Shown here: positions 1-64,000 of the stretch, one piece after another | Layout: every line of letters begins with the position of its first letter | How positions within the stretch are numbered: the first letter of the stretch is position 1 | Assembly: GCA_020444515.1 (NCBI GenBank) | Contig: JAHLKX010000004.1 | Location: forward strand, 62,001-126,000 | DNA: 64,000 nt | Direction: 5' to 3' | DNA from: Bacteroidota bacterium | GTDB lineage: Bacteria; Bacteroidota; Bacteroidia; Bacteroidales; JAADJA01 | Made by a program: the position numbers and the translations under genes | Notes under the pieces: generated by a model | Database searches by the model: none | What the model saw: only the letters and a program-made list of their open reading frames with translations | What the model was told of the DNA's origin: nothing

Positions 1-1027
1 CGGCATAGGTGATCAGGTAGTCTTCTACAACCTTTACTTCTATTTGTAATTCAGGATAAACATGAACCGACGAGACCGAATCAGATTGAATGGAAGTATT
101 GACCCCCGCGTAAAAATGGTACTGATCAAATTTTAAACTGTAATACGGATGAATCTTAATGATACCACTATTATGAGTTGGGAGCAAACCATCCCCGTTA
201 ATATAATAATCAACACCCGCATTTATTCCAAGCTTTTCCATATCCGAAAAGCTAAAAAATTCCATTTTGCGATCAATCCCTAATGAAAAATCGATATTGT
301 GCTCAGTCGACTCTAACTTATCAAAGAGGAAATAATATCCCAGGTCAATTTTTTGATTGATAGATCGCTTATTGGTATAATTGCTTTCCAGCGAAGTAGA
401 AAGGCCGATGAGGGTATAATGCTGTTTGATATCACTTTTATCCAGGTCGAGTTCAGGAAAATCATCAGGTCGATAGCCATAAAAGTGGTAGCCGTCCCTT
501 TTTAAAAAAACATCTGCTGAAAAAGTATGCTTATTAAAAAACTTTTTGCCATAAAAGTCCAACTCGCTGTGACTGTTACCCGGATAGGCATAATCTTTTA
601 TTTTACCAGAGGAAGAAATATGTTTTAAATGCACTCCAAAAGCATTTTTTCTGGACCTGAGTTTATTGGCAAAAAACTCAATATAGGGCGTGGAATAGTT
701 CCCAATACCTGCTTTTATATAATTTTTATACAATTTCGAAACACTCTCTCCTTCAATGCGAGCAGGGACGATGGGATCGAGTTGGGCTTGTGTATGCAAC
801 GATTTCGTCAGCATCTCATATGAAAACTCGGGTTTAACCAGCTTCTCTTCCGGTATCCGGGGTGAAACATTTATTTTAAAAGCATCCGATACCTCGGGTT
901 GATAAGGTGCTACAACCGTGATCTCCTCGTTTTCAGAAACATTCTGACCCAGAACTGATCCGTAAATGGCGATGAAGCCCGCCAGTGAAATAATGCCAAA
1001 CGAAAATATATTATTCTTTTTTTTCAT
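1..1027 (-). CDS. Outer-membrane beta-barrel protein, TonB-dependent-receptor-like (C-terminus beyond window)
   Basis: The frame stays open from an ATG at 1027 to the left edge, giving about 342 residues without a stop. The product starts with a basic stretch and a hydrophobic segment ending in VLGQ, a typical signal peptide. Next comes a short periplasmic-looking segment (EEITVVAPYQPEVSDAF), then alternating aromatic strands such as YIKAGIGNYSTPYIEFFA, as in outer-membrane barrels. No complete TonB plug is visible in this part. It lies 14 bp downstream of the TPR gene on the same strand, with a GGAG ribosome site in the gap, so the two are probably one operon. A large TPR protein followed by a barrel protein of this kind is, as I recall, a common pair in Bacteroidota. 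The substrate is unknown. Confidence 0.72.
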   Translation of the reverse strand, partial: MKKKNNIFSFGIISLAGFIAIYGSVLGQNVSENEEITVVAPYQPEVSDAFKINVSPRIPEEKLVKPEFSYEMLTKSLHTQAQLDPIVPARIEGESVSKLYKNYIKAGIGNYSTPYIEFFANKLRSRKNAFGVHLKHISSSGKIKDYAYPGNSHSELDFYGKKFFNKHTFSADVFLKRDGYHFYGYRPDDFPELDLDKSDIKQHYTLIGLSTSLESNYTNKRSINQKIDLGYYFLFDKLESTEHNIDFSLGIDRKMEFFSFSDMEKLGINAGVDYYINGDGLLPTHNSGIIKIHPYYSLKFDQYHFYAGVNTSIQSDSVSSVHVYPELQIEVKVVEDYLITYA

Positions 1028-1041
1028 CTTCCACTCCTTCA

Positions 1042-4000
1042 TTAAAATTTCTCCAGTTGTACTTTCTCGTCTTCTAAATGAATGGTTTCTCCATCATTTT
1101 CCAAACTCCCGGCACTTTTTTCAAGTTCTTCCACATCGAGTATGTCATTCAATTTTTTAAGTGCAATGTTTTTCAGTTCAATCCCTTCGTAATTGTCGAT
1201 GATGCTCTGAAGGGTTTGCTTGGCCTGAAATGTATTGCCTTTAGCAACATAAATATCGGCCAGTAGGATAAAACCGTTCGCTACCCAATAGTCATAAGGG
1301 GCATAATTATTAATGAGCTGAAAAACATCCTTTTCAGCATTTTCTACATCATTCAGGTTGTACTCAATTTCAGCGATCCGGTATTGGGCTTCTGCACCAG
1401 CCACGCCTTGTGAAAAGGATGCGATTTCCTTATATTGCGCTTTCGCCAGCAACACTTCATCAGTCTGAAAAAGGGAATTGGCCCTGATGACCATGGCTTC
1501 GAGTTTCATCTCGTCACTGATTTTGGGCTCTGCCAGCAATTTATCTGCCGGTTCGATCGCCTCTTCATATTGATTCAGTAAATAGTTATTTTTCATCAAC
1601 CCATACCACGACTCCAATATGTTCTCTTTATTTTGGGCAATTTTTTCAAGTTGTTTGAAATAGTTCAGTGATTTTTGATGATCTTCCAGTTCAAACGCCA
1701 GGTCAGCAGCTTTTAACAAAGCACTCTCCGTAAACTCCGAGCCTGGCTTGCTTATCACATATTCGTATAGCTCAAGGGCTTCGGCTTTCTTGTCTTCTTT
1801 CATGCGCTCATCGGCCAAATAATAACTGGCACTGATGGTAAATGCGCCATTTGGAAATTGATCGAGATATCGTTGCAATGAAACATTGGCTCCCTGATCT
1901 CCGCTTAGATATTGATTTTCAGCAGAAGTATAAGTAATAGAATCCTGCTCTGAAGCTGAGATATTGGCAAAAGAAAGATCTTTAGCATAAGCAAAAAAAT
2001 CATCTACTTTGCCCATGTCCACATAAATGTTGCGAATACTTTCCAGGGCCTCTTTTGATTCGGTGGTTGCCGGATAATCCTCTACGACCCCTTTAAATGT
2101 TTTCAAGGCCAGTTCATTCAGGTTGCTATTGTAATAGATCAATCCAGATTTTAGCCTTGACTTTACCGCATAATTACCATCGGGATAATCGGTGGCCACT
2201 TTTTTGAAATTAAGCAATGCGTTTTCATTGTCTTTATTCACCAGATAAGCATCGGCCAGCTCATAATAAGCCTCACTCAAATAGGAAGAATTGGGATAAC
2301 TGCTGATCATTTGCCTGAGGGTTCCAATTTGCTCCGGATACCGCTGTAAAACGCCCAGTGCCTTGGATTTTTGAACCATGGCATAATCTACATCAATGGC
2401 ATTCATTGCTATGGCTTTATCGTAATAGGCAATGGCATTGTCATAACCCTTATTTGTAAACCATGCATCACCCAAACGAAGAAAAGCATCCGCAACCATG
2501 ACCGGGTCTTCATCTTTCAGGTTTGAAATAAACTCTTTGAAATAATAGATGCAGCCCTTGTATTCTTGCCGTTTGAAATAAACATAACCTAAATTGTAAT
2601 TGGCTATGTTATAAACAGGTAATTTTTTAGCTTTGGGCGTTCCCAGAAAATCCAGATAATACTTTTTGGCTCCCCAATAGTTTTCCTGCCGGTAAAATGA
2701 CTCTGCAATCCAAAAAACACTTTCAGCCGTGATCAGTTTATCCTCATTGAATTCGGTAGCCTTGGTAAACATCTTAATGGCTTCCTCGTAATTGTATTGG
2801 TTGAATAGATCTATGGCATGATAGAAAGTGATCTTCTGGAAATTTCCTTTATAATCCGCACCTTTTACCTGAATATTTTCCAGCGCATCCTGCGCATCCT
2901 TAAAATTCCTTGTGGCCATGGAAATTTTGAAAAGGAAATTATACGCCTCATCAGCCCGCCTGGAATCGGGATAGGCTTTGAGGTAAGCCCTTAATGACCT
3001 GACAGCTTCACTGTAAGGATCATAAGAGAGTTCAAAAGCCAGCTGTGCCTGTTTAAAAAGAGCATCCTCACGTATATCCTGATCAAAAGGAATCTTGTAA
3101 GAGGAATTGAAGGCATTGGCAGCAAATTGTTTTTGATCTGTTTTGAGGTACGCTGCTCCGAGATAGTAATAGGCATATTGTGCCAGGGTGTCATTGGCAT
3201 TGGTTGCCTGTTGCAGGTTACGGGCAGCTTCTTCGTAGTTACCCATTTGATAAAAGGTATGACCCAAGATATAAAAATCACCCGGTGTCATCTGGAAACG
3301 TGAACTTAAATAATATTGTTCGAGGTACGGAAGTGCTTGTTCATATCGACCAAGGTAATAATACGATTGACCCAGCACCCTGGTGAGTTCTGCGGCCCGC
3401 TTGTCAGTGGCATTGATCAACAGAGGGGGTGCCATATCCACAACCTCATTGTATTTTCCCTGCATAAAATAGATCTGCACAATGTAATAAGGTGCAATGG
3501 CTTTAAAATTGGGATCATCTTGAAGCTGTTTGAATTCAAGAAGTGCTTGGTCATAATTACCTTCGGTATAATCGAGATGAGCCAGGTAATAGGCTGAAGG
3601 GGAACTGTATTTGGAATTGGAATGTACTACCTTTCTAAAAGCATCTCCTGCCTTCTGAAACTCATCCTGTCTGAAATAGCAGTATCCCAACTTGAATTGA
3701 AATTCAGCCCTGTCCTCATTGGAAAGTTCTGTAATATCTACCTGTTCAAAATATGTGATGGCACTGCGATATTTCCGGTTTCCATGCGACAGTTTTCCCA
3801 ATTGAAAATTCACAAGGTTTCGGTAAGAGCTGGTAGGATGATTCTGCACAAATTCAGCCAGCATATACTCTGCATCGCTATTGTACAACTCCAGTGCGCA
3901 GAGGGCTTCATAGTACTCGGCATTGATCCGTAAGGGAGCAAAGGGATTTTTAACAGCCTCGATAACCGATTCGAATTGTTTTTGTGCGGCACCGAATTTT

Positions 4001-4137
4001 TCTTTGTCAAACAGATCTCTTCCGGTTCGGTAAGCCAGTTCAGGATCATTGTATATCGCTGTTTGCTGGGATCGAAGACTACCCACTAAGATGAGCATCA
4101 AGGTAAATAAAAATATCGTTCTGCGAAGTAAAGCCAT
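1042..4137 (-). CDS. Large exported tetratricopeptide-repeat protein (1031 aa)
   Basis: The protein has a signal peptide (hydrophobic residues about 8-22, ending GSLRSQ) and is then almost entirely TPR repeats. Recurrent helices such as YYLGRYEQALPYLEQYY, YNQYNYEEAIKMFTKA-type units and ALLNFKKVATDYPDGNY continue to about residue 1000. A short acidic tail (SLENDGETIHLEDEKV) closes it. There is no catalytic domain, so it is probably a periplasmic or outer-membrane-associated scaffold. The beta-barrel gene follows after 14 bp and is presumably its functional partner. The ATG at 4137 lies about 45 nt downstream of a TAATTTTG box (4187-4194), which fits the chosen start. The binding partner cannot be read from sequence. 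Confidence 0.88.
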   Translation of the reverse strand: MALLRRTIFLFTLMLILVGSLRSQQTAIYNDPELAYRTGRDLFDKEKFGAAQKQFESVIEAVKNPFAPLRINAEYYEALCALELYNSDAEYMLAEFVQNHPTSSYRNLVNFQLGKLSHGNRKYRSAITYFEQVDITELSNEDRAEFQFKLGYCYFRQDEFQKAGDAFRKVVHSNSKYSSPSAYYLAHLDYTEGNYDQALLEFKQLQDDPNFKAIAPYYIVQIYFMQGKYNEVVDMAPPLLINATDKRAAELTRVLGQSYYYLGRYEQALPYLEQYYLSSRFQMTPGDFYILGHTFYQMGNYEEAARNLQQATNANDTLAQYAYYYLGAAYLKTDQKQFAANAFNSSYKIPFDQDIREDALFKQAQLAFELSYDPYSEAVRSLRAYLKAYPDSRRADEAYNFLFKISMATRNFKDAQDALENIQVKGADYKGNFQKITFYHAIDLFNQYNYEEAIKMFTKATEFNEDKLITAESVFWIAESFYRQENYWGAKKYYLDFLGTPKAKKLPVYNIANYNLGYVYFKRQEYKGCIYYFKEFISNLKDEDPVMVADAFLRLGDAWFTNKGYDNAIAYYDKAIAMNAIDVDYAMVQKSKALGVLQRYPEQIGTLRQMISSYPNSSYLSEAYYELADAYLVNKDNENALLNFKKVATDYPDGNYAVKSRLKSGLIYYNSNLNELALKTFKGVVEDYPATTESKEALESIRNIYVDMGKVDDFFAYAKDLSFANISASEQDSITYTSAENQYLSGDQGANVSLQRYLDQFPNGAFTISASYYLADERMKEDKKAEALELYEYVISKPGSEFTESALLKAADLAFELEDHQKSLNYFKQLEKIAQNKENILESWYGLMKNNYLLNQYEEAIEPADKLLAEPKISDEMKLEAMVIRANSLFQTDEVLLAKAQYKEIASFSQGVAGAEAQYRIAEIEYNLNDVENAEKDVFQLINNYAPYDYWVANGFILLADIYVAKGNTFQAKQTLQSIIDNYEGIELKNIALKKLNDILDVEELEKSAGSLENDGETIHLEDEKVQLEKF

Positions 4138-4186
4138 ATCTACACTACAAATTGATTACGTAATTCAGCCATTACGGGATATTAAG

Positions 4187-4194
4187 CAAAATTA
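4187..4194 (-). promoter_or_regulatory. Putative -7 promoter box for the TPR-barrel operon
   Basis: TAATTTTG on the minus strand fits the Bacteroidota -7 consensus TAnnTTTG. It sits about 50 bp before the ATG at 4137. No clear TTTG -33 box was found upstream, so support is moderate. Confidence 0.4.
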
Positions 4195-4331
4195 GTAATG
4201 ATGTCAGGTAGAGATCGCTGCGATATCCGGAAATTATAACATTAACTTGTTAATAACTCCACATTAACGCAGGATTTGATTTATTATTTTAGCCCACTCA
4301 TTATCATCAAAAAGACAATTGAAGATATCTG

Positions 4332-4339
4332 TATATTTG
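4332..4339 (+). promoter_or_regulatory. Putative -7 promoter box for the DUF1028 gene
   Basis: TATATTTG matches TAnnTTTG. It lies 22 bp before the start codon, which is preceded by an AAAAGGA ribosome site with 6 nt spacing. The implied leader is very short. Confidence 0.5.
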
Positions 4340-4361
4340 TATTTTAAATAAAAGGACTTCT

Positions 4362-5345
4362 ATGAAAAAATTATCAATTCTCATCTTTTCCTTCTGCCTG
4401 GTCAATCTTGTTAATGCTCAGGATACATTTTCCATTTGTGCCATCGACACGCTAACCGGGGAAGTGGGTAGTGCAGGTGCTTCATGCATCGGGGCGCCAC
4501 AAATTCCACAGGGGTGCTACATTCTGAGCGACGTCATTCCTGGTGTAGGTGTCATTCATACTCAAGCCTATTATACGGCGGGAAATCAAAATTATGCACA
4601 TGCGCTCATGATAGAGGGCATTCCACCGGCTCAAATGGTTGACTCACTGGTAGCCCATGATATCGGTAACAATCCCACCATCAGACAATATGGAATTGTC
4701 GATTTTTATACCGGTGTTCCTCGGACAGCAGCCTATACAGGTATTAATTGTGACGACTATAAAAACCATATTATCGGTCCCAACTACACCATCCAGGGCA
4801 ATATACTGCTTGGTCAACAAATCCTCGATTCAATGGAAGCACGATTTCTGGCCACCGAAGGTGAGCTAGCGTGCAAATTGATGGCTGCCCTGCAGGGTGC
4901 CAGAGTGATCGGGGCAGATACCCGTTGCCTTGATGATGGCGTATCAAGCCTCTCTTCATTTTTACGGGTGGCTAAACCTGATGATCCGGCCAATGATCTA
5001 TACCTCGACTTAAATGTGCCATCGACCCCTGTTGGAATTGATCCCATTGACTCACTGCAAATACTTATTGATAACTGGGGAAGTTGTTTGGTTTCGTCTG
5101 TAAATAATGAGCCTCCATCGCAGCTGGCCAGATTTTACCCAAACCCAACAGGAGAAATTTTAAACATTGATGTGAACCGCTTGATAAATCACGCGGTGAT
5201 CATTGAAATTTTCTCGGTAACAGGAAAGAAATTGTTAGAACGTGAATTTAATTCAAACAAAATACAAATCAAACACGGCCTTGAATCAGGCCTCTATTTC
5301 TGCCGCATCAATCAATCTGAAGTTTATAAAATCCTGATCAGATAA
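4362..5345 (+). CDS. Secreted DUF1028-family protein with T9SS type A sorting domain
   Basis: Signal peptide of about 19 residues (ending VNAQ). Residues about 20-225 match the DUF1028 pattern: it begins DTFSICAIDTLTGEVGSAGAS, then has GVGVIHTQAYYTAGNQ, a GIPPAQMVDSL segment, and RQYGIVD followed by AAYTG. DUF1028 proteins resemble N-terminal-nucleophile hydrolases in layout, but their reaction is not established, so the substrate is unknown. The last about 75 residues (ARFYPNPTGEILNI ... GLYFCRI ... KILIR) form a type A T9SS sorting tail, implying Sec export followed by surface display or release. A ribosome site (AAAGGA) is 6 nt before the ATG. Neighbours give no functional hint. Confidence 0.87.
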   Translation: MKKLSILIFSFCLVNLVNAQDTFSICAIDTLTGEVGSAGASCIGAPQIPQGCYILSDVIPGVGVIHTQAYYTAGNQNYAHALMIEGIPPAQMVDSLVAHDIGNNPTIRQYGIVDFYTGVPRTAAYTGINCDDYKNHIIGPNYTIQGNILLGQQILDSMEARFLATEGELACKLMAALQGARVIGADTRCLDDGVSSLSSFLRVAKPDDPANDLYLDLNVPSTPVGIDPIDSLQILIDNWGSCLVSSVNNEPPSQLARFYPNPTGEILNIDVNRLINHAVIIEIFSVTGKKLLEREFNSNKIQIKHGLESGLYFCRINQSEVYKILIR

Positions 5346-5462
5346 TTTAATGTGTCTGGTCAAAAGAATGAATGGTGGTCATTTTTACCTAAAATGAAAT
5401 GTTTCTGATTTCATGTCAAAATGAAAGCAGGGCACTAACAAGTGAATCTATCCAGTCCCCTC

Positions 5463-5960
5463 CTAATTAGCAGCCATTCCTGAAGAGCGGTTTTTGCTTC
5501 TTTCAATGGACTGCAGGGCCAGGTATCCATCGCCAAATTTGGCGATGTTATCGAGTTCGATGTCATACTGATCATAGTGGCGTTCCTCGTCCATAACCAG
5601 TTCTTCAAATAATTTTTTGGAAACCGAATCGGCATTAGCCGCACATTCATTGGCCCACAGGTTATAATCCTTGGCACTACCTTCTTCCATATCCCTTGCC
5701 TTCTCAAGCATTCCTTTAATATCATGGATTTTATCGACAGGCTCAGCCACTTCCATTTGCACCTCTCCCCGAAGGAATAAAATTCGCTCTGCCAGTTTTT
5801 CAACATGAAGCATTTCGTCAATGGCAGTTCGTTTAAATAACCCAGCCAATAAATCATAGCCCTGATCGTCGCAGTGAAAATGAAAATACATATATTGATG
5901 TACAGCGGCCAGTTCATCTCCAATTGCTTTATTCAATAAATCAATACTCTTTTCGTGCAT
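5463..5960 (-). CDS. bfr: Bacterioferritin-like ferroxidase (165 aa)
   Basis: A ferritin-like four-helix protein. The di-iron ligands of bacterioferritin are visible: E16 (GDELAAVHQY), E49 and H52 (IDEMLHVEKL), a mid-helix Glu (ANECAAN), and the E..H pair in MDEERHYDQY. M50 lies where bacterioferritin binds haem, so this is bacterioferritin rather than plain ferritin. Family role: oxidise Fe(II) and store the iron in a 24-mer cage. The frame extends upstream to a TTG at 5987, but the ATG at 5960 gives the usual family N-terminus (MHEKSIDLL), and a TATTTTTG promoter-like box at 5985-5992 overlaps the longer start. It diverges from a flavin reductase-rubredoxin gene, so an oxidative-stress/iron theme is likely. 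Confidence 0.9.
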   Translation of the reverse strand: MHEKSIDLLNKAIGDELAAVHQYMYFHFHCDDQGYDLLAGLFKRTAIDEMLHVEKLAERILFLRGEVQMEVAEPVDKIHDIKGMLEKARDMEEGSAKDYNLWANECAANADSVSKKLFEELVMDEERHYDQYDIELDNIAKFGDGYLALQSIERSKNRSSGMAAN

Positions 5961-5984
5961 AATATGTGGTTTTAATTCATATTT

Positions 5985-5992
5985 CAAAAATA
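5985..5992 (-). promoter_or_regulatory. Putative -7 box for bacterioferritin
   Basis: TATTTTTG on the minus strand lies 25 bp before the ATG at 5960. It fits TAnnTTTG. No convincing -33 box was found. Confidence 0.4.
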
Positions 5993-6096
5993 CCTAATTT
6001 AGCATAGAATTCAGGATTGAACCAAAAAAAAGTTTTAATATTGAAATGGGAAAAGTAATTTTGAGGTTTTTCTTTTAAAAATTGAGGACTCGTTCA

Positions 6097-6843
6097 ATGA
6101 ATTTAGAAGCTTTCTTAAAAATGTCTTACGGCATCTACCTGATCAGCTCCAAGAGCGGCAAAGAAATGAGTGGTTATATTGCTAACACAGCCTTTCAGGT
6201 AACAGCGGAGCCCCCCAAACTGGCCATCAGTTGCCATAAAAATAATACTACAGCACGGGTGATTGATGAGAGTGGTGTTTTTAACCTGTCTGTTCTGGCA
6301 AAAGATACCGATGCAGGTTTGATCGGCTTGTTTGGCTATCAAAGTGGCCATGAAGATGAAAAGTTCCACAGGGTACAACACAAAACAGGAAACAACGGAG
6401 CACCTGTTATTTTGAGTCATTCGGTTGCCTATTTTGAGTGTAAGGTAGTTGATAAATTTGATGTGGGTACCCATTATCTCTTTATCGGTGAAGTTACAGA
6501 TGGTGAGCTTTTAGAGCGGGATAAGGATCCGCTGACGTATGCATTTTTCAGAGATGAAATGAAACTGATGGCGCCGGAGCGGGCGCCTACGTATGTTGAT
6601 AAGAACAAACTGGCAAAAGACCGGGAAGATGCTATCCACAAGGAAGAAAAAAGCAACCAGGAGGAAGATGGAAAAGATTTGGGCGGCCGGTTTATTTGTT
6701 CCATTTGTGCTTATGTTTACGATCCCGAGGTGGGTGATGAAGCACAGGGGATTCCTCCCGGTACTCCATTTGAAGATCTGCCCGAAGATTGGATTTGTCC
6801 TATTTGTGCAGCGGCCAAATCAATGTTTATCAGCGACAATTAA
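6097..6843 (+). CDS. Flavin reductase domain fused to rubredoxin (high-molecular-weight rubredoxin type)
   Basis: Residues about 1-155 form a flavin reductase-like FMN-binding domain ([21 protein letters not shown], then [14 protein letters not shown]). After a charged linker (about 170-195) comes a complete rubredoxin with iron-binding cysteines C201, C204, C234 and C237 ([14 protein letters not shown] ... [10 protein letters not shown]). Similar fusions in anaerobes carry electrons from NADH to rubredoxin-dependent oxygen, NO or peroxide reductases; the partner here is not in the window. The start is the ATG at 6097, with GAGG 9 nt upstream; the frame also has a TTG at 6082. It diverges from bacterioferritin, and DUF5063 follows after 12 bp, probably co-transcribed. 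Confidence 0.9.
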
Positions 6844-6855
6844 TATTCAACAGTC

Positions 6856-7407
6856 ATGAACCAAATTCCAGATCATCCGGTCTATTCCAGAAGTGTTCTT
6901 GAATTTCTAACCGTTGCCAACGATTATTGCATTACCCTTTCCAACTCCGATAAACTGAGTCAGCAAAAATTACTGGATTATTTATTAAAAGTACTTCCAC
7001 TAATTTATCTCAAAGCTTCGTTACTACCTCTGGTCAATGCACGGAATCCGGAATTTAACGAAAAGTTTTTTACAGAAGAAGAATGGGAAGCATTATTCAA
7101 TAACATCAGAAACATATTTAAGAAAAACGATGTTTTTTGGATTGTAGATCAAAAGGATAAAACAAATGATATGATCAAAGGAAGTCTGGCTGAACATTTA
7201 ACAGATATTTTTCAATCGCTTAAGGACTTCCTCGAATTATACCAGAAGAACTCCATAGATGCCAAGGAGAATGCCGTTGAGGATGTTTATTCAACTTTTA
7301 CTCAGCACTGGGGATATCGGCTTGTTGATGCCCACAAAACCCTTCACTACCTGGCCATGGAGTATGTATCTGAAGCCGATGAACCCATAGAGGATCCCTT
7401 ATTATAG
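6856..7407 (+). CDS. DUF5063-family cytoplasmic protein
   Basis: 183 residues, no signal peptide, all-helical. The segment SVLEFLTVANDYC ... LLDYLLKVLPLIYLKASLLP matches DUF5063, a family common in Bacteroidota with no assigned function. A conserved-looking WGYRLVDAHKTLHYL motif is near the C-terminus. It begins 12 bp after the flavin reductase-rubredoxin gene and is probably in its operon. Its stop codon ends at 7407, and the opposite-strand gene begins its stop codon at 7408, so the two convergent genes abut with no spacer. Confidence 0.8.
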   Translation: MNQIPDHPVYSRSVLEFLTVANDYCITLSNSDKLSQQKLLDYLLKVLPLIYLKASLLPLVNARNPEFNEKFFTEEEWEALFNNIRNIFKKNDVFWIVDQKDKTNDMIKGSLAEHLTDIFQSLKDFLELYQKNSIDAKENAVEDVYSTFTQHWGYRLVDAHKTLHYLAMEYVSEADEPIEDPLL

Positions 7408-8265
7408 TCAAACTTTCAACACTTCAAAATATACAATTCCATGATCCGAATAATCATGGATCCATTGATCCTGTTCAGCCGAAGGATGTGGATGGTCTGT
7501 GAGTCCAACTATGTTTAAATCACACCCATCGAATTGGGTAAATTTCAGGTGACTGGATGCCAGCACATGGTCAAGATTTCCTTTAAGTCCTGAATAGCTG
7601 CCATTAAAATAGGTGTAAGCAGAATTTTTGGAAAGCAATTTCATTTGATAGGTTCCGGCAGACATGAGTTTTTTCAATCGACTGATCTCCTCTTCCGGAT
7701 CGATATCCAAATTTCCATAGCTATAGTTCATGCCCATGGTATTATAATCACCCGAAACAATAAAATGAGCATGCTCCGGCCCACCAGCTGCTCTATTGAT
7801 TGCCTTTTTCAAGTTCCGGATTTTTCCAAACATATCATCCCGAAGCCCCCATCCTACCGGGCTATTCATACTCTTAAGGTGAAGGAAAAGCATCACATAT
7901 TTAATCCCATCCAAAACGATGGTCAATAAAACACCCGGGCGCAGCATGGCATTACCAGACTTGAATTCAAGCCGCTGTGTGACAAAGGAACTAAAATTAC
8001 CGCGGATCCCCAGCAGGGTTTCCTGTGCCTGCTCTCCCTCAGTAATATGAAATGCATATCCTGAAAAATGATCCATGAACTCACTAAATACATCCTTGCT
8101 GCGCACTTCGAATAATGCGAATACATCGGGATTGTGTTTCTTAATTTCAAGCGCAACGCGTTCAACTTTATCCCTGAATTGAGGTTTAAGATTTCCTTTG
8201 TTATCCCTGGAATTGGTACCGAAATTTTCAACATTCCAGGACAAACAGGAGAATGCTACTGCCAT
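7408..8265 (-). CDS. Endonuclease/exonuclease/phosphatase-fold protein
   Basis: 285 residues of the exonuclease III/DNase I fold. The motifs in order are SWNVENFG (Asn motif), DVFALFEVRSKD (metal-binding Glu), FLHLKSMNS, VSGDYNTMG (catalytic D-x-N), LDHVLASSHL, and the final SDHGIVYFE (Asp-His pair). The family cleaves phosphodiesters or phosphomonoesters in nucleic acids, phospholipids or inositol phosphates. There is no signal peptide, and the substrate cannot be told from sequence. The ATG at 8265 places the first motif at residue about 9, as is usual for a cytoplasmic member. Confidence 0.86.
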   Translation of the reverse strand: MAVAFSCLSWNVENFGTNSRDNKGNLKPQFRDKVERVALEIKKHNPDVFALFEVRSKDVFSEFMDHFSGYAFHITEGEQAQETLLGIRGNFSSFVTQRLEFKSGNAMLRPGVLLTIVLDGIKYVMLFLHLKSMNSPVGWGLRDDMFGKIRNLKKAINRAAGGPEHAHFIVSGDYNTMGMNYSYGNLDIDPEEEISRLKKLMSAGTYQMKLLSKNSAYTYFNGSYSGLKGNLDHVLASSHLKFTQFDGCDLNIVGLTDHPHPSAEQDQWIHDYSDHGIVYFEVLKV

Positions 8266-8335
8266 GATATTTCATTTAGTTTGATAAAGGATAAAGGTAT
8301 GAAAAATCCTCAAATCCTTTAGCTAAACAAGACAA

Positions 8336-10258
8336 TCATCCATCCGTTTCCATTTCGGATCTGCTAAATATCCGTCTAATGGAATGCAATAGCTTCCGCC
8401 TGTTGATCGGTTTTGTAATGTAATCATCGCATCCCGTTTCCAGGATCCTCTTTTGGTCATCTGCCATTGCATAAGCTGTTTGAATGATGACCGGAACATC
8501 TATGATACTCTTTATAATACCTGTTGCTTCATATCCACTCATTCCCGGTAGTTTAATATCCATCAAAATGAGATCAATGACCGGGTCCTGTTTCACCATA
8601 TCAATGGCTTGACTGCCATCTTTGGCATATAGTATGTTAGCTTGCGTGTTTTTTAGGATTTCACGGAGAAAAATAAAACTCATTTCATCATCTTCCACAA
8701 TCATTATGTTTTTATCTTTCCAGTCAAATTCTCCTGATTGAAATGGATCCATTACCAAATCTCCTTTTTTCTGAGGATCCATAATGGCATCCGGGATACT
8801 AAAATAAAATTCGGTTCCATTTCCTTTCACAGAATTAAACCAAATATCCCCACCCATTAAACGGGCCAGTTTTCTGGCAATGGTTAAGCCCAGTCCAATA
8901 CCACCATATAGCTTTGATATCTCGTATTCTATTTTATAAAACTCATCAAACACTTTTTCACCAACTTCTTCCGGAATACCAACACCAGTGTCTTTTACAA
9001 AAAAATGCAATTCATGCGAAGTTTCATCAGAATCTATTTCTTCATGAAAGTAGCACCCGATTTCAATGGTACCTTCTTTTGTAAACTTAATGGCGTTGCC
9101 AGCCAGGTTGGTCATGACTTGCCACAGACGATCCCGATCCGCAAAAATCCGGGTGCTGCCATTCACATTTACATTGAGTTTTAGTTCCAGGTTTTTACGC
9201 TGCTTGAATAGTTCATCTACTTTAAAATGATCATAAAGCTCCGTCAGAAAAGGAGTTATTGCAAATTCCGTCCGGTTTAATTGAATTTTTTCAGATTTCA
9301 GATAGGCATAATTTACCGCATCATCAATGATCTTCAGCAAAGATTTACCGCAGGACTTGATGATGTCGATATAGTTGTTCTTCTGTGACTCGTCAATATC
9401 CGGATTACGCACCAATTCAGCAAATCCCTGTATACCGTTGATAGGAGTCCGGACTTCAATTCCAATATTTCTTAAAAATAGTGCATTAAGATCCTCGGAT
9501 TGAATAGCAGTATTAAGTAATTTTTGAGATTCTTTTTGAGGAGGTTCAGGTTCAGGTTCGGTTTCCGGTTCACGTTGAGATTTGATCTCAGGGGCAGATG
9601 GATCGTGATCTTTTTTATATTCAGCTTCTAGTTCTTCCGCTCGCTCTTTAACCCTTGTTTCAAATGAATAATTCAGCTCTTTTAACTCCTGAAGCAAATT
9701 GAGTTTTTCAAATTTTTCTACCGCTGCATGGATCAGAGATTGCAGTACTAAACTTATCGGTTTTAAACTTCCTTTGCCTGGATTGGTCTCGAAAAAGATA
9801 AAAATACCATAAGGAATATACATGCTCTCAAACGGGAAAAACGACACGTTCTGTATTTGAGCAGCCAGGGAATTATTCAACTCGACGCCATGTTCTCTTA
9901 TCAGGTCAACCGAAAGAAACAATGGGTTTTCTTCAAGGCTTTCTAAAAGCGTCCCGACAGATTTTATCTTAAACAAATCAGAATTGATGGTATCGGACAG
10001 GGAGAAACCTGAGATCAGTTCCAATTGATCGCCATGGACACGGTAGCAACTGCTGAATGGAATATCAAGCAATACAGCTATTCGTTCGAGTACTGTTTTC
10101 AGTAGTTCTTCAGGATTATCCGATTCATTGATGGTATCGGAAACAAGCCACATCAGAAGTTTTTCTTCCATCCGGCCTGCCAGTTGCTCATTTTGCTTTT
10201 CAAGCAAACGAATCCGCAACTTGAGTTCATTGATAATCGAGTCCTGATTAACTGCCAT
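8336..10258 (-). CDS. Hybrid histidine kinase-like protein without the phospho-accepting histidine
   Basis: 640 residues, soluble. An N-terminal coiled coil is followed by a GAF-like sensor domain (about 30-175), a second coiled coil, and a Glu/Pro-rich linker (about 225-245). Next come a dimerisation helix, a HATPase domain and a receiver. In the H box the usual SHEIRTP reads GIEVRTP: the catalytic His is Ile267 (codon 9458-9460). The ATP-binding boxes are intact (NLAGNAIKFT, DTGVGIP, GGIGLGL). The receiver keeps its acidic pair (VEDDE), phospho-Asp (LMDIKLPGM), Thr (IQTAYA) and Lys (YITKPI). The protein therefore cannot use the standard autophosphorylation site. It could act as a nucleotide sensor, as a phosphatase, or in trans with another kinase. 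No membrane segment or DNA-binding domain is present. Confidence 0.88.
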   Translation of the reverse strand: MAVNQDSIINELKLRIRLLEKQNEQLAGRMEEKLLMWLVSDTINESDNPEELLKTVLERIAVLLDIPFSSCYRVHGDQLELISGFSLSDTINSDLFKIKSVGTLLESLEENPLFLSVDLIREHGVELNNSLAAQIQNVSFFPFESMYIPYGIFIFFETNPGKGSLKPISLVLQSLIHAAVEKFEKLNLLQELKELNYSFETRVKERAEELEAEYKKDHDPSAPEIKSQREPETEPEPEPPQKESQKLLNTAIQSEDLNALFLRNIGIEVRTPINGIQGFAELVRNPDIDESQKNNYIDIIKSCGKSLLKIIDDAVNYAYLKSEKIQLNRTEFAITPFLTELYDHFKVDELFKQRKNLELKLNVNVNGSTRIFADRDRLWQVMTNLAGNAIKFTKEGTIEIGCYFHEEIDSDETSHELHFFVKDTGVGIPEEVGEKVFDEFYKIEYEISKLYGGIGLGLTIARKLARLMGGDIWFNSVKGNGTEFYFSIPDAIMDPQKKGDLVMDPFQSGEFDWKDKNIMIVEDDEMSFIFLREILKNTQANILYAKDGSQAIDMVKQDPVIDLILMDIKLPGMSGYEATGIIKSIIDVPVIIQTAYAMADDQKRILETGCDDYITKPINRRKLLHSIRRIFSRSEMETDG

Positions 10259-10571
10259 TTTTTTCGTTGTGCCTATTCAGCCATGACTTTAATTGCCACA
10301 CTGATATTCCTCTCCAATTTCAAACACATAAACCTTTTCCATTCAAAAATCCAATGCAACTGATAAAGGTCTTTAATATAATTGATGGTTTAAAAATCGA
10401 AAATTTATCCTGCACTTGAGTGCATTGGCAAATTTAATTCCAAGAAAAACCCTACCCGAAAATTAATATCAACAATGTTGCTTCATGTCTCAATTTCAAT
10501 ATACAACAGGTATTTTAAAACTTTCGAATGAAAGAATTTTGGTCAAAGTGATCAGATGAACACATTTCTCC

Positions 10572-10593
10572 ATTTTGGAAAAAAATCCAAAAT
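10572..10593. repeat. Perfect 8-bp inverted repeat, possible operator
   Basis: ATTTTGGA, six A, then TCCAAAAT. It lies about 190 bp upstream of feoAB in a non-coding region. The lack of a following T-run argues against a terminator. No known regulator is assigned. Confidence 0.35.
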
Positions 10594-10726
10594 ATAGAAT
10601 TTCAAAAATAATCGAAAATAAAAGGAATATTCAATCTTTCAGGCGATGGAAACCTCTTATTCCTTGCCAATAAAATCAACATTTAAGAATTGTGGTTCTA
10701 AATTTATTATAAATTGAGAATAAGAA

Positions 10727-10755
10727 TTTGTTGATATCTTTTTTTGATATATTTG
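10727..10755 (+). promoter_or_regulatory. feoAB promoter (TTTG / TATATTTG)
   Basis: TTTG at 10727-10730 and TATATTTG at 10748-10755, with a 17-bp spacer, fit the Bacteroidota -33/-7 pattern. The start codon at 10783 follows 27 bp later. Confidence 0.6.
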
Positions 10756-10782
10756 CCAATCTAAAACGATTCTAAATAATTG

Positions 10783-13314
10783 ATGACACTGCACGAACTG
10801 GATCAGGGAGAAAAGGGCATCATTACTAAGGTGAGGGGGCATGGTGCCTTCCGGAAAAGAATCACCGAAATGGGATTCATAAAAGGAAAGGTTGTTACCG
10901 TGGTTAAGAAGGCACCACTTCGTGATCCTGTTGAATACAACATCATGGGCTACGAGGTTTCCCTTCGTCACAGTGAGGCCAAATTGGTAGAGGTGATTTC
11001 TGCAGCTGATGCCCTTACACTGAAGGATTCGGATAAAAATGGATTTGAAGGGACCATTGATGAAAAAACAATTAAAACCGGGATTCGAGAAAAGGGGAAA
11101 GTCATTGATATCGCTCTGGTAGGTAACCCAAACTCTGGTAAGACGACCATATTCAACTTTGCTTCCGGATCCCGCGAACATGTCGGAAATTACAGTGGTG
11201 TTACCGTTGATTCCAAACAAGCTAAATTCAAGTTAGATGGTTACACCTTCAACATCATTGATCTGCCCGGGACATACTCATTAACAGCTTACTCTCCTGA
11301 AGAACTCTATGTAAGAAAATATATTCTTGGCCACCTGCCTGATGTCATCATCAATGTCATTGATTCGTCAAACCTGGAAAGGAATCTTTATCTGACAACC
11401 CAGTTGATCGATATGGACCTGAAAGTAGTGGTTGCCTTAAATATGTTTGATGAACTCAACCAAAAAGGAGATAAATTCGATTATAACAAACTGGGTAAAA
11501 TGGTTGGGATTCCTTTCGTCCCCACCATCGGATCAAAAGGAAAAGGCATCATCGAATTATTCAAAAAAGTGATTGAGGTTTATGAAGATCGTGAACCTTC
11601 TGTGCGTCATATTCATATTAATTACGGAAGAAGCGTTGAATATGCCATTGAGACCATTCAAAATGAAATAAAAAAGAACAAAGGGCTGGATGATAAAGTA
11701 TCATCCAGGTTTTATGCCATCAAACTACTTGAAAAAGATGAAGGCGCAGCTTTTTCCCTTTCACGTACCCCAAACTTTGAGGCTATCAAATCCACAACCA
11801 AAAAGCAAATCAATGAACTTGAATACGCTTTCAAAGAAGACAGTGAAACCCTTATAACCGATTCAAAATATGGATTCATTGCAGGTGCACTTAAGGAAAC
11901 TTTTCTACCCAATAAATTCAAAAGGAAACTGAAAACAGAAACCGAGATCATCGATACTTTCATCACACACAAAATTTTCGGTTTTCCAATATTTATCTTC
12001 TTCCTTTGGATTATGTTCCAGGCTACCTTTAAGGTAGGACAATACCCACAACAATGGATTGAAAGCCTGGTTGATATTACCGGAAATTATATCTATTCTA
12101 TTTTTCCTGATACTATTTTAAAGGATCTCGTCGTAAATGGGATCATCAATGGTGTAGGGGGTGTCATTGTGTTTTTACCCAATATCATGATATTGTTCTT
12201 CTTTATCTCGTTTATGGAGGATACCGGATACATGGCACGAGCTGCTTTTATTATGGATAAGCTCATGCATAAGATCGGACTGCATGGAAAATCCTTCATT
12301 CCGCTTATCATGGGATTTGGCTGCAATGTGCCCGCCATAATGGCCACACGAACGTTACAGAGTCGCAATCAACGGCTGTTGACCATGTTGATCAATCCTT
12401 TCATGTCGTGCAGTGCACGGTTACCGGTTTATATATTGATCATTGCGGCTTTTTTCCCCGGAAAGGAAGTCTCTATGTTGTTTTCTGTATATGGTATTGG
12501 TATTTTATTTGCCATACTTTTTGCATTGTTATTCAAAAAAACCATTTTTAAATCCTCGGAAGCTCCTTTTGTAATGGAATTGCCCCCTTACAGATTGCCG
12601 ACCCTGCGCACAACCATCAGGCACATGTGGATTAAAGCTTCGCAATACCTGAGAAAAATGGGTGGAGTCATCCTGATAGCATCCATCATTATATGGGCTC
12701 TGGGATATTTCCCCGTCAATCATGACATTAGGGAAGATTATAAAAAAAGAATATCTGCCATTGAAAAAAACTTTGATCAAGAACTGGCCGGCATTCAGGA
12801 TGAAACTATAAAATACAGTGAAGTAAAAGAGAAAAAAGCTGAAGCCATTCAGCAATTAAAATTTGAAATGAATAGTGAGCTACAACAACATTCTTACATA
12901 GGGAAAATCGGGCATTTTATCCAGCCGATAATGGCTCCTTTAGGATTCGACTGGAAAATGAGTGTCAGTGTACTGGCTGGAATTGCAGCCAAAGAAGTTG
13001 TTGTAAGCACAATGGGTGTATTGTATATGGCGAATGGAGATACAGATGATGTTTCAGAAACCCTCGTCACAAAAATTCGCAATGCCAGATATACTTCTGG
13101 TGATCTCAAAGGGCAACCTATATTTAATCCTATTTCTGCTTTTGCATTCCTGATGTTCATTTTGTTATATTTTCCATGTGTCGCGGTTGTTGCAGCAGTA
13201 AAAAAAGAGTCGGGCAAATGGAAGTGGGCGATATTTATGGTCACTTACACAACCGCTATTGCCTGGATTGTCGCATTTATAGCCTACCAGGGGGGTAACC
13301 TTCTTTTTGGTTAA
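10783..13314 (+). CDS. feoB: Ferrous iron transporter, FeoA-FeoB fusion (843 aa)
   Basis: Residues about 1-75 form a FeoA SH3-like domain (LDQGEKGIITKVRGHGAFRKR). The FeoB GTPase domain follows with G1 GNPNSGKTT (about 113-121), the G2 region NYSGVTVD, G3 DLPGTYS and G4 NMFD. The membrane part has the FeoB core signatures FGCNVPAIMATRTL and NPFMSCSARLPVY, plus C-terminal gate helices. It imports Fe(II) across the inner membrane. FeoA-FeoB fusions are usual in Bacteroidota. The ATG at 10783 was chosen over the adjacent TTG at 10780. A charged, helical insertion (about 645-705) separates two membrane bundles. The next gene is convergent, with a 10-bp gap, so this transporter appears monocistronic. 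Confidence 0.96.
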   Translation: MTLHELDQGEKGIITKVRGHGAFRKRITEMGFIKGKVVTVVKKAPLRDPVEYNIMGYEVSLRHSEAKLVEVISAADALTLKDSDKNGFEGTIDEKTIKTGIREKGKVIDIALVGNPNSGKTTIFNFASGSREHVGNYSGVTVDSKQAKFKLDGYTFNIIDLPGTYSLTAYSPEELYVRKYILGHLPDVIINVIDSSNLERNLYLTTQLIDMDLKVVVALNMFDELNQKGDKFDYNKLGKMVGIPFVPTIGSKGKGIIELFKKVIEVYEDREPSVRHIHINYGRSVEYAIETIQNEIKKNKGLDDKVSSRFYAIKLLEKDEGAAFSLSRTPNFEAIKSTTKKQINELEYAFKEDSETLITDSKYGFIAGALKETFLPNKFKRKLKTETEIIDTFITHKIFGFPIFIFFLWIMFQATFKVGQYPQQWIESLVDITGNYIYSIFPDTILKDLVVNGIINGVGGVIVFLPNIMILFFFISFMEDTGYMARAAFIMDKLMHKIGLHGKSFIPLIMGFGCNVPAIMATRTLQSRNQRLLTMLINPFMSCSARLPVYILIIAAFFPGKEVSMLFSVYGIGILFAILFALLFKKTIFKSSEAPFVMELPPYRLPTLRTTIRHMWIKASQYLRKMGGVILIASIIIWALGYFPVNHDIREDYKKRISAIEKNFDQELAGIQDETIKYSEVKEKKAEAIQQLKFEMNSELQQHSYIGKIGHFIQPIMAPLGFDWKMSVSVLAGIAAKEVVVSTMGVLYMANGDTDDVSETLVTKIRNARYTSGDLKGQPIFNPISAFAFLMFILLYFPCVAVVAAVKKESGKWKWAIFMVTYTTAIAWIVAFIAYQGGNLLFG

Positions 13315-13324
13315 GAAAGAATAT

Positions 13325-14371
13325 TTACTCGTTGGAATTTTTGCGAAACGCTTCGATGCGATTCAGTCCTTCAATAGCCTTCTCGTAATTAGGATGTAGC
13401 TCAAGGGTTTTTTTATAATCTGCCCATGAATGATCAACATCTTTCATGAGCTCATATGCAAAACCACGGTTATAATAGGCTTCTGTATAATCTTCACGCA
13501 ATTCAATGGTTCTTGTAAAATAGTCGATGGCCGCCTGATAGTCTTCCAGGTAAACAAGGTTAATGTATCCAATGTTATACAAGGCAAAATAAAAATCAGG
13601 ATTTCTTTCCAGCAGAAGATTATACTGCCTGATGGCTTTGTCGTATTTGCCCGTTTCCTGGAAATACATGGCCAGATAATACATCACTTCATAATTATCA
13701 GGCTGAATATTCAATGCGTTATTGAAATAATCCACCGCCAGATCATTCCCTTTCATGGCATACAACTGTGCCAGTTGCATATGAGCATCAAAATAATCCT
13801 GGTTTACATCGATGGCTTTTTGGAAGTTCCGGATGGCACGTATGGTATCGCCGGTTTCAAGCATAACAACCCCGCGAAGCAAATACCCCCTGGAAGCCAA
13901 TTCATCTGCCTGCAAGGCCCTGTCAATATAGGCGAGTGCTTCCGGGTAATCCAGGATCACAATATTGATCTCCGCCATCCTCAAATATGCTTCAGGATTT
14001 TCCTTTTTAAGCTCAATGGACCGCTCAAGAGATTCGATACTTTTTTGAAGTTTGCCCATACTTAGGTATATGTCAGACAAGGTGACATAATAACCGCTGG
14101 AGGTCGAATCAATTTCAAGGGCCGATGTGATGTCCTTAAAGGCTTCATTGAATTCTTCATTTTCCAGGTAGAACAAGGCCCGTTCATGATACAGATCAGG
14201 GTTCAGGGAATCATTCCGGATACTTTTATTCAGTTCATCCAAGCGAGCGACAATGGGATCCGCTACCGTTTGCTCTGATTCCTTTTTTTTATTTTCCTGA
14301 TCCTGTTTACAGGATGATGCTCCAATCAGAGCAGCTAAAACCAAAACTGTTAAAATTAATCGATGGGTCAT
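13325..14371 (-). CDS. TPR-repeat lipoprotein
   Basis: From the ATG at 14371 the product begins with a lipoprotein signal (MTHRLILTVLVL ... GASSC), so Cys21 would be lipidated. About eight TPR units follow, for example LYHERALFYLENEEFNEAF, YLRMAEINIVILDYPEALAYI and YEVMYYLAMYFQETGKYDKA. It ends with a short tail. The role is probably protein-protein contact at the envelope; no enzyme domain is present. The frame also has an ATG at 14401, but that codon lies within the stem of the recA terminator and would place ten extra residues before the signal, so the downstream ATG is preferred. It is convergent with feoAB. Confidence 0.86.
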   Translation of the reverse strand: MTHRLILTVLVLAALIGASSCKQDQENKKKESEQTVADPIVARLDELNKSIRNDSLNPDLYHERALFYLENEEFNEAFKDITSALEIDSTSSGYYVTLSDIYLSMGKLQKSIESLERSIELKKENPEAYLRMAEINIVILDYPEALAYIDRALQADELASRGYLLRGVVMLETGDTIRAIRNFQKAIDVNQDYFDAHMQLAQLYAMKGNDLAVDYFNNALNIQPDNYEVMYYLAMYFQETGKYDKAIRQYNLLLERNPDFYFALYNIGYINLVYLEDYQAAIDYFTRTIELREDYTEAYYNRGFAYELMKDVDHSWADYKKTLELHPNYEKAIEGLNRIEAFRKNSNE

Positions 14372-14382
14372 AAAAATTCTAT

Positions 14383-14414
14383 AAAAAAGAAAAACGTTCA
14401 TTAAATGAACGTTT
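14383..14414 (-). terminator. Intrinsic terminator of recA
   Basis: Perfect 10-bp arms AAACGTTCAT and ATGAACGTTT with a 3-nt loop, followed on the minus strand by a T-rich run (14391-14383). It lies 28 bp after the recA stop codon. Confidence 0.85.
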
Positions 14415-14441
14415 ATTTCTTCGTATTCATATCTTCACTCA

Positions 14442-15452
14442 TTAATTCCCGAGAAGACTTTCGCGAACAAGTTTTTCGAGTTCCTCCGAGAGCTCAGGAT
14501 TATCCATCAAAAGACTTTTTACAGCATCACGTCCCTGCCCGAGTTTGGTATCGCCATAACTATACCAAGAACCACTTTTCTTAATAATTCCGTTTTCAAC
14601 ACCAATGTCGATAATTTCGCCGGTTTTGGAAAATCCTTCACCATATACAATGTCAAATTCGGCCTGGCGGAAGGGAGGAGCAACCTTATTCTTCACCACT
14701 TTTACCCGAACCCTGTTACCCGTAACCCGATCACCATCTTTAATTTGACTGATCCGCCTAATGTCAAGCCTGATGCTGGCATAAAACTTCAAAGCATTAC
14801 CCCCAGTAGTGGTTTCGGGATTCCCAAACATCACCCCGATTTTTTCCCGCAACTGATTGATAAAAATGCAACATGCACCTGTTTTACTGATGGTTGAAGT
14901 TAATTTACGCAACGCCTGTGACATCAGTCTTGCCTGCAAACCCATTTTTGAATCACCCATTTCGCCTTCAATTTCACTCTTGGGGGTCAATGCCGCAACG
15001 GAATCAATGACGATGATGTCGATGGCTCCAGACCGGATGAGGTTTTCTGTAATTTCGAGTGCTTGCTCTCCATTATCGGGTTGTGAGACCAGCAGGTTTT
15101 CAATATCAACTCCTAGTTTTTGAGCATAAAAACGATCAAATGCATGCTCTGCATCGATGAATGCAGCAATACCACCCGCTTTTTGCGCTTCTGCAATGGC
15201 ATGTATTGCCAGGGTTGTTTTCCCGGAAGCCTCCGGACCGTATATTTCCACGACCCGTCCCTTGGGTAATCCTCCGATACCCAAAGCCGCATCCAAACCA
15301 ATGGATCCTGTTGAAATGGCCGGAATGCTTACCACGGCATCATCACCCAGTTTCATGATGGTGCCTTTGCCATATGACCGCTCGATCTTGTCAAGGGTCA
15401 GTTGCAAAGCTTTTTGTTTTTCTTTGTTAATTTCTTTGTTTTCTTTTGACAT
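14442..15452 (-). CDS. recA: Recombinase RecA
   Basis: 336 residues with all RecA landmarks: Walker [10 protein letters not shown] (72-80), Walker [13 protein letters not shown], the loop region [22 protein letters not shown], and [20 protein letters not shown]. RecA forms ATP-dependent filaments on single-stranded DNA for strand exchange and, where LexA is present, SOS induction. The C-terminus ends [13 protein letters not shown], so it lacks a long acidic tail. The bcp gene lies 13 bp upstream on the same strand, suggesting a bcp-recA operon that ends at the hairpin at 14383-14414. Confidence 0.98.
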
Positions 15453-15465
15453 GGTTTATTCTTAT

Positions 15466-15927
15466 TTATTGATAGGCTTCAAAAATTTGTTCAGCGTGAG
15501 TTTTGGTTTTTACTTTATCAAAAACTTTTTCAATTTTTCCATCTTCGGAAATGACGTATGTCGTTCTGTTGATCCCTTCATATTCTCTTCCATACATTTT
15601 CTTTTTGCCCCATACACCATAATCCTGAATCACTTTCTTGTTGGTATCAGGAATCAGCGGATAGGGAAATTCAAATTTAGTGGCAAAGTTCTTCTGACTG
15701 GTTTCACTATCGGCACTCACTCCGATTATTTTAAATCCTTTTTCCGATAATTCTGCATAATGATCCCGCAGATTACAAGCCTCTGCCGTACAACCCGGGG
15801 TATTGGCTTTGGGATAGAAAAACAATATGACCTTGTTTCCCCTATAATCACTTAGTTTTAAACTATTTCCATTTTGATCTTTCGCAACAATATCGGGTGC
15901 TTTGTCACCAACTTTCAATAAACTCAT
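15466..15927 (-). CDS. bcp: Thioredoxin-dependent thiol peroxidase (BCP/PrxQ type)
   Basis: 153 residues. The peroxiredoxin active site is NTPGCTAEACNLRD with peroxidatic C46 and, five residues on, resolving C51, which marks the PrxQ/BCP subfamily. Other family segments are KVILFFYPKA and FKIIGVSADS. It reduces hydrogen and organic peroxides with thioredoxin in the cytoplasm. Both catalytic positions are Cys, not selenocysteine. It precedes recA by 13 bp and is probably co-transcribed, linking peroxide defence to DNA repair. nth lies 65 bp upstream on the same strand. Confidence 0.95.
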   Translation of the reverse strand: MSLLKVGDKAPDIVAKDQNGNSLKLSDYRGNKVILFFYPKANTPGCTAEACNLRDHYAELSEKGFKIIGVSADSETSQKNFATKFEFPYPLIPDTNKKVIQDYGVWGKKKMYGREYEGINRTTYVISEDGKIEKVFDKVKTKTHAEQIFEAYQ

Positions 15928-15992
15928 ATGCTTTAATTTTGATTCCTAACAAAAATACAATTTTCAAATTTTGACCTCTTTTAAAATGACAA

Positions 15993-16682
15993 TTACTTTT
16001 CAACATTCATAGGTTTTGTGGTGTCTCCGATTCGGGCAAAATCCTTTGCAAAATATTTACAATAAGGGCTGATTCCACATTCATCGCACAATGGTCGACG
16101 GGCTTTACAGATATATCTTCCGTGAAGTATCAGCCAATGATGGGCCCTATGAATTTTATGCTCAGGAATAAATTTCACAAGTTGCTTTTCTGTTGCCAAA
16201 GGTGTTTTGGCATTGGTGGTCAAACCAATTCTTGCAGAAACTCTGAAGACATGCGTATCAACTGCCATGGCAGGTTTCTTATAAATGACAGAAGCAACAA
16301 CATTGGCTGTTTTTCGACCAACGCCCGGCAATTTTTGCAAATCATCCACATCATCGGGTACAACACCACCAAATTCTGAAATGAGGGTTTTGGCCATCCC
16401 GATAAGATTTTTAGCCTTATTATTGGGATAGGAACAACTCTTGATCAATTCAAAAACTTCTTCTTGAGTTGCGTTTGCCAGTTCTTTTTCATTCGGAAAA
16501 GCCTTATAAAAAGCAGGTGTAATCATGTTCACCCTTACATCGGTACATTGTGCTGATAAAATGACAGCAACAATTAGCTCATAAGGATTTTTATATTCCA
16601 ATTCAGTTTCAGCCAATGGGTTATTTTGCTCAAACCAGGCAAGCACTTTTTCGTATCTTTTCTTTTTAGACAATCCTTTCAT
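15993..16682 (-). CDS. nth: Endonuclease III, DNA glycosylase/AP lyase
   Basis: About 229 residues. The helix-hairpin-helix LPGVGRKTANVV carries the catalytic Lys, and VDTHVFRVSARIGL the catalytic Asp. The [4Fe-4S] motif C-x6-C-x2-C-x5-C is complete in CKARRPLCDECGISPYC. It removes oxidised pyrimidines and nicks the abasic site. The ATG at 16682 was chosen over an in-frame TTG three codons upstream. It reads toward bcp and recA on the same strand. A terminator at 16766-16796 separates it from the gene before it, so it needs its own promoter. Confidence 0.96.
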   Translation of the reverse strand: MKGLSKKKRYEKVLAWFEQNNPLAETELEYKNPYELIVAVILSAQCTDVRVNMITPAFYKAFPNEKELANATQEEVFELIKSCSYPNNKAKNLIGMAKTLISEFGGVVPDDVDDLQKLPGVGRKTANVVASVIYKKPAMAVDTHVFRVSARIGLTTNAKTPLATEKQLVKFIPEHKIHRAHHWLILHGRYICKARRPLCDECGISPYCKYFAKDFARIGDTTKPMNVEK

Positions 16683-16765
16683 GTAAGTCAATTATTCGAC
16701 AAATTTAAAGAAACCAGACATCCCAATAATGTTTTGGGCAATATAAATTCAAAGGAAATAAAAAG

Positions 16766-16796
16766 CAAAAAAAAAACCTTCCCTAAGGAAGGTTTT
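16766..16796 (-). terminator. Intrinsic terminator after the small 16815-17078 gene
   Basis: Stem AAAACCTTCC / GGAAGGTTTT with loop CTAA, followed on the minus strand by a run of T (the A-run at 16766-16776). It lies 18 bp beyond the small gene's stop codon. Confidence 0.88.
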
Positions 16797-16814
16797 GTTT
16801 GTTTTGCATCATTT

Positions 16815-17078
16815 TTAATTCAACAGCAGATTGATATTGCCTGCTTGTTTTGTCCGGATCACGCTTAAAGCCCGGGAATAACTCATGATGTTACAGATTA
16901 TTCTCTTATCTGGTGAAACACTTTCATCGTCACTTGTTAAATCGTTTCCCATCATTTCTTTCAACTCATTTTTCAATTCCTGGTCTTCCTGTTCACGGTG
17001 TACCATGTGATCCTCCGTTTCAAGTGTTTCGTTGTAAGCAAAGAGAAATAAATCATCAAAGGTAAAAGAACTTTTCAT
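16815..17078 (-). CDS. Small acidic cytoplasmic protein downstream of the ECF sigma factor (87 aa)
   Basis: The ORF starts at the ATG at 17078 (a TTG lies two codons upstream) and encodes 87 residues without signal or membrane segment. The middle is charged and helical (HREQEDQELKNELKEMMG), followed by SDDESVSPDK and a C-terminal part SYSRALSVI ... NINLLLN. It lies 116 bp after the sigma factor on the same strand and just before a strong terminator, which supports a real transcribed gene. The position is that of a sigma-factor partner, possibly a soluble anti-sigma factor, but no recognised anti-sigma motif is visible. I do not recognise the family. Confidence 0.65.
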   Translation of the reverse strand: MKSSFTFDDLFLFAYNETLETEDHMVHREQEDQELKNELKEMMGNDLTSDDESVSPDKRIICNIMSYSRALSVIRTKQAGNINLLLN

Positions 17079-17194
17079 AGGCAAATATGATTCATTTTGT
17101 ATAAAATTTCACTTTACCTAACGGTGATTTTAAAAGGAATATTTTATAACCGGAGAAAAGTTTTTACAATGATCGATAATTACAGAGAATTGCA

Positions 17195-17785
17195 CTACTG
17201 GGTTAGCATAATGTTTTTTTCTGCAATTAATTTTCTCAAATTAATAAGTGCATATCGCATTCTTCCCAGAGCAGTGTTAATGCTCACATCGGTCACATCA
17301 GCAATGTCTTTGAAACTCATTTCGGCATAATGCCTCATATATAACACCTCTTTTTGCTCAGGTGGAAGGAGTTCAATAAGTTTCCGAACATCCTTGTGAA
17401 TCTGGTCTGTAATCATTTCTTCTTCAATGGATTTATCGGTAATATTGATGGTATCAAATATATTGAAGTCCTCATTTTTACTGTTATCGATAACCGGCAT
17501 GCGGTTCGATTTTCTGAAATAATCAATGATCAAATTATGAGCTATTCGCATAGCCCACTGTAAAAACTTGCCTTCCTCATTGTATGAGCCGGCACGGATC
17601 GTATTGATAACTTTGATAAATGTATCCTGGAACAAATCATCAGCCAGATCCTTGTCTTTTACGATCATTAGAATATAAGCGTAAATTCGGTTCTGATGAC
17701 GATGGATTAACTTCTCAAGGCTGTTGTGGTCGCCTTTTAAATATCTACCTATTAGCTCTTTATCACTGATCAATTGAGCTTTCAT
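17195..17785 (-). CDS. ECF-type RNA polymerase sigma factor
   Basis: About 196 residues with sigma region 2 (DLADDLFQDTFIKVI, then KFLQWAMRIAHNLIIDYFRK) and region 4 (LLPPEQKEVLYMRHYAEMSFKDIADV ... ALGRMRYALINLRK). The ATG at 17785 is preceded by a full AAGGAGG five nt upstream, which is unusual in this phylum and fixes the start; a GTG two codons earlier overlaps that site. A well-formed promoter lies about 120 bp upstream. The gene is divergent from uvrA and followed by a small acidic protein that might regulate it. ECF factors of this type control stress or envelope responses; the regulon is unknown. Confidence 0.92.
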   Translation of the reverse strand: MKAQLISDKELIGRYLKGDHNSLEKLIHRHQNRIYAYILMIVKDKDLADDLFQDTFIKVINTIRAGSYNEEGKFLQWAMRIAHNLIIDYFRKSNRMPVIDNSKNEDFNIFDTINITDKSIEEEMITDQIHKDVRKLIELLPPEQKEVLYMRHYAEMSFKDIADVTDVSINTALGRMRYALINLRKLIAEKNIMLTQ

Positions 17786-17789
17786 ATGC

Positions 17790-17797
17790 ACCTCCTT
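17790..17797 (-). promoter_or_regulatory. Strong Shine-Dalgarno site of the sigma factor gene
   Basis: AAGGAGG followed by five nt and the ATG at 17785. Most genes in this window lack such a site. A second GGAGG occurs about 55 nt further upstream in the leader (17848-17852) with no start codon after it. Confidence 0.75.
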
Positions 17798-17901
17798 ATT
17801 TAGTATGTTCGGATTTTAGGGTAGATATTTAACTGTCTATAGGCGTTCCTCCTTTTTTAAGTACTAGACGAAAGTTCTTAGATTTACTTACAACAATTAT
17901 G

Positions 17902-17933
17902 CAAAAGTAACACGAAATATTTACTTGTGCAAA
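17902..17933 (-). promoter_or_regulatory. Promoter of the ECF sigma factor
   Basis: On the minus strand TTTG (17933-17930) and TACTTTTG (17909-17902) are separated by 20 bp. This matches the Bacteroidota housekeeping pattern and implies a leader of roughly 110 nt. Confidence 0.68.
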
Positions 17934-17942
17934 TATAATTAA

Positions 17943-17950
17943 TACTTTTG
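17943..17950 (+). promoter_or_regulatory. -7 promoter box of uvrA
   Basis: TACTTTTG fits TAnnTTTG and lies 18 bp before the uvrA ATG. A possible TTG at 17925 is closer than usual. It is back-to-back with the sigma factor promoter. Confidence 0.5.
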
Positions 17951-17968
17951 GCGCCTTCAATTTAAAAA

Positions 17969-20794
17969 ATGTTAAAAAGGGACATATCTACATACGATCC
18001 AAGAAAGTTTATTTTGATCAAGGGAGCCAGAATGCACAATCTTAAAAATATTGACCTGGCCATCCCCAAAAATAAGCTGGTTGTTATTACCGGACTTTCA
18101 GGTTCAGGTAAATCTTCCCTGGCATTTGATACATTGTTTGCGGATGGACAGCGCCGTTACGTTGAAAGCCTTAGCGCCTATGCCCGCCAATTCCTGGGAC
18201 GAATGAGTAAACCCGATGTAGATTATATCAAAGGAATTGCCCCTGCCATTGCAATAGAACAAAAGGTCAACATCAGGAACCCACGGTCTACAGTGGGCAC
18301 CTCCACCGAAATTTATGAATACCTCAAGCTATTGTATGCCCGGATAGGAAAAACCTATTCTCCTGTTTCAGGCAGAAAGATTGAGCGTCATACAGTGACC
18401 ATGGTGACCGACTTTATCTTATCGCTCCCAGAACAAACAAAAGTGTTGGTTTATGTGCCCCTTGCCATGAATGGTCATAAAAGAACACTAAAAGATCAAC
18501 TATCGGTATTGTTGCAACAAGGATTTAGCAGGATCATCCATCAGGGAGTTATAATGAGGATTGACGAACTGCTGGATCAAAATCCAAAAGGCAAAGAGGA
18601 GTTATTTTTAGTGATCGATCGAATCATCGTCAGGAAGGGCGATGAAGATCTGATATCCCGCCTCAGTGATTCAATTCAAACCGCCTTCTTCGAAGGTCAT
18701 GGTACTTGTTTAATCGAAGCCGAGAACGATAAGGGTAAGACAAACCATAGCTTTTCCAATAAATTCGAAGCCGATGGAATTGAATTTGAGGAACCTTCGG
18801 AAAACCTTTTCAGTTTTAACAATCCCTATGGTGCCTGTAAAAAATGTGAGGGTTTCGGCAGTGTCATTGGGATAGATCCAGATCTGGTTATCCCCAATAA
18901 ATCCCTTTCCGTTTACGAGGATGCCATTGCATGTTGGAAAGGTGAAAAGATGAGTGAGTGGAAAGATGTGCTTGTAAAAAATGCTTATAAATTCGATTTC
19001 CCTATTCATAAACCCATATACGAATTAACCCCACAACAATACTCGCTCCTCTGGACGGGGAACTCCCATTTTTATGGATTGAATGACTTTTTTAAATATG
19101 TTGAGGAACAAACCTATAAAATTCAGTACCGTGTCATGCTATCACGTTACAGGGGAAAAACAACGTGCCCGGAATGTCATGGTACACGACTCAGGAAGGA
19201 TGCCGGATATGTAAAGATCAATGGGAAATCGATCAATGAAATGGTATTGATGCCCGTTTGGGAGGTCGCTGCGTTTTTTAAAAATCTCACCATATCAGAA
19301 TATGAAACCAAAGTCGCCCGCCGGCTTCTAGCCGAAATCAGGAACCGACTGCAGGTACTCATCGATGTGGGGTTGGGTTACCTCACGCTAAACCGGCTCT
19401 CAAATTCTCTATCAGGTGGTGAATCACAGCGCATCAACCTGGCCACTTCACTTGGAAGTAGCCTTGTGGGATCCCTCTATATCCTGGATGAGCCCAGTAT
19501 TGGGTTGCATCCCCGGGACACACATTTGCTGATCAAGGTACTGAAGCAGCTTCGGGATGCCGGCAACACGGTCATTGTGGTTGAGCATGATGAAGAGATC
19601 ATTCGTGCTGCTGATGAGATCATCGATATCGGACCAAAAGCCGGCGTAAATGGTGGTGAATTGATGTTCCAGGGTAGTTTTGAGGATTTGAAAAGCGCTG
19701 ATATCAGTCTTACGGCAAAATACTTGACCGGGGATCTCCAAATCCAAATACCTGATAGAAGGCGAAGCTGGAAAAATTATATTGGAATTCTCGGGGCACG
19801 TGAAAATAACCTGAAGGGAATTGATGTTAAATTTCCCCTCAACACATTCACCTGTATTACCGGTGTGAGTGGTTCGGGTAAAACATCCCTGATAAAACAT
19901 ATTCTGTATCCCGTAATCCGCAAAATGAAAGGTGGATATGGTGAGAAAACCGGTAAATACGGGAAACTTGAAGGCGATTTTGACAAAATTGCACATATAG
20001 AACTGGTGGATCAAAATCCCATTGGCCGATCCTCCCGCTCTAATCCGGCCACTTATGTGAAAGCCTATGATGATATTCGGGCTTTATTTGCAAACCAACA
20101 ACTGGCTAAAGTTAGGGGGTATAAACCCGGATTCTTCTCTTTCAATGTAGAAGGAGGACGTTGTGAGGAATGTGAAGGTGAAGGTGTAGTAAAGATTGAG
20201 ATGCAGTTCATGGCAGATATTTACCTTAAATGTGAAACCTGTGATGGAAAAAGGTTTAAAGATGAAGTGCTTGATATAAAATTTCGGGAAAAAGACATTC
20301 ATGATGTACTCAATATGACCATTAACCAGGCCATTGATTTTTTTGGATCCAATAAAAAGGAAACATCAGGAGAAAATAAGATCATTGAAAAACTGAAACC
20401 GCTGCAGGATGTGGGCTTAGGTTATCTTGGCCTGGGTCAATCGTCGAGCACATTGTCCGGTGGTGAAGCGCAACGCGTGAAACTGGCCTTATTCTTGAGC
20501 AAGGGAGCCAGCGAGGCCCCTACTCTATTCATTTTTGATGAACCTACAACCGGCTTGCATTTTCATGATATCTCAAATCTGTTGACCGCCTTTGATGCAC
20601 TCATCGAAAAAGGTCATTCCATTTTGGTCATAGAGCATAACACCGATGTCATCAAATATGCTGATTGGGTGATCGACCTGGGACCGGAAGGCGGAGATAA
20701 AGGCGGTCAAATAGTTTTCGAAGGGACGCCTGAGGAACTTGTTCGTCACAATAGGTCTTATACCGCACAATTTTTAAAAAATAAAATTTCCTGA
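17969..20794 (+). CDS. uvrA: Excinuclease ABC subunit A
   Basis: 941 residues, full length for UvrA. First ATPase: Walker A GLSGSGKSSLAFDTLFADG with the UvrA motif RRYVESLSAYARQFL, ABC signature NSLSGGESQRINLA and Walker B LYILDEPSIGLHPRD. The zinc module pairs CKKCEGFG with CPECHGTRL. Second ATPase: GVSGSGKTSLIKHIL, a second zinc module CEECEGEG ... CETCDGKRF, signature STLSGGEAQRVKLA and FIFDEPTTGLHFHD. It recognises bulky DNA lesions and loads UvrB in nucleotide excision repair. Its promoter is back-to-back with that of the ECF sigma factor. Confidence 0.97.
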   Translation: MLKRDISTYDPRKFILIKGARMHNLKNIDLAIPKNKLVVITGLSGSGKSSLAFDTLFADGQRRYVESLSAYARQFLGRMSKPDVDYIKGIAPAIAIEQKVNIRNPRSTVGTSTEIYEYLKLLYARIGKTYSPVSGRKIERHTVTMVTDFILSLPEQTKVLVYVPLAMNGHKRTLKDQLSVLLQQGFSRIIHQGVIMRIDELLDQNPKGKEELFLVIDRIIVRKGDEDLISRLSDSIQTAFFEGHGTCLIEAENDKGKTNHSFSNKFEADGIEFEEPSENLFSFNNPYGACKKCEGFGSVIGIDPDLVIPNKSLSVYEDAIACWKGEKMSEWKDVLVKNAYKFDFPIHKPIYELTPQQYSLLWTGNSHFYGLNDFFKYVEEQTYKIQYRVMLSRYRGKTTCPECHGTRLRKDAGYVKINGKSINEMVLMPVWEVAAFFKNLTISEYETKVARRLLAEIRNRLQVLIDVGLGYLTLNRLSNSLSGGESQRINLATSLGSSLVGSLYILDEPSIGLHPRDTHLLIKVLKQLRDAGNTVIVVEHDEEIIRAADEIIDIGPKAGVNGGELMFQGSFEDLKSADISLTAKYLTGDLQIQIPDRRRSWKNYIGILGARENNLKGIDVKFPLNTFTCITGVSGSGKTSLIKHILYPVIRKMKGGYGEKTGKYGKLEGDFDKIAHIELVDQNPIGRSSRSNPATYVKAYDDIRALFANQQLAKVRGYKPGFFSFNVEGGRCEECEGEGVVKIEMQFMADIYLKCETCDGKRFKDEVLDIKFREKDIHDVLNMTINQAIDFFGSNKKETSGENKIIEKLKPLQDVGLGYLGLGQSSSTLSGGEAQRVKLALFLSKGASEAPTLFIFDEPTTGLHFHDISNLLTAFDALIEKGHSILVIEHNTDVIKYADWVIDLGPEGGDKGGQIVFEGTPEELVRHNRSYTAQFLKNKIS

Positions 20795-20828
20795 TTAATT
20801 TTATTGTTAAATCCCATTTTATTTTCAG

Positions 20829-20854
20829 TATATTTGCAACACAGTCGCAAATAT
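20829..20854 (+). promoter_or_regulatory. Zur/Fur-type operator overlapping the -7 box of the zinc operon
   Basis: Perfect 8-bp arms ATATTTGC (20830-20837) and GCAAATAT (20847-20854) around a 9-nt spacer. Allowing one mismatch the arms extend to 11 bp around a 3-nt centre. The left arm contains the -7 box TATATTTG (20829-20836), and the right arm ends one base before the ATG of the regulator gene. A dimeric Fur-family repressor bound here would block transcription, which points to autoregulation. Confidence 0.72.
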
Positions 20855-20855
20855 T

Positions 20856-21245
20856 ATGAAGGCAATATCGATTCTTGAACATCATCAGCTTTCCAGAACA
20901 GAGAGCCGGATGGAAATTCTTGAGCTTCTGTTAAACAAAAACGTGGCCCTTTCAGAAAAAGAGATCAAGGATGAGCTTTCAATAAAATGCGACAGGGCGA
21001 CCATTTATCGAACACTGAACACTTTTGTGAAATCAGGAATTGCGCATTCCATCATAAACAATGACGGACCCCTTAAATATGTCATAAAAAAAGCCCCGGA
21101 GGATCACGTTCATTTTAAATGTCAAGTGTGTGGACATATCATGTGTCTTCCACAAATTATCATTGATAAAATCGAGTTACCGGATGGTTTTACCCGTACA
21201 GAAAGTAATTTTTTAGTCATCGGAACCTGCAAAAACTGCAATTGA
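20856..21245 (+). CDS. zur: Fur-family metal regulator, probably zinc-responsive (Zur)
   Basis: 129 residues. An N-terminal winged helix (SRTESRMEILELLLNK ... KCDRATIYRTLNTFVKSGI) matches the Fur family DNA-recognition region. A dimerisation domain follows with HVHFKCQVCGHIMC and a terminal CKNCN, that is two CxxC pairs for structural zinc. Genes for a zinc-type ABC importer follow after 3 bp, so a zinc-uptake repressor is the best reading; manganese is the alternative. A palindromic operator lies directly upstream. The start leaves almost no room for a leader, so the mRNA may be nearly leaderless. uvrA ends 61 bp upstream. Confidence 0.87.
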   Translation: MKAISILEHHQLSRTESRMEILELLLNKNVALSEKEIKDELSIKCDRATIYRTLNTFVKSGIAHSIINNDGPLKYVIKKAPEDHVHFKCQVCGHIMCLPQIIIDKIELPDGFTRTESNFLVIGTCKNCN

Positions 21246-21248
21246 ACA

Positions 21249-22142
21249 ATGTTTACAAGTATAAAATTTAAAAAAGCGTTAAAAAGGACATTGCTGTTCA
21301 CTTTGCTGTTGTTCATTGTCGGGAGTTGCAAAAATAACGAACAGACATCCGAAAAGCCACTCATCACGGTCAGTATACTGCCACAAAAATTCTTTGTTGA
21401 AAAAATCGCAGGTGATCAGTTTGCAGTGGAAGTTATGATTCCACCCGGAGCCAGCCCTGCTAGCTATGAACCAACGCCTAATCAGATCATCAACCTGAAT
21501 GCATCAGATCTGTATTTGGAAATCGGTTATATCGCTTTTGAAATCAACTGGATCAATAAGCTTCAGGCAGAACATCCGGAGGTACAGTTCATCGACACTT
21601 CAAAAGGGGTAGTGTTAATGGAGAACAACAATGAAGATGGCCATGGACATGATCATGGGCCTGTAGAACCCCACATTTGGACCTCCCCGAAAAATGTCAG
21701 AATCATTGCCAGTAATATGGCCAGTGCTCTATCCAAAAAGGACCCAAGCCAACAGGAACTTTACCAAAAAAATCTCGAAAAATTCTTACTGGAAATCGAC
21801 TCTGCGGATAGGGTGATCCAGGAGCTCCTTCAGAAAATTGAAAACCGGAGTTTTATCATTTATCATCCAGCTTTGACTTATTTCGCAAGGGATTATAATT
21901 TGGTACAGATACCCCTGGAATTCGAAGGGAAAGAACCTTCAGTCAAATATATCCAACACGTGATTGATTTGGCAAAGGCTAACAATACCCGCGTTATTCT
22001 TGTCCAGGCGCAATTTAATCAGGACGAAGCCATTACACTTGAAAAAGAGATTAGCGGGAAGATCATCCCCATTGATCCCCTGGCTTATGATTGGACCAGG
22101 GAAATGATTCACATTGCCACCCAACTTTCTGAAAATCTTTAA
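21249..22142 (+). CDS. znuA: Zinc ABC transporter substrate-binding lipoprotein (ZnuA-like)
   Basis: 297 residues with lipobox IVGSC, so it is lipid-anchored and captures the metal in the periplasm. The cluster A-1 pattern is clear: ITVSILPQKFFVEKIAGD, PPGASPASYEPTPNQI and YLEIG. A short His/Asp-rich loop (DGHGHDHGPVEPHIW) is characteristic of zinc-specific members. Metal-ligand regions include EPHIW, FIIYHPALTYFA and the final IDPLAYDW. It begins 3 bp after the regulator gene and is followed by the ATPase and permease. Confidence 0.93.
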   Translation: MFTSIKFKKALKRTLLFTLLLFIVGSCKNNEQTSEKPLITVSILPQKFFVEKIAGDQFAVEVMIPPGASPASYEPTPNQIINLNASDLYLEIGYIAFEINWINKLQAEHPEVQFIDTSKGVVLMENNNEDGHGHDHGPVEPHIWTSPKNVRIIASNMASALSKKDPSQQELYQKNLEKFLLEIDSADRVIQELLQKIENRSFIIYHPALTYFARDYNLVQIPLEFEGKEPSVKYIQHVIDLAKANNTRVILVQAQFNQDEAITLEKEISGKIIPIDPLAYDWTREMIHIATQLSENL

Positions 22143-22151
22143 AAATAAACT

Positions 22152-22913
22152 ATGAACACCAGGCAACCCATTCTAGAACTAAAAAATGTCACAGCCGGAT
22201 ACAACGGTTTAGCGGTACTGAAAGATGTAACCTTACCGGTTTATGCACATGATTTTATTGGTGTTATCGGGCCTAATGGAGGAGGGAAAACAACGCTTGT
22301 CAAAGTGATGTTGGGTCTTTTAAAACCCTGGAAGGGACTGGTAAAATCGATACTGGATGAAAAGGATGGAAGGGGAATAGGTTACCTTCCTCAGATTAAT
22401 CAAATCGACAGAAAATTTCCCATTTCAGTTAAAGATGTTATCCTTTCGGGATTAATCCGGAAACAACGGATCGTAAACCGGTTCACCCGAGATGAAATAC
22501 AGCTCGCTGCGCAAATGATGCATGATATGGGCATAGAACAGCTGGCCAAAAAACCAATCGGGGAGCTTTCCGGAGGGCAACTTCAAAGGGTATTCCTCTG
22601 TCGTTCGGTGATTTCATCTCCTTCGTTGCTCATACTCGATGAGCCCAATACCTATGTCGACAATCATTTTGAAAATGAACTTTACGAAAAGCTGAAGATC
22701 CTCAATCAGAAAATGGCCATTATCGTCGTTTCGCATGATATTGGAATGATTTCAAGTTATGTAAAAACCATTGCATGTGTTAATACCGAATTGCATTATC
22801 ACGAATCAAATATCATCAGCGAAGAACAATTACAGGCTTATAATTGTCCGATCAAATTAATTACCCATGGAGAAATACCTCACACCGTATTGGGAATACA
22901 CAATCACGAGTAA
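22152..22913 (+). CDS. znuC: Zinc ABC transporter ATPase (ZnuC-like)
   Basis: 253 residues with Walker A GPNGGGKTTLVKVML, a Q-loop in GYLPQINQID, ABC signature LSGGQLQRVFLCRS, Walker B LLILDEPNTYVD, and the H-loop VVSHDIG. It powers metal import with the permease encoded next. The stop codon TAA is immediately followed by the ATG of the permease gene, so translation is probably coupled. The C-terminus has a few His (LHYHES, HNHE) that might sense metal, though this is speculative. Confidence 0.93.
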   Translation: MNTRQPILELKNVTAGYNGLAVLKDVTLPVYAHDFIGVIGPNGGGKTTLVKVMLGLLKPWKGLVKSILDEKDGRGIGYLPQINQIDRKFPISVKDVILSGLIRKQRIVNRFTRDEIQLAAQMMHDMGIEQLAKKPIGELSGGQLQRVFLCRSVISSPSLLILDEPNTYVDNHFENELYEKLKILNQKMAIIVVSHDIGMISSYVKTIACVNTELHYHESNIISEEQLQAYNCPIKLITHGEIPHTVLGIHNHE

Positions 22914-23729
22914 ATGATAAATCTGATTCAATACGACTTTTTTAGCAATGCATTGCTGGCGGCAATATTTACCAGTCTATCTTGCGGTATCATAGGCACC
23001 TATATCGTTTCAAAAAGGATTGTATTTATCAGTGGAGGGATAACCCATACCTCATTTGGTGGTGTCGGATTGGGCTATTTCGCGGGCATCAATCCTTTGA
23101 TCGGGGCAGCCATATTCAGTTTATTATCTGCTTTCGGGATAGAATTTTTGTCCAAAAAAACAGATGTGCGTGAAGATTCAGCCATTGCGATTATGTGGTC
23201 ATTTGGTATGGCCATTGGAGTCATATTTGTTTACCTGACACCAGGATATGCGCCCAACCTGATGAGTTACCTTTTTGGTAGCATCCTTACCGTTTCAGAT
23301 ACTGAAATTATTTTAATCGCCACATTATCCCTGATAATTTTAGTATTTTTTTTACTTTTTTATAAAATCATTCTTTTTATTGCCTTTGACGAAGAATTCT
23401 CGCTAACCCGAAATATTCCAGTCGTTTTCTTTAATTATTTACTGATGGCATTGATTGCCCTGACAATTGTCCTGAGTATAAAAGTGGCAGGCATCATTTT
23501 AATACTTTCATTGCTCACAATTCCTCAGGCGGCGGCCAACCTTTTTGTTAAAAACTTCAGCAGCATTGCTTTTTGGTCGGTATTAATAGGATTTACAGGA
23601 GCACTGACAGGCTTGTTGGGTTCTTATTGGTGGAATATTCCCTCCGGAGCAGCCATCATCTTTTGCCTGGTGATCATTTTTATTATTTTACGGATTGCTA
23701 AAATGCTGTATATTAAACTTAAGCATTGA
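22914..23729 (+). CDS. znuB: Zinc ABC transporter permease (ZnuB-like)
   Basis: 271 residues, about eight membrane helices. The segment VSKRIVFISGGITHTSFGGVG is the conserved cytoplasmic loop of the ABC-3 metal permease family, and ILSLLTIPQAAANLF is a typical later helix. It forms the channel of the importer with ZnuC and ZnuA. It is the last gene of the four-gene zur-znuACB operon. Confidence 0.93.
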   Translation: MINLIQYDFFSNALLAAIFTSLSCGIIGTYIVSKRIVFISGGITHTSFGGVGLGYFAGINPLIGAAIFSLLSAFGIEFLSKKTDVREDSAIAIMWSFGMAIGVIFVYLTPGYAPNLMSYLFGSILTVSDTEIILIATLSLIILVFFLLFYKIILFIAFDEEFSLTRNIPVVFFNYLLMALIALTIVLSIKVAGIILILSLLTIPQAAANLFVKNFSSIAFWSVLIGFTGALTGLLGSYWWNIPSGAAIIFCLVIIFIILRIAKMLYIKLKH

Positions 23730-23854
23730 AAATGCATCATACTGCATGGATATAAATATGCGATCTTTTATGAAACAAACAACTGATTAACTGGTATAAA
23801 TCTCTATATTAACATTTGCTCAGAATAAAAGCAGGACATAATTTGAGACGATCA

Positions 23855-24901
23855 ATGAACATACGGTATATTATCAAGAGCGCTGTTTTCATTTTACTAC
23901 TACATTCGCTGGTATCCAGCGCACAGGAACCCTATTTTAGCCAGTATTTTAATACTCCTCTCTATTATAACCCTGGTATGGTTGGATTGAATGAGGGCTT
24001 AAAAGTAAGGATCAATTACCGCAACCAGTGGCCACAATACAACGATGACTTGAAGACGTACAATTTCTCAATGGATGTCGCTGAAAGATACATGCCGGGA
24101 GCAGGTGGCCTTGGAATAATCTTTAATACCAATAAAGAGGGAGATGGCCTTATCCGCAAGAATATGGTTGGAGGTCTGGGTTCGGTCCGCATCAGAATGA
24201 GCCGGAACATGGTCAGTCAATTTGGATTTATGGCTTCGTATGTCCAAAAACAAATTGATAACAATGATTTTATTTGGAGCGATCAGTTGGATAATCGTCA
24301 CGGATTATTGTATCCCAATTCCTCCTTTGCCGGATTCAGCAATTCCAATGTTTCCTATACCGATGTTAGTATAGGTGGTGTTTTACATTACGAAAAGGAA
24401 TACATGAGCATGAATTATGGTGGGGCAATCCATCATCTGTTCAAGCCCAATGAATCATTTTATGACCTCGAAATGCGGGTACCCAGAAAGTACGTTTTGC
24501 ATGCCGATTTTGTAATCTTCCAGGTAAGCAATGCCAGAAAAGGTTTCCGTTTTAATCCGGGCATACTATTTGAAAACCAGGCAGGATTCAACACCTTTAC
24601 CCTCGGGACCAATGTTTCCAAGTCTGTTCTTTATGCCGGAATGTGGTATCGGAATAAGGACTCACAAATTTACAACTATCAATCGCTAACCCTCCTGGTT
24701 GGAATGAATATCCCAATGGTCAACAAATATTCCCGAATCAAACTCATGTACAGCTATGATATCAATATTGCCAATATGCCCGGAACAGGTGGTTCACATG
24801 AAATCAGCCTGCGATTCGAATTTGATCAGATCCATCTCGTAAAAAGCCAGGATGCTTTTGCCAACGAATACCCCATCATTTACGATCCCGTTATCTTCTA
24901 A
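23855..24901 (+). CDS. PorP/SprF-family T9SS outer-membrane protein
   Basis: 348 residues from the ATG at 23855; an in-frame TTG 39 bp upstream would place extra residues before the signal peptide. After the signal comes the family start SAQEPYFSQYFNTPLYYNPG, then NYRNQWPQYNDDLKTYNFS and repeated beta strands ending in FEFDQIHLVK. PorP/SprF proteins sit in the outer membrane and are paired with one large type-B-sorted surface protein each. The nearest candidate partner is the 13-PKD protein at 25287-29018, but it is convergent rather than co-directional, which is unusual for the pair. Confidence 0.92.
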   Translation: MNIRYIIKSAVFILLLHSLVSSAQEPYFSQYFNTPLYYNPGMVGLNEGLKVRINYRNQWPQYNDDLKTYNFSMDVAERYMPGAGGLGIIFNTNKEGDGLIRKNMVGGLGSVRIRMSRNMVSQFGFMASYVQKQIDNNDFIWSDQLDNRHGLLYPNSSFAGFSNSNVSYTDVSIGGVLHYEKEYMSMNYGGAIHHLFKPNESFYDLEMRVPRKYVLHADFVIFQVSNARKGFRFNPGILFENQAGFNTFTLGTNVSKSVLYAGMWYRNKDSQIYNYQSLTLLVGMNIPMVNKYSRIKLMYSYDINIANMPGTGGSHEISLRFEFDQIHLVKSQDAFANEYPIIYDPVIF

Positions 24902-25286
24902 ACTTAAGTATTCATTTCTTTTTGATATTGAATTACAGAATTGATTTTGACCTGATGTCAAATTAGAGTGTATTTCCTGTCTTTCCTACCATCCTTTTAT
25001 CCATGGTTTGTAAGCATCTTATTTATGCTGTTCAGTTAATTTGGGAGCACAAAAACCAGGCTAATAAATATTCTTCTGATAACCAATCTATGGCAAACTC
25101 TTGTATGCATGATTCCGATCAACGCATTGCTAGAGGGGAAAAATAGCATCATGACCTTTGATAACCCACTTATAAAAACCTGGTTAACGAATATGCTTTA
25201 TGCTTTGTATGCTGGATTATGGCAATAAAAAAGGAGTTGGGAAGGATCCCAACTCCGATCAATATCATTGAAAAGATATATTGCTG
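24902..25286. other. Intergenic region between PorP/SprF and the PKD surface protein
   Basis: About 385 bp between convergent genes. It contains the terminator at 25227-25256 and a short inverted repeat TTTGAC/GTCAAA near 24945-24963. No ORF with a plausible start and composition was found. Confidence 0.5.
25227..25256 (-). terminator. Intrinsic terminator of the PKD surface protein gene
   Basis: 10-bp stem GGAGTTGGGA / TCCCAACTCC with loop AGGA. On the minus strand it is followed by six T. It lies 30 bp beyond the gene's stop codon. Confidence 0.9.
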
Positions 25287-28200
25287 CTACTTGATAAGCG
25301 TAACTACACCGTTGGTTTGAGGTTGTACATTTTCATCAAATGCCTGTCCCTGCCAGGTAGTTCCATCCTTAAATGTAGCACTTGCTTTCCATATATACAT
25401 TCCCTGGGGCATCAACACACCATTGGCATAACCATCCCAACTTTCGATTGGTGTACCATACTCATCCAGTTTATCTGTTTCCCACATCAGGTTACCACGC
25501 ATATCAAACACTTTCACTTCAAACTCCTCCAGATTTACCCCCTTGGGTGTAAACCGGCTGATTTCCGTGTTGGGATTATTGGGAGAGAATGCTGTTGGGA
25601 AATACAACCCTTTAAAAAATATTTTCAATTCATGGATGGTCGTATCAGAGCATTTGAAATCATCTGTTGTATTGGGGGGATAATCATTATAGGAGATCAG
25701 TGTAACAGTGTAGGTACTATCATATTCATATACCTCCACCGGATCAGGCACTGTTGAAGTATTACCATTTCCAAAATCCCAAAGATAATGGCTCGCAAAG
25801 ATTGAGTTATTCTGAAATTTAACACGGCCCTGTACTCCTCCATAATCGGGTGTAAGATTGAAATTACTGTAAGGGACCGGATAGACAAGAACATCTTTTT
25901 GAGACTCATTCTCACATCCATGTGACGACACCTTCATGGTAATGGTATAATTATCAATTCGTGTATACGTATGTTGAGGATGCGATATCGTTGATGTATT
26001 ATCGTTGCTTAAATTATCTCCAAAGTTCCAGTTCCAATCTGTTATTTCAAGTTTTGTACTGTCATAATCAGGGATAAAGGTAGCAGGATTGTTCAAACAG
26101 GGATTTTTAATAAGGAAATCGAAATCCGGGGCAAAACTAACATAAGCTATGCTTGAGTCGGTACCAACACAACCATGTTCGGTCATGATTTCAAGAATCA
26201 CGTAAAACTCACCTGTGTCCTGATAAGTATGCAGTGGATTTTGAAGGGTATCCAACCAACCATCTCTAAAGTCCCAGTTCCACTGAGCACCCGGATCATT
26301 GGCGACGTAAATGGATGCATCATTGAACTGTATTTCTTCACCAAAGCAAACACCAATACCAGCAGTATCAATCCGGGCAAAAGGATGCTCAAAAACCTCC
26401 ACTGTCTGGAACATGGTATCTGTCATAAAGTATCCGTAAACCGTAGCTGAAACGCCAAATTTCACTTCATAAACTCCCGGAAACATAAACCTGTGATAAA
26501 GAGTATCCTGAGGTTCATTATAGGTACTGTCATGTCCATCCCCAAAATCCCAGTACCAGGTCTCAAACCCTGCTGAAATCGGACTATACGAATTATCAAC
26601 AAAAATGGTAGTATCGCCAAGGCACACATACCGGTGTTCAAAATCAGCGATTACTGCGTTTCCTGCATAGACCATTTGGGTAATTTCATCGGTACCGCCG
26701 TAGCGGTCCCAAACTTTCAAGTAAACATTGTACCACCCCTCTGTCGCATAAGTCCACATAGGCTGAGCAACACCAGCGGCTGTATCCAGGCTGGTTGTAG
26801 GGTCACCAAAATCCCAATACCAATCCACAATGGTGCTGGATGGTTGTGACTCATCAAAGAAGAAAGTTTCAAGCGTGACATCTGAAGCATAAGTAAATCC
26901 TGCCTCCGGGTGTTCACTGACCACAATGGTATCGCAAAATTGATCGGTACATCCATTGTAATCTTCAACAGTAAGGCAAATTTCATATTTTCCGGGAGAA
27001 GCATAGGTATGCATAACCGGATTGATATTGGTGGCGGTTGTTCCGTCTCCAAAATCCCAGCTACGCGTTACCACAGGAGATCCATGTCCAATGGAATTTT
27101 CGTTGATCATAAACTCAACATCATAAGCTATGGTATCGGGTTTTGTGAATAAGGCCTCAGGGAGTGAATCAATGGTAATCGTTTGGACCTGCATATCCTG
27201 GCATCCAAAATTATTTTCCACAGAAAGGGAAACATCATACATTCCAGGACTGGGAAAAAAGTGGCTTGGCTCAAATAAAACCGATGTATTATTTCCCATG
27301 GATGCGGGATCATCAAAATCCCATAACCAACTTGTAATTTCTGTTCCAACACTATCTGTTAAATTAATAAAATGTGTTGTATCGCCGAGGCAAGAAACAA
27401 CTGCCTCAAAATTTGCTTGTGGTTGACCGGCTACATAAATTTCTTCTTCATAAACTTCTGACACACATCCATCAATATTCACAACAACCAGAGAGATGGT
27501 ATAGTAACCCGTATCACTAAATATATGACAGGGATTTTTGAGGGTACTAATATTCCCGTCCCCAAAATTCCAGGTCCAGCTAATCAACGTGTCTGCATTG
27601 GGCGTGGATTCATCTGTAAAGCAGGTTTCCATACCTGAGCAACTGGGTCCAAAGCTGAAGTTAGCCACTGGTAATGTATCCACCAAAACAGGAATAATAC
27701 TATCATCAATACAACCCAACTCATTCTCTATCTGAAGTGTTACATTATACAATCCGTGATTCGTAAAGGTATAATCCGGGTTTTGCAGCGTTGAAGTTCC
27801 AACTCCATCTCCAAAATCCCAACTATAGATGCTGATAGGCGATGCTGTGTAAGTCGATTGATCCGTAAAATATGTCGTCTCACCAAAACACACATCATCA
27901 AAATCGAAATTGGCAACTGGTTTTTCAATCAGGATTTCTTTGACGGTATCATGTACACAACCATTGCTGTTGGTAACCTGGAGGGAAACATTAAACAATC
28001 CGTTTCCAAGAAATGTGTGCTGGGGATTCTGATCAGTTGAAGTAAAATCACCAAAATCCCAAAAATAGGTCATTTCACCGCTGGCATTGGCTACAGACTG
28101 ATCGGTAAATTGTATGGCGATTTCCGGGCACTGGGAATCGAAGGTAAAATCTGCTATCGGCAGATCATTGATCGTAACGGAATTGATAATCGAATCCGCA

Positions 28201-29018
28201 CAACCCTGATCGGTAATAATTTTTAGTTTTACATCAAAAGTTCCTGCTGAAGCAAAGGTGAAACTTGGTGATTCAACAAATTCATCCCAGGTTCCATCCA
28301 GATCAAAATCCCAGTAATATTCATTGATCATAGCGCCTGCCGGTGCAACCGATTCATTGATAAAATTCGTTGGGTCACCCAGACAAACAGGTTCTGCATC
28401 AAATGCAGCTTCAGGCCCTTCAAGTACTTCAACCACATGGGTCGCTTCATCTGAGCAGTTTTTATTATTGATGGCTATGAAGCGGACCGAATATGTTCCG
28501 GGTGCAGGATAAATATTGGAAACAGGTGAACCAAAAGCATCGAAAATATCATCACTTTCGAAGTCCCATTTTAAACTATCTGGCGGGATTACCGCTCCTG
28601 AATTGGTGTTTGCCGATCCCTCAAAATTAATTTCCAAACCATTGCATACAGCCGGATCAGCTGTAATATCGGCACTGTTGACTTTCCATATCTCGATAAC
28701 CTCAGAATAGTCATCCTGACCGGCCGGGTTGGTAAATGTTACAGTTAAATGAACAGTGTAAGGGCCCTGTCCCGAGTATACATGGAATACATTTTGTCCG
28801 TTATCCGAATTACCATCACCGAAGTTCCATTCCCAGTCAGTAATTTCCGTTTCACCACTAACGATCGAAGCATCAGTAAAAACCAATGAATCACAATATT
28901 GCTCGTAGGTAAAACCAACCGTAACCTGTCCCTGCCCTTGTCTGGTTGTACCCAACAGCAACAGAAACATAACAAAAAAACCCAGCCCTGTATATTTTAA
29001 GCTTGACATAGTCCTCAT
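25287..29018 (-). CDS. Giant surface protein with 13 PKD repeats and T9SS type B sorting domain
   Basis: 1243 residues with a signal peptide (ending GQGQ). I count 13 PKD-type immunoglobulin-like repeats, each with a W-[ND]-F-G-[DN] core followed by a G-x-Y-x-V strand, for example WEWNFGDG, YSWDFGDG, WTWNFGDG and WDFGNGN; two are degenerate (WDFESDD, WDFDLDG). The last about 95 residues, starting GLYFPTAFSPNNPNTEI, are a type B/gliding-motility C-terminal domain. Such proteins are secreted by T9SS and held at the surface by a PorP/SprF partner. A perfect 14-bp palindrome lies 2 bp before the start codon at 29018. A role in adhesion is inferred; no enzyme domain is present. Confidence 0.92.
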   Translation of the reverse strand: MRTMSSLKYTGLGFFVMFLLLLGTTRQGQGQVTVGFTYEQYCDSLVFTDASIVSGETEITDWEWNFGDGNSDNGQNVFHVYSGQGPYTVHLTVTFTNPAGQDDYSEVIEIWKVNSADITADPAVCNGLEINFEGSANTNSGAVIPPDSLKWDFESDDIFDAFGSPVSNIYPAPGTYSVRFIAINNKNCSDEATHVVEVLEGPEAAFDAEPVCLGDPTNFINESVAPAGAMINEYYWDFDLDGTWDEFVESPSFTFASAGTFDVKLKIITDQGCADSIINSVTINDLPIADFTFDSQCPEIAIQFTDQSVANASGEMTYFWDFGDFTSTDQNPQHTFLGNGLFNVSLQVTNSNGCVHDTVKEILIEKPVANFDFDDVCFGETTYFTDQSTYTASPISIYSWDFGDGVGTSTLQNPDYTFTNHGLYNVTLQIENELGCIDDSIIPVLVDTLPVANFSFGPSCSGMETCFTDESTPNADTLISWTWNFGDGNISTLKNPCHIFSDTGYYTISLVVVNIDGCVSEVYEEEIYVAGQPQANFEAVVSCLGDTTHFINLTDSVGTEITSWLWDFDDPASMGNNTSVLFEPSHFFPSPGMYDVSLSVENNFGCQDMQVQTITIDSLPEALFTKPDTIAYDVEFMINENSIGHGSPVVTRSWDFGDGTTATNINPVMHTYASPGKYEICLTVEDYNGCTDQFCDTIVVSEHPEAGFTYASDVTLETFFFDESQPSSTIVDWYWDFGDPTTSLDTAAGVAQPMWTYATEGWYNVYLKVWDRYGGTDEITQMVYAGNAVIADFEHRYVCLGDTTIFVDNSYSPISAGFETWYWDFGDGHDSTYNEPQDTLYHRFMFPGVYEVKFGVSATVYGYFMTDTMFQTVEVFEHPFARIDTAGIGVCFGEEIQFNDASIYVANDPGAQWNWDFRDGWLDTLQNPLHTYQDTGEFYVILEIMTEHGCVGTDSSIAYVSFAPDFDFLIKNPCLNNPATFIPDYDSTKLEITDWNWNFGDNLSNDNTSTISHPQHTYTRIDNYTITMKVSSHGCENESQKDVLVYPVPYSNFNLTPDYGGVQGRVKFQNNSIFASHYLWDFGNGNTSTVPDPVEVYEYDSTYTVTLISYNDYPPNTTDDFKCSDTTIHELKIFFKGLYFPTAFSPNNPNTEISRFTPKGVNLEEFEVKVFDMRGNLMWETDKLDEYGTPIESWDGYANGVLMPQGMYIWKASATFKDGTTWQGQAFDENVQPQTNGVVTLIK

Positions 29019-29020
29019 TC

Positions 29021-29034
29021 TTATAACGTTATAA
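29021..29034. repeat. 14-bp palindrome before the PKD gene start
   Basis: TTATAACGTTATAA is perfectly self-complementary and lies 2 bp upstream of the start codon. It could be a regulator site; at this position it would overlap the ribosome site. Confidence 0.4.
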
Positions 29035-29106
29035 AAAGTAATTCATCCCGTATACGTGCTGTTTTTCAATAATGTTTTGTAATTGTCACACTATTTTATC
29101 CCCTTT

Positions 29107-30558
29107 TTAATCTCGCCTTAACCTGATGGCCGCATGATGCTCAATAAAAGGGATTAACTGCTCTACCTTCAGGCGTTTAGCCAATATTTTTTTGTTTTCA
29201 TCGAGGAGAAATATTGTCGGTGTAACATTGATATCGTAAAGTCCATGATAATCAGGTGTTACACTCCGGGTCCCATTTACATGGACCCAATTCAGGTCCT
29301 GATCCCTAATATATTTTTTCCATTTGACCAGATTGGTATCGGTGCAAACAGCAAATACCTTGACGTTTAGGGTATCAGTTTCGTCCCATTTTTTTAGGGC
29401 CTTTATTTCCTTCCGACAATGGCTGCAATCCGATTCATAAAAAAAAACGATGAGGTACAGGGCATTTTGCTGGTATAGAGATTTAAAACCTCCGCTGGTA
29501 TCCAAAAGAATCATGTTGGGTGCGGGGGTTCCAATTAATATATTTCGAAGCGCATCGGCTCTTTGCTTTAAGGTTTTAATGGTGGATTCACTCGTCCAAA
29601 AAGCCTTTCCAGTGAGATAGTAACGATCAACCATGTGTACAAATATCTCATCAAAACCCATAATGTTGGAAGTCTCAAACTTGTAAGTAAGATACCAGAC
29701 AGTATATTTAAAAGTTTCTGGATTGGAGTCAAGTTTTGCCACAAATTTATCAATCTCCAGGATGATAGAATCGGGGTGCTGAAAAACAACTTTAGTAAAA
29801 AATGTTTCAAGTTTGCGATGGTATAAAGGTGTTCGCAACAAACGGGCATCGGCCGGATTAAATTGATCCCAGTAATGATTTTTATAATATTGATACATGA
29901 ACACAGAATCCTCTCTTTGATTGGAAGTCAAGGGAAAATCTGCAGGATCAGGATCATCCATCGCCCTGAGCAATACCGACACAAATGAACCATCTCCTTT
30001 AACGATGATCTGTTGTTTCACAGAATCCAATCGGATACGCATATCAGCAATGGTCTTATCGATTAGTTCTATGGAATCATTACCGGGATCCAATCTTTTC
30101 TTGTCCGCACTTTGCTGCTGTATCTCTTTCTGCAGGTTTACATTGAAGTTTATATACCTGTAAAACAGTTCATTCTCAATTGAATTTTTAAATTTAATAT
30201 CAGAAAACAAACCGGATAAATTGGATTGAACTTTAAACCGCTGACCCTGATCAATAATAAGTTCGAAGTACTTATTGTTGGTTTGACCTGCTAATATATA
30301 AATGCCTCCTGGCAGCAAAGTATCTGCTTCAAAAGTAAAGTTCCCCTTGTTATCCCTATAAGCAGTATCGGTGAGATAGGTTTTATCTCCATAATAATTT
30401 GCCAGGTAAAGTACAGAATCCGGAATATCTTTGATTTCGACTTCAATGTAAAAACCTTTGTCAGATTGTGCATAACCGCTAAATAGGGTCGCCTGAAATC
30501 CAACAACAAGCATCAGCCATGTCCATAAGCTCTTTTTCCCTGAATAATTTACTTTCAT
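29107..30558 (-). CDS. Exported TlpA-like thioredoxin-fold protein with DUF4369-type N-terminus
   Basis: 483 residues from the ATG at 30558; an upstream TTG would precede the signal peptide. Residues about 35-120 form a small beta domain like DUF4369 (YIEVEIKDIPDSVLYLANYYG, then GGIYILAGQ). A helical middle segment resembles DUF5106. The C-terminal thioredoxin fold carries C378-S-H-C381 (FYESDCSHCRKE) and the cis-Pro segment NVTPTIFLLD. It probably reduces or isomerises disulfides in the periplasm. It lies between the PKD protein and the GH16-like lipoprotein, all on the same strand but with gaps of about 90-120 bp. Confidence 0.88.
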   Translation of the reverse strand: MKVNYSGKKSLWTWLMLVVGFQATLFSGYAQSDKGFYIEVEIKDIPDSVLYLANYYGDKTYLTDTAYRDNKGNFTFEADTLLPGGIYILAGQTNNKYFELIIDQGQRFKVQSNLSGLFSDIKFKNSIENELFYRYINFNVNLQKEIQQQSADKKRLDPGNDSIELIDKTIADMRIRLDSVKQQIIVKGDGSFVSVLLRAMDDPDPADFPLTSNQREDSVFMYQYYKNHYWDQFNPADARLLRTPLYHRKLETFFTKVVFQHPDSIILEIDKFVAKLDSNPETFKYTVWYLTYKFETSNIMGFDEIFVHMVDRYYLTGKAFWTSESTIKTLKQRADALRNILIGTPAPNMILLDTSGGFKSLYQQNALYLIVFFYESDCSHCRKEIKALKKWDETDTLNVKVFAVCTDTNLVKWKKYIRDQDLNWVHVNGTRSVTPDYHGLYDINVTPTIFLLDENKKILAKRLKVEQLIPFIEHHAAIRLRRD

Positions 30559-30680
30559 AATACAGATGTGTAACAAAACTAAGCTGAATCAAAATACAAT
30601 GAAACACATCTTTAACGAAGCTATCAAACAGGAATTGTTGAAAACCCTCTTTGGAACCGGGAAAATAAAACGTCCTTAAA

Positions 30681-32708
30681 CTATTCAATTTCTATGGAAT
30701 ATACTTTACCCACAATGGGTTTTGCTGGATAAGGTATAAATTCCTGTTTGAATTCGGTGGTAGGCCACCAGGCTGAATGATGGTATTCCTGGGTAACAAT
30801 GAAGTTCATTTGGTTGTTGGGTATACTGGAAACCGAAGTGTCAAGGTATCCCACTTCCACCATATGCTCTTTATCCTTTCCAATTCGCCATATGATCCTT
30901 TCGGGTTGCCAATCGATCTGGTAATAATAAAAATCACGCTTAAAAACACTGTCGTGGTTGACGGCATATTTCATGGTTAGGGCCTTATACCAATGATCCC
31001 AGCGATGTGGCAACCAGGTTCTGCCATTTTGATCAACCCCAAAAACACCAACATTAAAATTTTCAGGATCAAGACAGGCCAGATCCCAGTTGGTACAGGT
31101 AACAATAATATCCCGGGGATTATCAGGCTCATTTTCTGGAAAGGGAATTTCATTATAATAGGAAGAGGGTGGCCAATGCCTGGAGGCCTTAACAATTTCA
31201 ATGTCAATTTCAGTATAAAAGGTTTGTCGAACCCTGACATCGGTTTCGCCCACTTCACTTTTGGGAATGTAGCCTTCCGTTTCGCAGGGTCGACGTTGAT
31301 TCCAATCCCCTTCCTCATCATAAATTAGCCAAAAAGCATTGGTAACACCGTTCCACACATTGTAATCATTGAGCATTTCAGGGAATTTTATTTTGGCAGT
31401 AATTTTTCCATAAGAAAATCCTATTCTTGATTGAATACCTACATTTTCTTTTCGCATGTTATCATTTTGAGAGGGAGGATTGGTAAGCACAATAGCCTCA
31501 TCCTCGGAACTATAGGCTACAGTTTCGCAGGGGCTATCGGTAATGCTGATATAATCATGACGAAGTTTGTTTTCAGGAAAGTTTTTCTCAAGTTGTTTGT
31601 AGTCTTCATATGTAAATTTAGCATAATCTTCTACCAATGGAACGTTGTTCATCACCCAGTTTTTATCAATATTATGAAAAAACTGTTCCACCTGGGCTTT
31701 GCGATAGTTTTGATCGGAAAAATTACAAAGGGCATCAAAATCAGTTGAATCAATGGGTGGATTGGTATATTTTAGGGGATCTATGTAGATACCCGAACTC
31801 AAATCAAAATTAAACCGTGTCTTTAAAACCTGTTCAGATCGTTCAAAAAAATATCCTGTTGTATCTCTATGGGGATCATAAAGCAGACTGTAATAAGGGT
31901 TGATAAAAATCGAATCACCTTGTTTGATCTCATGGTTTATTACCTCCCGGGGTAAAGTTTCTGTTTTATCAGGAGTAACAACCACCAGGGCAAAACTATA
32001 GATACCGGCCCGGGGGTTGCGTTTCCACCGGCAGTTATAATTGCCTTTATCCCTTTCATGAGAAAGGATCCACAAAGCATCCAGGTACAATTGCTCTTCC
32101 ACGGATCGCTTCTTGCTGGTCGCTTTTTCAATGATCGATTCATACCATGCCTTTTCATTTTTTATGGCTTTAACCACATTCTCAATTTTGTCAGAGGTTG
32201 GCCGCATATTTTCGGGGCTCTTACCAAAATATAAAGGTTCGTTCCTTGGATTTCCAACAATCCGAAAGGAATCAACAATGGTATGAAAGGCTCCATCAGC
32301 AGGTATGAGGGGTGTTATATGTATAGAATCACCAGGATCTTCCCAACTTCCATAAAAGTTTTCAGAAGCCAAAGGGTTATAAGAAACAGAATCCACTCCT
32401 CCTGTATATTCAATAAACTTGTATGATTCATTTTGGTAGAAAATTTTATAGAAAAATCGCCGATCCTTGCTACCATTGTTTTTAACTTTAAAATTCATCT
32501 TAAAGTAACCGTTTTCCGGCACCAAAATACCCTTAAAGATGTCATTTTGCATAGCTGTTTCCATTTCAACGGTATCTCCATGTGAATGATCAAAACCAAC
32601 CAGGGGAGTAAACTCTTTCACTTCATAATCAGGGCCATGGCTGCAAGCAGCAAAAAGAAGACCCAATAAAAACAGACAATATATCCGGGGATTTGTAATT
32701 TTTTCCAT
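30681..32708 (-). CDS. Lipoprotein with C-terminal GH16-like (concanavalin-fold) domain
   Basis: 675 residues from the ATG at 32708. The frame runs up to a TTG at 32756, but a TATTTTTG promoter box (32735-32742) lies between, and the ATG gives a clean lipobox (LLFAAC). Residues about 20-400 are not recognised; they mix beta-rich and helical segments. Residues about 430-675 look like glycoside hydrolase family 16: YGKITAKIKFPE, an acidic E500-I-D502-I-E504 matching the ExDxE catalytic motif, then YYQIDWQPERIIWRIGKD and MNFIVTQEYHHSAWWP. GH16 enzymes cleave beta-glucans and related marine polysaccharides. The location would be periplasmic or outer surface. The fold call is good; the substrate is open. 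Confidence 0.72.
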   Translation of the reverse strand: MEKITNPRIYCLFLLGLLFAACSHGPDYEVKEFTPLVGFDHSHGDTVEMETAMQNDIFKGILVPENGYFKMNFKVKNNGSKDRRFFYKIFYQNESYKFIEYTGGVDSVSYNPLASENFYGSWEDPGDSIHITPLIPADGAFHTIVDSFRIVGNPRNEPLYFGKSPENMRPTSDKIENVVKAIKNEKAWYESIIEKATSKKRSVEEQLYLDALWILSHERDKGNYNCRWKRNPRAGIYSFALVVVTPDKTETLPREVINHEIKQGDSIFINPYYSLLYDPHRDTTGYFFERSEQVLKTRFNFDLSSGIYIDPLKYTNPPIDSTDFDALCNFSDQNYRKAQVEQFFHNIDKNWVMNNVPLVEDYAKFTYEDYKQLEKNFPENKLRHDYISITDSPCETVAYSSEDEAIVLTNPPSQNDNMRKENVGIQSRIGFSYGKITAKIKFPEMLNDYNVWNGVTNAFWLIYDEEGDWNQRRPCETEGYIPKSEVGETDVRVRQTFYTEIDIEIVKASRHWPPSSYYNEIPFPENEPDNPRDIIVTCTNWDLACLDPENFNVGVFGVDQNGRTWLPHRWDHWYKALTMKYAVNHDSVFKRDFYYYQIDWQPERIIWRIGKDKEHMVEVGYLDTSVSSIPNNQMNFIVTQEYHHSAWWPTTEFKQEFIPYPAKPIVGKVYSIEIE

Positions 32709-32909
32709 AAATTTTTCCACATCATTTTGTGATTCAAAAATACCAAATTTAAGCAACGGTTTGGATTTTGTCTAGCAGCTAATGATTCATGCAATCCTTT
32801 ACCTAATTCTTATAATTTATCACTTCCGAAACAACCTTCCATATTTTCATATTGTCTCATGTTCATATTTATGACTATTTTTACAACCTTCAAAACAGGA
32901 AATTCATTC

Positions 32910-34703
32910 ATGATGAAAAATTTTTTTTTCGGTATTGTTGTGTTATTTCTCCAGATAACGGCTTTTGCACAAACTACTTTTTGGTCGGAGAATTTTAAAA
33001 CCGGAGAAGGTTGGAACCTGGAAGATAACTGGACTGTGACCGGAGAGAAACTACAATTTTACTGGTCGCCTGAGGCCAATAATTTTGATTTGCGTGCCAC
33101 TTCCTCACCGGTTTCATTAGACGAGCATGTTACAGAACTGGTCATTACGCAATACCTTGATATATTTTCAGGAACAAATGATGAATCGGCTCAGATAATT
33201 TTGGTTGCGTCCGATGAAGAGTTCGTTTTATGGGATTATCCGCTGATTAATGGCAACTGGGGATCATTTAGCGGTTCCGATCTGATTTTACCAATTCAGG
33301 AATACGCCGGTATGGATGTTCAAATACAATTTCGCACTTTTGGCTTGACCACCTTTAACTGGAACGAATGGGATATTTTTGAAATCAACCTGATGGCCAA
33401 TTATACATCCGATCTGGCTGCTGTAAATTTAAGTGGACCTGTTGCCCTGAATGTGCTTGAAACAGGCATCTGGACTGTTGATGTGAAAAATATGGGTTCG
33501 GATCCGGCGAACGGATATACCGTCAGCATTTTTGAAAACAAGTCCAACAACCTGATTGGAACCATCACTGAAACAGAAACCATTGAGCCAGGTGAAACCC
33601 GGTTCTATGATTTTGAATGGTCATCCAATGCTGCTTTCAATACTTCGTTCAAAGCCTGGATTGACTCACCGGATGATCAATTTTCAGGCAATAATAAGTC
33701 AAAATCTTCTTTTGTAAGGATCCATCCGGATGTGGAAATGAATATCCTGGTTTGGGATCACGACAATGGAATTCAAACGGTTCAGGATCCTGAAAAGGGA
33801 GACCTGATCACACCCTCCAAAGGAATGAAAAGGGTGTTGGATGATGCTGGAATTGACTATGATTTTTATACATATATACCCGATAACCTCGATACCTACG
33901 ATATTGTTTTTAGCACCATGGGGTGCTTCTGTGTCGATTGAGGCATGACTCCTCCTGGTTACGTAAATGCAACGGACCAGGACAAACTGATCAACTACCT
34001 CGAAAATGGAGGTAACCTGTATATCGAAAGTGTCAATATCGGGCTTGATTATGAAAATACAACGTTCTTTGATTATTTGGGAATAGAATTCCTCGATGAT
34101 GGTGATGAATATGAGGTAATGACCCTTAAAGGAGGTTGTTACAATTGCACGGAATCGCTGAAGTTCGACTATTTGGGCGATATCAGTCCCCATTACAGTT
34201 GTGATAAACTTGGTTCCAACGGTGCTGCACTTTTGCTGAACAGTGAAGATGGTAAAGGACGGATGTTTGTGAATGAACAAAGCAATTATAAAGTAATATC
34301 TTCCTCGGTGGTCATAGCCGCCATTGCAAATGATGACTCACTTAGTTTAAAACCCTATCTTTTCAGTGAGTTTGTGAACTACTTTATGGGATACAACCCG
34401 GTAACAGCCTTGCAGGAGAATATTTTTGAAAGGTTGGAGGGGTATAGTTTTCCAAATCCATTTGCCAACGAAACAACCATCAACTTTACAATAGGCCAGG
34501 CTAAAAAAGTTAAAATTGCAGTTTATACAATGAATGGGCAATTGATTAAAAACCTGGTCCATCGCAATTATAAACCCGGGGAATACAATGTGATCTGGGA
34601 TGCAACCGATTTATCAGGAAACAAGGTCGACAATGGTTGGTATCTGTGTAAAATAGTCTCCGGCAATCAGATACTCACAAAGAAAATGGTGGTAGTGCAT
34701 TAA
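32910..34703 (+). CDS. Candidate secreted selenoprotein with in-frame TGA (Sec344) and T9SS tail
   Basis: Two half-ORFs (ending at 33941 and restarting at 33945) are in the same frame and separated by a single TGA at 33939-33941. Read as selenocysteine, they give 597 residues. Layout: signal peptide 1-20 (ATG at 32910, with AGGA upstream); a beta-sandwich domain about 25-160; a CARDB-like Ig domain about 165-265; a Rossmann/class I glutamine-amidotransferase-like domain about 275-470 (MNILVWDHDNG, YDIVFSTMG, DQDKLINYLENGGNLYIES); and a type A sorting tail from about 505 (YSFPNPFANETT). The TGA falls in the loop after YDIVFSTMG, giving C339-F-C341-V-D-U344. Further Cys at C410-Y-N-C413 and C431 may pair with it. 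tRNA-Sec, selA, selB, yedF and selD follow directly. The alternative is a nonsense mutation, but both sides remain intact and in frame. Function is unknown; redox or metal binding is inferred. Confidence 0.8.
33939..33982 (+). promoter_or_regulatory. UGA selenocysteine codon with candidate bacterial SECIS hairpin
   Basis: After the TGA (33939-33941) and 11 nt, TCCTGGT (33953-33959) pairs perfectly with ACCAGGA (33976-33982). A U60-G75 wobble can extend the stem. A single bulged A (33961) follows, then CGT (33962-33964) pairs with ACG (33972-33974), closing the 7-nt loop AAATGCA. The loop begins 23 nt after the UGA, within the range known for bacterial SECIS elements, and a bulged base below a short upper stem resembles the E. 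coli fdhF element. The loop lacks a G in its first two positions, so it is not a textbook match. Confidence 0.6.
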
Positions 34704-34740
34704 ATATGAAATAAATGGTTCAATTCATAAATTAAAAAGG

Positions 34741-34782
34741 AGCCCGGATACATTGTGAGACGCATATTTTATCCGGGTTTTT
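34741..34782 (+). terminator. Intrinsic terminator after the selenoprotein gene
   Basis: 10-bp stem, core CCCGGATA / TATCCGGG, with a 19-nt loop followed by a run of T (34778-34782). It lies 37 bp after the stop codon and just before tRNA-Sec, so the tRNA is probably transcribed separately or by read-through. Confidence 0.72.
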
Positions 34783-34790
34783 ATGTAAGT

Positions 34791-34884
34791 TAGAGAGGAC
34801 GGGACTGGTGTCCCAACTGGTCTTCAAAACCAGTAACAGACGGATAAAACCGGCTGTGGCAGGTTCGATTCCTGCCCTCTCTGC
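34791..34884 (+). tRNA. selC: tRNA-Sec (anticodon UCA)
   Basis: The anticodon arm has a 6-bp stem ACTGGT/ACCAGT around the loop CTTCAAA, identical to the E. coli selC loop, with anticodon TCA at 34824-34826. The D arm is GGGAC-TGGT-GTCCC. The long variable arm is ACAG-A-CGG / CCG-G-CTGT. The T arm is GCAGG-TTCGATT-CCTGC. The acceptor AGAGAGG/CCTCTCT is at least 7 bp, or 8 with a U-G closing pair, as expected for tRNA-Sec; the exact ends are uncertain by one base. CCA is not encoded. A run of seven T follows. This tRNA delivers selenocysteine at UGA through SelA and SelB, encoded next. Confidence 0.95.
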
Positions 34885-34916
34885 TTTTTTTATGTATGAA
34901 ATAACAATGACAACTG

Positions 34917-36329
34917 ATGACAAAAAATCAGGAAACATTTAAACACATCCCGGGCGTTGACAAGCTCCTGAATACGCAAAAGATCAAGAATTTAATTAAA
35001 CAATATAATTCTGATCTGGTGAAGTTTGCCATTCGAGAAACCCTGAAAGGTATTCGAATGAATATTAAAAATTATAAAAATCCCCCTTCAGAAGATTTGA
35101 TTCTTTGCAAAATCAGCGACTTCGTTCGGGGATTAACCGGTAAAAACCTGAAACCGGTATACAATGCAACCGGAATTATTGTTCACACCAACCTGGGAAG
35201 GGCTCCTTTCAGCCAAAAGGTGCTGGATGAATCAATGGAAACCTTGCAGGGATATAACAACCTGGAATTTGATCTTGAAAGGGGTGAACGCGGATCACGT
35301 CATATCCATTTAACATCAAAGCTAAAATATCTTACCGGTGCCGAAGATGTACTGGTGGTGAACAATAATGCTGCAGCTGTCATGCTTGTATTGAGGACAT
35401 TTGCTAGAAACCGGGAGGTGGTGGTCTCCCGTGGTGAACTCATTGAAATTGGGGGTTCTTTCCGTTTGCCGGAGATCATGGAAGCTTCAGATTGCAAAAT
35501 GGTGGAAGTGGGTGCGACCAATAAAACTCATCTTAAGGATTATGAAAAGTCTGTTTCCAAAAATACAGCCATGTTATTCAAGGCTCATAAATCCAATTAC
35601 GTGATCCGTGGATTCACCGAAGAAGTGCCACTTTCCAGCCTGGTAGAGCTGGGTAAAAAGTATAAATTGCCGGTGGTCTACGATATGGGATCGGGTTTGT
35701 TGAGAAAAACAAATGTTACCGTTTTGAAAGGGGAACCCGATGTTCGTGAGACCCTGGCATTTGGGATGGATCTTGTCACTTTCAGTGGAGATAAGTTGAT
35801 CGGCGGTCCGCAGGCAGGTATCATCGCCGGAAAGGCAAAATACATTTCCATATTAAAAAAAGAACCCATGGTGAGGGCTTTACGGGTTGGTAAAACAACG
35901 CTGGCATATATGGAAGCAGCCCTCAGCCATTATCTTGATGACAGGCTGCTGGAGCAGCACAATACCATTTTCAGTACCTTGCAACAATCGAAGCAAATAA
36001 TACAAAGCAGAGCAAAAGCACTGCAGCAAGCTTTGAAATTATCAGATATTTCCTCAGAAATAGTTGAAAGCGATGGCTATTGCGGGGGGGGTGCCCTTCC
36101 TGATGAGGCGGTGCCAAGCATGGCTGTAAAATTAACGGGTAATTTTCATTCCAATAAAGAACGGGCAAACTGGATGGAAAAAATGTATTTTGCGCTGATG
36201 CAACAGCCCAAACCGGTGATTGGCATCCTGAAAAAAGGAGAACTTTACTTTGATGTGCTTACCCTCAATGACACATCTGTTGGTATCGTTGCTGAAATCA
36301 TTAACAAAACAAAACAGACCCTTGCATGA
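34917..36329 (+). CDS. selA: L-seryl-tRNA(Sec) selenium transferase
   Basis: 470 residues, full length. It is a PLP-dependent fold-type I enzyme that converts Ser-tRNA(Sec) to Sec-tRNA(Sec) using selenophosphate. Diagnostic segments are NATGIIVHTNLGRAPFS, the Arg-rich region DLERGERGSRHIHL, VVNNNAAAVML, and the PLP Lys K293 in TFSGDKLIGGPQAG. The N-terminal helical domain (about 1-70) that binds tRNA-Sec is present. The ATG lies 32 bp after the tRNA gene. The stop overlaps the selB start (ATGA), so the two are translationally coupled. Confidence 0.97.
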   Translation: MTKNQETFKHIPGVDKLLNTQKIKNLIKQYNSDLVKFAIRETLKGIRMNIKNYKNPPSEDLILCKISDFVRGLTGKNLKPVYNATGIIVHTNLGRAPFSQKVLDESMETLQGYNNLEFDLERGERGSRHIHLTSKLKYLTGAEDVLVVNNNAAAVMLVLRTFARNREVVVSRGELIEIGGSFRLPEIMEASDCKMVEVGATNKTHLKDYEKSVSKNTAMLFKAHKSNYVIRGFTEEVPLSSLVELGKKYKLPVVYDMGSGLLRKTNVTVLKGEPDVRETLAFGMDLVTFSGDKLIGGPQAGIIAGKAKYISILKKEPMVRALRVGKTTLAYMEAALSHYLDDRLLEQHNTIFSTLQQSKQIIQSRAKALQQALKLSDISSEIVESDGYCGGGALPDEAVPSMAVKLTGNFHSNKERANWMEKMYFALMQQPKPVIGILKKGELYFDVLTLNDTSVGIVAEIINKTKQTLA

Positions 36330-38290
36330 AGCACCTGATCATTGGCACGGCAGGTCATGTTGACCATGGAAAAACAGCCCTTATAAAAGCGCTGACCAAT
36401 TTTGATTGCGATACCCATAAAGAAGAGAAAGAAAGAGGAATAACCATCAATCTCGGATTTACCCATCTCGATCTTCCTTCTGGAGAATCGGTAGGCATTG
36501 TAGATGTCCCCGGACATAAAGACTTTATCAAGACCATGGTAGCCGGGGCTTATGGGATCGATATCGTTTTACTGGTTGTGGCAGCCGACAGCGGTATTAT
36601 GCCACAAACCCGGGAGCACCTTCAAATTATCGAAATGCTTGGAGTACAAAAGGGCATCGTTGTACTCAACAAAGCCGACCTCGTGGATGAGGAAATGCTT
36701 GAACTGGCCGAACTTGAAGTTGTTGAATTCCTGGAAGATACCAGCCTGAAGAATGCACCCATAATACCTGTTTCTTCACACACAGGTTCAGGTATTGAAA
36801 AACTGGTAAATGAAATCGAAAAGCTCATTCCTGATATCCATGAAAAAGAACCAACAGATCGCTTCAGAATGTATATCGATCGGATCTTCAATGTCAAGGG
36901 GATCGGATTTGTGGTGACCGGATCAGTACTTGAAGGACAGATCAGTCAGGGCGGTGAGCTTTACCTCCTCCCGGGAAAGGCCAAAAAAATTAAGATCAGA
37001 AATATTGAACGACATGGAGAAACAACCGACAAAGTTTTTGTGGGTGACCGTGCTGCATTGAACCTTGCAGGTCTCAAATTCGAGGACTATTCAAGGGGTA
37101 TGGTATTGTGCAATAAACCACTTGAGGAAACAGAAATGGTTGATGCCACCTGTACCCTATTTGATGAGACCACTGTTTTAAAGATCTGGTCCAATGTGAT
37201 TTTTTATACGGGTACTTTTGAATGTTCGGCTCGCATGCACTTACTCAACAAAGATGAACTGATAACGGGTGAAACCGCCATCGTACAAATCCATCTCTCC
37301 AGGCCAGCCGTGTTGGTTAATAAAGACCGGTTTATTATCCGCAATACATCCAATGATCTGACCTATGGAGGAGGAACCATCATCGATTCAAAACCGCTTC
37401 ATCATAAAAGACGAACGGAAAAGGTGATTACCGAATTGACCGAGTTGGTCGATGCTACATTGAACAGCGACAAACTGATCAACCTCATCAAAATAGAATT
37501 AAGCAAATCAAATGTACCGGTTTATGCCAGCGTTATCGCTGAAATGATACATAAATCACTGGAAGAGATCATCTTTGAATGTGAAGAAAATAAAAACAAG
37601 GATGTCAGTGTTTTCAGAAGCAAAGAAAAAGTGATCTTATTGCGATCTGAAAGGGACCGGTATTATCATGATCAGGTACTGGAAGAAATCGGTCAGTATC
37701 ATCTGAAAAACCCCATCCTGGATAATGGGCTGGAAACCATTGATTTCTATGGAAAATTCGGATTTGGCAACAATGAAGCCGGAAAGTTATACCTCGAGTT
37801 ACTGATGGAGCGGATCCGGCAAGAGGGTATGATCAAAAAAGTTGAGAACTCGTGGGCATTGATGAACCATCAGGTTAAGATCGATTCCAAGACCCAGTCA
37901 CAACTTGAATGGATTGAAAAAATGATCAGAGCAGTGGGAATGGAAAAACCCATGCCATCAGATATAGAGGAAATGGCACACTCAGAACGGATCAACAAGG
38001 AGCGACTGAAAATGATGATCAAATACCTGGGGAAGCAAGGCAAACTGGTTTTTCACGACGGCGATTATATTCATCGTGCAATTGTGGATCAATGCCGCAA
38101 ACAATTATTGGAAAAGATAGCCAACAAAGAGGACGGCATCAACGAAAAGGAATTCAGGGAGATGATCAATGGTACTAAAAAGCTGGTGCAAATGCTGCTT
38201 GGTATATTTATAGAAGAAGGTACCGTTAGCAAACCGACTTTTTACATCCTGATCACGGATAAAGGAAAGCAATGGTTAAAGAATAATTAA
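36326..38290 (+). CDS. selB: Selenocysteine-specific elongation factor SelB
   Basis: 654 residues. An EF-Tu-like GTPase with G1 GTAGHVDHGKTALI (8-21), ERGITINLGF (switch I), DVPGHKDF and NKADLVD. Two beta-barrel domains follow (IDRIFNVKGIGFVVTGSVLEG marks the SelB/EF-Tu domain II junction). The C-terminal 300 residues are winged-helix repeats that bind the SECIS hairpin (for example MEKPMPSDIEEMAHSER, then KMMIKYLGKQGKLVF). It brings Sec-tRNA(Sec) to the ribosome at UGA codons with a nearby hairpin. The start ATG overlaps the selA stop. Presence of this gene is what makes the in-frame UGA upstream meaningful. Confidence 0.97.
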   Translation: MKHLIIGTAGHVDHGKTALIKALTNFDCDTHKEEKERGITINLGFTHLDLPSGESVGIVDVPGHKDFIKTMVAGAYGIDIVLLVVAADSGIMPQTREHLQIIEMLGVQKGIVVLNKADLVDEEMLELAELEVVEFLEDTSLKNAPIIPVSSHTGSGIEKLVNEIEKLIPDIHEKEPTDRFRMYIDRIFNVKGIGFVVTGSVLEGQISQGGELYLLPGKAKKIKIRNIERHGETTDKVFVGDRAALNLAGLKFEDYSRGMVLCNKPLEETEMVDATCTLFDETTVLKIWSNVIFYTGTFECSARMHLLNKDELITGETAIVQIHLSRPAVLVNKDRFIIRNTSNDLTYGGGTIIDSKPLHHKRRTEKVITELTELVDATLNSDKLINLIKIELSKSNVPVYASVIAEMIHKSLEEIIFECEENKNKDVSVFRSKEKVILLRSERDRYYHDQVLEEIGQYHLKNPILDNGLETIDFYGKFGFGNNEAGKLYLELLMERIRQEGMIKKVENSWALMNHQVKIDSKTQSQLEWIEKMIRAVGMEKPMPSDIEEMAHSERINKERLKMMIKYLGKQGKLVFHDGDYIHRAIVDQCRKQLLEKIANKEDGINEKEFREMINGTKKLVQMLLGIFIEEGTVSKPTFYILITDKGKQWLKNN

Positions 38291-38313
38291 TTGAAAAAAT
38301 AACAGAAATTTAT

Positions 38314-38925
38314 ATGAAAACGATAGACGTAAAAGGGATGAAATGCCCGATGCCACTTATAGAGACTAAAAAGGCGCTCAAAGAGATCGGAAAAGAAGAG
38401 TCGCTCCGGATCATTATTGATAATGAAACTTCGGTAAAGAATGTGACCCATTATTTAGAAGATAACAACCTGCCAGTGGAGAAGAAACAGGATGGTAAAA
38501 TTTTTGAACTGATCGTCAATAAAACAGGTGATGAAAGCTACGAAACATGCAATGCAGAAGCTTACTGTGAGGTTCCTGCAGAAAAGGATAAAAGTTTCGT
38601 GGTGATGCTCGCCAAAGATTACCTTGGAGAAGGTGAACATGAGCTGGGCCACGCCCTGGTGGGATCCATGCTCAATACCATCAAAGCAATGGAAGTCCTT
38701 CCTGAAAAAATCATTTTTATGAATTCAGGGATTAACCTGGTAACGAAAGGATCCCTTTTCCTTCCCCTGTTGAAAGAACTTGAAACGATGGGGGTAACCA
38801 TCATTACATGTGGGACCTGTCTGGATTATTATGGTAAAATGGATGATTTGGAGATAGGCCGAATTTCAAATATGGCCGATATCATGGAAAGTATGCTAAC
38901 TGTAGGAAAAGTAATAAATATTTAA
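38314..38925 (+). CDS. yedF: Selenium metabolism protein YedF (TusA-like plus DsrE-like)
   Basis: 203 residues. Residues 1-70 are a TusA-type domain with the Cys-Pro motif KGMKCPMPLIETKKAL. Residues about 95-203 are a DsrE/F-like domain (FVVMLAKDYLGEGEHELG, then VTIITCGTCLDYYG). The two-domain form next to selD is the selenium-associated YedF family. Its proposed role is carrying selenium or sulfur to SelD, though the biochemical function is not settled. It lies 23 bp after selB and 1 bp before selD. Confidence 0.92.
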   Translation: MKTIDVKGMKCPMPLIETKKALKEIGKEESLRIIIDNETSVKNVTHYLEDNNLPVEKKQDGKIFELIVNKTGDESYETCNAEAYCEVPAEKDKSFVVMLAKDYLGEGEHELGHALVGSMLNTIKAMEVLPEKIIFMNSGINLVTKGSLFLPLLKELETMGVTIITCGTCLDYYGKMDDLEIGRISNMADIMESMLTVGKVINI

Positions 38926-38926
38926 A

Positions 38927-39961
38927 ATGGAAATGGATCTATTGAGTCTGGTCGAACAAGGGGGATGCTCTGCTAAACTTTCTGCAGCGGAACTGAATGA
39001 AGCATTGGCTGAACTGCCCAAAATCACCCACGACAATATCCTTGTAGATATCGAGACCCATGATGATGCTGGTGTATATAAGATTCGCAATGATTACGCC
39101 CTCATTCAGACCACGGATTTTTTTCCACCCGTCTGTTCCGATGCTTATGATTACGGACAAATTGCTGCGGCGAATGCCCTCAGCGATGTCTATGCCATGG
39201 GCGGTCAGGTACTAACAGCTCTGAATATTGTGTTGTTTCCTGCCCATCTCCCCCTCACCATTTTAAAGGAAATAATGCGGGGCGGTCAGGACAAAGTGCA
39301 GGAAGCCGGTGGTTTTATTCTTGGGGGGCATACCATTGCCAACGACATCCCCATTTATGGTCTGAGCGTTACGGGTTGGGTACACCCTGACCAGGTGACA
39401 ACCAATGACCAGGCTGAACCGGGAGATTTGTTGATCCTGACGAAACCCATCGGTACCGGAATTATTATTTCAGCCAGGAAGAATGATCTGGTTTCAGTGA
39501 ATGCCTATGAAGCAGCATTGGATAACATGAAACATCTCAATGACAAAGGAGCCAGCGTATTAAATCAATACGGTATTAAGTCTGCCACCGATATCACCGG
39601 ATTTGGTCTGCTGGGTCATGCCATGAAGATGGCTGATGGCAGTAAGGTTTCCATTCGGATTGATTCACAAAAAGTTCCCACGCTTCCTTCCGTTATGGAA
39701 TTGATTGAACTGGGATGTATTCCGGGAGCTGCATTCAGGAATAAAGAATTTACAGAAGGACACTGTCATTTTGAACAAAACATTGATTATAACTATAAAA
39801 TGTTGGTATTGGATGCGCAAACCTCAGGCGGCCTGTTGATGGCTGTGAAGCCTGATAAAGCAGATGACGCTATAAATGCGTTAATAGAATCCGGATATCC
39901 CGTTTCAACCATAGTGGGTGAAGTGATAAAGCGCAACAATCAGTCGGTTTATGTTTATTAA
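38927..39961 (+). CDS. selD: Selenophosphate synthetase (selenide, water dikinase)
   Basis: 344 residues. SelD makes selenophosphate from selenide and ATP. The flexible N-terminal active-site segment is EQGGCSAKLS, with C14 and K17 in the place of the catalytic Cys17 and Lys20 of E. coli; so this is the Cys form, not a selenoprotein. ATP and metal-binding segments include QTTDFFPPVCSDAYDYGQIAAANALSDVYAMGG and ATDITGFGLLGHAMKMA. It is the last gene of the sel cluster and convergent, with 7 bp, with a PCMD gene. Confidence 0.97.
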   Translation: MEMDLLSLVEQGGCSAKLSAAELNEALAELPKITHDNILVDIETHDDAGVYKIRNDYALIQTTDFFPPVCSDAYDYGQIAAANALSDVYAMGGQVLTALNIVLFPAHLPLTILKEIMRGGQDKVQEAGGFILGGHTIANDIPIYGLSVTGWVHPDQVTTNDQAEPGDLLILTKPIGTGIIISARKNDLVSVNAYEAALDNMKHLNDKGASVLNQYGIKSATDITGFGLLGHAMKMADGSKVSIRIDSQKVPTLPSVMELIELGCIPGAAFRNKEFTEGHCHFEQNIDYNYKMLVLDAQTSGGLLMAVKPDKADDAINALIESGYPVSTIVGEVIKRNNQSVYVY

Positions 39962-39968
39962 TATTTGA

Positions 39969-41324
39969 TTAATCGGGTACCTGGCTTGACCGACCTATAT
40001 TATGGAACCAAACATCATTTTTATCCCGGTTACCAGCCTGGCCATCAAGATTTACGTCACTGCTTAAATAACCACTTCCACCAACCTGCAGATACCAGAC
40101 CTGGATACCATCATTTGTATTGATCAAACCATCAGCATTGGCATCTCCGCCTATCATTCCCCAAACAGGAGGCTCCAGATTATCAAGCTCAACAACGGCA
40201 TTGGTATTGCCATAATTTTGCGACGAAGACGTTGAAAAATTATATACATACTCTCCATTGACCTTTGTCAATGGGAAATTCGACATGACCGGTAAATGAT
40301 TTCTGTGGTGAATGATGGCAAAAAGGTTCTGGTAAATGTAAACAGGAAAGAAAATCCTGCTGATACCATCCATGCCTACGATGGAACCATTTTTCAGAAT
40401 AAAACCAGCTTGCATCCCAACAGTTGTTGCAGCCGTTGCGCTGTTTGCATCAGCTGCGTCCCTGATCTCAATCAGAACCCAATCAACGATATTATTGGAA
40501 GGCAGGGATGTAAAATTTTCATCACCATTATAATTCCATGGTGCCACATTAAACGGTTGATTATTTGGAAGGATGTCAGGTATGAGATGGGCTGACATAA
40601 CCTTATTTTCCTTATAGGGGCCTTCTAGAAAAGCTGTCAGATCCAAAATTACTGGATTGTATATTATTTCAACATCATCAATATAAGCCGCACTGTTGGC
40701 AGTTGCGCTTGTTCCACCAGAATTAATCACAAACAGGATGTATTCCGGTTCTGTATTACTCAGATAATTAAAGGGTGCTGAAAATCTGGTCCAAACTGAA
40801 GTTTCATCTGATATATCAATTTGTGCCACTGCCAGCCAATTGGATTGGGCAACATCGGGAATTTTTGCATAACCCGTGTGCAAAACCGCTTTTAGTTGTG
40901 CAACATCCCCTCCTACCGGGAAATATTTTGCCCAAACTACAATGCTGTCAGGTTTCAGTGTATAAGGCGTATTCCAATCAGGGTTATCCGCATTCGTGAA
41001 CACGTAGGCATTATCAGGATTAAAATCAGCATGAACCTGGCCGTTGGTAATCGTTCCGGCGGCAACGGTTGTGAGGATCGATGCATTAAAAAGTTTCACT
41101 GAATAGGTGCCAGAGTGGGCATCTGAACTTTGATCCCAAACATAAGGGGCCAGTCCGTTGAGAAATGAATTGTCAGAGGTTTTGATAGAACTCCAGCCAA
41201 TTGGTTCGTCAGTATCAAGTCCAACATCCTCCCAGTTCTCAAAACCGGCATTTTCGGGTTGCAATTGGGAAAACCCAGCAAAAGAAATCAGGAAGGCGAA
41301 AAGGGATAAAAATAGTTTGTCCAT
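39969..41324 (-). CDS. Secreted PCMD-domain protein with dockerin-like C-terminus
   Basis: 451 residues with a signal peptide ending GFSQ. Residues about 22-225 are a PCMD (putative carbohydrate metabolism) beta-sandwich: NAGFENWEDVG, SSDAHSGTYSVKL, DSIVVWAKYFPVGGD, YILFVINSGG and AYIDDVEIIY. A middle beta-rich domain follows. The C-terminus (about 395-450) has two EF-hand-like calcium loops, GGDANADGLINTND and SDVNLDGQAGNRDKNDV, as in dockerin-like repeats. No T9SS tail is visible, unlike its paralogue 7 bp upstream, so it may be surface-bound through the dockerin-like part. Confidence 0.83.
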   Translation of the reverse strand: MDKLFLSLFAFLISFAGFSQLQPENAGFENWEDVGLDTDEPIGWSSIKTSDNSFLNGLAPYVWDQSSDAHSGTYSVKLFNASILTTVAAGTITNGQVHADFNPDNAYVFTNADNPDWNTPYTLKPDSIVVWAKYFPVGGDVAQLKAVLHTGYAKIPDVAQSNWLAVAQIDISDETSVWTRFSAPFNYLSNTEPEYILFVINSGGTSATANSAAYIDDVEIIYNPVILDLTAFLEGPYKENKVMSAHLIPDILPNNQPFNVAPWNYNGDENFTSLPSNNIVDWVLIEIRDAADANSATAATTVGMQAGFILKNGSIVGMDGISRIFFPVYIYQNLFAIIHHRNHLPVMSNFPLTKVNGEYVYNFSTSSSQNYGNTNAVVELDNLEPPVWGMIGGDANADGLINTNDGIQVWYLQVGGSGYLSSDVNLDGQAGNRDKNDVWFHNIGRSSQVPD

Positions 41325-41331
41325 AGTAGTT

Positions 41332-42285
41332 TTAGTGTTTGATTAGTTTGAAGGAATGGTTTTGTTTAGGGCCAAGGATTCGGCACTGATATAATCCGGC
41401 AGGGAGATTGGTATTCAGTCTGAAATGACCAGCATTCATCAATCTTTCATTGAAAATCATCTTCCCTGTGAGATCATACAATTCTATCCGTAAAGGGGTG
41501 ATGTTTGCATCCGAACTTTTGATGACAAGTTCATCGCCAGCAAAATACACTTCGGGCTTTTGTTGGATTATTTCGGGATGACCAGTCGTGTGGTATACCA
41601 TTTCAATGTCATCGAGATATAAGATGCTGCCTAACTGTGAAGCCTGTGCATCACCTGCATATATTGCAAATAAAATGTATTCCGGTGTTTCGTTGCTCAG
41701 ATAAACAAAAGGCACCGAAAACTCAGTCCATTCATTAACTTCAGTCGGGAAATCCAGATTGGCTGCTGCAATCCAGTTAAACATGTCAGGATCCGCTATT
41801 TTCGCAGTATCTTTATGGAGGATAGCAATTACATGGGCAATATCCCCACTTTGAGGAAAATATTTGGCCCATAATCGCAAGCTATCAGGCGAGTCAGTGA
41901 AAGGTGTATGCCATTGTGGATCTTCCTTTATGGTGTAAACATAGGCATCGGTAGGAGGCACTGCTGCATGCACTCTACCATTGGTAAGGGTTCCGGGAGC
42001 CACCAGTGTTAGGATCTCCATATTGATTAACTTTATGGAATACATTCCTGAATGAGCATCCGTACTTTGTTCCCATACCACAGGGATCGCCTCATTGATA
42101 ACAGATCCGCCATCAGAAGACTTGAGCGAGCTCCAATCAACCGGTTCAAGGGTATCAGGCCCGAACCCAATTTCTTCCCATAACTCAAATCCGGGATTTT
42201 CAACTTGTTGTTGTGCAATTAAACTTGTGGAAATGATCATGCATAAAAATGCAAAAAATACGGTGGTGATAATTTTCTTTTTCAA
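41332..42285 (-). CDS. Secreted PCMD-domain protein with T9SS type A tail
   Basis: 317 residues if translation begins at the TTG at 42285, directly before KKKIITTVFFAF, the start of a normal signal peptide. The frame has ATGs further up (42351), but a TATCTTTG -7 box at 42312-42319 would place them outside the transcript. The PCMD domain (about 28-225) is closely similar to that of the next gene: STDAHSGMYSIKL, LWAKYFPQSGD, YLSNETPEYILFAI, YLDDIEMVY. The last about 80 residues (LVIKSSDANITPLRIELYDLTGK ... GLYQCRI) are a type A sorting tail. It appears to be a tandem duplication with divergent C-termini. Confidence 0.8.
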   Translation of the reverse strand: MKKKIITTVFFAFLCMIISTSLIAQQQVENPGFELWEEIGFGPDTLEPVDWSSLKSSDGGSVINEAIPVVWEQSTDAHSGMYSIKLINMEILTLVAPGTLTNGRVHAAVPPTDAYVYTIKEDPQWHTPFTDSPDSLRLWAKYFPQSGDIAHVIAILHKDTAKIADPDMFNWIAAANLDFPTEVNEWTEFSVPFVYLSNETPEYILFAIYAGDAQASQLGSILYLDDIEMVYHTTGHPEIIQQKPEVYFAGDELVIKSSDANITPLRIELYDLTGKMIFNERLMNAGHFRLNTNLPAGLYQCRILGPKQNHSFKLIKH

Positions 42286-42311
42286 AGTTGTAATTTTTGG
42301 TGATTGAAAAC

Positions 42312-42319
42312 CAAAGATA
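42312..42319 (-). promoter_or_regulatory. -7 box of the PCMD gene pair
   Basis: TATCTTTG on the minus strand, 27 bp before the TTG start at 42285. It fits TAnnTTTG; the -33 box is unclear. Confidence 0.5.
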
Positions 42320-42415
42320 AAAAAAATCATCAAAGACCGGTTTTTCATCAAAAACCGATAGGAAACCTGTCATGCATTTACACAACAGCATTTCAACTAA
42401 AAGAAAGCTGACACG

Positions 42416-42436
42416 CCAGGTAAAAAATAAACCTGG
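42416..42436 (-). terminator. Weak hairpin after the 42454-43059 gene
   Basis: 6-bp stem CCAGGT/ACCTGG with a T-rich 9-nt loop, 18 bp beyond the stop codon. The downstream stretch has a moderate T content, so terminator function is possible but not strong. Confidence 0.35.
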
Positions 42437-42453
42437 GAAATAGGAATTTCTAG

Positions 42454-43059
42454 TCAGTCATTCTGATTATTTAACCTGAAGTTATAGCGGATCACCATAT
42501 TTAAGAGGGTGAATTCCAGGTCTTCAAACTTGAGATCATTGACTCGACTCAGGAGGGCATCGTCTCCCTCAAAAATGGAATTCAAAACTGCTTTGTAATT
42601 GGATTGGGAAAGTTCAGTGATGGTGCCATTTTTTTCACCAATATAAAAGGTCGACCGAGAAGGCACTTGTTGTGCCGGATTCACGCTGTTGGGTTCCTTA
42701 TCCGAGATTTGTGTTTTTCCTTTCTTTTCTCTGGAGTAGAGACTTATTTGGTCTTCAGTCAATACTTTTAATAGTTCCAGTTTCCCATTCACTTCAACAT
42801 TGCTATAAATGAATCGGCATTTCAGTTTATCAATTTTTGCGGTTTTCATGCTCCTGATCTTTTCTGGCTCCGCTGGAAGAACATACTTTATTTTTGCAGT
42901 ATTCAGACTTTCAGGATCGATTTGGCAATGGATGGTATCGCTGCTGGAAATGATAAAGTCAGGTGCATAAGTGAAAGTCCCGGGAATGCGGGTCTGGGCA
43001 TTGACGCTCAACAGGCTCAATGACGTATAGATTAAAATTAGAAAGAAGATCTTTTTCAT
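42454..43059 (-). CDS. Exported protein of unknown function (201 aa)
   Basis: Signal peptide of about 21 residues (ending VNAQ). The mature part begins with beta strands (GTFTYAPDFIISSSDTIHCQI), has KIRSMKTAKIDKLKCRFIYSNVEVNGKLELLKVL, and ends in a helical segment. It has two Cys in the mature part, no transmembrane helix, no lipobox and no sorting tail. Probably periplasmic. I do not recognise a family. It is a single gene on the minus strand between the PCMD pair and a 460-bp gap. Confidence 0.72.
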   Translation of the reverse strand: MKKIFFLILIYTSLSLLSVNAQTRIPGTFTYAPDFIISSSDTIHCQIDPESLNTAKIKYVLPAEPEKIRSMKTAKIDKLKCRFIYSNVEVNGKLELLKVLTEDQISLYSREKKGKTQISDKEPNSVNPAQQVPSRSTFYIGEKNGTITELSQSNYKAVLNSIFEGDDALLSRVNDLKFEDLEFTLLNMVIRYNFRLNNQND

Positions 43060-43520
43060 ACTTTTAATAAATAACCGGTAATTTCAGGTTTTCAACCGGA
43101 TGAATGACAACGATATTAATCTCTGCAAAAGTATGAAACTTGGAAAAGGTTTACCTGGAATTTATGATATGAAATGGGCAAGAATACCCATTATTTTCAA
43201 CAAACCTACCGGTGTATTGCATACCTTTCATCTTGATGATATAATAATAAATTCTGAAAAACATGGCATCGGGATGCCGTGGATATGTATGGTTGTCTGA
43301 AAAAACTGTTCCCTTCAATTTTAAAGACCATATGACAACTCGTTGCACAAATATGGATCATCACATTTGCTATTTTTTTTACCAGGATCAATAACAACTC
43401 TATCAACAATCAATGATTAATATTCTATTAATAAAATTGTATACGTTGTATTATTCAATTAGAAATTCCTAATATGGAACCGCACAAAAGTTGATTAACT
43501 TTGCAGCTAAAATTAAACCA
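43060..43520. other. Intergenic region without a clear gene
   Basis: About 460 bp. A 66-codon ORF at 43100-43300 has no ribosome site, no promoter box and no family resemblance, and overlaps equally long ORFs on the other strand. A short repeat GGCATC-GG-GATGCC lies near 43264-43277. The only supported element is the -7 box at 43496-43503. Confidence 0.5.
43496..43503 (+). promoter_or_regulatory. -7 box of the SRPBCC gene
   Basis: TAACTTTG fits TAnnTTTG and lies 17 bp before the ATG at 43521. It rules out the in-frame TTG at 43491 as the start. Confidence 0.55.
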
Positions 43521-43904
43521 ATGAAAGATTTTAAAAAATATTATATCGTCCCGGCACCACCCGAAGAGATTTATATTGCACTTACCAATCCGCTTACCCT
43601 GGAATTATGGACCGGTGAACCAGCCGTGATGTCAACCGAACCGGATACTGAATTTTCACTTTGGAATGGAGATATTTCAGGTAAAAATCTGGAATTTGTA
43701 CCCAATCAGAAAATTGTACAGGAATGGTTCTTTGGCAAACAGGAGAAACCTTCCATTGTCACCATCAAGTTGCATCCACACAAAAAGGGCACCTCGGTTG
43801 AACTCATTCATACCAATATTCCGGAGCAAGATTTTGATGATTTTGTTGAGGGTTGGGATGACAGCTATTTCGATTCACTGATCGCATTTTTCGATGAGGG
43901 GTAA
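43521..43904 (+). CDS. SRPBCC (AHSA1/START-like) domain protein
   Basis: 127 residues forming one SRPBCC helix-grip domain: KKYYIVPAPPEEIYIALTNP, then LELWTGEPAVMS, FSLWNGDISGKNLEF, KIVQEWFFG, and the closing helix DSYFDSLIAFF. These small proteins bind hydrophobic ligands or act as co-chaperones (AHSA1-like); no catalytic residues are defined. Cytoplasmic, single gene, ending at a bidirectional terminator. Confidence 0.87.
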   Translation: MKDFKKYYIVPAPPEEIYIALTNPLTLELWTGEPAVMSTEPDTEFSLWNGDISGKNLEFVPNQKIVQEWFFGKQEKPSIVTIKLHPHKKGTSVELIHTNIPEQDFDDFVEGWDDSYFDSLIAFFDEG

Positions 43905-43933
43905 TCTATTCAGATACTCGGTATGGTAGTTTT

Positions 43934-43973
43934 CAAAAAAAAAGAAGCCCGATAAACACCGGGCTTCTTTTTT
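43934..43973. terminator. Bidirectional terminator
   Basis: 8-bp stem GAAGCCCG / CGGGCTTC, 8-nt loop, with A-run before and T-run after. It serves the SRPBCC gene (plus) and the BNR/PKD gene (minus), which converge here. Confidence 0.9.
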
Positions 43974-43989
43974 CATACTATGAATTTGT

Positions 43990-46911
43990 TTATTTGATCA
44001 ATACTTTTTTGATCATTTTTCCATCTTTACTGGTCAAAGTCAGGTAATAAACACCTGCTTGCAGACCTGTCAGTTCAAATGATTGCTCGAATGAGCCATT
44101 AACCACCAGACCTTTTTTGGAAAACTCCTCCTTACCGGCAGCACTGATCAGTTGTGCATCCAATTGAATTCGTTTTGTGGAATTGAGCTTTAAAGAAAAT
44201 ACGCCATCATTGGGATTGGGGAATACCACCACCGATTGTAAACCGTTGATCTCTCCTACGCCTGCACAGTCCTGGAAAGTAATCGTAACAGCGTCTGTGC
44301 GGGCACAACCATTGGTTCCGGTAACCACAACCATGTATTCCTGGGAGGCAAGTCCCGTACCGGCACTATCCACTTCAATTGAAGGTGTGGTTTCACCACC
44401 CGGGCTCCAAAGATATGTTTCAGCACCTTCAGCTGTTGCATCCAGGGTATACGTTAAGTTAGCACATATGGCCGTATCAGCTCCCAACTCAAAAACCGGG
44501 GAAGCATTGACAGTCATATCCTGGTAGGCAGTATCGGAGCACTGGTTTTCATCCATGTATACATAACCAATGGAATGTATACCGGCACCAGCCACCGCCG
44601 GATCGAACATATTATCAGTTACACCCGGGCCGATATAGTATCCGCCACCAGGAAGCCCGCCAGTAAGATTAAAAGCAGGTTCTGTATCACAAACATCATT
44701 CAATGGGTCGAGCGTTGCTTCAGGTTGGAGATTAATATGCAGTGAAATTTCCAGAGGAAGACTTTCGCATCCACCAGCGAATTGTGTAACGTAAAAGAGA
44801 TAGGTACCCGGTTCAGTAAGTCCGGTTTCATAAACATTACCTGTATTAACAATATTGGTCAGTGCCTCATCATCATACCAGGTAACCTCATCACCGGTGA
44901 CCTCAAGGGGTGGAATCAATCCCGGCAGGCAGGCAAATACATCATCGCCTTCCGGCATTTCGGGTGCTACACTCACTGTCATGTAATCTGTTTTGGTCAA
45001 TTCGTTAAAGCCTGTTCCGTTCACAGCAAAAAGTGTAACATCATAAGTTCCGGGTTCCGAATATGTAACAACAGGATTTTGATCTTCGGAAGTTGCCGGG
45101 CTACCCCCCTCAAAAGACCAAAACCATTGTGTTGGGAAAAACTGCGTTTCATCCATGAAATGCACTTCATGACCAGTACAAACCTCAGTTTGCTCTGCAG
45201 TAAATTCAACAATCGGTAATGGAAGTTCATCAAGAATAAGGGTTGCTTCTCTATAGTGAACCGGAGTTCCGTTGGGACCCTCTCCCTTTACCTCCAAATA
45301 ATAATCTCCCAGTGGGACATTATCAGCTGTAATCACTACTGGCAATGAATCCGGGAAGGCTGTAAGGGTTGTTCCCATCGGAAAATCAATACTGAATGAA
45401 CCTGAAGGAGGATCAGCAATTGTAGCTGAGAAAATACATGTATCATCATACAATTTCACATCAGGGACTACCGCCCAAATGGTATCCTGATAGGTAATCT
45501 CCTTTTCTTCAGGAAACACACGCATGGCAAAATCAGGCATGTAACCCACAAAACTTGCAAATGAGCCATAACGAAAGTCAGTCCAAACCGACATAGAAGT
45601 TTTGGAATTGGAGGTAATTCCATTGTAGTCGCCCTGGTAACGTGGTGATCCCGAAGCTCCACATGACGTACAGTTGATCTTCATCTTTTCATTAGAAATG
45701 GCAACGTTTGGCATAAACTCTTCACCGCCCATATCGGAATAAGTTCCATAAATCATGGCACTATCACTGGTTGGACAATCACGGGTATCCATCCATTGGA
45801 TATATAACCTACCGGTTTCAAGATCGCACCAGGGTGCCGGTGCAAATTGGTGATTCTGGGTGGTGTTCGGATCATCATTTACCTGAATGGGTGACGACCA
45901 TGTTGACCCTTCATTGTCGGAATAACGAAGCCAGACATCCGGCTTGTTTCCATTACCAACAGGTTGATTTGAGGCATAAACACAATAGAAACGACCACGA
46001 TATGGACCATCGCTGTTGTCAGCTGTGATAAATGGATAGGGACGGGTCCGCATATTTTCAACTGAGTGTCTTCCATTTACATTGGATCCCACATAATTAG
46101 GGAAGTTCTGACTGGACATAAACTGGAAAGTAGAACCTCCATCGTGTGATCGGTAGAATGAATAGGTTGATCCGAAGGTATTTCCGCCATTTGTTACCAC
46201 ATAAACAGTACCTCCCTGAACATCATCATTTGGACCCACACACACCATCATGCCTGGTAGTGATTGGGTTCCAAATGTATACGTATTTGAAAAGGAGGCA
46301 CCCAAGTTGGTACTTCGTGCAAAATTTCCACCACCACCACTGGTCATAACTGTGTATACATAGTTGGAATAGGGTCCATCCGTTTGGTCGGCTGCTATCC
46401 AGTTTTTATCAACTCCACTGATGGCGGTAACCACAGAGCCCCATGTTTGGCCGTTATCATCAGAAACAACCACCTTGCATCCAAGGATGGAGGATGAACC
46501 ATACATATTTTCATAATAGAGTCTTCCCTGACTATCATAAGCCAAAACAACATCACCACGGATAGTGGCTCCCCAACTTACTGGTGGACTATCATACCAA
46601 TTATATCCATCCAGTGAGCCATGCCTGGCATCAATGTTAAAAGCAGCATAAAACTGAGTAGGATCAGTAGGATTGGATGTGATGTGACTTTCAGCAAAGT
46701 CAACACCCAGAAAAAAGTTATCATAATCATCAATTGTGATCACCTGGGCTGCTTTCACCTGTTGTGATTGTGTTTGATCAAGATACCATTTCGGAATCTG
46801 ATCGAGATTTGGGTTGTCGGTTTCTTCCTGACTTATCCCTGATAGTGAAAATAATAAAACGAAAGTTAAGACTTTAAAAGTCCTTAAAATAAGCGGTAAT
46901 TGTTTGATCAT
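43990..46911 (-). CDS. Secreted BNR-repeat/PKD protein with T9SS type A sorting domain
   Basis: 973 residues from the ATG at 46911 (an upstream TTG precedes the signal). After the signal peptide (ending SGISQ), residues about 30-460 form a sialidase-like beta-propeller with Asp-box motifs: SDDNGQTWG, SHDGGSTFQ, SDNEGSTWS. A beta-sandwich and a PKD domain (FWSFEGGSPATSEDQNP) follow. Further Ig-like modules contain YVYMDENQCSDTAYQDM and YLWSPGGETTPSIEV. The C-terminus VVVFPNPNDGVFSL ... GVYYLTLTSKDG ... KVLIK is a type A sorting tail. The catalytic Arg/Tyr/Glu set of true sialidases could not be confirmed, so glycosidase activity is uncertain. Confidence 0.88.
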   Translation of the reverse strand: MIKQLPLILRTFKVLTFVLLFSLSGISQEETDNPNLDQIPKWYLDQTQSQQVKAAQVITIDDYDNFFLGVDFAESHITSNPTDPTQFYAAFNIDARHGSLDGYNWYDSPPVSWGATIRGDVVLAYDSQGRLYYENMYGSSSILGCKVVVSDDNGQTWGSVVTAISGVDKNWIAADQTDGPYSNYVYTVMTSGGGGNFARSTNLGASFSNTYTFGTQSLPGMMVCVGPNDDVQGGTVYVVTNGGNTFGSTYSFYRSHDGGSTFQFMSSQNFPNYVGSNVNGRHSVENMRTRPYPFITADNSDGPYRGRFYCVYASNQPVGNGNKPDVWLRYSDNEGSTWSSPIQVNDDPNTTQNHQFAPAPWCDLETGRLYIQWMDTRDCPTSDSAMIYGTYSDMGGEEFMPNVAISNEKMKINCTSCGASGSPRYQGDYNGITSNSKTSMSVWTDFRYGSFASFVGYMPDFAMRVFPEEKEITYQDTIWAVVPDVKLYDDTCIFSATIADPPSGSFSIDFPMGTTLTAFPDSLPVVITADNVPLGDYYLEVKGEGPNGTPVHYREATLILDELPLPIVEFTAEQTEVCTGHEVHFMDETQFFPTQWFWSFEGGSPATSEDQNPVVTYSEPGTYDVTLFAVNGTGFNELTKTDYMTVSVAPEMPEGDDVFACLPGLIPPLEVTGDEVTWYDDEALTNIVNTGNVYETGLTEPGTYLFYVTQFAGGCESLPLEISLHINLQPEATLDPLNDVCDTEPAFNLTGGLPGGGYYIGPGVTDNMFDPAVAGAGIHSIGYVYMDENQCSDTAYQDMTVNASPVFELGADTAICANLTYTLDATAEGAETYLWSPGGETTPSIEVDSAGTGLASQEYMVVVTGTNGCARTDAVTITFQDCAGVGEINGLQSVVVFPNPNDGVFSLKLNSTKRIQLDAQLISAAGKEEFSKKGLVVNGSFEQSFELTGLQAGVYYLTLTSKDGKMIKKVLIK

Positions 46912-47096
46912 AAGCTTGATATTAAATGAGATAAATGAATTCAATTTAGAATTAGTAAAAATAGTAATATTTTGCGAATCATATGAAGAAAAATATTTTT
47001 TTACATGTCTTAATTCTTACAACTCAATTTCCTAACTTATTTTTCGTTATCATTCATAACTAAAAATTATCATTCACTTTATTTCAAATCCTAATT

Positions 47097-47591
47097 ATGA
47101 GAAAATTCTCCGCGCTTGTCGTATTCTTAATGTCACTAATTTTTGTAATTCAATCATGCAAAAAAGATGAATCGGAAACCGAACTTGACAATCAACTTTA
47201 TGATGAAATAAAAAGCAGTACCGGATATTTGTTCTACCAGGATGGGGACACTTTATCCGGTGTCAGTCCAAGTCCACACGGATCATTCAGGCTTCGTTTT
47301 AATACCACAGCTCAAAATGTACTGGATAGCATCCATGAACTCCCGGCAGGTAGTACGTTTCCAACAGGATCCATTCTTGTAAAAGAAGTTTATAAAAATA
47401 ATGCACTCAACCTCCTGGTGGTCATGAAGAAAAATCCATCCGGAACCGATGCTGCCAGTGGGTGGCAATGGGCTGAATTTAATCCGGATGGAAGTGTGTT
47501 TTACAGCACCAGTAAAAAAGGTGATGCTTGTGTAAGTTGTCATACTTCCAGCCCCAACCGGGATCTGACAAAAACATTTGATCTTCATTAA
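47097..47591 (+). CDS. Cytochrome P460-like lipoprotein
   Basis: 164 residues with lipobox FVIQSC, so membrane-anchored on the periplasmic side. The C-terminal part WQWAEFNPDGSVFYSTSKKGDACVSCHTSSPNRD has the cytochrome P460 pattern and a haem-binding C145-V-S-C148-H149. P460-family proteins bind c-type haem, in some cases with an extra cross-link, and act on hydroxylamine, NO or as detoxifying peroxidases; which applies here cannot be told. It is followed after about 95 bp by thiol peroxidase on the same strand. Confidence 0.82.
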   Translation: MRKFSALVVFLMSLIFVIQSCKKDESETELDNQLYDEIKSSTGYLFYQDGDTLSGVSPSPHGSFRLRFNTTAQNVLDSIHELPAGSTFPTGSILVKEVYKNNALNLLVVMKKNPSGTDAASGWQWAEFNPDGSVFYSTSKKGDACVSCHTSSPNRDLTKTFDLH

Positions 47592-47685
47592 AGTTAGGTA
47601 GGCATGCCATAGAAAATTTCAATTTTTTAACACAATGAGTTAAACAATAGCCCTGATTCTTGGTTGAATTGGAAAACATTCTATT

Positions 47686-48183
47686 ATGGCATCAATTACA
47701 TTAAAAGGAAATCCGATCCAAACCATCGGAGACCTGCCCCAAAAGGGCGATCAAGCAAAAGATTTTACCCTTGTAAAAAACGATCTCACCACAGCCTCGT
47801 TGCAGGATTATAAAGGATCGAAACTGGTTCTGAACATATTCCCAAGTCTTGATACCGGTATATGTGCAGCATCTGTTCGTCAATTCAACAAATTGGCATC
47901 TGAAATGAAAAACACAAAAGTTTTATGCATTTCAAGGGATTTGCCTTTTGCCCAGGCCCGTTTTTGCGGTGCTGAAGGATTAAATAATGTTATAACCCTG
48001 TCAGATTTTGCTGAGGGTTCCTTCGGTAAAGATTACGGTTTGTTAATTTCAACCGGCCCTATGAAAGGTTTGCTATCCAGGGTTGTTATTATTGTAGATG
48101 AGAATGGCAAAGTCACTTACACGCAGCAAGTTCCCGAAATCACAACAGAACCGGATTATGACGATGTCATGCAAAATCTTTAA
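47686..48183 (+). CDS. tpx: Thiol peroxidase (Tpx)
   Basis: 165 residues. The atypical 2-Cys peroxiredoxin Tpx has its peroxidatic C60 in SLDTGICAASVRQFN and resolving C94 in QARFCGAEGL, the normal spacing. Start MASITLKGNPIQTIGDLP is typical. It reduces lipid and alkyl peroxides with thioredoxin. Both active sites are Cys, not selenocysteine, although the genome encodes Sec machinery. Probably co-directional with, but separate from, the P460 gene and the following epimerase-like gene. Confidence 0.95.
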   Translation: MASITLKGNPIQTIGDLPQKGDQAKDFTLVKNDLTTASLQDYKGSKLVLNIFPSLDTGICAASVRQFNKLASEMKNTKVLCISRDLPFAQARFCGAEGLNNVITLSDFAEGSFGKDYGLLISTGPMKGLLSRVVIIVDENGKVTYTQQVPEITTEPDYDDVMQNL

Positions 48184-48231
48184 TGAATTGTAAAAGATCA
48201 TTTATCCACATATTTGAAAAACGCGCATACA

Positions 48232-49152
48232 ATGCAAGCAATACTCGGAGCGGGCGGTGCAATAGGTGCTGAACTCGCCAAAGAACTTACAAAATTTACC
48301 GATGAAATAAAGATAGTAAGTCGTAATCCGAAAAAAATAAACGACGGTGATATTTTATTTCCAGCAGATCTAACGGTAAGAGAAGAAGTTTTTAAGGCCA
48401 TTGAAGGTTCTGAGGTTGCTTATTTAACAATTGGATTGCCCTACAAAACAAAAGTGTGGCAGGCAGAATGGCCGAATCTTATGCGAAATGTTCTCGATGC
48501 TTGTAAAGAACATGCTACCAGGCTGGTTTTCTTTGATAACCTTTACATGTATGATCCGAAAGATATTGCACATGCAACGGAAAATTCAATTGTGAACCCA
48601 ACCAGTAGCAAAGGTAAAGTGAGGGCCCATATTGCTAAAATGCTGATGGATGAAGTTGAACAGCATAATTTAAAAGCACTCATTGCAAGAGCAGCTGACT
48701 TTTATGGACCGGGGATCAACAACAGTGTGCTGATTGAAACAGTTTATAAACCGCTCAAGGATGGTAAAAAAGCGAACTGGTTTTGTAACCTCAATAAAGT
48801 TCATTCATTCACTTACACGCCTGATGCCGCAAAAGCTACAGCCATTCTTGGTAATGACCTTCATGCATATGGTCAGGTCTGGCATTTACCGACTGCCAGC
48901 AACCCGCTTACCGGCCGGCAATGGGTTCAGGCCTTTGCCGAAGAGTTAAAAGTAAAACCACGTGTACAGGTAGCCGGGAAATTTATCATCCAGATCATGG
49001 GACTTTTCAATCCTCTCATGAAAGAATTTGTTGAAATGCTCTATCAATATGACCGGGATTATGTATTTGACAGCAGCAAATTTGAGAAGGCTTATGATTT
49101 TAAACCTACCTCCTACCAAAAGGGTATTCAGGAAGTGGTAAACCTTGGGTGA
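48232..49152 (+). CDS. NAD-dependent epimerase/dehydratase-family protein
   Basis: 306 residues from the ATG at 48232; an in-frame TTG six codons upstream is less likely. The Rossmann start QAILGAGGAIGAELAKEL gives the G-x-G-G-x-x-G dinucleotide motif. Extended-SDR features follow: YLTIGLPYKTKVW, RLVFFDNLYMYDP and the region ARAADFYGPGINNS. The canonical Y-x3-K is not obvious at the usual place, so catalysis is uncertain and it may be an atypical, regulator-like SDR. No pathway context is visible. Confidence 0.85.
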   Translation: MQAILGAGGAIGAELAKELTKFTDEIKIVSRNPKKINDGDILFPADLTVREEVFKAIEGSEVAYLTIGLPYKTKVWQAEWPNLMRNVLDACKEHATRLVFFDNLYMYDPKDIAHATENSIVNPTSSKGKVRAHIAKMLMDEVEQHNLKALIARAADFYGPGINNSVLIETVYKPLKDGKKANWFCNLNKVHSFTYTPDAAKATAILGNDLHAYGQVWHLPTASNPLTGRQWVQAFAEELKVKPRVQVAGKFIIQIMGLFNPLMKEFVEMLYQYDRDYVFDSSKFEKAYDFKPTSYQKGIQEVVNLG

Positions 49153-49230
49153 TCAATTCCGTCTCTCCTATTTTATAATTCGAATAAAATAAATTTAAGG
49201 TTAAATTAAGTATATCATTTCTAAATAGCC

Positions 49231-49238
49231 TATCTTTG
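49231..49238 (+). promoter_or_regulatory. Promoter -7 box of the EF-G gene
   Basis: TATCTTTG followed by CACCC is the form seen before highly expressed Bacteroidota genes. It lies 58 bp before the EF-G ATG. Confidence 0.62.
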
Positions 49239-49296
49239 CACCCATTTTTGCATAAAAATTTCAGTTAAAATTAAGAATATCAAAGTTTTACATTAA

Positions 49297-51372
49297 ATGA
49301 CACTCACAAAACTTAGAAATATCGGGATCGCTGCTCACATCGATGCCGGAAAAACCACCGTGACGGAGCGCCTTCTATTTTTCACAGGTGTAACCCGCAA
49401 AATGGGAGAAGTTCACGATGGGCAGGCTACTATGGACTTCATGAAACAAGAGCAGGAGCGCGGTATTACAATTGCATCTGCAGCCATTTCCACCAAATGG
49501 AAGGATACAGCGATCAATATCATAGATACCCCGGGTCACGTTGATTTCACCATTGAAGTTGAACGGTCGTTGCGTGTGATCGATGGCATGGTGGCTTTGT
49601 TTTGCGCTGTCAGTGGTGTTGAGCCACAATCAGAAACAGTTTGGAACCAGGCTGACCGATACCGGGTACCACGGATCGCATTTGTCAATAAAATGGATCG
49701 TACCGGTGCTGATTTTGATGATGTTGTCAAACAAATGAACGAATACCTTGATGCCAATGCGGTACCCTTTCAATTGCCCATTGGTGCGGAAGATGATTTT
49801 ACCGGTATCATTGATATCATTGAAAACAAAGCCTATAGTTTTGATGACTATGATCGTAAAGAAATAGAAATTCCGGAAGCTTATAAATCAAAAGTTTTAG
49901 AAACCCGGAATAACCTGTTGGAAAAGCTTTCCGAATATGATGATGAGTTGATGGAATTATTCCTTGATGAACAGGAGGTACCCGTTGAACTTATTAAAAG
50001 GATCGCCCGCAGAGCTACTCACAAACTTTATATTACACCGGTCTTTGTGGGTGCAGCCTATAAAAACAAAGGAGTTCAGCTTCTGCTGGATGCAATTGTG
50101 GATTACCTTCCCTCTCCTGTGGATGTGGGAGCCATCGTTGGCACCGACATTGATGATCCCGAAAAATCGCATACCCGAGGTCCAAGCACACATGATCCAT
50201 TTGCAGCACTTGCTTTTAAATTGATTCATGATCCCTATGTCGGACAGCAAACTTTTATCCGGGTATTCTCCGGAACGCTAAAAAGTGGGATGCAAATCTA
50301 TAATGCTACCAAAGGTAAAATGGAACGCATCGGCAGGATCATGAAGATTCACGCCAAAGATCGCGAGGAAGTGAGTGAGGCAGGCCCTGGCGACATTGTT
50401 GCTTTAATTGGTATGAAACTCACCAAAACCGGTGATACACTTTGTGACCCTGAGAACAGACTTTTTCTTGAATCGATTCATATTCCGCCTACGGTAATTG
50501 AATTGAAAATCACTCCTAAATCAAGGAAAGAACAAGGTAAATTGGGCGAAGCCCTCAGTAAATTAGCCAATGAAGACCCCTCCTTCAATGTGAGATTTGA
50601 TGATGAAACCGAAGAAACCATTGTTTCAGGAATGGGTGAACTTCACCTGGAGATCATCATGGACAGGATCAAAGAAGAATTTGGTGTTGAAGTAATAGTG
50701 GGTGAGCCAGCTGTGGCCTTCCGCGAAACCATTACAATGGAGATTGAATCCAACTATAAACACAGTAAACAAACAGGCGGTAAGGGACAGTTTGCTCATA
50801 CCGTTTTCCGGATTGAACCCAATGAAGGCAATGGCTATGAGTTTATCGACATGATCAAAGGTGGTGCTATTCCAGCTGAGTTTATTGGTTCTGTAAATAA
50901 GGGTATTAAAAAGACCATGGAAAAAGGTGTTTTGGCTGGCTTTCCAATAGTGGATGTTAAAGTTGTGCTGCACGATGGCGGTTTCCACCCAGTAGACTCT
51001 TCGGATATGGCTTTCCAAACCTGTGCATCCATTGGTTTTAAGAACGGGTTTATGAAAGGCCAACCTGTTCTGTTAGAACCTATGATGAAGATTGAAATCA
51101 ACACACCAGATGATTATATTGGCAATGTTGTTGGGGATCTCAATAAACGCAGGGGCAAGGTTGAATCCATGCGACGTTTCCGAAAAGGTGCTCAAAAACT
51201 GAATGGTTTTGTACCCTTAATGGAGATGTTTGGATATGCAACCGCTCTCAGAAATATTTCAAGTGGGAGGGCCAACTATTCTATGGAGTTCCACCAGTAT
51301 ACGCCCCTGCCAAAAGCTGTCCAGGAAGATGTCCTGAAAAAACTGGCAGAGAAAAAGAAAGAAGCGCAATAA
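49297..51372 (+). CDS. fusA: Elongation factor G (stand-alone copy)
   Basis: 691 residues. GTPase motifs are intact: G1 AHIDAGKTT, switch [13 protein letters not shown]3 DTPGHVDF, and G4 [10 protein letters not shown]. Domains II-V follow, with [22 protein letters not shown] and [20 protein letters not shown] in domains IV-V. It catalyses translocation on the ribosome. The gene is not beside rpsL, rpsG or tuf, has its own promoter and a strong terminator, so it may be a second EF-G beside a str-operon copy. All catalytic motifs look normal, unlike the GTPase-deficient EF-G2 described in Bacteroides. Confidence 0.93.
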
Positions 51373-51394
51373 TTGTAGCATTTATTTTTAGGTT

Positions 51395-51425
51395 AACCGG
51401 CAACAAGCGTTGCCGGTTTTTTTTT
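51395..51425 (+). terminator. Intrinsic terminator of the EF-G gene
   Basis: 10-bp stem AACCGGCAAC / GTTGCCGGTT with loop AAGC followed by nine T. It lies 22 bp after the stop codon. Confidence 0.95.
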
Positions 51426-51454
51426 ACATTTGGCTGTTCTAAGTTTGTGAACTG

Positions 51455-52711
51455 ATGACATTCAGAAGCTTTCTGCGCATATTGGGTCCGGGCCTGCTCT
51501 ATGCCGGGGCAGCCGTTGGAGTTTCACACCTGGTTCAATCAACCAGGGCCGGTGCCGATTATGGATTCGAATTGTTATGGATCCTGATCTTTGCCAATGC
51601 CATTAAATATCCCTTCTTTGAGTTTGGGCCGCGTTATGCAGCGATTACAGGCCGCAGTCTCATTGATGGATACCGGCAAATTGGGAAATGGGCGGTGATA
51701 TTGTTTGCCATCCTTACAATCGGAACCATGTTTACCATACAGGCTGCCGTAACCATTGTCACTGCAGCATTGGTTGGCAATGTGTTGAATCTTGCCATCA
51801 ATCCGGTTCAGATTAGTGCCATCATTCTCCTTTTTACCATGATCGTTCTGATGATTGGGCGGTACTCATTGCTCGACAAACTGATAAAGCTAGTGATCGT
51901 TTTACTGGCTGTTTCTACCTTTTCAGCTGTTTTACTGGCTGCATTAAAAGGATTTCATCCGAATCCTGCTCACCTGAATCATTTTTCCTGGACCAATAAT
52001 ATGGATATCTTTTTTTTGATTGCATTTATTGGCTGGATGCCGGCCCCCATCGACGTAACGGTTTGGCAATCGTTATGGACCATTGCCAAGCATAAGAATG
52101 GCACAAAAAAACCTCAATTAAAAGATATCCTGATCGACTTTAAATTCGGTTATATTGGAACTGCATTTTTGGCTGCCTGCTTTTTATCATTGGGTGCTTT
52201 CATTTTTTATGGTTCCGGAGAAGCATTATCACCGAAAGGTGTAGTATTTGCCGGCCAGTTGATCAGCCTGTACACTGAAAGCATCGGTTCCTGGGCCCAT
52301 GCACTGATTGCTATAGCCGCCATCACTACCATGTTCTCCACAACGATGACCTGCCTGGATGCTTACCCGCGGGTTATGAAACCCCTTCGTCTTTCCCTGA
52401 TGCCGGCAAATAAAGTTCGTGAAAGAATTATCGATTGGGAGTCATGGATCTGGCTTGCTATCACAGCCGGGGGTGCATTGATCGTTATGGGATTGTTAGG
52501 AAAGACCATGCAAACCATGGTGGATATTGCAACGACCTTATCGTTTATTACTGCGCCCTTGCTCGCCATTCTTAATTATAAAGTGGTAACAAATAAACTG
52601 ATGCCTGCTGAGGGGCGGCCCAGATTGTGGTTGAGGATTTATGCCTGGATTGGAATTGTTTTCCTGAGTGGGTTCACCCTGTTCTATATATTCTGGAGAT
52701 TCACAAATTAA
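51455..52711 (+). CDS. Nramp-family transporter with altered metal-binding motifs
   Basis: 418 residues, about 11 membrane helices. The start GPGLLYAGAAVGVSHLVQST and ADYGFELLW aligns with Nramp helix 1, but the canonical D-P-G-N metal site reads G-V-S-H. In helix 6 the canonical M-P-H-N is replaced by WMPAPIDVTVWQS. The fold and loop patterns (FEFGPRYAAITGRSLIDGYR) are of the SLC11 family. Loss of the Asp and Asn ligands means normal Mn/Fe transport is unlikely; another substrate or mechanism is expected. It follows a terminator and is convergent, 20 bp apart, with the vWA gene. Confidence 0.85.
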   Translation: MTFRSFLRILGPGLLYAGAAVGVSHLVQSTRAGADYGFELLWILIFANAIKYPFFEFGPRYAAITGRSLIDGYRQIGKWAVILFAILTIGTMFTIQAAVTIVTAALVGNVLNLAINPVQISAIILLFTMIVLMIGRYSLLDKLIKLVIVLLAVSTFSAVLLAALKGFHPNPAHLNHFSWTNNMDIFFLIAFIGWMPAPIDVTVWQSLWTIAKHKNGTKKPQLKDILIDFKFGYIGTAFLAACFLSLGAFIFYGSGEALSPKGVVFAGQLISLYTESIGSWAHALIAIAAITTMFSTTMTCLDAYPRVMKPLRLSLMPANKVRERIIDWESWIWLAITAGGALIVMGLLGKTMQTMVDIATTLSFITAPLLAILNYKVVTNKLMPAEGRPRLWLRIYAWIGIVFLSGFTLFYIFWRFTN

Positions 52712-52731
52712 GACCTGGAAGACTTACCGAC

Positions 52732-54123
52732 TTACCGGTACAACCTGACATTAACCGATTTTCCCGACTCAATTTCAAAGCGTTCCTCGACAGTGTAAAC
52801 CGCCTTATTGGCATATTTGGTGCGATAGATCACCCGATATTTTCCCGGCTGCAGAACAATGGTTTCACGCTCCATGGAATTGTCCCTGAAATTATAAACA
52901 AGTTCCAGTTGATTATCAGATTCCAGATATACGCCACCATAACCTGCTGCTTTTTTCTCTATAACAGCGATTCCCGGCATGGGGATCTCAATGGTGGTGG
53001 TATGACTTTGTTTGATTTCAACATCATCAATATAGATGCGGGGCAGGGTCAATACTTCAAGATCATATATTCCGGTAATATACCTTTCGGTCTGTCCAAA
53101 ATTCTGGACATTCAGGGTTTCCATTTTATCGTTTTGCCTCACGATGCATTTCAAATCACGAACCGTTTTATCCCTGCTTTCCAATTTCAGATCCAAAGTA
53201 CCCTGAGGGGCCTTTATCCCAATGGTTGTGTGCTTTCCCGCCGTCAATGTGATTTTATCGGCACGACGTGGAGGAATGGTGTGCACTACAATATTGTAAG
53301 TGAGCAATGGATCAATCACCAGGGTATCAGGTACACCTTTGTTATTCAATGTATGGACAAAATTATAATGGATCAGTCCTGAAAAGTCATCATAGAATGT
53401 CATGGCTACATTGGTTTCAGTGGGCCGATCATACTCATCCAGCAGATTCACCTGGGCAGTGGTGCTGTTGAGAGCCTGCGATATCACAACATTCAGGGCT
53501 TTGCTAAAGTCTTCCTCACTGGAGGCATCAAAATAGGTTCCGACACAATCGAATGCCTCCTGGAAATTCCGTCCTATCCCAATAATAAATGGTTTCAATA
53601 CAATACCTTTTTTTTGCAGGGCCTGAGATACAGCACAAGGGTCTCCATCACATTCCTCCAATCCATCGGTTATCAGTACAATGATATTTCTACAATTGTC
53701 ACAATCCGGAAAGTCACTTCCTGACTGTTCAAGGGCATAGGCAATGGGGGTGGTTCCTTTGGGGGTAAGTGTCCTGAGCTTATGTTTAATATTTGTGATG
53801 TTATCATCCCCTCCAAAGGGCACGATGAGTTTGGTATCATTACAGACTTGTGGTGGAAAACGGTATTGATGTCCATAAACCCGAAGTGCCAGGTCAATGT
53901 TTTCAACTGTTTTAAGGCTATCCAAAAGGTTAGAGAGCAGCTTTCTGGCGATGCTTATCTTCATATCACTTTGCCAGCGGCCATACATACTTTGTGAAGC
54001 ATCCAGCACGAATAAAATACGGGTGAGTGGAGGAGGCTTTTGTTCTTCACCCTGAATTTGTGCAGATACTGATGTGCACATTAAAAGAATAACCAGTCCT
54101 GAAAGCGCAAGTTTAATTTTCAA
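52732..54123 (-). CDS. Exported von Willebrand factor A domain protein
   Basis: 463 residues with a signal peptide ending SVSAQ. Residues about 35-230 form a vWA domain with a complete MIDAS: DASQSM, GTTPIAYA and LITDGLEEC. Four Cys (DCDNCRN, ECDGDPCAV) may form disulfides. The rest (about 235-463) is beta-rich and Ig-like, with repeated strands such as GTLDLKLESRDK and GKYRVIYRTKYANKAVY. It probably binds ligand proteins through metal at the cell envelope. The family resembles exported vWA proteins of Bacteroidota; no partner is evident. Confidence 0.88.
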   Translation of the reverse strand: MKIKLALSGLVILLMCTSVSAQIQGEEQKPPPLTRILFVLDASQSMYGRWQSDMKISIARKLLSNLLDSLKTVENIDLALRVYGHQYRFPPQVCNDTKLIVPFGGDDNITNIKHKLRTLTPKGTTPIAYALEQSGSDFPDCDNCRNIIVLITDGLEECDGDPCAVSQALQKKGIVLKPFIIGIGRNFQEAFDCVGTYFDASSEEDFSKALNVVISQALNSTTAQVNLLDEYDRPTETNVAMTFYDDFSGLIHYNFVHTLNNKGVPDTLVIDPLLTYNIVVHTIPPRRADKITLTAGKHTTIGIKAPQGTLDLKLESRDKTVRDLKCIVRQNDKMETLNVQNFGQTERYITGIYDLEVLTLPRIYIDDVEIKQSHTTTIEIPMPGIAVIEKKAAGYGGVYLESDNQLELVYNFRDNSMERETIVLQPGKYRVIYRTKYANKAVYTVEERFEIESGKSVNVRLYR

Positions 54124-54334
54124 AAGCTTGTGTTTTATGTTGAAACAAATGATTGTATTTAACGTTCACAATCTGATAATATGATCAAAGTTGATGTCAA
54201 ATTTAGGGGTTTTGAAGTGAAGGGCAATTTTTATTGGAAAAATATTTAAACACAAGGATGTTAGGAAAAAACCGGATGAGATCAATAGAGGCAATGAAGT
54301 TCTTCTAATTTAGCAGGTTGTTTTGTACATACTC

Positions 54335-57300
54335 ATGAAGAGAATCATACATTCCATTATTACAATTACGGTTTTGATTATTGCTTTTCAAAGCATTAAA
54401 GCAGAGAAGGTGGATTCCCTCCAGGTTAGAGAACCTGAAGGGGCATCATGGATCGATTCGGTTATGAAATCCCTGTCACTTGAAGAAAAGATTGCCCAGT
54501 TAATGATGATCCGGACCTATTCCAACAAAGACGAACTTTACTATTCTCAGGCAGAATCCCTCATTAAAAAATATAATATCGGTGGGCTTTGCTTTTTTCA
54601 GGGTGGCCCCCAGCGACAGGCGATGCTCACAAACAGGTATCAGCAGGCTGCAAAAACACCCCTATTGATTGCCCTTGACGCAGAATGGGGTTTGGGTATG
54701 CGACTCGATAGCACCTTTTCTTATCCTTTCCAAATGACCCTGGGATCCATAGACGATGACACCCTGATATACCAAATGGGACAACAAATTGCGTTACAAC
54801 TCAGATCCATTGGCACACATATTAACTTTGCTCCTGTTGTAGATATCAATAATAATCCACTCAATCCGGTGATCAATAGCCGCTCGTTTGGTGCCAATCG
54901 CGAACGGGTCGCTGAAAAGGGGATCGCTTACATGAAAGGCTTGCAGGATGGTGGCATCATTGCAACGGCCAAACATTTTCCCGGTCATGGCGATACCGAC
55001 TCCGATTCACACTACACCCTGCCGGTCATCAATCATTCCCGCGAAAGGCTGGACTCAATTGAGTTTTTTCCCTTTGGTAAATTGATTGAAAACGGGCTGG
55101 ATGCCATAATGGTTGCCCATCTTTTTATTCCCGCACTTGATAGCAGTGAAAATATCCCAACAACCTTATCCAAAAATGTAGTGAATGGCTTGCTCAAGGA
55201 GGAGATGGGATTCAAAGGATTGGTTATTACCGATGCACTTGATATGAAGGGGGTTACACAAGGATATGAACCCGGAGAAATTGAAAGACTGGCTTTCATG
55301 GCGGGCAATGACATTTTACTGCTGCCACAAGATGTAGGAGCAGCCATAACAGCTATCAAAAGTGCAGTCGATAACGGAACCATCAGCGAAAAAGATATAA
55401 CCGATCGCTGCCGCAAAGTCATCACTTATAAATGGAAAGTTGGTTTAAATGCTCTTCAGCCGGTATCATCCGATTCCATATCCAGGACCATTCTCAATCC
55501 CATGCATGATCTGCTGGAGCGGGAAATTTTTGAAGAAGCCATAACGCTGTTAAAAAACCACAACTCACTGATACCGCTTCGAAACCTTGATACTTTAAAA
55601 ATTGCTGTTGTATCAGCGGGCGCACCTGAAATTACCGGATTTCAGGAAATGCTTGGAAATTATACCCATATCACTCCTTTTAACATTCTTGGATCTTCTA
55701 CGCCAGAACAACAGGAGCTTTTGATCAGCAAGCTTGAACCTTTTAACCTGGTCATCCTGGGTATTCATGGAACGAATATATATCCAACCCGTAATTTTGG
55801 AATTTCGGATCAAACCTTAAAACTGGCCTCTTCCATTGCTTCATCAAAAAAAACCATTCTGTCCTTATTTGCCAGTCCTTACAGTCTTGCATTGATCGAC
55901 TCCCTTGAAAAGTTTGAAGCCATTTTACTCGGGCACCAGGATTTGCGCGTTGCCAATGAGATTGCTGCACAAATCATCATGGGTAGTATCGATGCCAACG
56001 GAAAGTTGCCTGTTACCGCAGCAGAAGCATATCCGGCTGGTTTTGGCCTCCACACCAATCCCATTAACAGGCTTAAATATACCATTCCTGAAGAAGTAAA
56101 TATTAAGCGGGAAGATCTTTTCCTGATTGACACCATTGTTTTTAATAACATTCGTGATGAAGCCATCCCCGGATGTCAGGTACTGGTGGCCGTTGATGGA
56201 AAAGTCATTTACCATAAAGCTTTTGGATACCACACTTATAAAAAAGGGGATTTTGTTAAAACAACTGATTTGTATGACCTGGCCAGTATTACCAAAGTTG
56301 CTGCAACCACCCTGGGTGTGATGAAACTCTATGATATTGGCCGGATGGATATTGATCAAAAACTGGCAAATTACCTCCTGTATCTTACTGGAACCAACAA
56401 GGAAAATATCAATATCCGAGAATTAATGGCCCATCAGGCAAGGCTAAAACCATGGATACCTTTCTATCTCAATACGATCCAAAATGGAAAACCTGATAAA
56501 AAGCTTTACTCCGATCATCCTGATGATCAACACACTTTCAAGGTAGCAGATAAACTTTACCTGGACCGGAATTATCATTTTATATTGTATGATACCATTG
56601 TTCAGTCAGAACTAAGAAAAAGAAAAGAATACAAATACAGTGATCTGGGCTTTATACTGCTAAAACAAGCCATTGAAAACCTCACAAATAAACCGCTTGA
56701 TCAGTATACCGATGAACAGTTTTACAAACCACTTGGATTGCAGTACACTTGCTTTAATCCACTCAACAGGCATAGGCCTGTTTGCATTGTCCCAACAGAA
56801 CAGGATGACTATTTCAGGAACCAGTTGATCCATGGATATGTGCACGATCCGGGGGCAGCTATGCTGGGTGGTGTTTCTGGACATGCCGGGCTATTTTCAA
56901 ATGCCAATGAACTGGCAGTGATCATGCAAATGCTTTTGCAAAGGGGTAAATATGGAGGCCGTGAGTATTTCAGGGAAAGTACAGTCCGTCAGTTTACCAA
57001 ACAACAATTCCCATTGAATGAAAACCGACGGGGAATTGGATTTGACAAGCCTGAACCTGAAAACCGCGACAAAGGACCCACCTGTTCCAGTGCTTCCCTT
57101 GAAAGTTTTGGACATTCCGGTTTTACCGGCACCTATGCATGGGCTGATCCAAAATACAATCTGGTGTATGTATTCCTTTCAAACCGTGTGAATCCTACCG
57201 CAGCCAATATCAAACTCATCCAAAACAATACGCGCACAGAGATCATGCAGGTGATTTACAATGCCATAGAAAAATCAGGTAAATTTCAACAACCATCAGA

Positions 57301-57343
57301 TGAGATAGGCATCCTTGAAACGCCATTACCTTTTCATGATTAA
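54335..57343 (+). CDS. Fusion of GH3 beta-N-acetylhexosaminidase-like and beta-lactamase-fold domains
   Basis: 1002 residues from the ATG at 54335. After the signal peptide, residues about 35-380 are a GH3 N-terminal barrel with the NagZ-type motif KHFPGHGDTDSDSH and nucleophile Asp in VITDALDMKGV. A GH3 C-terminal alpha/beta domain follows (about 395-575). Residues about 595-985 are a serine hydrolase of the beta-lactamase/transpeptidase fold with S-x-x-K in DLASITKVAATT, a Tyr motif YKYSDLGF, and a final GHSGFTGTY. Such fusions occur in Bacteroidota and suggest combined action on peptidoglycan. The stop overlaps the convergent next gene by 4 bp (TTAA). Confidence 0.93.
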   Translation: MKRIIHSIITITVLIIAFQSIKAEKVDSLQVREPEGASWIDSVMKSLSLEEKIAQLMMIRTYSNKDELYYSQAESLIKKYNIGGLCFFQGGPQRQAMLTNRYQQAAKTPLLIALDAEWGLGMRLDSTFSYPFQMTLGSIDDDTLIYQMGQQIALQLRSIGTHINFAPVVDINNNPLNPVINSRSFGANRERVAEKGIAYMKGLQDGGIIATAKHFPGHGDTDSDSHYTLPVINHSRERLDSIEFFPFGKLIENGLDAIMVAHLFIPALDSSENIPTTLSKNVVNGLLKEEMGFKGLVITDALDMKGVTQGYEPGEIERLAFMAGNDILLLPQDVGAAITAIKSAVDNGTISEKDITDRCRKVITYKWKVGLNALQPVSSDSISRTILNPMHDLLEREIFEEAITLLKNHNSLIPLRNLDTLKIAVVSAGAPEITGFQEMLGNYTHITPFNILGSSTPEQQELLISKLEPFNLVILGIHGTNIYPTRNFGISDQTLKLASSIASSKKTILSLFASPYSLALIDSLEKFEAILLGHQDLRVANEIAAQIIMGSIDANGKLPVTAAEAYPAGFGLHTNPINRLKYTIPEEVNIKREDLFLIDTIVFNNIRDEAIPGCQVLVAVDGKVIYHKAFGYHTYKKGDFVKTTDLYDLASITKVAATTLGVMKLYDIGRMDIDQKLANYLLYLTGTNKENINIRELMAHQARLKPWIPFYLNTIQNGKPDKKLYSDHPDDQHTFKVADKLYLDRNYHFILYDTIVQSELRKRKEYKYSDLGFILLKQAIENLTNKPLDQYTDEQFYKPLGLQYTCFNPLNRHRPVCIVPTEQDDYFRNQLIHGYVHDPGAAMLGGVSGHAGLFSNANELAVIMQMLLQRGKYGGREYFRESTVRQFTKQQFPLNENRRGIGFDKPEPENRDKGPTCSSASLESFGHSGFTGTYAWADPKYNLVYVFLSNRVNPTAANIKLIQNNTRTEIMQVIYNAIEKSGKFQQPSDEIGILETPLPFHD

Positions 57344-58800
57344 TCCAGTATTTCCTGGATATCTTTTATCCGAATGCCATCCTTGTATCCAACCACAAAA
57401 GCCCCGGTCACGCCACGGTTTATCATTTTATCACGAATACTGAGGGCATCGTCATATGAATCGAAATTACCGACTGTATAAAGATAAAGACCGTTTTTAT
57501 ACTCTTTGTATACCTCCTCTTCGATTTCAAACATTTCCCGGATGACCCTGGTTGAAATATTTCCATCTGCCGAAGCCAGAAGTTGGACACTGAAAGCTCT
57601 GTCAATTACGGGTCGTTTATTTTCAACGATCAATTCTCCTTCCGATGCAACGGCCAAACTGTTTATCAACTCTGAGAGGTTTATCCTTTCACCATCCCGG
57701 TAGGCTACTACAAAAGCATCCTTTACATTATAACGAGATACCAAAATATTGCGGTATTCTTTGGCCTTCCAATATTTAATAAACTCACCGGTAGAATAAC
57801 GATACCAGCCATTGCCTTCATTCATTTTTAATTCACCGGGTAATTTCAATTTCGCTTTAATCTTGTCAGGATCACTTTCTGTTCTGGAGGCTGAAACCTG
57901 AACCCTGAATTCTACGCCAGGCCAGGGAGAATCGTAAAGACCTGACTCCAATTCAGCTGCCAGAAGTTGGTCTTCAAGTGTAAGGTTTGGTTTTACAGGA
58001 ACTACTTTTTTGGCCGGTTTAAAATTCGGTTCCGGAAAATCATCAGGTTTTTCGTAAACAATTTCTCGTGGAGGAATCATTGGCTTTTTCTTCTCGCGTT
58101 TGATAAAATAGTAAGTTACTCCCACGAAATTATAACTGTAGAAATCGAATTTAAATCCTCCTTCATTGGCATCCAGCTTATCTGAATTAACAGGTCTTAA
58201 GGTTCCTTCAAAATTAACTGACCAATGCTTATTGAACCGATAATCAACGCCCATTCCGAAAGGCAATACCGGTTCCAGTGTTCTGCCGAATAAACCTGAC
58301 CCTGTTTTATGTCCATTTCCCTGTATCACCTCATTGGTAAATCGATTTTTCAGTTCTGCCTTCCAATGCGAAAACCCAATACCACCCATGGCATAAACGC
58401 TAATTTTGCGTTCTTCATTCCCCCACAACAGATTGAGAAGCTCCAATCGCACACTGAGACTGGTTTCAATTACATTCCCTTCAAACCAAATGGCATCTTT
58501 TCGTTTGGTACCTGAGAGTTGTCCCTGCATGAATTGCCCCCGCACAATGAACAATGGACTAATTTTTTTCTGAGCCATCAAGCTGTAACCAAAACGCCAT
58601 TCGCTGTTATTTCTGAAAACCCGGTAAAATCGATAATTATCAGTGTCGCCATAAAAAAGATTGGGTCCTCCTCCTGCATTGATGGACCAATCTTTCCAAA
58701 AACCAGACTGTTGTTTTTGAGCTGCTGCTGATGGGGAAAAATTTAATTGGAAAAATACCAGACACATCAGGAATTGACCAATTGATAAAAAGATTTTCAT
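57340..58800 (-). CDS. Outer-membrane beta-barrel protein with two SPOR-like repeats
   Basis: 486 residues from the ATG at 58800, placed just downstream of a strong promoter. After the signal peptide, residues about 30-235 form a small beta-barrel (WSINAGGGPNLFYGDTDNY, then VYAMGGIGFSHW, FVGVTYYFI). A Pro/Lys linker follows. Two repeats are SPOR-like: FRVQVSASR ... GWYRYSTGEF ... DAFVVAYRDGERI, and FSVQLLASA ... GLYLYTVGNFDSYDDA ... GAFVVGYKDGIRI. SPOR domains bind denuded peptidoglycan, so this could anchor the outer membrane to the wall. The convergent GH3/beta-lactamase gene overlaps it by 4 bp. Confidence 0.82.
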   Translation of the reverse strand: MKIFLSIGQFLMCLVFFQLNFSPSAAAQKQQSGFWKDWSINAGGGPNLFYGDTDNYRFYRVFRNNSEWRFGYSLMAQKKISPLFIVRGQFMQGQLSGTKRKDAIWFEGNVIETSLSVRLELLNLLWGNEERKISVYAMGGIGFSHWKAELKNRFTNEVIQGNGHKTGSGLFGRTLEPVLPFGMGVDYRFNKHWSVNFEGTLRPVNSDKLDANEGGFKFDFYSYNFVGVTYYFIKREKKKPMIPPREIVYEKPDDFPEPNFKPAKKVVPVKPNLTLEDQLLAAELESGLYDSPWPGVEFRVQVSASRTESDPDKIKAKLKLPGELKMNEGNGWYRYSTGEFIKYWKAKEYRNILVSRYNVKDAFVVAYRDGERINLSELINSLAVASEGELIVENKRPVIDRAFSVQLLASADGNISTRVIREMFEIEEEVYKEYKNGLYLYTVGNFDSYDDALSIRDKMINRGVTGAFVVGYKDGIRIKDIQEILD

Positions 58801-58821
58801 TATCGCAGAGTTAGGGCAAAA

Positions 58822-58852
58822 CAAATATATAGACTAACTTGAGAAATACAAA
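58822..58852 (-). promoter_or_regulatory. Promoter of the SPOR/beta-barrel gene
   Basis: On the minus strand TTTG (58852-58849) and TATATTTG (58829-58822) with a 19-bp spacer. This is a textbook match to the Bacteroidota promoter, 21 bp before the ATG at 58800. Confidence 0.78.
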
Positions 58853-58991
58853 ATATTTCTGCACAAATAAACATTTCTCTGTGCAATCTTTTTCTTTTGA
58901 TAAAGTTTATTGACCATAATTATTATTTTTGAAGGCTTTTATTGGATTAAATTAATACATTTAGATACATTCATTTATACCCTTAGTTAGA

Positions 58992-59813
58992 ATGAACACA
59001 AAAGGAAAAACTGCACTTATCTGGATATTTTCAATTCTTTTTACCCTCAGCCTGGCTGTTTATCAAAGGTTGACCGGACCCACTTACCCGGTAAGAGGAA
59101 GTCTTGAAATAGCAGGGCAAAAGGTAAAATACAGGTTGATTCGTTCGGAGGAAAGCATTGAACCTGCTGAAGTCATCATTAAAAATGCCCCAAAAGGGAC
59201 AGAAGGATCCATCAGGTACAAGCGTCTTAATGTTGATGAGGAGTGGACAGAAGTTGCTTTTTCATTGAATGGAGATAAGCTTTCGGCGTGGTTACCTGAG
59301 CAACCGCCTGCCGGGAAACTGGAGTATTTTGCAGAACTGACCTATGATGGAGTTCAATATGCATTGAATACAGAACCGGTGGTGATCCGCTTTACGGGCC
59401 CTGTTCCTGATTATGTGCTCATCCCGCATATCTTCTTTATGTTTTTGGCCATGTTGTTTTCGACCCGAACCGGAATCGAAGCCATTTTCAAACGCAAGCA
59501 TACCCGCTCACTGGCCCTGTATACGACCGTGTTCTTTTTCCTGGGCGGAATGATCCTGGGTCCGATCGTTCAAAAATATGCTTTTGATGCCTACTGGACC
59601 GGATGGCCTTTCGGCCATGACTTAACCGATAATAAAACCCTTGTAGCCTTTATTGCATGGCTCATTGCCTATTTCAGACTCAGAAAAAATGAGAACAATA
59701 GGGGCTGGGCCATTGCCGCTTCAATTATTTTATTGCTGGTCTATTTGATACCGCATAGCATGTTCGGTTCAGAACTTGATTATTCAACAGGAGATATCAA
59801 TACCGGAAAATAA
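58992..59813 (+). CDS. Membrane protein of unknown function, paired with a rhomboid
   Basis: 273 residues. One N-terminal membrane anchor (about 8-25) is followed by an extracytoplasmic beta-rich domain (about 35-130: PVRGSLEIAGQKVKYRLIRS, then YFAELTYDGVQYALNTEPVVI). Four to five helices follow, with LIPHIFFMFLAMLFSTRTG and WPFGHDLTDNKTLVAFIAW. I do not recognise the family. The rhomboid gene follows after 5 bp, so the two are one operon and may work together. A TATTTTTG box lies at 58924-58931. Confidence 0.75.
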   Translation: MNTKGKTALIWIFSILFTLSLAVYQRLTGPTYPVRGSLEIAGQKVKYRLIRSEESIEPAEVIIKNAPKGTEGSIRYKRLNVDEEWTEVAFSLNGDKLSAWLPEQPPAGKLEYFAELTYDGVQYALNTEPVVIRFTGPVPDYVLIPHIFFMFLAMLFSTRTGIEAIFKRKHTRSLALYTTVFFFLGGMILGPIVQKYAFDAYWTGWPFGHDLTDNKTLVAFIAWLIAYFRLRKNENNRGWAIAASIILLLVYLIPHSMFGSELDYSTGDINTGK

Positions 59814-59818
59814 TTTGA

Positions 59819-60421
59819 ATGACTTATCTTATCATTGGCATTACCGCAATTATTTCAATTGCCGCCTTCAACCGGCAGGATATCTTTGATAAATTAAAAT
59901 TTAATGCATTCTATATCCAAAAGGAGAAGGAATGGTACCGGTTTTTAAGTTACGGACTGATCCACGCCGACTGGATGCACTTACTGATCAATATGTTTGT
60001 GCTATATTCTTTTGGCGATATTGTTGAAACACTATTCCGGGAATTATTTGGAATAAAAGGAATTGCTTTCTATTTTCTTTTATACCTGGGAGGGATAGCC
60101 TTTAGTACATTATGGGATTTCGGCAAATATAAAGACAATGTATTTTACAATGCTGTTGGGGCCTCGGGAGCTGTTTCAGCCATTGTCTTTTCCTCTATCA
60201 TCTTATATCCGCAAGGTAAAATATTCCTATTTTTTATTCCCCTGGGCATACCCGCGCCGATATTTGGTCTGCTCTACCTGGTATATTCTGCATACATGGC
60301 CAGGCGCGGGTCAGACAACATCGGTCACAGTGCTCATTTCTGGGGTGCCATTTTTGGTATCGTTTTCACCATCGCCCTGGAACCCAGACTGATTTCACAT
60401 TTCCTGAATAATGTATTTTAA
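59819..60421 (+). CDS. Rhomboid-family intramembrane serine protease
   Basis: 200 residues with about six helices. The rhomboid marks are visible: HADWMHLLINMFVLYSFG in the helix 2 region, the catalytic Ser S116 in NAVGASGAVSA (G-x-S-G), and catalytic His H173 in GHSAHFWGAIFG. It cleaves single-pass membrane proteins within the bilayer. The substrate is unknown; the co-transcribed membrane protein upstream is a possible partner. A strong terminator follows at 60478-60503. Confidence 0.92.
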   Translation: MTYLIIGITAIISIAAFNRQDIFDKLKFNAFYIQKEKEWYRFLSYGLIHADWMHLLINMFVLYSFGDIVETLFRELFGIKGIAFYFLLYLGGIAFSTLWDFGKYKDNVFYNAVGASGAVSAIVFSSIILYPQGKIFLFFIPLGIPAPIFGLLYLVYSAYMARRGSDNIGHSAHFWGAIFGIVFTIALEPRLISHFLNNVF

Positions 60422-60477
60422 TGTATTGATTCGTAATTCAGTGTTCAAGTTCATGAACAGTTTTGTTTTATAGGTTT

Positions 60478-60503
60478 CAAAAAGGGCTCAATAGCCCTTT
60501 TTT
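60478..60503 (+). terminator. Intrinsic terminator of the rhomboid operon
   Basis: 8-bp stem AAAGGGCT / AGCCCTTT with loop CAAT, flanked by A and T runs that extend the pairing. It lies 56 bp after the stop codon. Confidence 0.9.
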
Positions 60504-60695
60504 GGTATGCAGAATCAAAATTAATGGCTCCCAATAAAAACTAAAAGTTCCCAATTTTAGATTTTGGAAATTTAATACCAATTGCTGAAAGTATTGGTTT
60601 TTCAACTCATATGGAGCATATTCACCTATGGCATGAATTTTTTATTATCTCAGCAAAAACCATTTTCAATAACTCTTCAATCAAATCAATGCATC

Positions 60696-62222
60696 ATGAA
60701 AAAAATCTATTCTTTCTTCATAATTATGATTGTTATCGGATTATCCGCAACCCTTTACGGTCAGAATTATGCGTTGCAGTTTTCCGAAAATTCGGCTGGT
60801 CTTTTCAAGAACACCGTTACCACCAGTGGTATTGACGTAAACGGCAATTCTACGTTATCGGTTGAGGCCTGGGTAAATCTCAATTCATACAGGATCGGAA
60901 GTCCTGTTTTGTTTAAAGAAAACGGCACCAATTGCGTAGCTAAATTTATTGCCTTTTACTTTTTTGTTGATGAAATCGGAAAGGTCGGGCTAGGACTGGG
61001 CAATGGAACCAATTTTAATGTAGCACTTTCCAATAATGCTATTGGATTAAATGAATGGCATCATATTGCTGCCACCTGGGATGGGTCAATCATTACGATA
61101 TACATCGACGGAGTGGCTGACGGATCAGCTGCAGCAGGTGGTCAACTCTATGATGATGGTTTGGAAATGAACATTGGAAACCGCTGGAATTGCCTGCGTA
61201 GATCATACGATGGTATAATTGATGAAGTCAGAATATGGAAAGATGTAAGAACTGAAGCTGAAATTAATGCCAATATTTACAGGTCATTGCCAGATCCTGC
61301 TTCTGAAGATGACCTGATTGTTTATTACAAATTTGATGCGGGCACTGGAACAACTGCATTTGATCATGGGCCCAATGGTTTGAATGGTCAGTTGGGTGGT
61401 GTAATATTCCCCTCCAGCACATCTACCGAACCTGCCTGGGTACTTTCAACGGTTCCGTTTATAAGCTGCCCGGAGGTCGATCTGGGCGAGGATCAACTGG
61501 TATATTATGGTTATAATCCCTATGCATGTGCTACCCTTACTGCAGAGGTTACAGGGGGCACTCCTCCTTATAGCTATGCATGGAGTAATGGTGAAACGAA
61601 CCAAAGTATTGAAGTTTGTCCGGATGAACCTTCAGTTTATGGTGTCACTGTAACCGATGCCAACGACTGCTCGGTAAGTGCTGAAACATTCGTGGATGTC
61701 ATCAATGTTAAATGTGGTTGGGGTGGACATAAAGTATTAATGTGTCATAGTTCATTTTGGTTTCCCAACTTTCAGTATACCATCTGTGTTCATCAATTTC
61801 TGGTGCCCTGGTTACTCTATTTCGGAGATCAGTTGGGTTCATGCAATAATTACAAATCCATTCCACTACTGGGTGAAGTACCCGAATTTAATTCAGAAAA
61901 AGAAATTCAGGACTTTGACTGGAAAATGTTTCAAGAATATCAACTCAGTAATCCCGGATTGATTGAAAATAGTTTGATTGTTTACCCAAACCCTGTTCAG
62001 ACGTACGCAAACATCGAATTCAACTCCCATACGAATGAATTCACAACAGTTGAAGTATATGACCTCATGGGTCAAAAAATAGAAACCCTGTTTAGCGACC
62101 TGATGAAAGCTGGACAGCAATACCGGGTCAACTTGAATGCAAGTGAATATAGAAGTGGCACTTATCTTATTGTGCTCAGGCAGGCTGAAACGGTAAAGCG
62201 TCAAAAAATCACCTTACGGTAA
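60696..62222 (+). CDS. Secreted LamG / SprB-repeat protein with T9SS type A sorting domain
   Basis: 508 residues from the ATG at 60696; in-frame codons upstream precede the signal peptide. Residues about 22-240 form a LamG/concanavalin-like domain (LSVEAWVNLNSY, EWHHIAATWDGSIITIYIDG, DGIIDEVRIWKDVR). One SprB-type repeat follows (TGGTPPYSYAWSNGETNQSIEV). Then comes a Cys-rich segment VLMCHSS ... YTICVHQFLVPWLL ... GDQLGSC. It resembles the CH-TICV-VP-L-GD-LG-C module of Bacteroidota surface proteins, but with unusual hydrophobic substitutions. A type A tail ends it (VYPNPVQTYANIEF ... KITLR). Probably a surface carbohydrate-binding or adhesion protein. Confidence 0.87.
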   Translation: MKKIYSFFIIMIVIGLSATLYGQNYALQFSENSAGLFKNTVTTSGIDVNGNSTLSVEAWVNLNSYRIGSPVLFKENGTNCVAKFIAFYFFVDEIGKVGLGLGNGTNFNVALSNNAIGLNEWHHIAATWDGSIITIYIDGVADGSAAAGGQLYDDGLEMNIGNRWNCLRRSYDGIIDEVRIWKDVRTEAEINANIYRSLPDPASEDDLIVYYKFDAGTGTTAFDHGPNGLNGQLGGVIFPSSTSTEPAWVLSTVPFISCPEVDLGEDQLVYYGYNPYACATLTAEVTGGTPPYSYAWSNGETNQSIEVCPDEPSVYGVTVTDANDCSVSAETFVDVINVKCGWGGHKVLMCHSSFWFPNFQYTICVHQFLVPWLLYFGDQLGSCNNYKSIPLLGEVPEFNSEKEIQDFDWKMFQEYQLSNPGLIENSLIVYPNPVQTYANIEFNSHTNEFTTVEVYDLMGQKIETLFSDLMKAGQQYRVNLNASEYRSGTYLIVLRQAETVKRQKITLR

Positions 62223-62240
62223 GTTTAACTATCCAAAAAA

Positions 62241-62270
62241 AATCGCTGGCACTGATGTCAGCGATTTTTT
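62241..62270. terminator. Bidirectional terminator
   Basis: Stem of 8 bp AATCGCTG / CAGCGATT, extendable to 11 with a G-U pair, loop CTGA, with A-run before and T-run after. It lies between two convergent genes. Confidence 0.9.
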
Positions 62271-62306
62271 TATTTTGGCAATTTTAATAAACTGATGGCC
62301 ATATTG

Positions 62307-64000
62307 TTATACTGTGACCACCGGTTCTGGCTCATGAATATATAATAAAACACCCTCTGTTTGATCATAACCCATTTCACGCAGAGTTTTTAAATACGAT
62401 TCTACCTGCCTGATGTGTTTTTGGCTTTTTCTGCCGGTTTTGTAATCCACTACAATCACTTTATCTCCATCCATAATCAACTTATCAGGCCGGTGGACCG
62501 TTCCATCGGGCAACAAAATATCAACCTCTTCTTTGCTTTTTAGGTTTGGATTGAAATAGGCTTTCACTTTTGGATGGTTGATAAAATTCGTCAAATTTTT
62601 ATTAATTTCTTCAGCCTGATAAGGATCCAAAATACCCTGGATTACATATTCACTGGTTATTTTTTTCAGTTCATCTGGATGATGGATTTCCGCCAGGATT
62701 TTATGCATTAAAGTCCCCCATTCCTGCTCACCTCCTGGGTGATCAGTGTCCCAATATTCAGGGGCCTGCAGACTTAAGCTGATTTGTTTTCGCCAATCAA
62801 CCGAATGAAATGCTGAAAAACCCCTGGTCTCTTCTTCCCGTTCTAACAGCCTGACTGTATTCCGGGTTTTGGGATCACCGAAATCATAAGTCAGTTTACC
62901 TTCCTGCCATTCCGAAACCTCCTCAAGAAATTGCTTTAATAATCTTGGAACAGAGGGTTTCCCATCTGATTTTACCGGGGGTTTGGTCGACAAGATATAC
63001 AGACGGTCTGCTGCACGGGTCATAACAACGTATAACAAATTGATCAAATCAAGCAAAGACTTATTGGATTCCTGGTGCAGTTCATCTGCGAAATCAGTTT
63101 CTTCCAGTCGGGATGAAGCATCCACCAGCGCGGTTTTTAATTCAGGCAACTGATCGCCGGGATGGATCCATAACTTTTCCTTGGTCATCCTTAAAGATTC
63201 AGTGGCAAATGGATAAATCACCACCGGGAACTCCAATCCTTTGGACTTATGAATGGTCATCACGTGAACAGCATCCACCTCTTCAGGGACAACAATGGAA
63301 AGGGTTTCTTTCTTTTTCTCCCACCATTCCAGCATAGCAGACAAATCAAAAGAAGCATCCTTACTTTGTTCAAGAATTGCATCCAGGAAAAAAGGTAAAT
63401 AAGGATCCGTCTTCTTATTCAGTCCCAATAGACGGATCAATTCCTCACAAAATTCATAGACTGTAAGTTTTTGCAGATATCCGACTTGCAAATGGATTCC
63501 TGATGTATTCAATTTTTGGAAGAAAGATCCGCTTCGGTCTGAGTTTGAATCCTGACGAATAAAATGTTGTATCGCTTCAGACAATGTTCCGTCTAACAAT
63601 CCCTGGGCGTATATCCAATGAACAATTTCGACCTTTGCAATATCATTTTCAGGATTGAGCAGCAATCGGGCAATGGAAAGGATCACCCGAACATTGGGAG
63701 AAACAGACAATAGCAAAGACTCATTGGACACCACCGGGATGTTGTGTTGTAATAAGAATGACGCCATATCACTGGCGTTTCGGTTATTTCTGCAAAGGAT
63801 GGCAATATCCCTTTTTTCATAATGAAATTCAGATACATTGTAAATGATTTGAAGTGTCCTCTCCAGATAAAACAAGTCTTTTTCCAGATCGTTATTTTCA
63901 CTATCGTAAAACTCGATGCTGACATATCCCCCCTCCTGCTTTCCGCCGGCAATCTGGGCTGCATTCTCATAGATTTTTTTATAATTTTCAGGAAGAGAAG
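62307..64000 (-). CDS. AddA/RecB-like UvrD helicase-nuclease (N-terminus beyond window)
   Basis: The frame is open to the right edge (about 564 residues seen). The visible part contains UvrD-family motifs: IAILCRNNRNASDMASFL (motif IV region), HVMTIHKSKGLEFPVVI (motif V) and LLYVVMTRAADRLYI (motif VI). The C-terminus has a PD-(D/E)xK nuclease with GTLMHKILAEI, the Asp of HRPDKLIMDG, and VVDYKTGRKS (D-x-K). It would process double-strand breaks for recombination, as AddAB or RecBCD do. Bacteroidota commonly have an AddA-type protein with an AddB partner nearby, outside this window. No reading-frame damage is seen. Confidence 0.9.
   Translation of the reverse strand, partial: SLPENYKKIYENAAQIAGGKQEGGYVSIEFYDSENNDLEKDLFYLERTLQIIYNVSEFHYEKRDIAILCRNNRNASDMASFLLQHNIPVVSNESLLLSVSPNVRVILSIARLLLNPENDIAKVEIVHWIYAQGLLDGTLSEAIQHFIRQDSNSDRSGSFFQKLNTSGIHLQVGYLQKLTVYEFCEELIRLLGLNKKTDPYLPFFLDAILEQSKDASFDLSAMLEWWEKKKETLSIVVPEEVDAVHVMTIHKSKGLEFPVVIYPFATESLRMTKEKLWIHPGDQLPELKTALVDASSRLEETDFADELHQESNKSLLDLINLLYVVMTRAADRLYILSTKPPVKSDGKPSVPRLLKQFLEEVSEWQEGKLTYDFGDPKTRNTVRLLEREEETRGFSAFHSVDWRKQISLSLQAPEYWDTDHPGGEQEWGTLMHKILAEIHHPDELKKITSEYVIQGILDPYQAEEINKNLTNFINHPKVKAYFNPNLKSKEEVDILLPDGTVHRPDKLIMDGDKVIVVDYKTGRKSQKHIRQVESYLKTLREMGYDQTEGVLLYIHEPEPVVTV

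What the first reader, a model, noticed from the sequence alone, without database searches (positions are those of the whole stretch)
32910..34703. A T9SS-exported selenoprotein of unrecognised family encoded beside its own Sec machinery
Two ORFs that look like separate genes are in the same frame and separated by a single TGA. The upstream half has a signal peptide and no C-terminal tail; the downstream half has a tail and no start signal. Joined, they give one complete secreted protein. The TGA lies in a C-x-C-x-x-U motif in the loop after a Rossmann strand. tRNA-Sec, selA, selB, yedF and selD follow within 90-300 bp. A selenoprotein sent through the Sec and type IX pathways and displayed at the surface would be unusual, and I know no described family with this domain layout.
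Basis: partly seen in the sequence, partly recalled or inferred. Interest (0 to 1): 0.93.

Follow-up and report, generated by a model that had tools for sequence, protein, structure and literature searches.

The report
Exported selenoprotein family without cysteine version
A gene in a Bacteroidales-related bacterium contains a UGA codon at the same place in every family member examined, beside the genes that make selenocysteine, so it likely encodes a new kind of selenium protein that is predicted to be exported to the cell surface, where it would work in redox chemistry.

Summary
A TGA (33939-33941) splits one 597-residue frame: signal peptide, beta-sandwich, CARDB-like domain, GATase1-like domain with C-x-x-U, T9SS sorting tail. 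The TGA is at the same residue in 33 of 33 family copies aligned, down to about 33% identity. A hairpin follows it, clear in most copies. Of 393 genomes of the order, 13 hold the family and 43 hold selA; all 13 are among the 43. No cysteine form was found: 35 of 35 short database relatives stop exactly at the TGA. One correction: only CxxU is invariant; the earlier Cys is in 23 of 33. Sec decoding is near certain; export is well supported; the redox role is inferred. The family is not in the 2026 catalogue of 119 prokaryotic selenoprotein families and matches no NCBIfam selenoprotein model. The same genome has two further thioredoxin-like UxxC candidates with T9SS tails (one tail by eye), and relatives have a beta-propeller one with CU. 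In the three genus genomes lacking both selA and this gene, the best thioredoxin-like relative has Cys instead, and so does the propeller relative found in one of them. Likely an exported selenium redox system.

The parts
32910..34703 (+). Selenoprotein gene, 597 aa with TGA read as Sec, TAA stop
   Evidence: 12 full-length same-genus relatives plus one cut by its contig end
32910..32972 (+). Predicted signal peptide (residues 1-21, AFA-Q)
   Evidence: sequence; Q21 invariant and T22 nearly invariant in A3, 22 rows; no dedicated predictor run
32973..33404 (+). N-terminal beta-sandwich domain (residues 22-165, approximate)
   Evidence: strands with 10-residue block pLDDT mostly 75-92 in model m63000f14f636
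33408..33671 (+). CARDB-like domain (residues 167-254)
   Evidence: PF07705 E 0.0012-0.0027, 18.3-19.5 bits, below the curated cut-off of 22.7
33729..34403 (+). GATase1/ThuA-like domain (residues 274-498)
33930..33941 (+). C341-x-x-U344 motif; TGA at 33939-33941
   Evidence: 33 of 33 copies
33955..33980 (+). SECIS-like hairpin with one bulged base and 7-nt loop
   Evidence: 30 rows: 87.0% of cells paired, covariation score reached by 0 of 500 shuffles (three distant copies left out); synonymous-codon control z -3.9 in the window
34449..34694 (+). T9SS type A C-terminal sorting domain (residues 514-595)
   Evidence: PF18962 and TIGR04183
34792..34884 (+). tRNA-Sec (anticodon TCA)
34917..36329 (+). 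selA, L-seryl-tRNA(Sec) selenium transferase; its own stop is TGA
   Evidence: TIGR00474 E 6.6e-158; stop
36326..38290 (+). selB, Sec-specific elongation factor
   Evidence: TIGR00475 E 1.7e-94
38314..38925 (+). yedF, selenium metabolism protein
   Evidence: TIGR03527 E 1.6e-58
38927..39961 (+). selD, selenide water dikinase, Cys form (GGCSAK)
   Evidence: TIGR00476 E 3.2e-111; sequence; that this Cys is the catalytic one is recalled

Best explanation
The TGA at 33939-33941 is likely read as selenocysteine by the tRNA-Sec/SelA/SelB encoded next to it, giving one 597-residue protein that is predicted to leave the cell through Sec and T9SS and whose CxxU loop would act as a thiol/selenol redox site outside the cell. 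Steps and my odds. (1) UGA = Sec through a SECIS-like hairpin just 3' of it: about 0.97, shown by comparative genomics, not by chemistry. (2) Export by signal peptide and T9SS tail: about 0.85, from domain matches and a T9SS gene in the genome. (3) C341 and U344 would form a selenenylsulfide in the cleft loop of a GATase1-like domain that lacks the amidase nucleophile motif: about 0.65, inferred. (4) Partners would be the other T9SS-tailed selenoprotein candidates (thioredoxin-like UxxC; beta-propeller CU): about 0.4, inferred from the shared export tail and, in some relatives, shared gene neighbourhood. The N-terminal beta-sandwich and CARDB-like domains would serve binding or spacing. Because the tail is translated only after the UGA, sorting by T9SS would depend on selenium.
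For: Same TGA in 13 of 16 same-genus genomes, that is in all 13 that hold the gene, and in 33 of 33 copies overall. In 393 genomes of the order, 17 of 17 strong hits (273 bits or more) have exactly one TGA; the next best hit scores 97 bits. Family present in 13 of 393 genomes, all 13 among the 43 with selA and none among the 350 without; Fisher p 5e-14, genomes not independent (that both calls drew the same 393 is inferred from equal settings and handles). In the genus, selA over cut-off in 13 of 17 genomes, on the same contig as the gene in all 13; no selA over cut-off in G003, G006 and G013, which lack the gene, nor in G007, whose gene contig ends inside the gene. tRNA-Sec downstream in 12 of 13 same-genus loci; the 13th contig ends inside the gene. 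Second half without stops in 13 of 13, and dN/dS downstream 0.06-0.26 in 7 pairs, four of them near saturation at synonymous sites. Hairpin. The gene's real stop is TGA in 4 same-genus relatives and in 3 of 11 further copies, so TGA is not simply reassigned. Natural control: the best match to a T9SS thioredoxin-like protein has TGA at UxxC in 10 selA-positive genomes and Cys in the three genomes lacking both selA and the gene (G003, G006, G013), where none of the 11 matches contains a stop.
Against: No Cys homologue at the site, which is the usual support for a new selenoprotein. The hairpin beats synonymous-codon variants at p below 0.05 in only 11 of 25 copies, and three show nothing (L053 second copy z 0.05, L058 z 0.41, L059 z -0.14). 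RNAalifold over all 25 gave only -0.97 kcal/mol, I think because the bulge position varies. In one search some control measures are ordinary (further pair types reached by 95 of 500 shuffles). The published bSECIS model wants a G in the first two loop positions; the predicted 7-nt loop does not start so, although an almost invariant G-U forms the top of the stem. No tRNA-Sec on the fetched stretches of L050 and L055-L059 nor of 5 of the 12 family loci (about 3.7 kb each); Sec machinery of the Cloacimonadota and Zixiibacteriota genomes was not tested. Nothing experimental. CARDB is below its cut-off. The full-length model is poor in much of the Sec domain. 30 of 43 selA-positive genomes of the order lack the family, so it is not what keeps Sec there. 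In the thioredoxin-like control three selA-positive genomes have Cys and G007 had no site.
Confidence: 0.82

Rival explanations
1. The UGA is a true stop and two genes, or a broken gene, lie side by side.
For: Gene calling in public data ends the protein there: 35 of 35 database relatives under 360 aa stop at this codon.
Against: The downstream half has no signal peptide, stays in frame and under purifying selection; CxxU is invariant in 33 of 33; the codons after the TGA form one predicted domain with those before it; in the order sample the family occurs only where selA is.
Confidence: 0.02
2. Both products matter: without selenium a 343-residue secreted protein without tail is released, with selenium the full protein is sorted by T9SS, so the UGA is a selenium-controlled sorting switch.
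For: The UGA lies between the hydrophobic start and the tail in the 24 copies aligned (start and tail judged by eye in most), and the N-terminal domains before residue 270 are complete in the model.
Against: The stop would fall inside the GATase1-like domain, after its third strand, leaving an incomplete fold; selection for the short form was not tested.
Confidence: 0.2
3. The exported CxxU site binds a soft metal or metalloid (Hg, As, Cd, Cu) instead of cycling electrons.
For: Soft-metal binding by CxxU is chemically plausible (general knowledge); the 2026 catalogue lists selenoproteins of mercury and other metal systems (PMC13188914 Table 1).
Against: The genome's other exported selenoprotein candidates are thioredoxin-like, which points to thiol redox. 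Neighbouring genes other than sel genes were mostly not annotated, so a link to metal resistance was not tested.
Confidence: 0.25
4. UGA is reassigned to an ordinary amino acid in this lineage.
For: A TGA is read through in frame.
Against: The terminal stop of the same gene is TGA in four same-genus relatives and selA ends in TGA; one TGA per gene, always at the same site; a true tRNA-Sec is present.
Confidence: 0.01

Closest known systems
CTP synthase C-terminal region-related (glutamine amidotransferase) selenoprotein, NF004836 (deep-Sep, PMC12013277; listed in PMC13188914 Table 1)
   Same: A selenoprotein named for a GATase-type domain
   Different: There the listed motif is GxUxG, which I read as the amidase nucleophile position; here U is in CxxU in the loop after the third strand, the domain has no GxCxG, the protein is predicted to be exported, and no Cys form was found. 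NCBIfam did not report that model for our protein.
CxxU redox selenoproteins (SelW-like, GrdA, AhpD-like; PMC13188914 Table 1)
   Same: CxxU motif, presumed thiol/selenol chemistry
   Different: No match to their families at the thresholds used; different predicted fold; T9SS tail
Non-Sec GATase1-like domain of mostly large secreted-type proteins of the order and phylum (L002, L006, L008, L065-L086, L159-L170)
   Same: Same domain by profile, 22-28% identity
   Different: Typically a shorter loop (LGxYSxN) without CxxU and about six residues; no Cys or TGA at the aligned site in the non-family rows printed, several of which have a gap there
T9SS type A cargo proteins
   Same: Signal peptide (by eye) and Por_Secre_tail (TIGR04183)
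   Different: My searches of the held library listed no T9SS cargo described as a selenoprotein (one listed paper, PMC13055991, holds both a T9SS-type term and a selenium term once each and was not read)
Multi-selenoprotein operons (SAO, Tso; section 9 of PMC13188914)
   Same: Several selenoproteins encoded together, which suggests a common pathway
   Different: Here the products carry T9SS tails and, in some relatives, lie with tRNA-Sec, selA, selB, yedF and selD

Membership tests
Bacterial selenoprotein | In-frame UGA conserved, with conserved flanks and coding sequence on both sides | tested here: met
   33 of 33 copies; dN/dS
Bacterial selenoprotein | SECIS hairpin directly 3' of the UGA | tested here: met
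   30 copies without the three most distant ones: 87.0% of cells paired; all 25: 78.2%; mean z -1.74 against -0.11 for control windows, rows not independent. The G-at-loop-start rule of the published model is not met as folded, and three copies show no signal.
Bacterial selenoprotein | Sec machinery in the same genome | tested here: met
   window; 13 of 13 family genomes of the order sample have selA
Bacterial selenoprotein | Cys-containing homologues (usual, not strictly required) | tested here: not met
   none; one search scored only the 7994 candidates sharing most words, and one search scored at most 7 candidates per genome
Bacterial selenoprotein | Selenium present in the protein | not testable with these tools
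   needs 75Se or mass spectrometry
T9SS type A cargo | C-terminal sorting domain | tested here: met
   TIGR04183 41.5 bits, cut-off 23
T9SS type A cargo | N-terminal signal peptide | tested here: inconclusive
   clear by eye and conserved; no predictor available
T9SS type A cargo | T9SS machinery in the genome | tested here: met
   SprA_N PF14349 E 2.4e-163; other components not searched
Class I glutamine amidotransferase-like fold | Fold | tested here: met
Class I glutamine amidotransferase-like fold | Nucleophile Cys motif GxCxG of an active amidase | tested here: not met
   no such motif in alignments A2 and A5; the position after strand 4 is E-S or E-G in the Sec rows; the motif itself is recalled
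Selenoprotein families in NCBIfam 20.0 | Match to a curated selenoprotein model | tested here: not met
   only the sorting tail, two T9SS-dependent protease models and FlgD for P0001 at E up to 0.001
The 119 families/subfamilies of the 2026 catalogue (PMC13188914 Table 1) | Domain and Sec motif as listed | tested here: not met
   table read; no entry with a GATase1-like CxxU domain or T9SS tail; compared by domain name, motif and NCBIfam scan, not by sequence for every entry

The most novel reading that the evidence does not exclude
An extracellular selenium redox system: Bacteroidales-type bacteria encode a Sec-decoding cassette whose clients are several T9SS-exported selenoproteins (CxxU GATase-like, UxxC thioredoxin-like, CU beta-propeller), relaying electrons outside the cell; the CxxU family is bound to selenium, with no cysteine version, and its UGA makes T9SS sorting itself depend on selenium.
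Probability: 0.4. Interest if true: 0.92.

Novelty: new variant of a known kind. Interest (0 to 1): 0.84.

Why it matters
Present search methods lean on Cys homologues; the deep-Sep authors say their method may not identify selenoproteins that lack them (PMC12013277, passages). This family showed no Cys form in any search here, and the 35 short database entries seen for it are all cut at the UGA, so both the family and its T9SS tail escape annotation. Selenocysteine displayed outside a Gram-negative cell would add a cell-surface role to bacterial selenium biology and give a testable case of a protein that evolution does not appear to replace with cysteine.

Tried and rejected
Hypothesis that this gene is the sole Sec client of its genome: rejected; two T9SS thioredoxin-like genes with TGA exist. 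Sec formate dehydrogenase: none of 4 PF00384 hits contains a stop in the matched part. Full-length fold search: the 50 rows shown are glycosidases and relatives at query TM 0.16-0.24 and 11.6-27.1 A rmsd, not informative, replaced by the domain model. PDB by sequence profile: four chance hits with E 1.8-2, no relative. RNAalifold consensus over 25 rows was weak; explicit pair counts used instead; between them I moved the bulge by one column and left out the three most distant copies, which favours the later figure. Two-gene, pseudogene and reassigned-code readings rejected (see rivals). The weaker TGA-joined pairs in the window at 21243 and 53380 are ordinary. The survey of other Sec families in the genome was limited to PF00384, PF00578 and homologues of the exported ones; it is not a full selenoproteome. 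Papers: PMC13188914, sections 5 and 9 and parts 1-2 of section 7 read (part 3 not read), and its abstract; PMC12013277 and PMC12016528, passages only; all other papers seen only in search listings. That it is not in print rests on searches of an open-licence library without preprints, judged from titles and abstract starts.

Full report
Observation. The frame, the TGA, the domain matches and the neighbouring tRNA-Sec, selA, selB, yedF and selD are as described. Within the window no other TGA joins open stretches of 200 or more codons on both sides. The gene lies at G000:C11:94910-96700 in a 5.0-Mb, 16-contig assembly.

Relatives in the genus. Of 16 same-genus genomes, 13 hold a relative at 49-58% identity, each with exactly one TGA, at the same residue. 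In 12 of these 13 loci tRNA-Sec lies directly downstream; the thirteenth contig (L021) ends inside the gene. selA over its cut-off is in 13 of 17 genus genomes, on the same contig as the gene each time. G003, G006 and G013 lack both gene and selA; G007 has the truncated gene and no selA over cut-off. In the tRNA-Sec scan, which covered G000-G011 of the genus, genomes with the family score 57-65 bits except G007; G003 and G006 reach 45-47 bits, a level that second matches in G005 and G009 also reach. The second half is open in 13 of 13, and dN/dS after the TGA is 0.06-0.26 in seven pairs, against 0.08-0.21 before it in the six pairs where it could be computed; four pairs are near saturation at synonymous sites.

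Relatives beyond. A scan of GTDB contigs gave 26 loci: 22 (L038-L059) carry the TGA-bearing family, 13 of them the same contigs as the same-genus loci; L060-L063 match only the non-Sec domain or the tail. New copies come from records titled Bacteroidales or Bacteroidetes (L050, L052-L056), Cloacimonadota (L057, L059) and Zixiibacteriota (L058). Two records have two tandem copies, each with its TGA (L053, L054). In 395 genomes sampled from the phylum, 16 have a match at E 1e-6 or better and only the window's own has the Sec form. In 393 sampled from the order 13 have it, with 17 copies at 273 bits or more, every one with one TGA; the next hit is at 97 bits, and hits from there down were listed without stops, mostly in long frames (list cut; at most 7 candidates scored per genome). 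selA is in 43 of 393; the overlap is 13 of 13. Thirty selA genomes lack the family. tRNA-Sec is near the gene in L052-L054 but not on the fetched stretches of L050 and L055-L059, and in 7 of the 12 family loci.

Tally at the site. Window, 13 same-genus, 11 and 8 new ones make 33 distinct copies aligned (of the 12 family rows, L147, L148 and L150 repeat earlier loci, and L149 was taken as the same as L056). U344 is TGA and C341 is Cys in all 33; residue 339 is Cys in 23 (by eye). Four further copies (second copies in G672, G737, G565, G506) were reported with one TGA but not aligned by me; one may repeat L055.

No cysteine form. Two searches of 5.8 billion proteins gave 35 relatives under 360 aa, including the window's own; all 35 end with C-[VL]-[DS] just before the TGA. 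Of the 82 hits, 33 are of this kind; the other 49 are 383 aa or longer and are covered at 9-42% of the query, mostly the tail. I fetched four of those 49 (P0038, P0040, P0041, P0044), and P0014; the rest were judged from the table. One search scored only the 7994 candidates sharing most words. The non-Sec versions of the domain typically have a loop shorter by about six residues and neither Cys.

Hairpin. In 30 copies (the Cloacimonadota and Zixiibacteriota ones left out) a nine-pair stem with one bulged base starts 13 nt after the TGA: 87.0% of cells paired against 19.5-51.3% when slid by 1-3 columns, covariation score 0.203 against 0.148 shuffled (0 of 500), pairs changed on both sides 3 (15 of 500), further pair types 8 (95 of 500). 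With all 25 copies of the first set, and the bulge one column on, 78.2%. With codons replaced by synonymous ones, the window's -16.1 kcal/mol compares with a mean of -7.2 (z -3.9); over 25 copies the mean z is -1.74 against -0.11 at control windows; 11 of 25 have p below 0.05; rows are related, so the Mann-Whitney p of 1e-10 is too small. Three copies show no signal. The published bSECIS limits (3-9 nt loop, 4-16 bp upper stem, 16-37 nt spacing, -7.5 kcal/mol) are met in the window; the rule of G in the first two loop positions is not, as folded, though an almost invariant G-U forms the top of the stem.

The company it keeps. The same genome has two more genes with hydrophobic start, TGA in a thioredoxin-like UxxC motif and T9SS tail: L091 (UGTC; domains and tail by Pfam) and L171 (USFC; tail by eye). 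For the first, the best match has TGA at the site in 10 genus genomes with selA, Cys in three with selA (G004, G010, G015), Cys in the three without selA and gene (G003, G006, G013), and G007 showed no site. In L040, L043, L047 and L049 a beta-propeller protein with LC-U-GSAE lies upstream in the same direction (propeller repeats and T9SS tail by Pfam for the L047 protein); its relative in selA-free G006 (38% identity) reads LCCGSPE. L040 carries a UxxC thioredoxin-like protein after selD, and L043 a similar one 5.7 kb after the Sec gene, with PKD and T9SS tail by Pfam. So TGA/Cys exchange goes with the Sec machinery in two exported families, while the CxxU family was found only with TGA.

Interpretation. 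The best reading is an exported selenoprotein of a new family, likely with thiol/selenol chemistry. Sec decoding is shown as far as genomes can show it; export is predicted; chemistry and partners are inferred. Literature: the 2026 catalogue does not list it, and no title or abstract start in nine library searches describes it.

Noticed in passing
G000:C14:58346-59206 (L091 847-1707, - strand): Second exported selenoprotein candidate of the same genome: hydrophobic start, AhpC-TSA/thioredoxin domain with U-G-T-C, T9SS tail. In the genus, Cys replaces Sec in the three genomes lacking selA and the main gene.
   Followed up: partly
G000:C14:234249-235544 (L171 750-2045, - strand): Third candidate: thioredoxin-like U-S-F-C protein with a T9SS-like tail by eye; similar proteins lie after selD in L040 and downstream of the Sec gene in L043.
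   Followed up: partly
L047:3300-4934, L043:21-1664, L040:1-1647, L049:1021-2661: Beta-propeller (DUF5122/SBBP) protein with T9SS tail and an LC-U-GSAE motif upstream of the Sec gene; Cys at the site (LCCGSPE) in a selA-free genome (L127). No selenoprotein model matched the L047 protein.
   Followed up: partly
L053:354-4086 and L054:8072-11803: Tandem pairs of the Sec family, each copy with its own TGA, before tRNA-Sec.
   Followed up: no
L040:1644-2798: Omp28-like T9SS-tailed protein with a C-V-S-C motif between the propeller selenoprotein and the CxxU selenoprotein.
   Followed up: no
window 20856-22142: A zur-like regulator and a znuA-like gene (names by eye) in the same frame with a single TGA between them: an ordinary gene boundary that mimics a selenoprotein.
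   Followed up: yes
window 29107-30576, - strand: ResA/thioredoxin-like protein with a Cys-type C-S-H-C motif, one gene away from the Sec gene on the other strand.
   Followed up: no
L043 and L047 record titles: Two MAGs titled Chlorobiota bacterium share contig lengths with genomes of the window's own genus; the titles look outdated.
   Followed up: no
L058 residues 620-680 of the 908-aa Sec protein: Weak match to NF041425, OS_HP2 family (seleno)protein, 20.6 bits against a cut-off of 100, away from the UGA.
   Followed up: no
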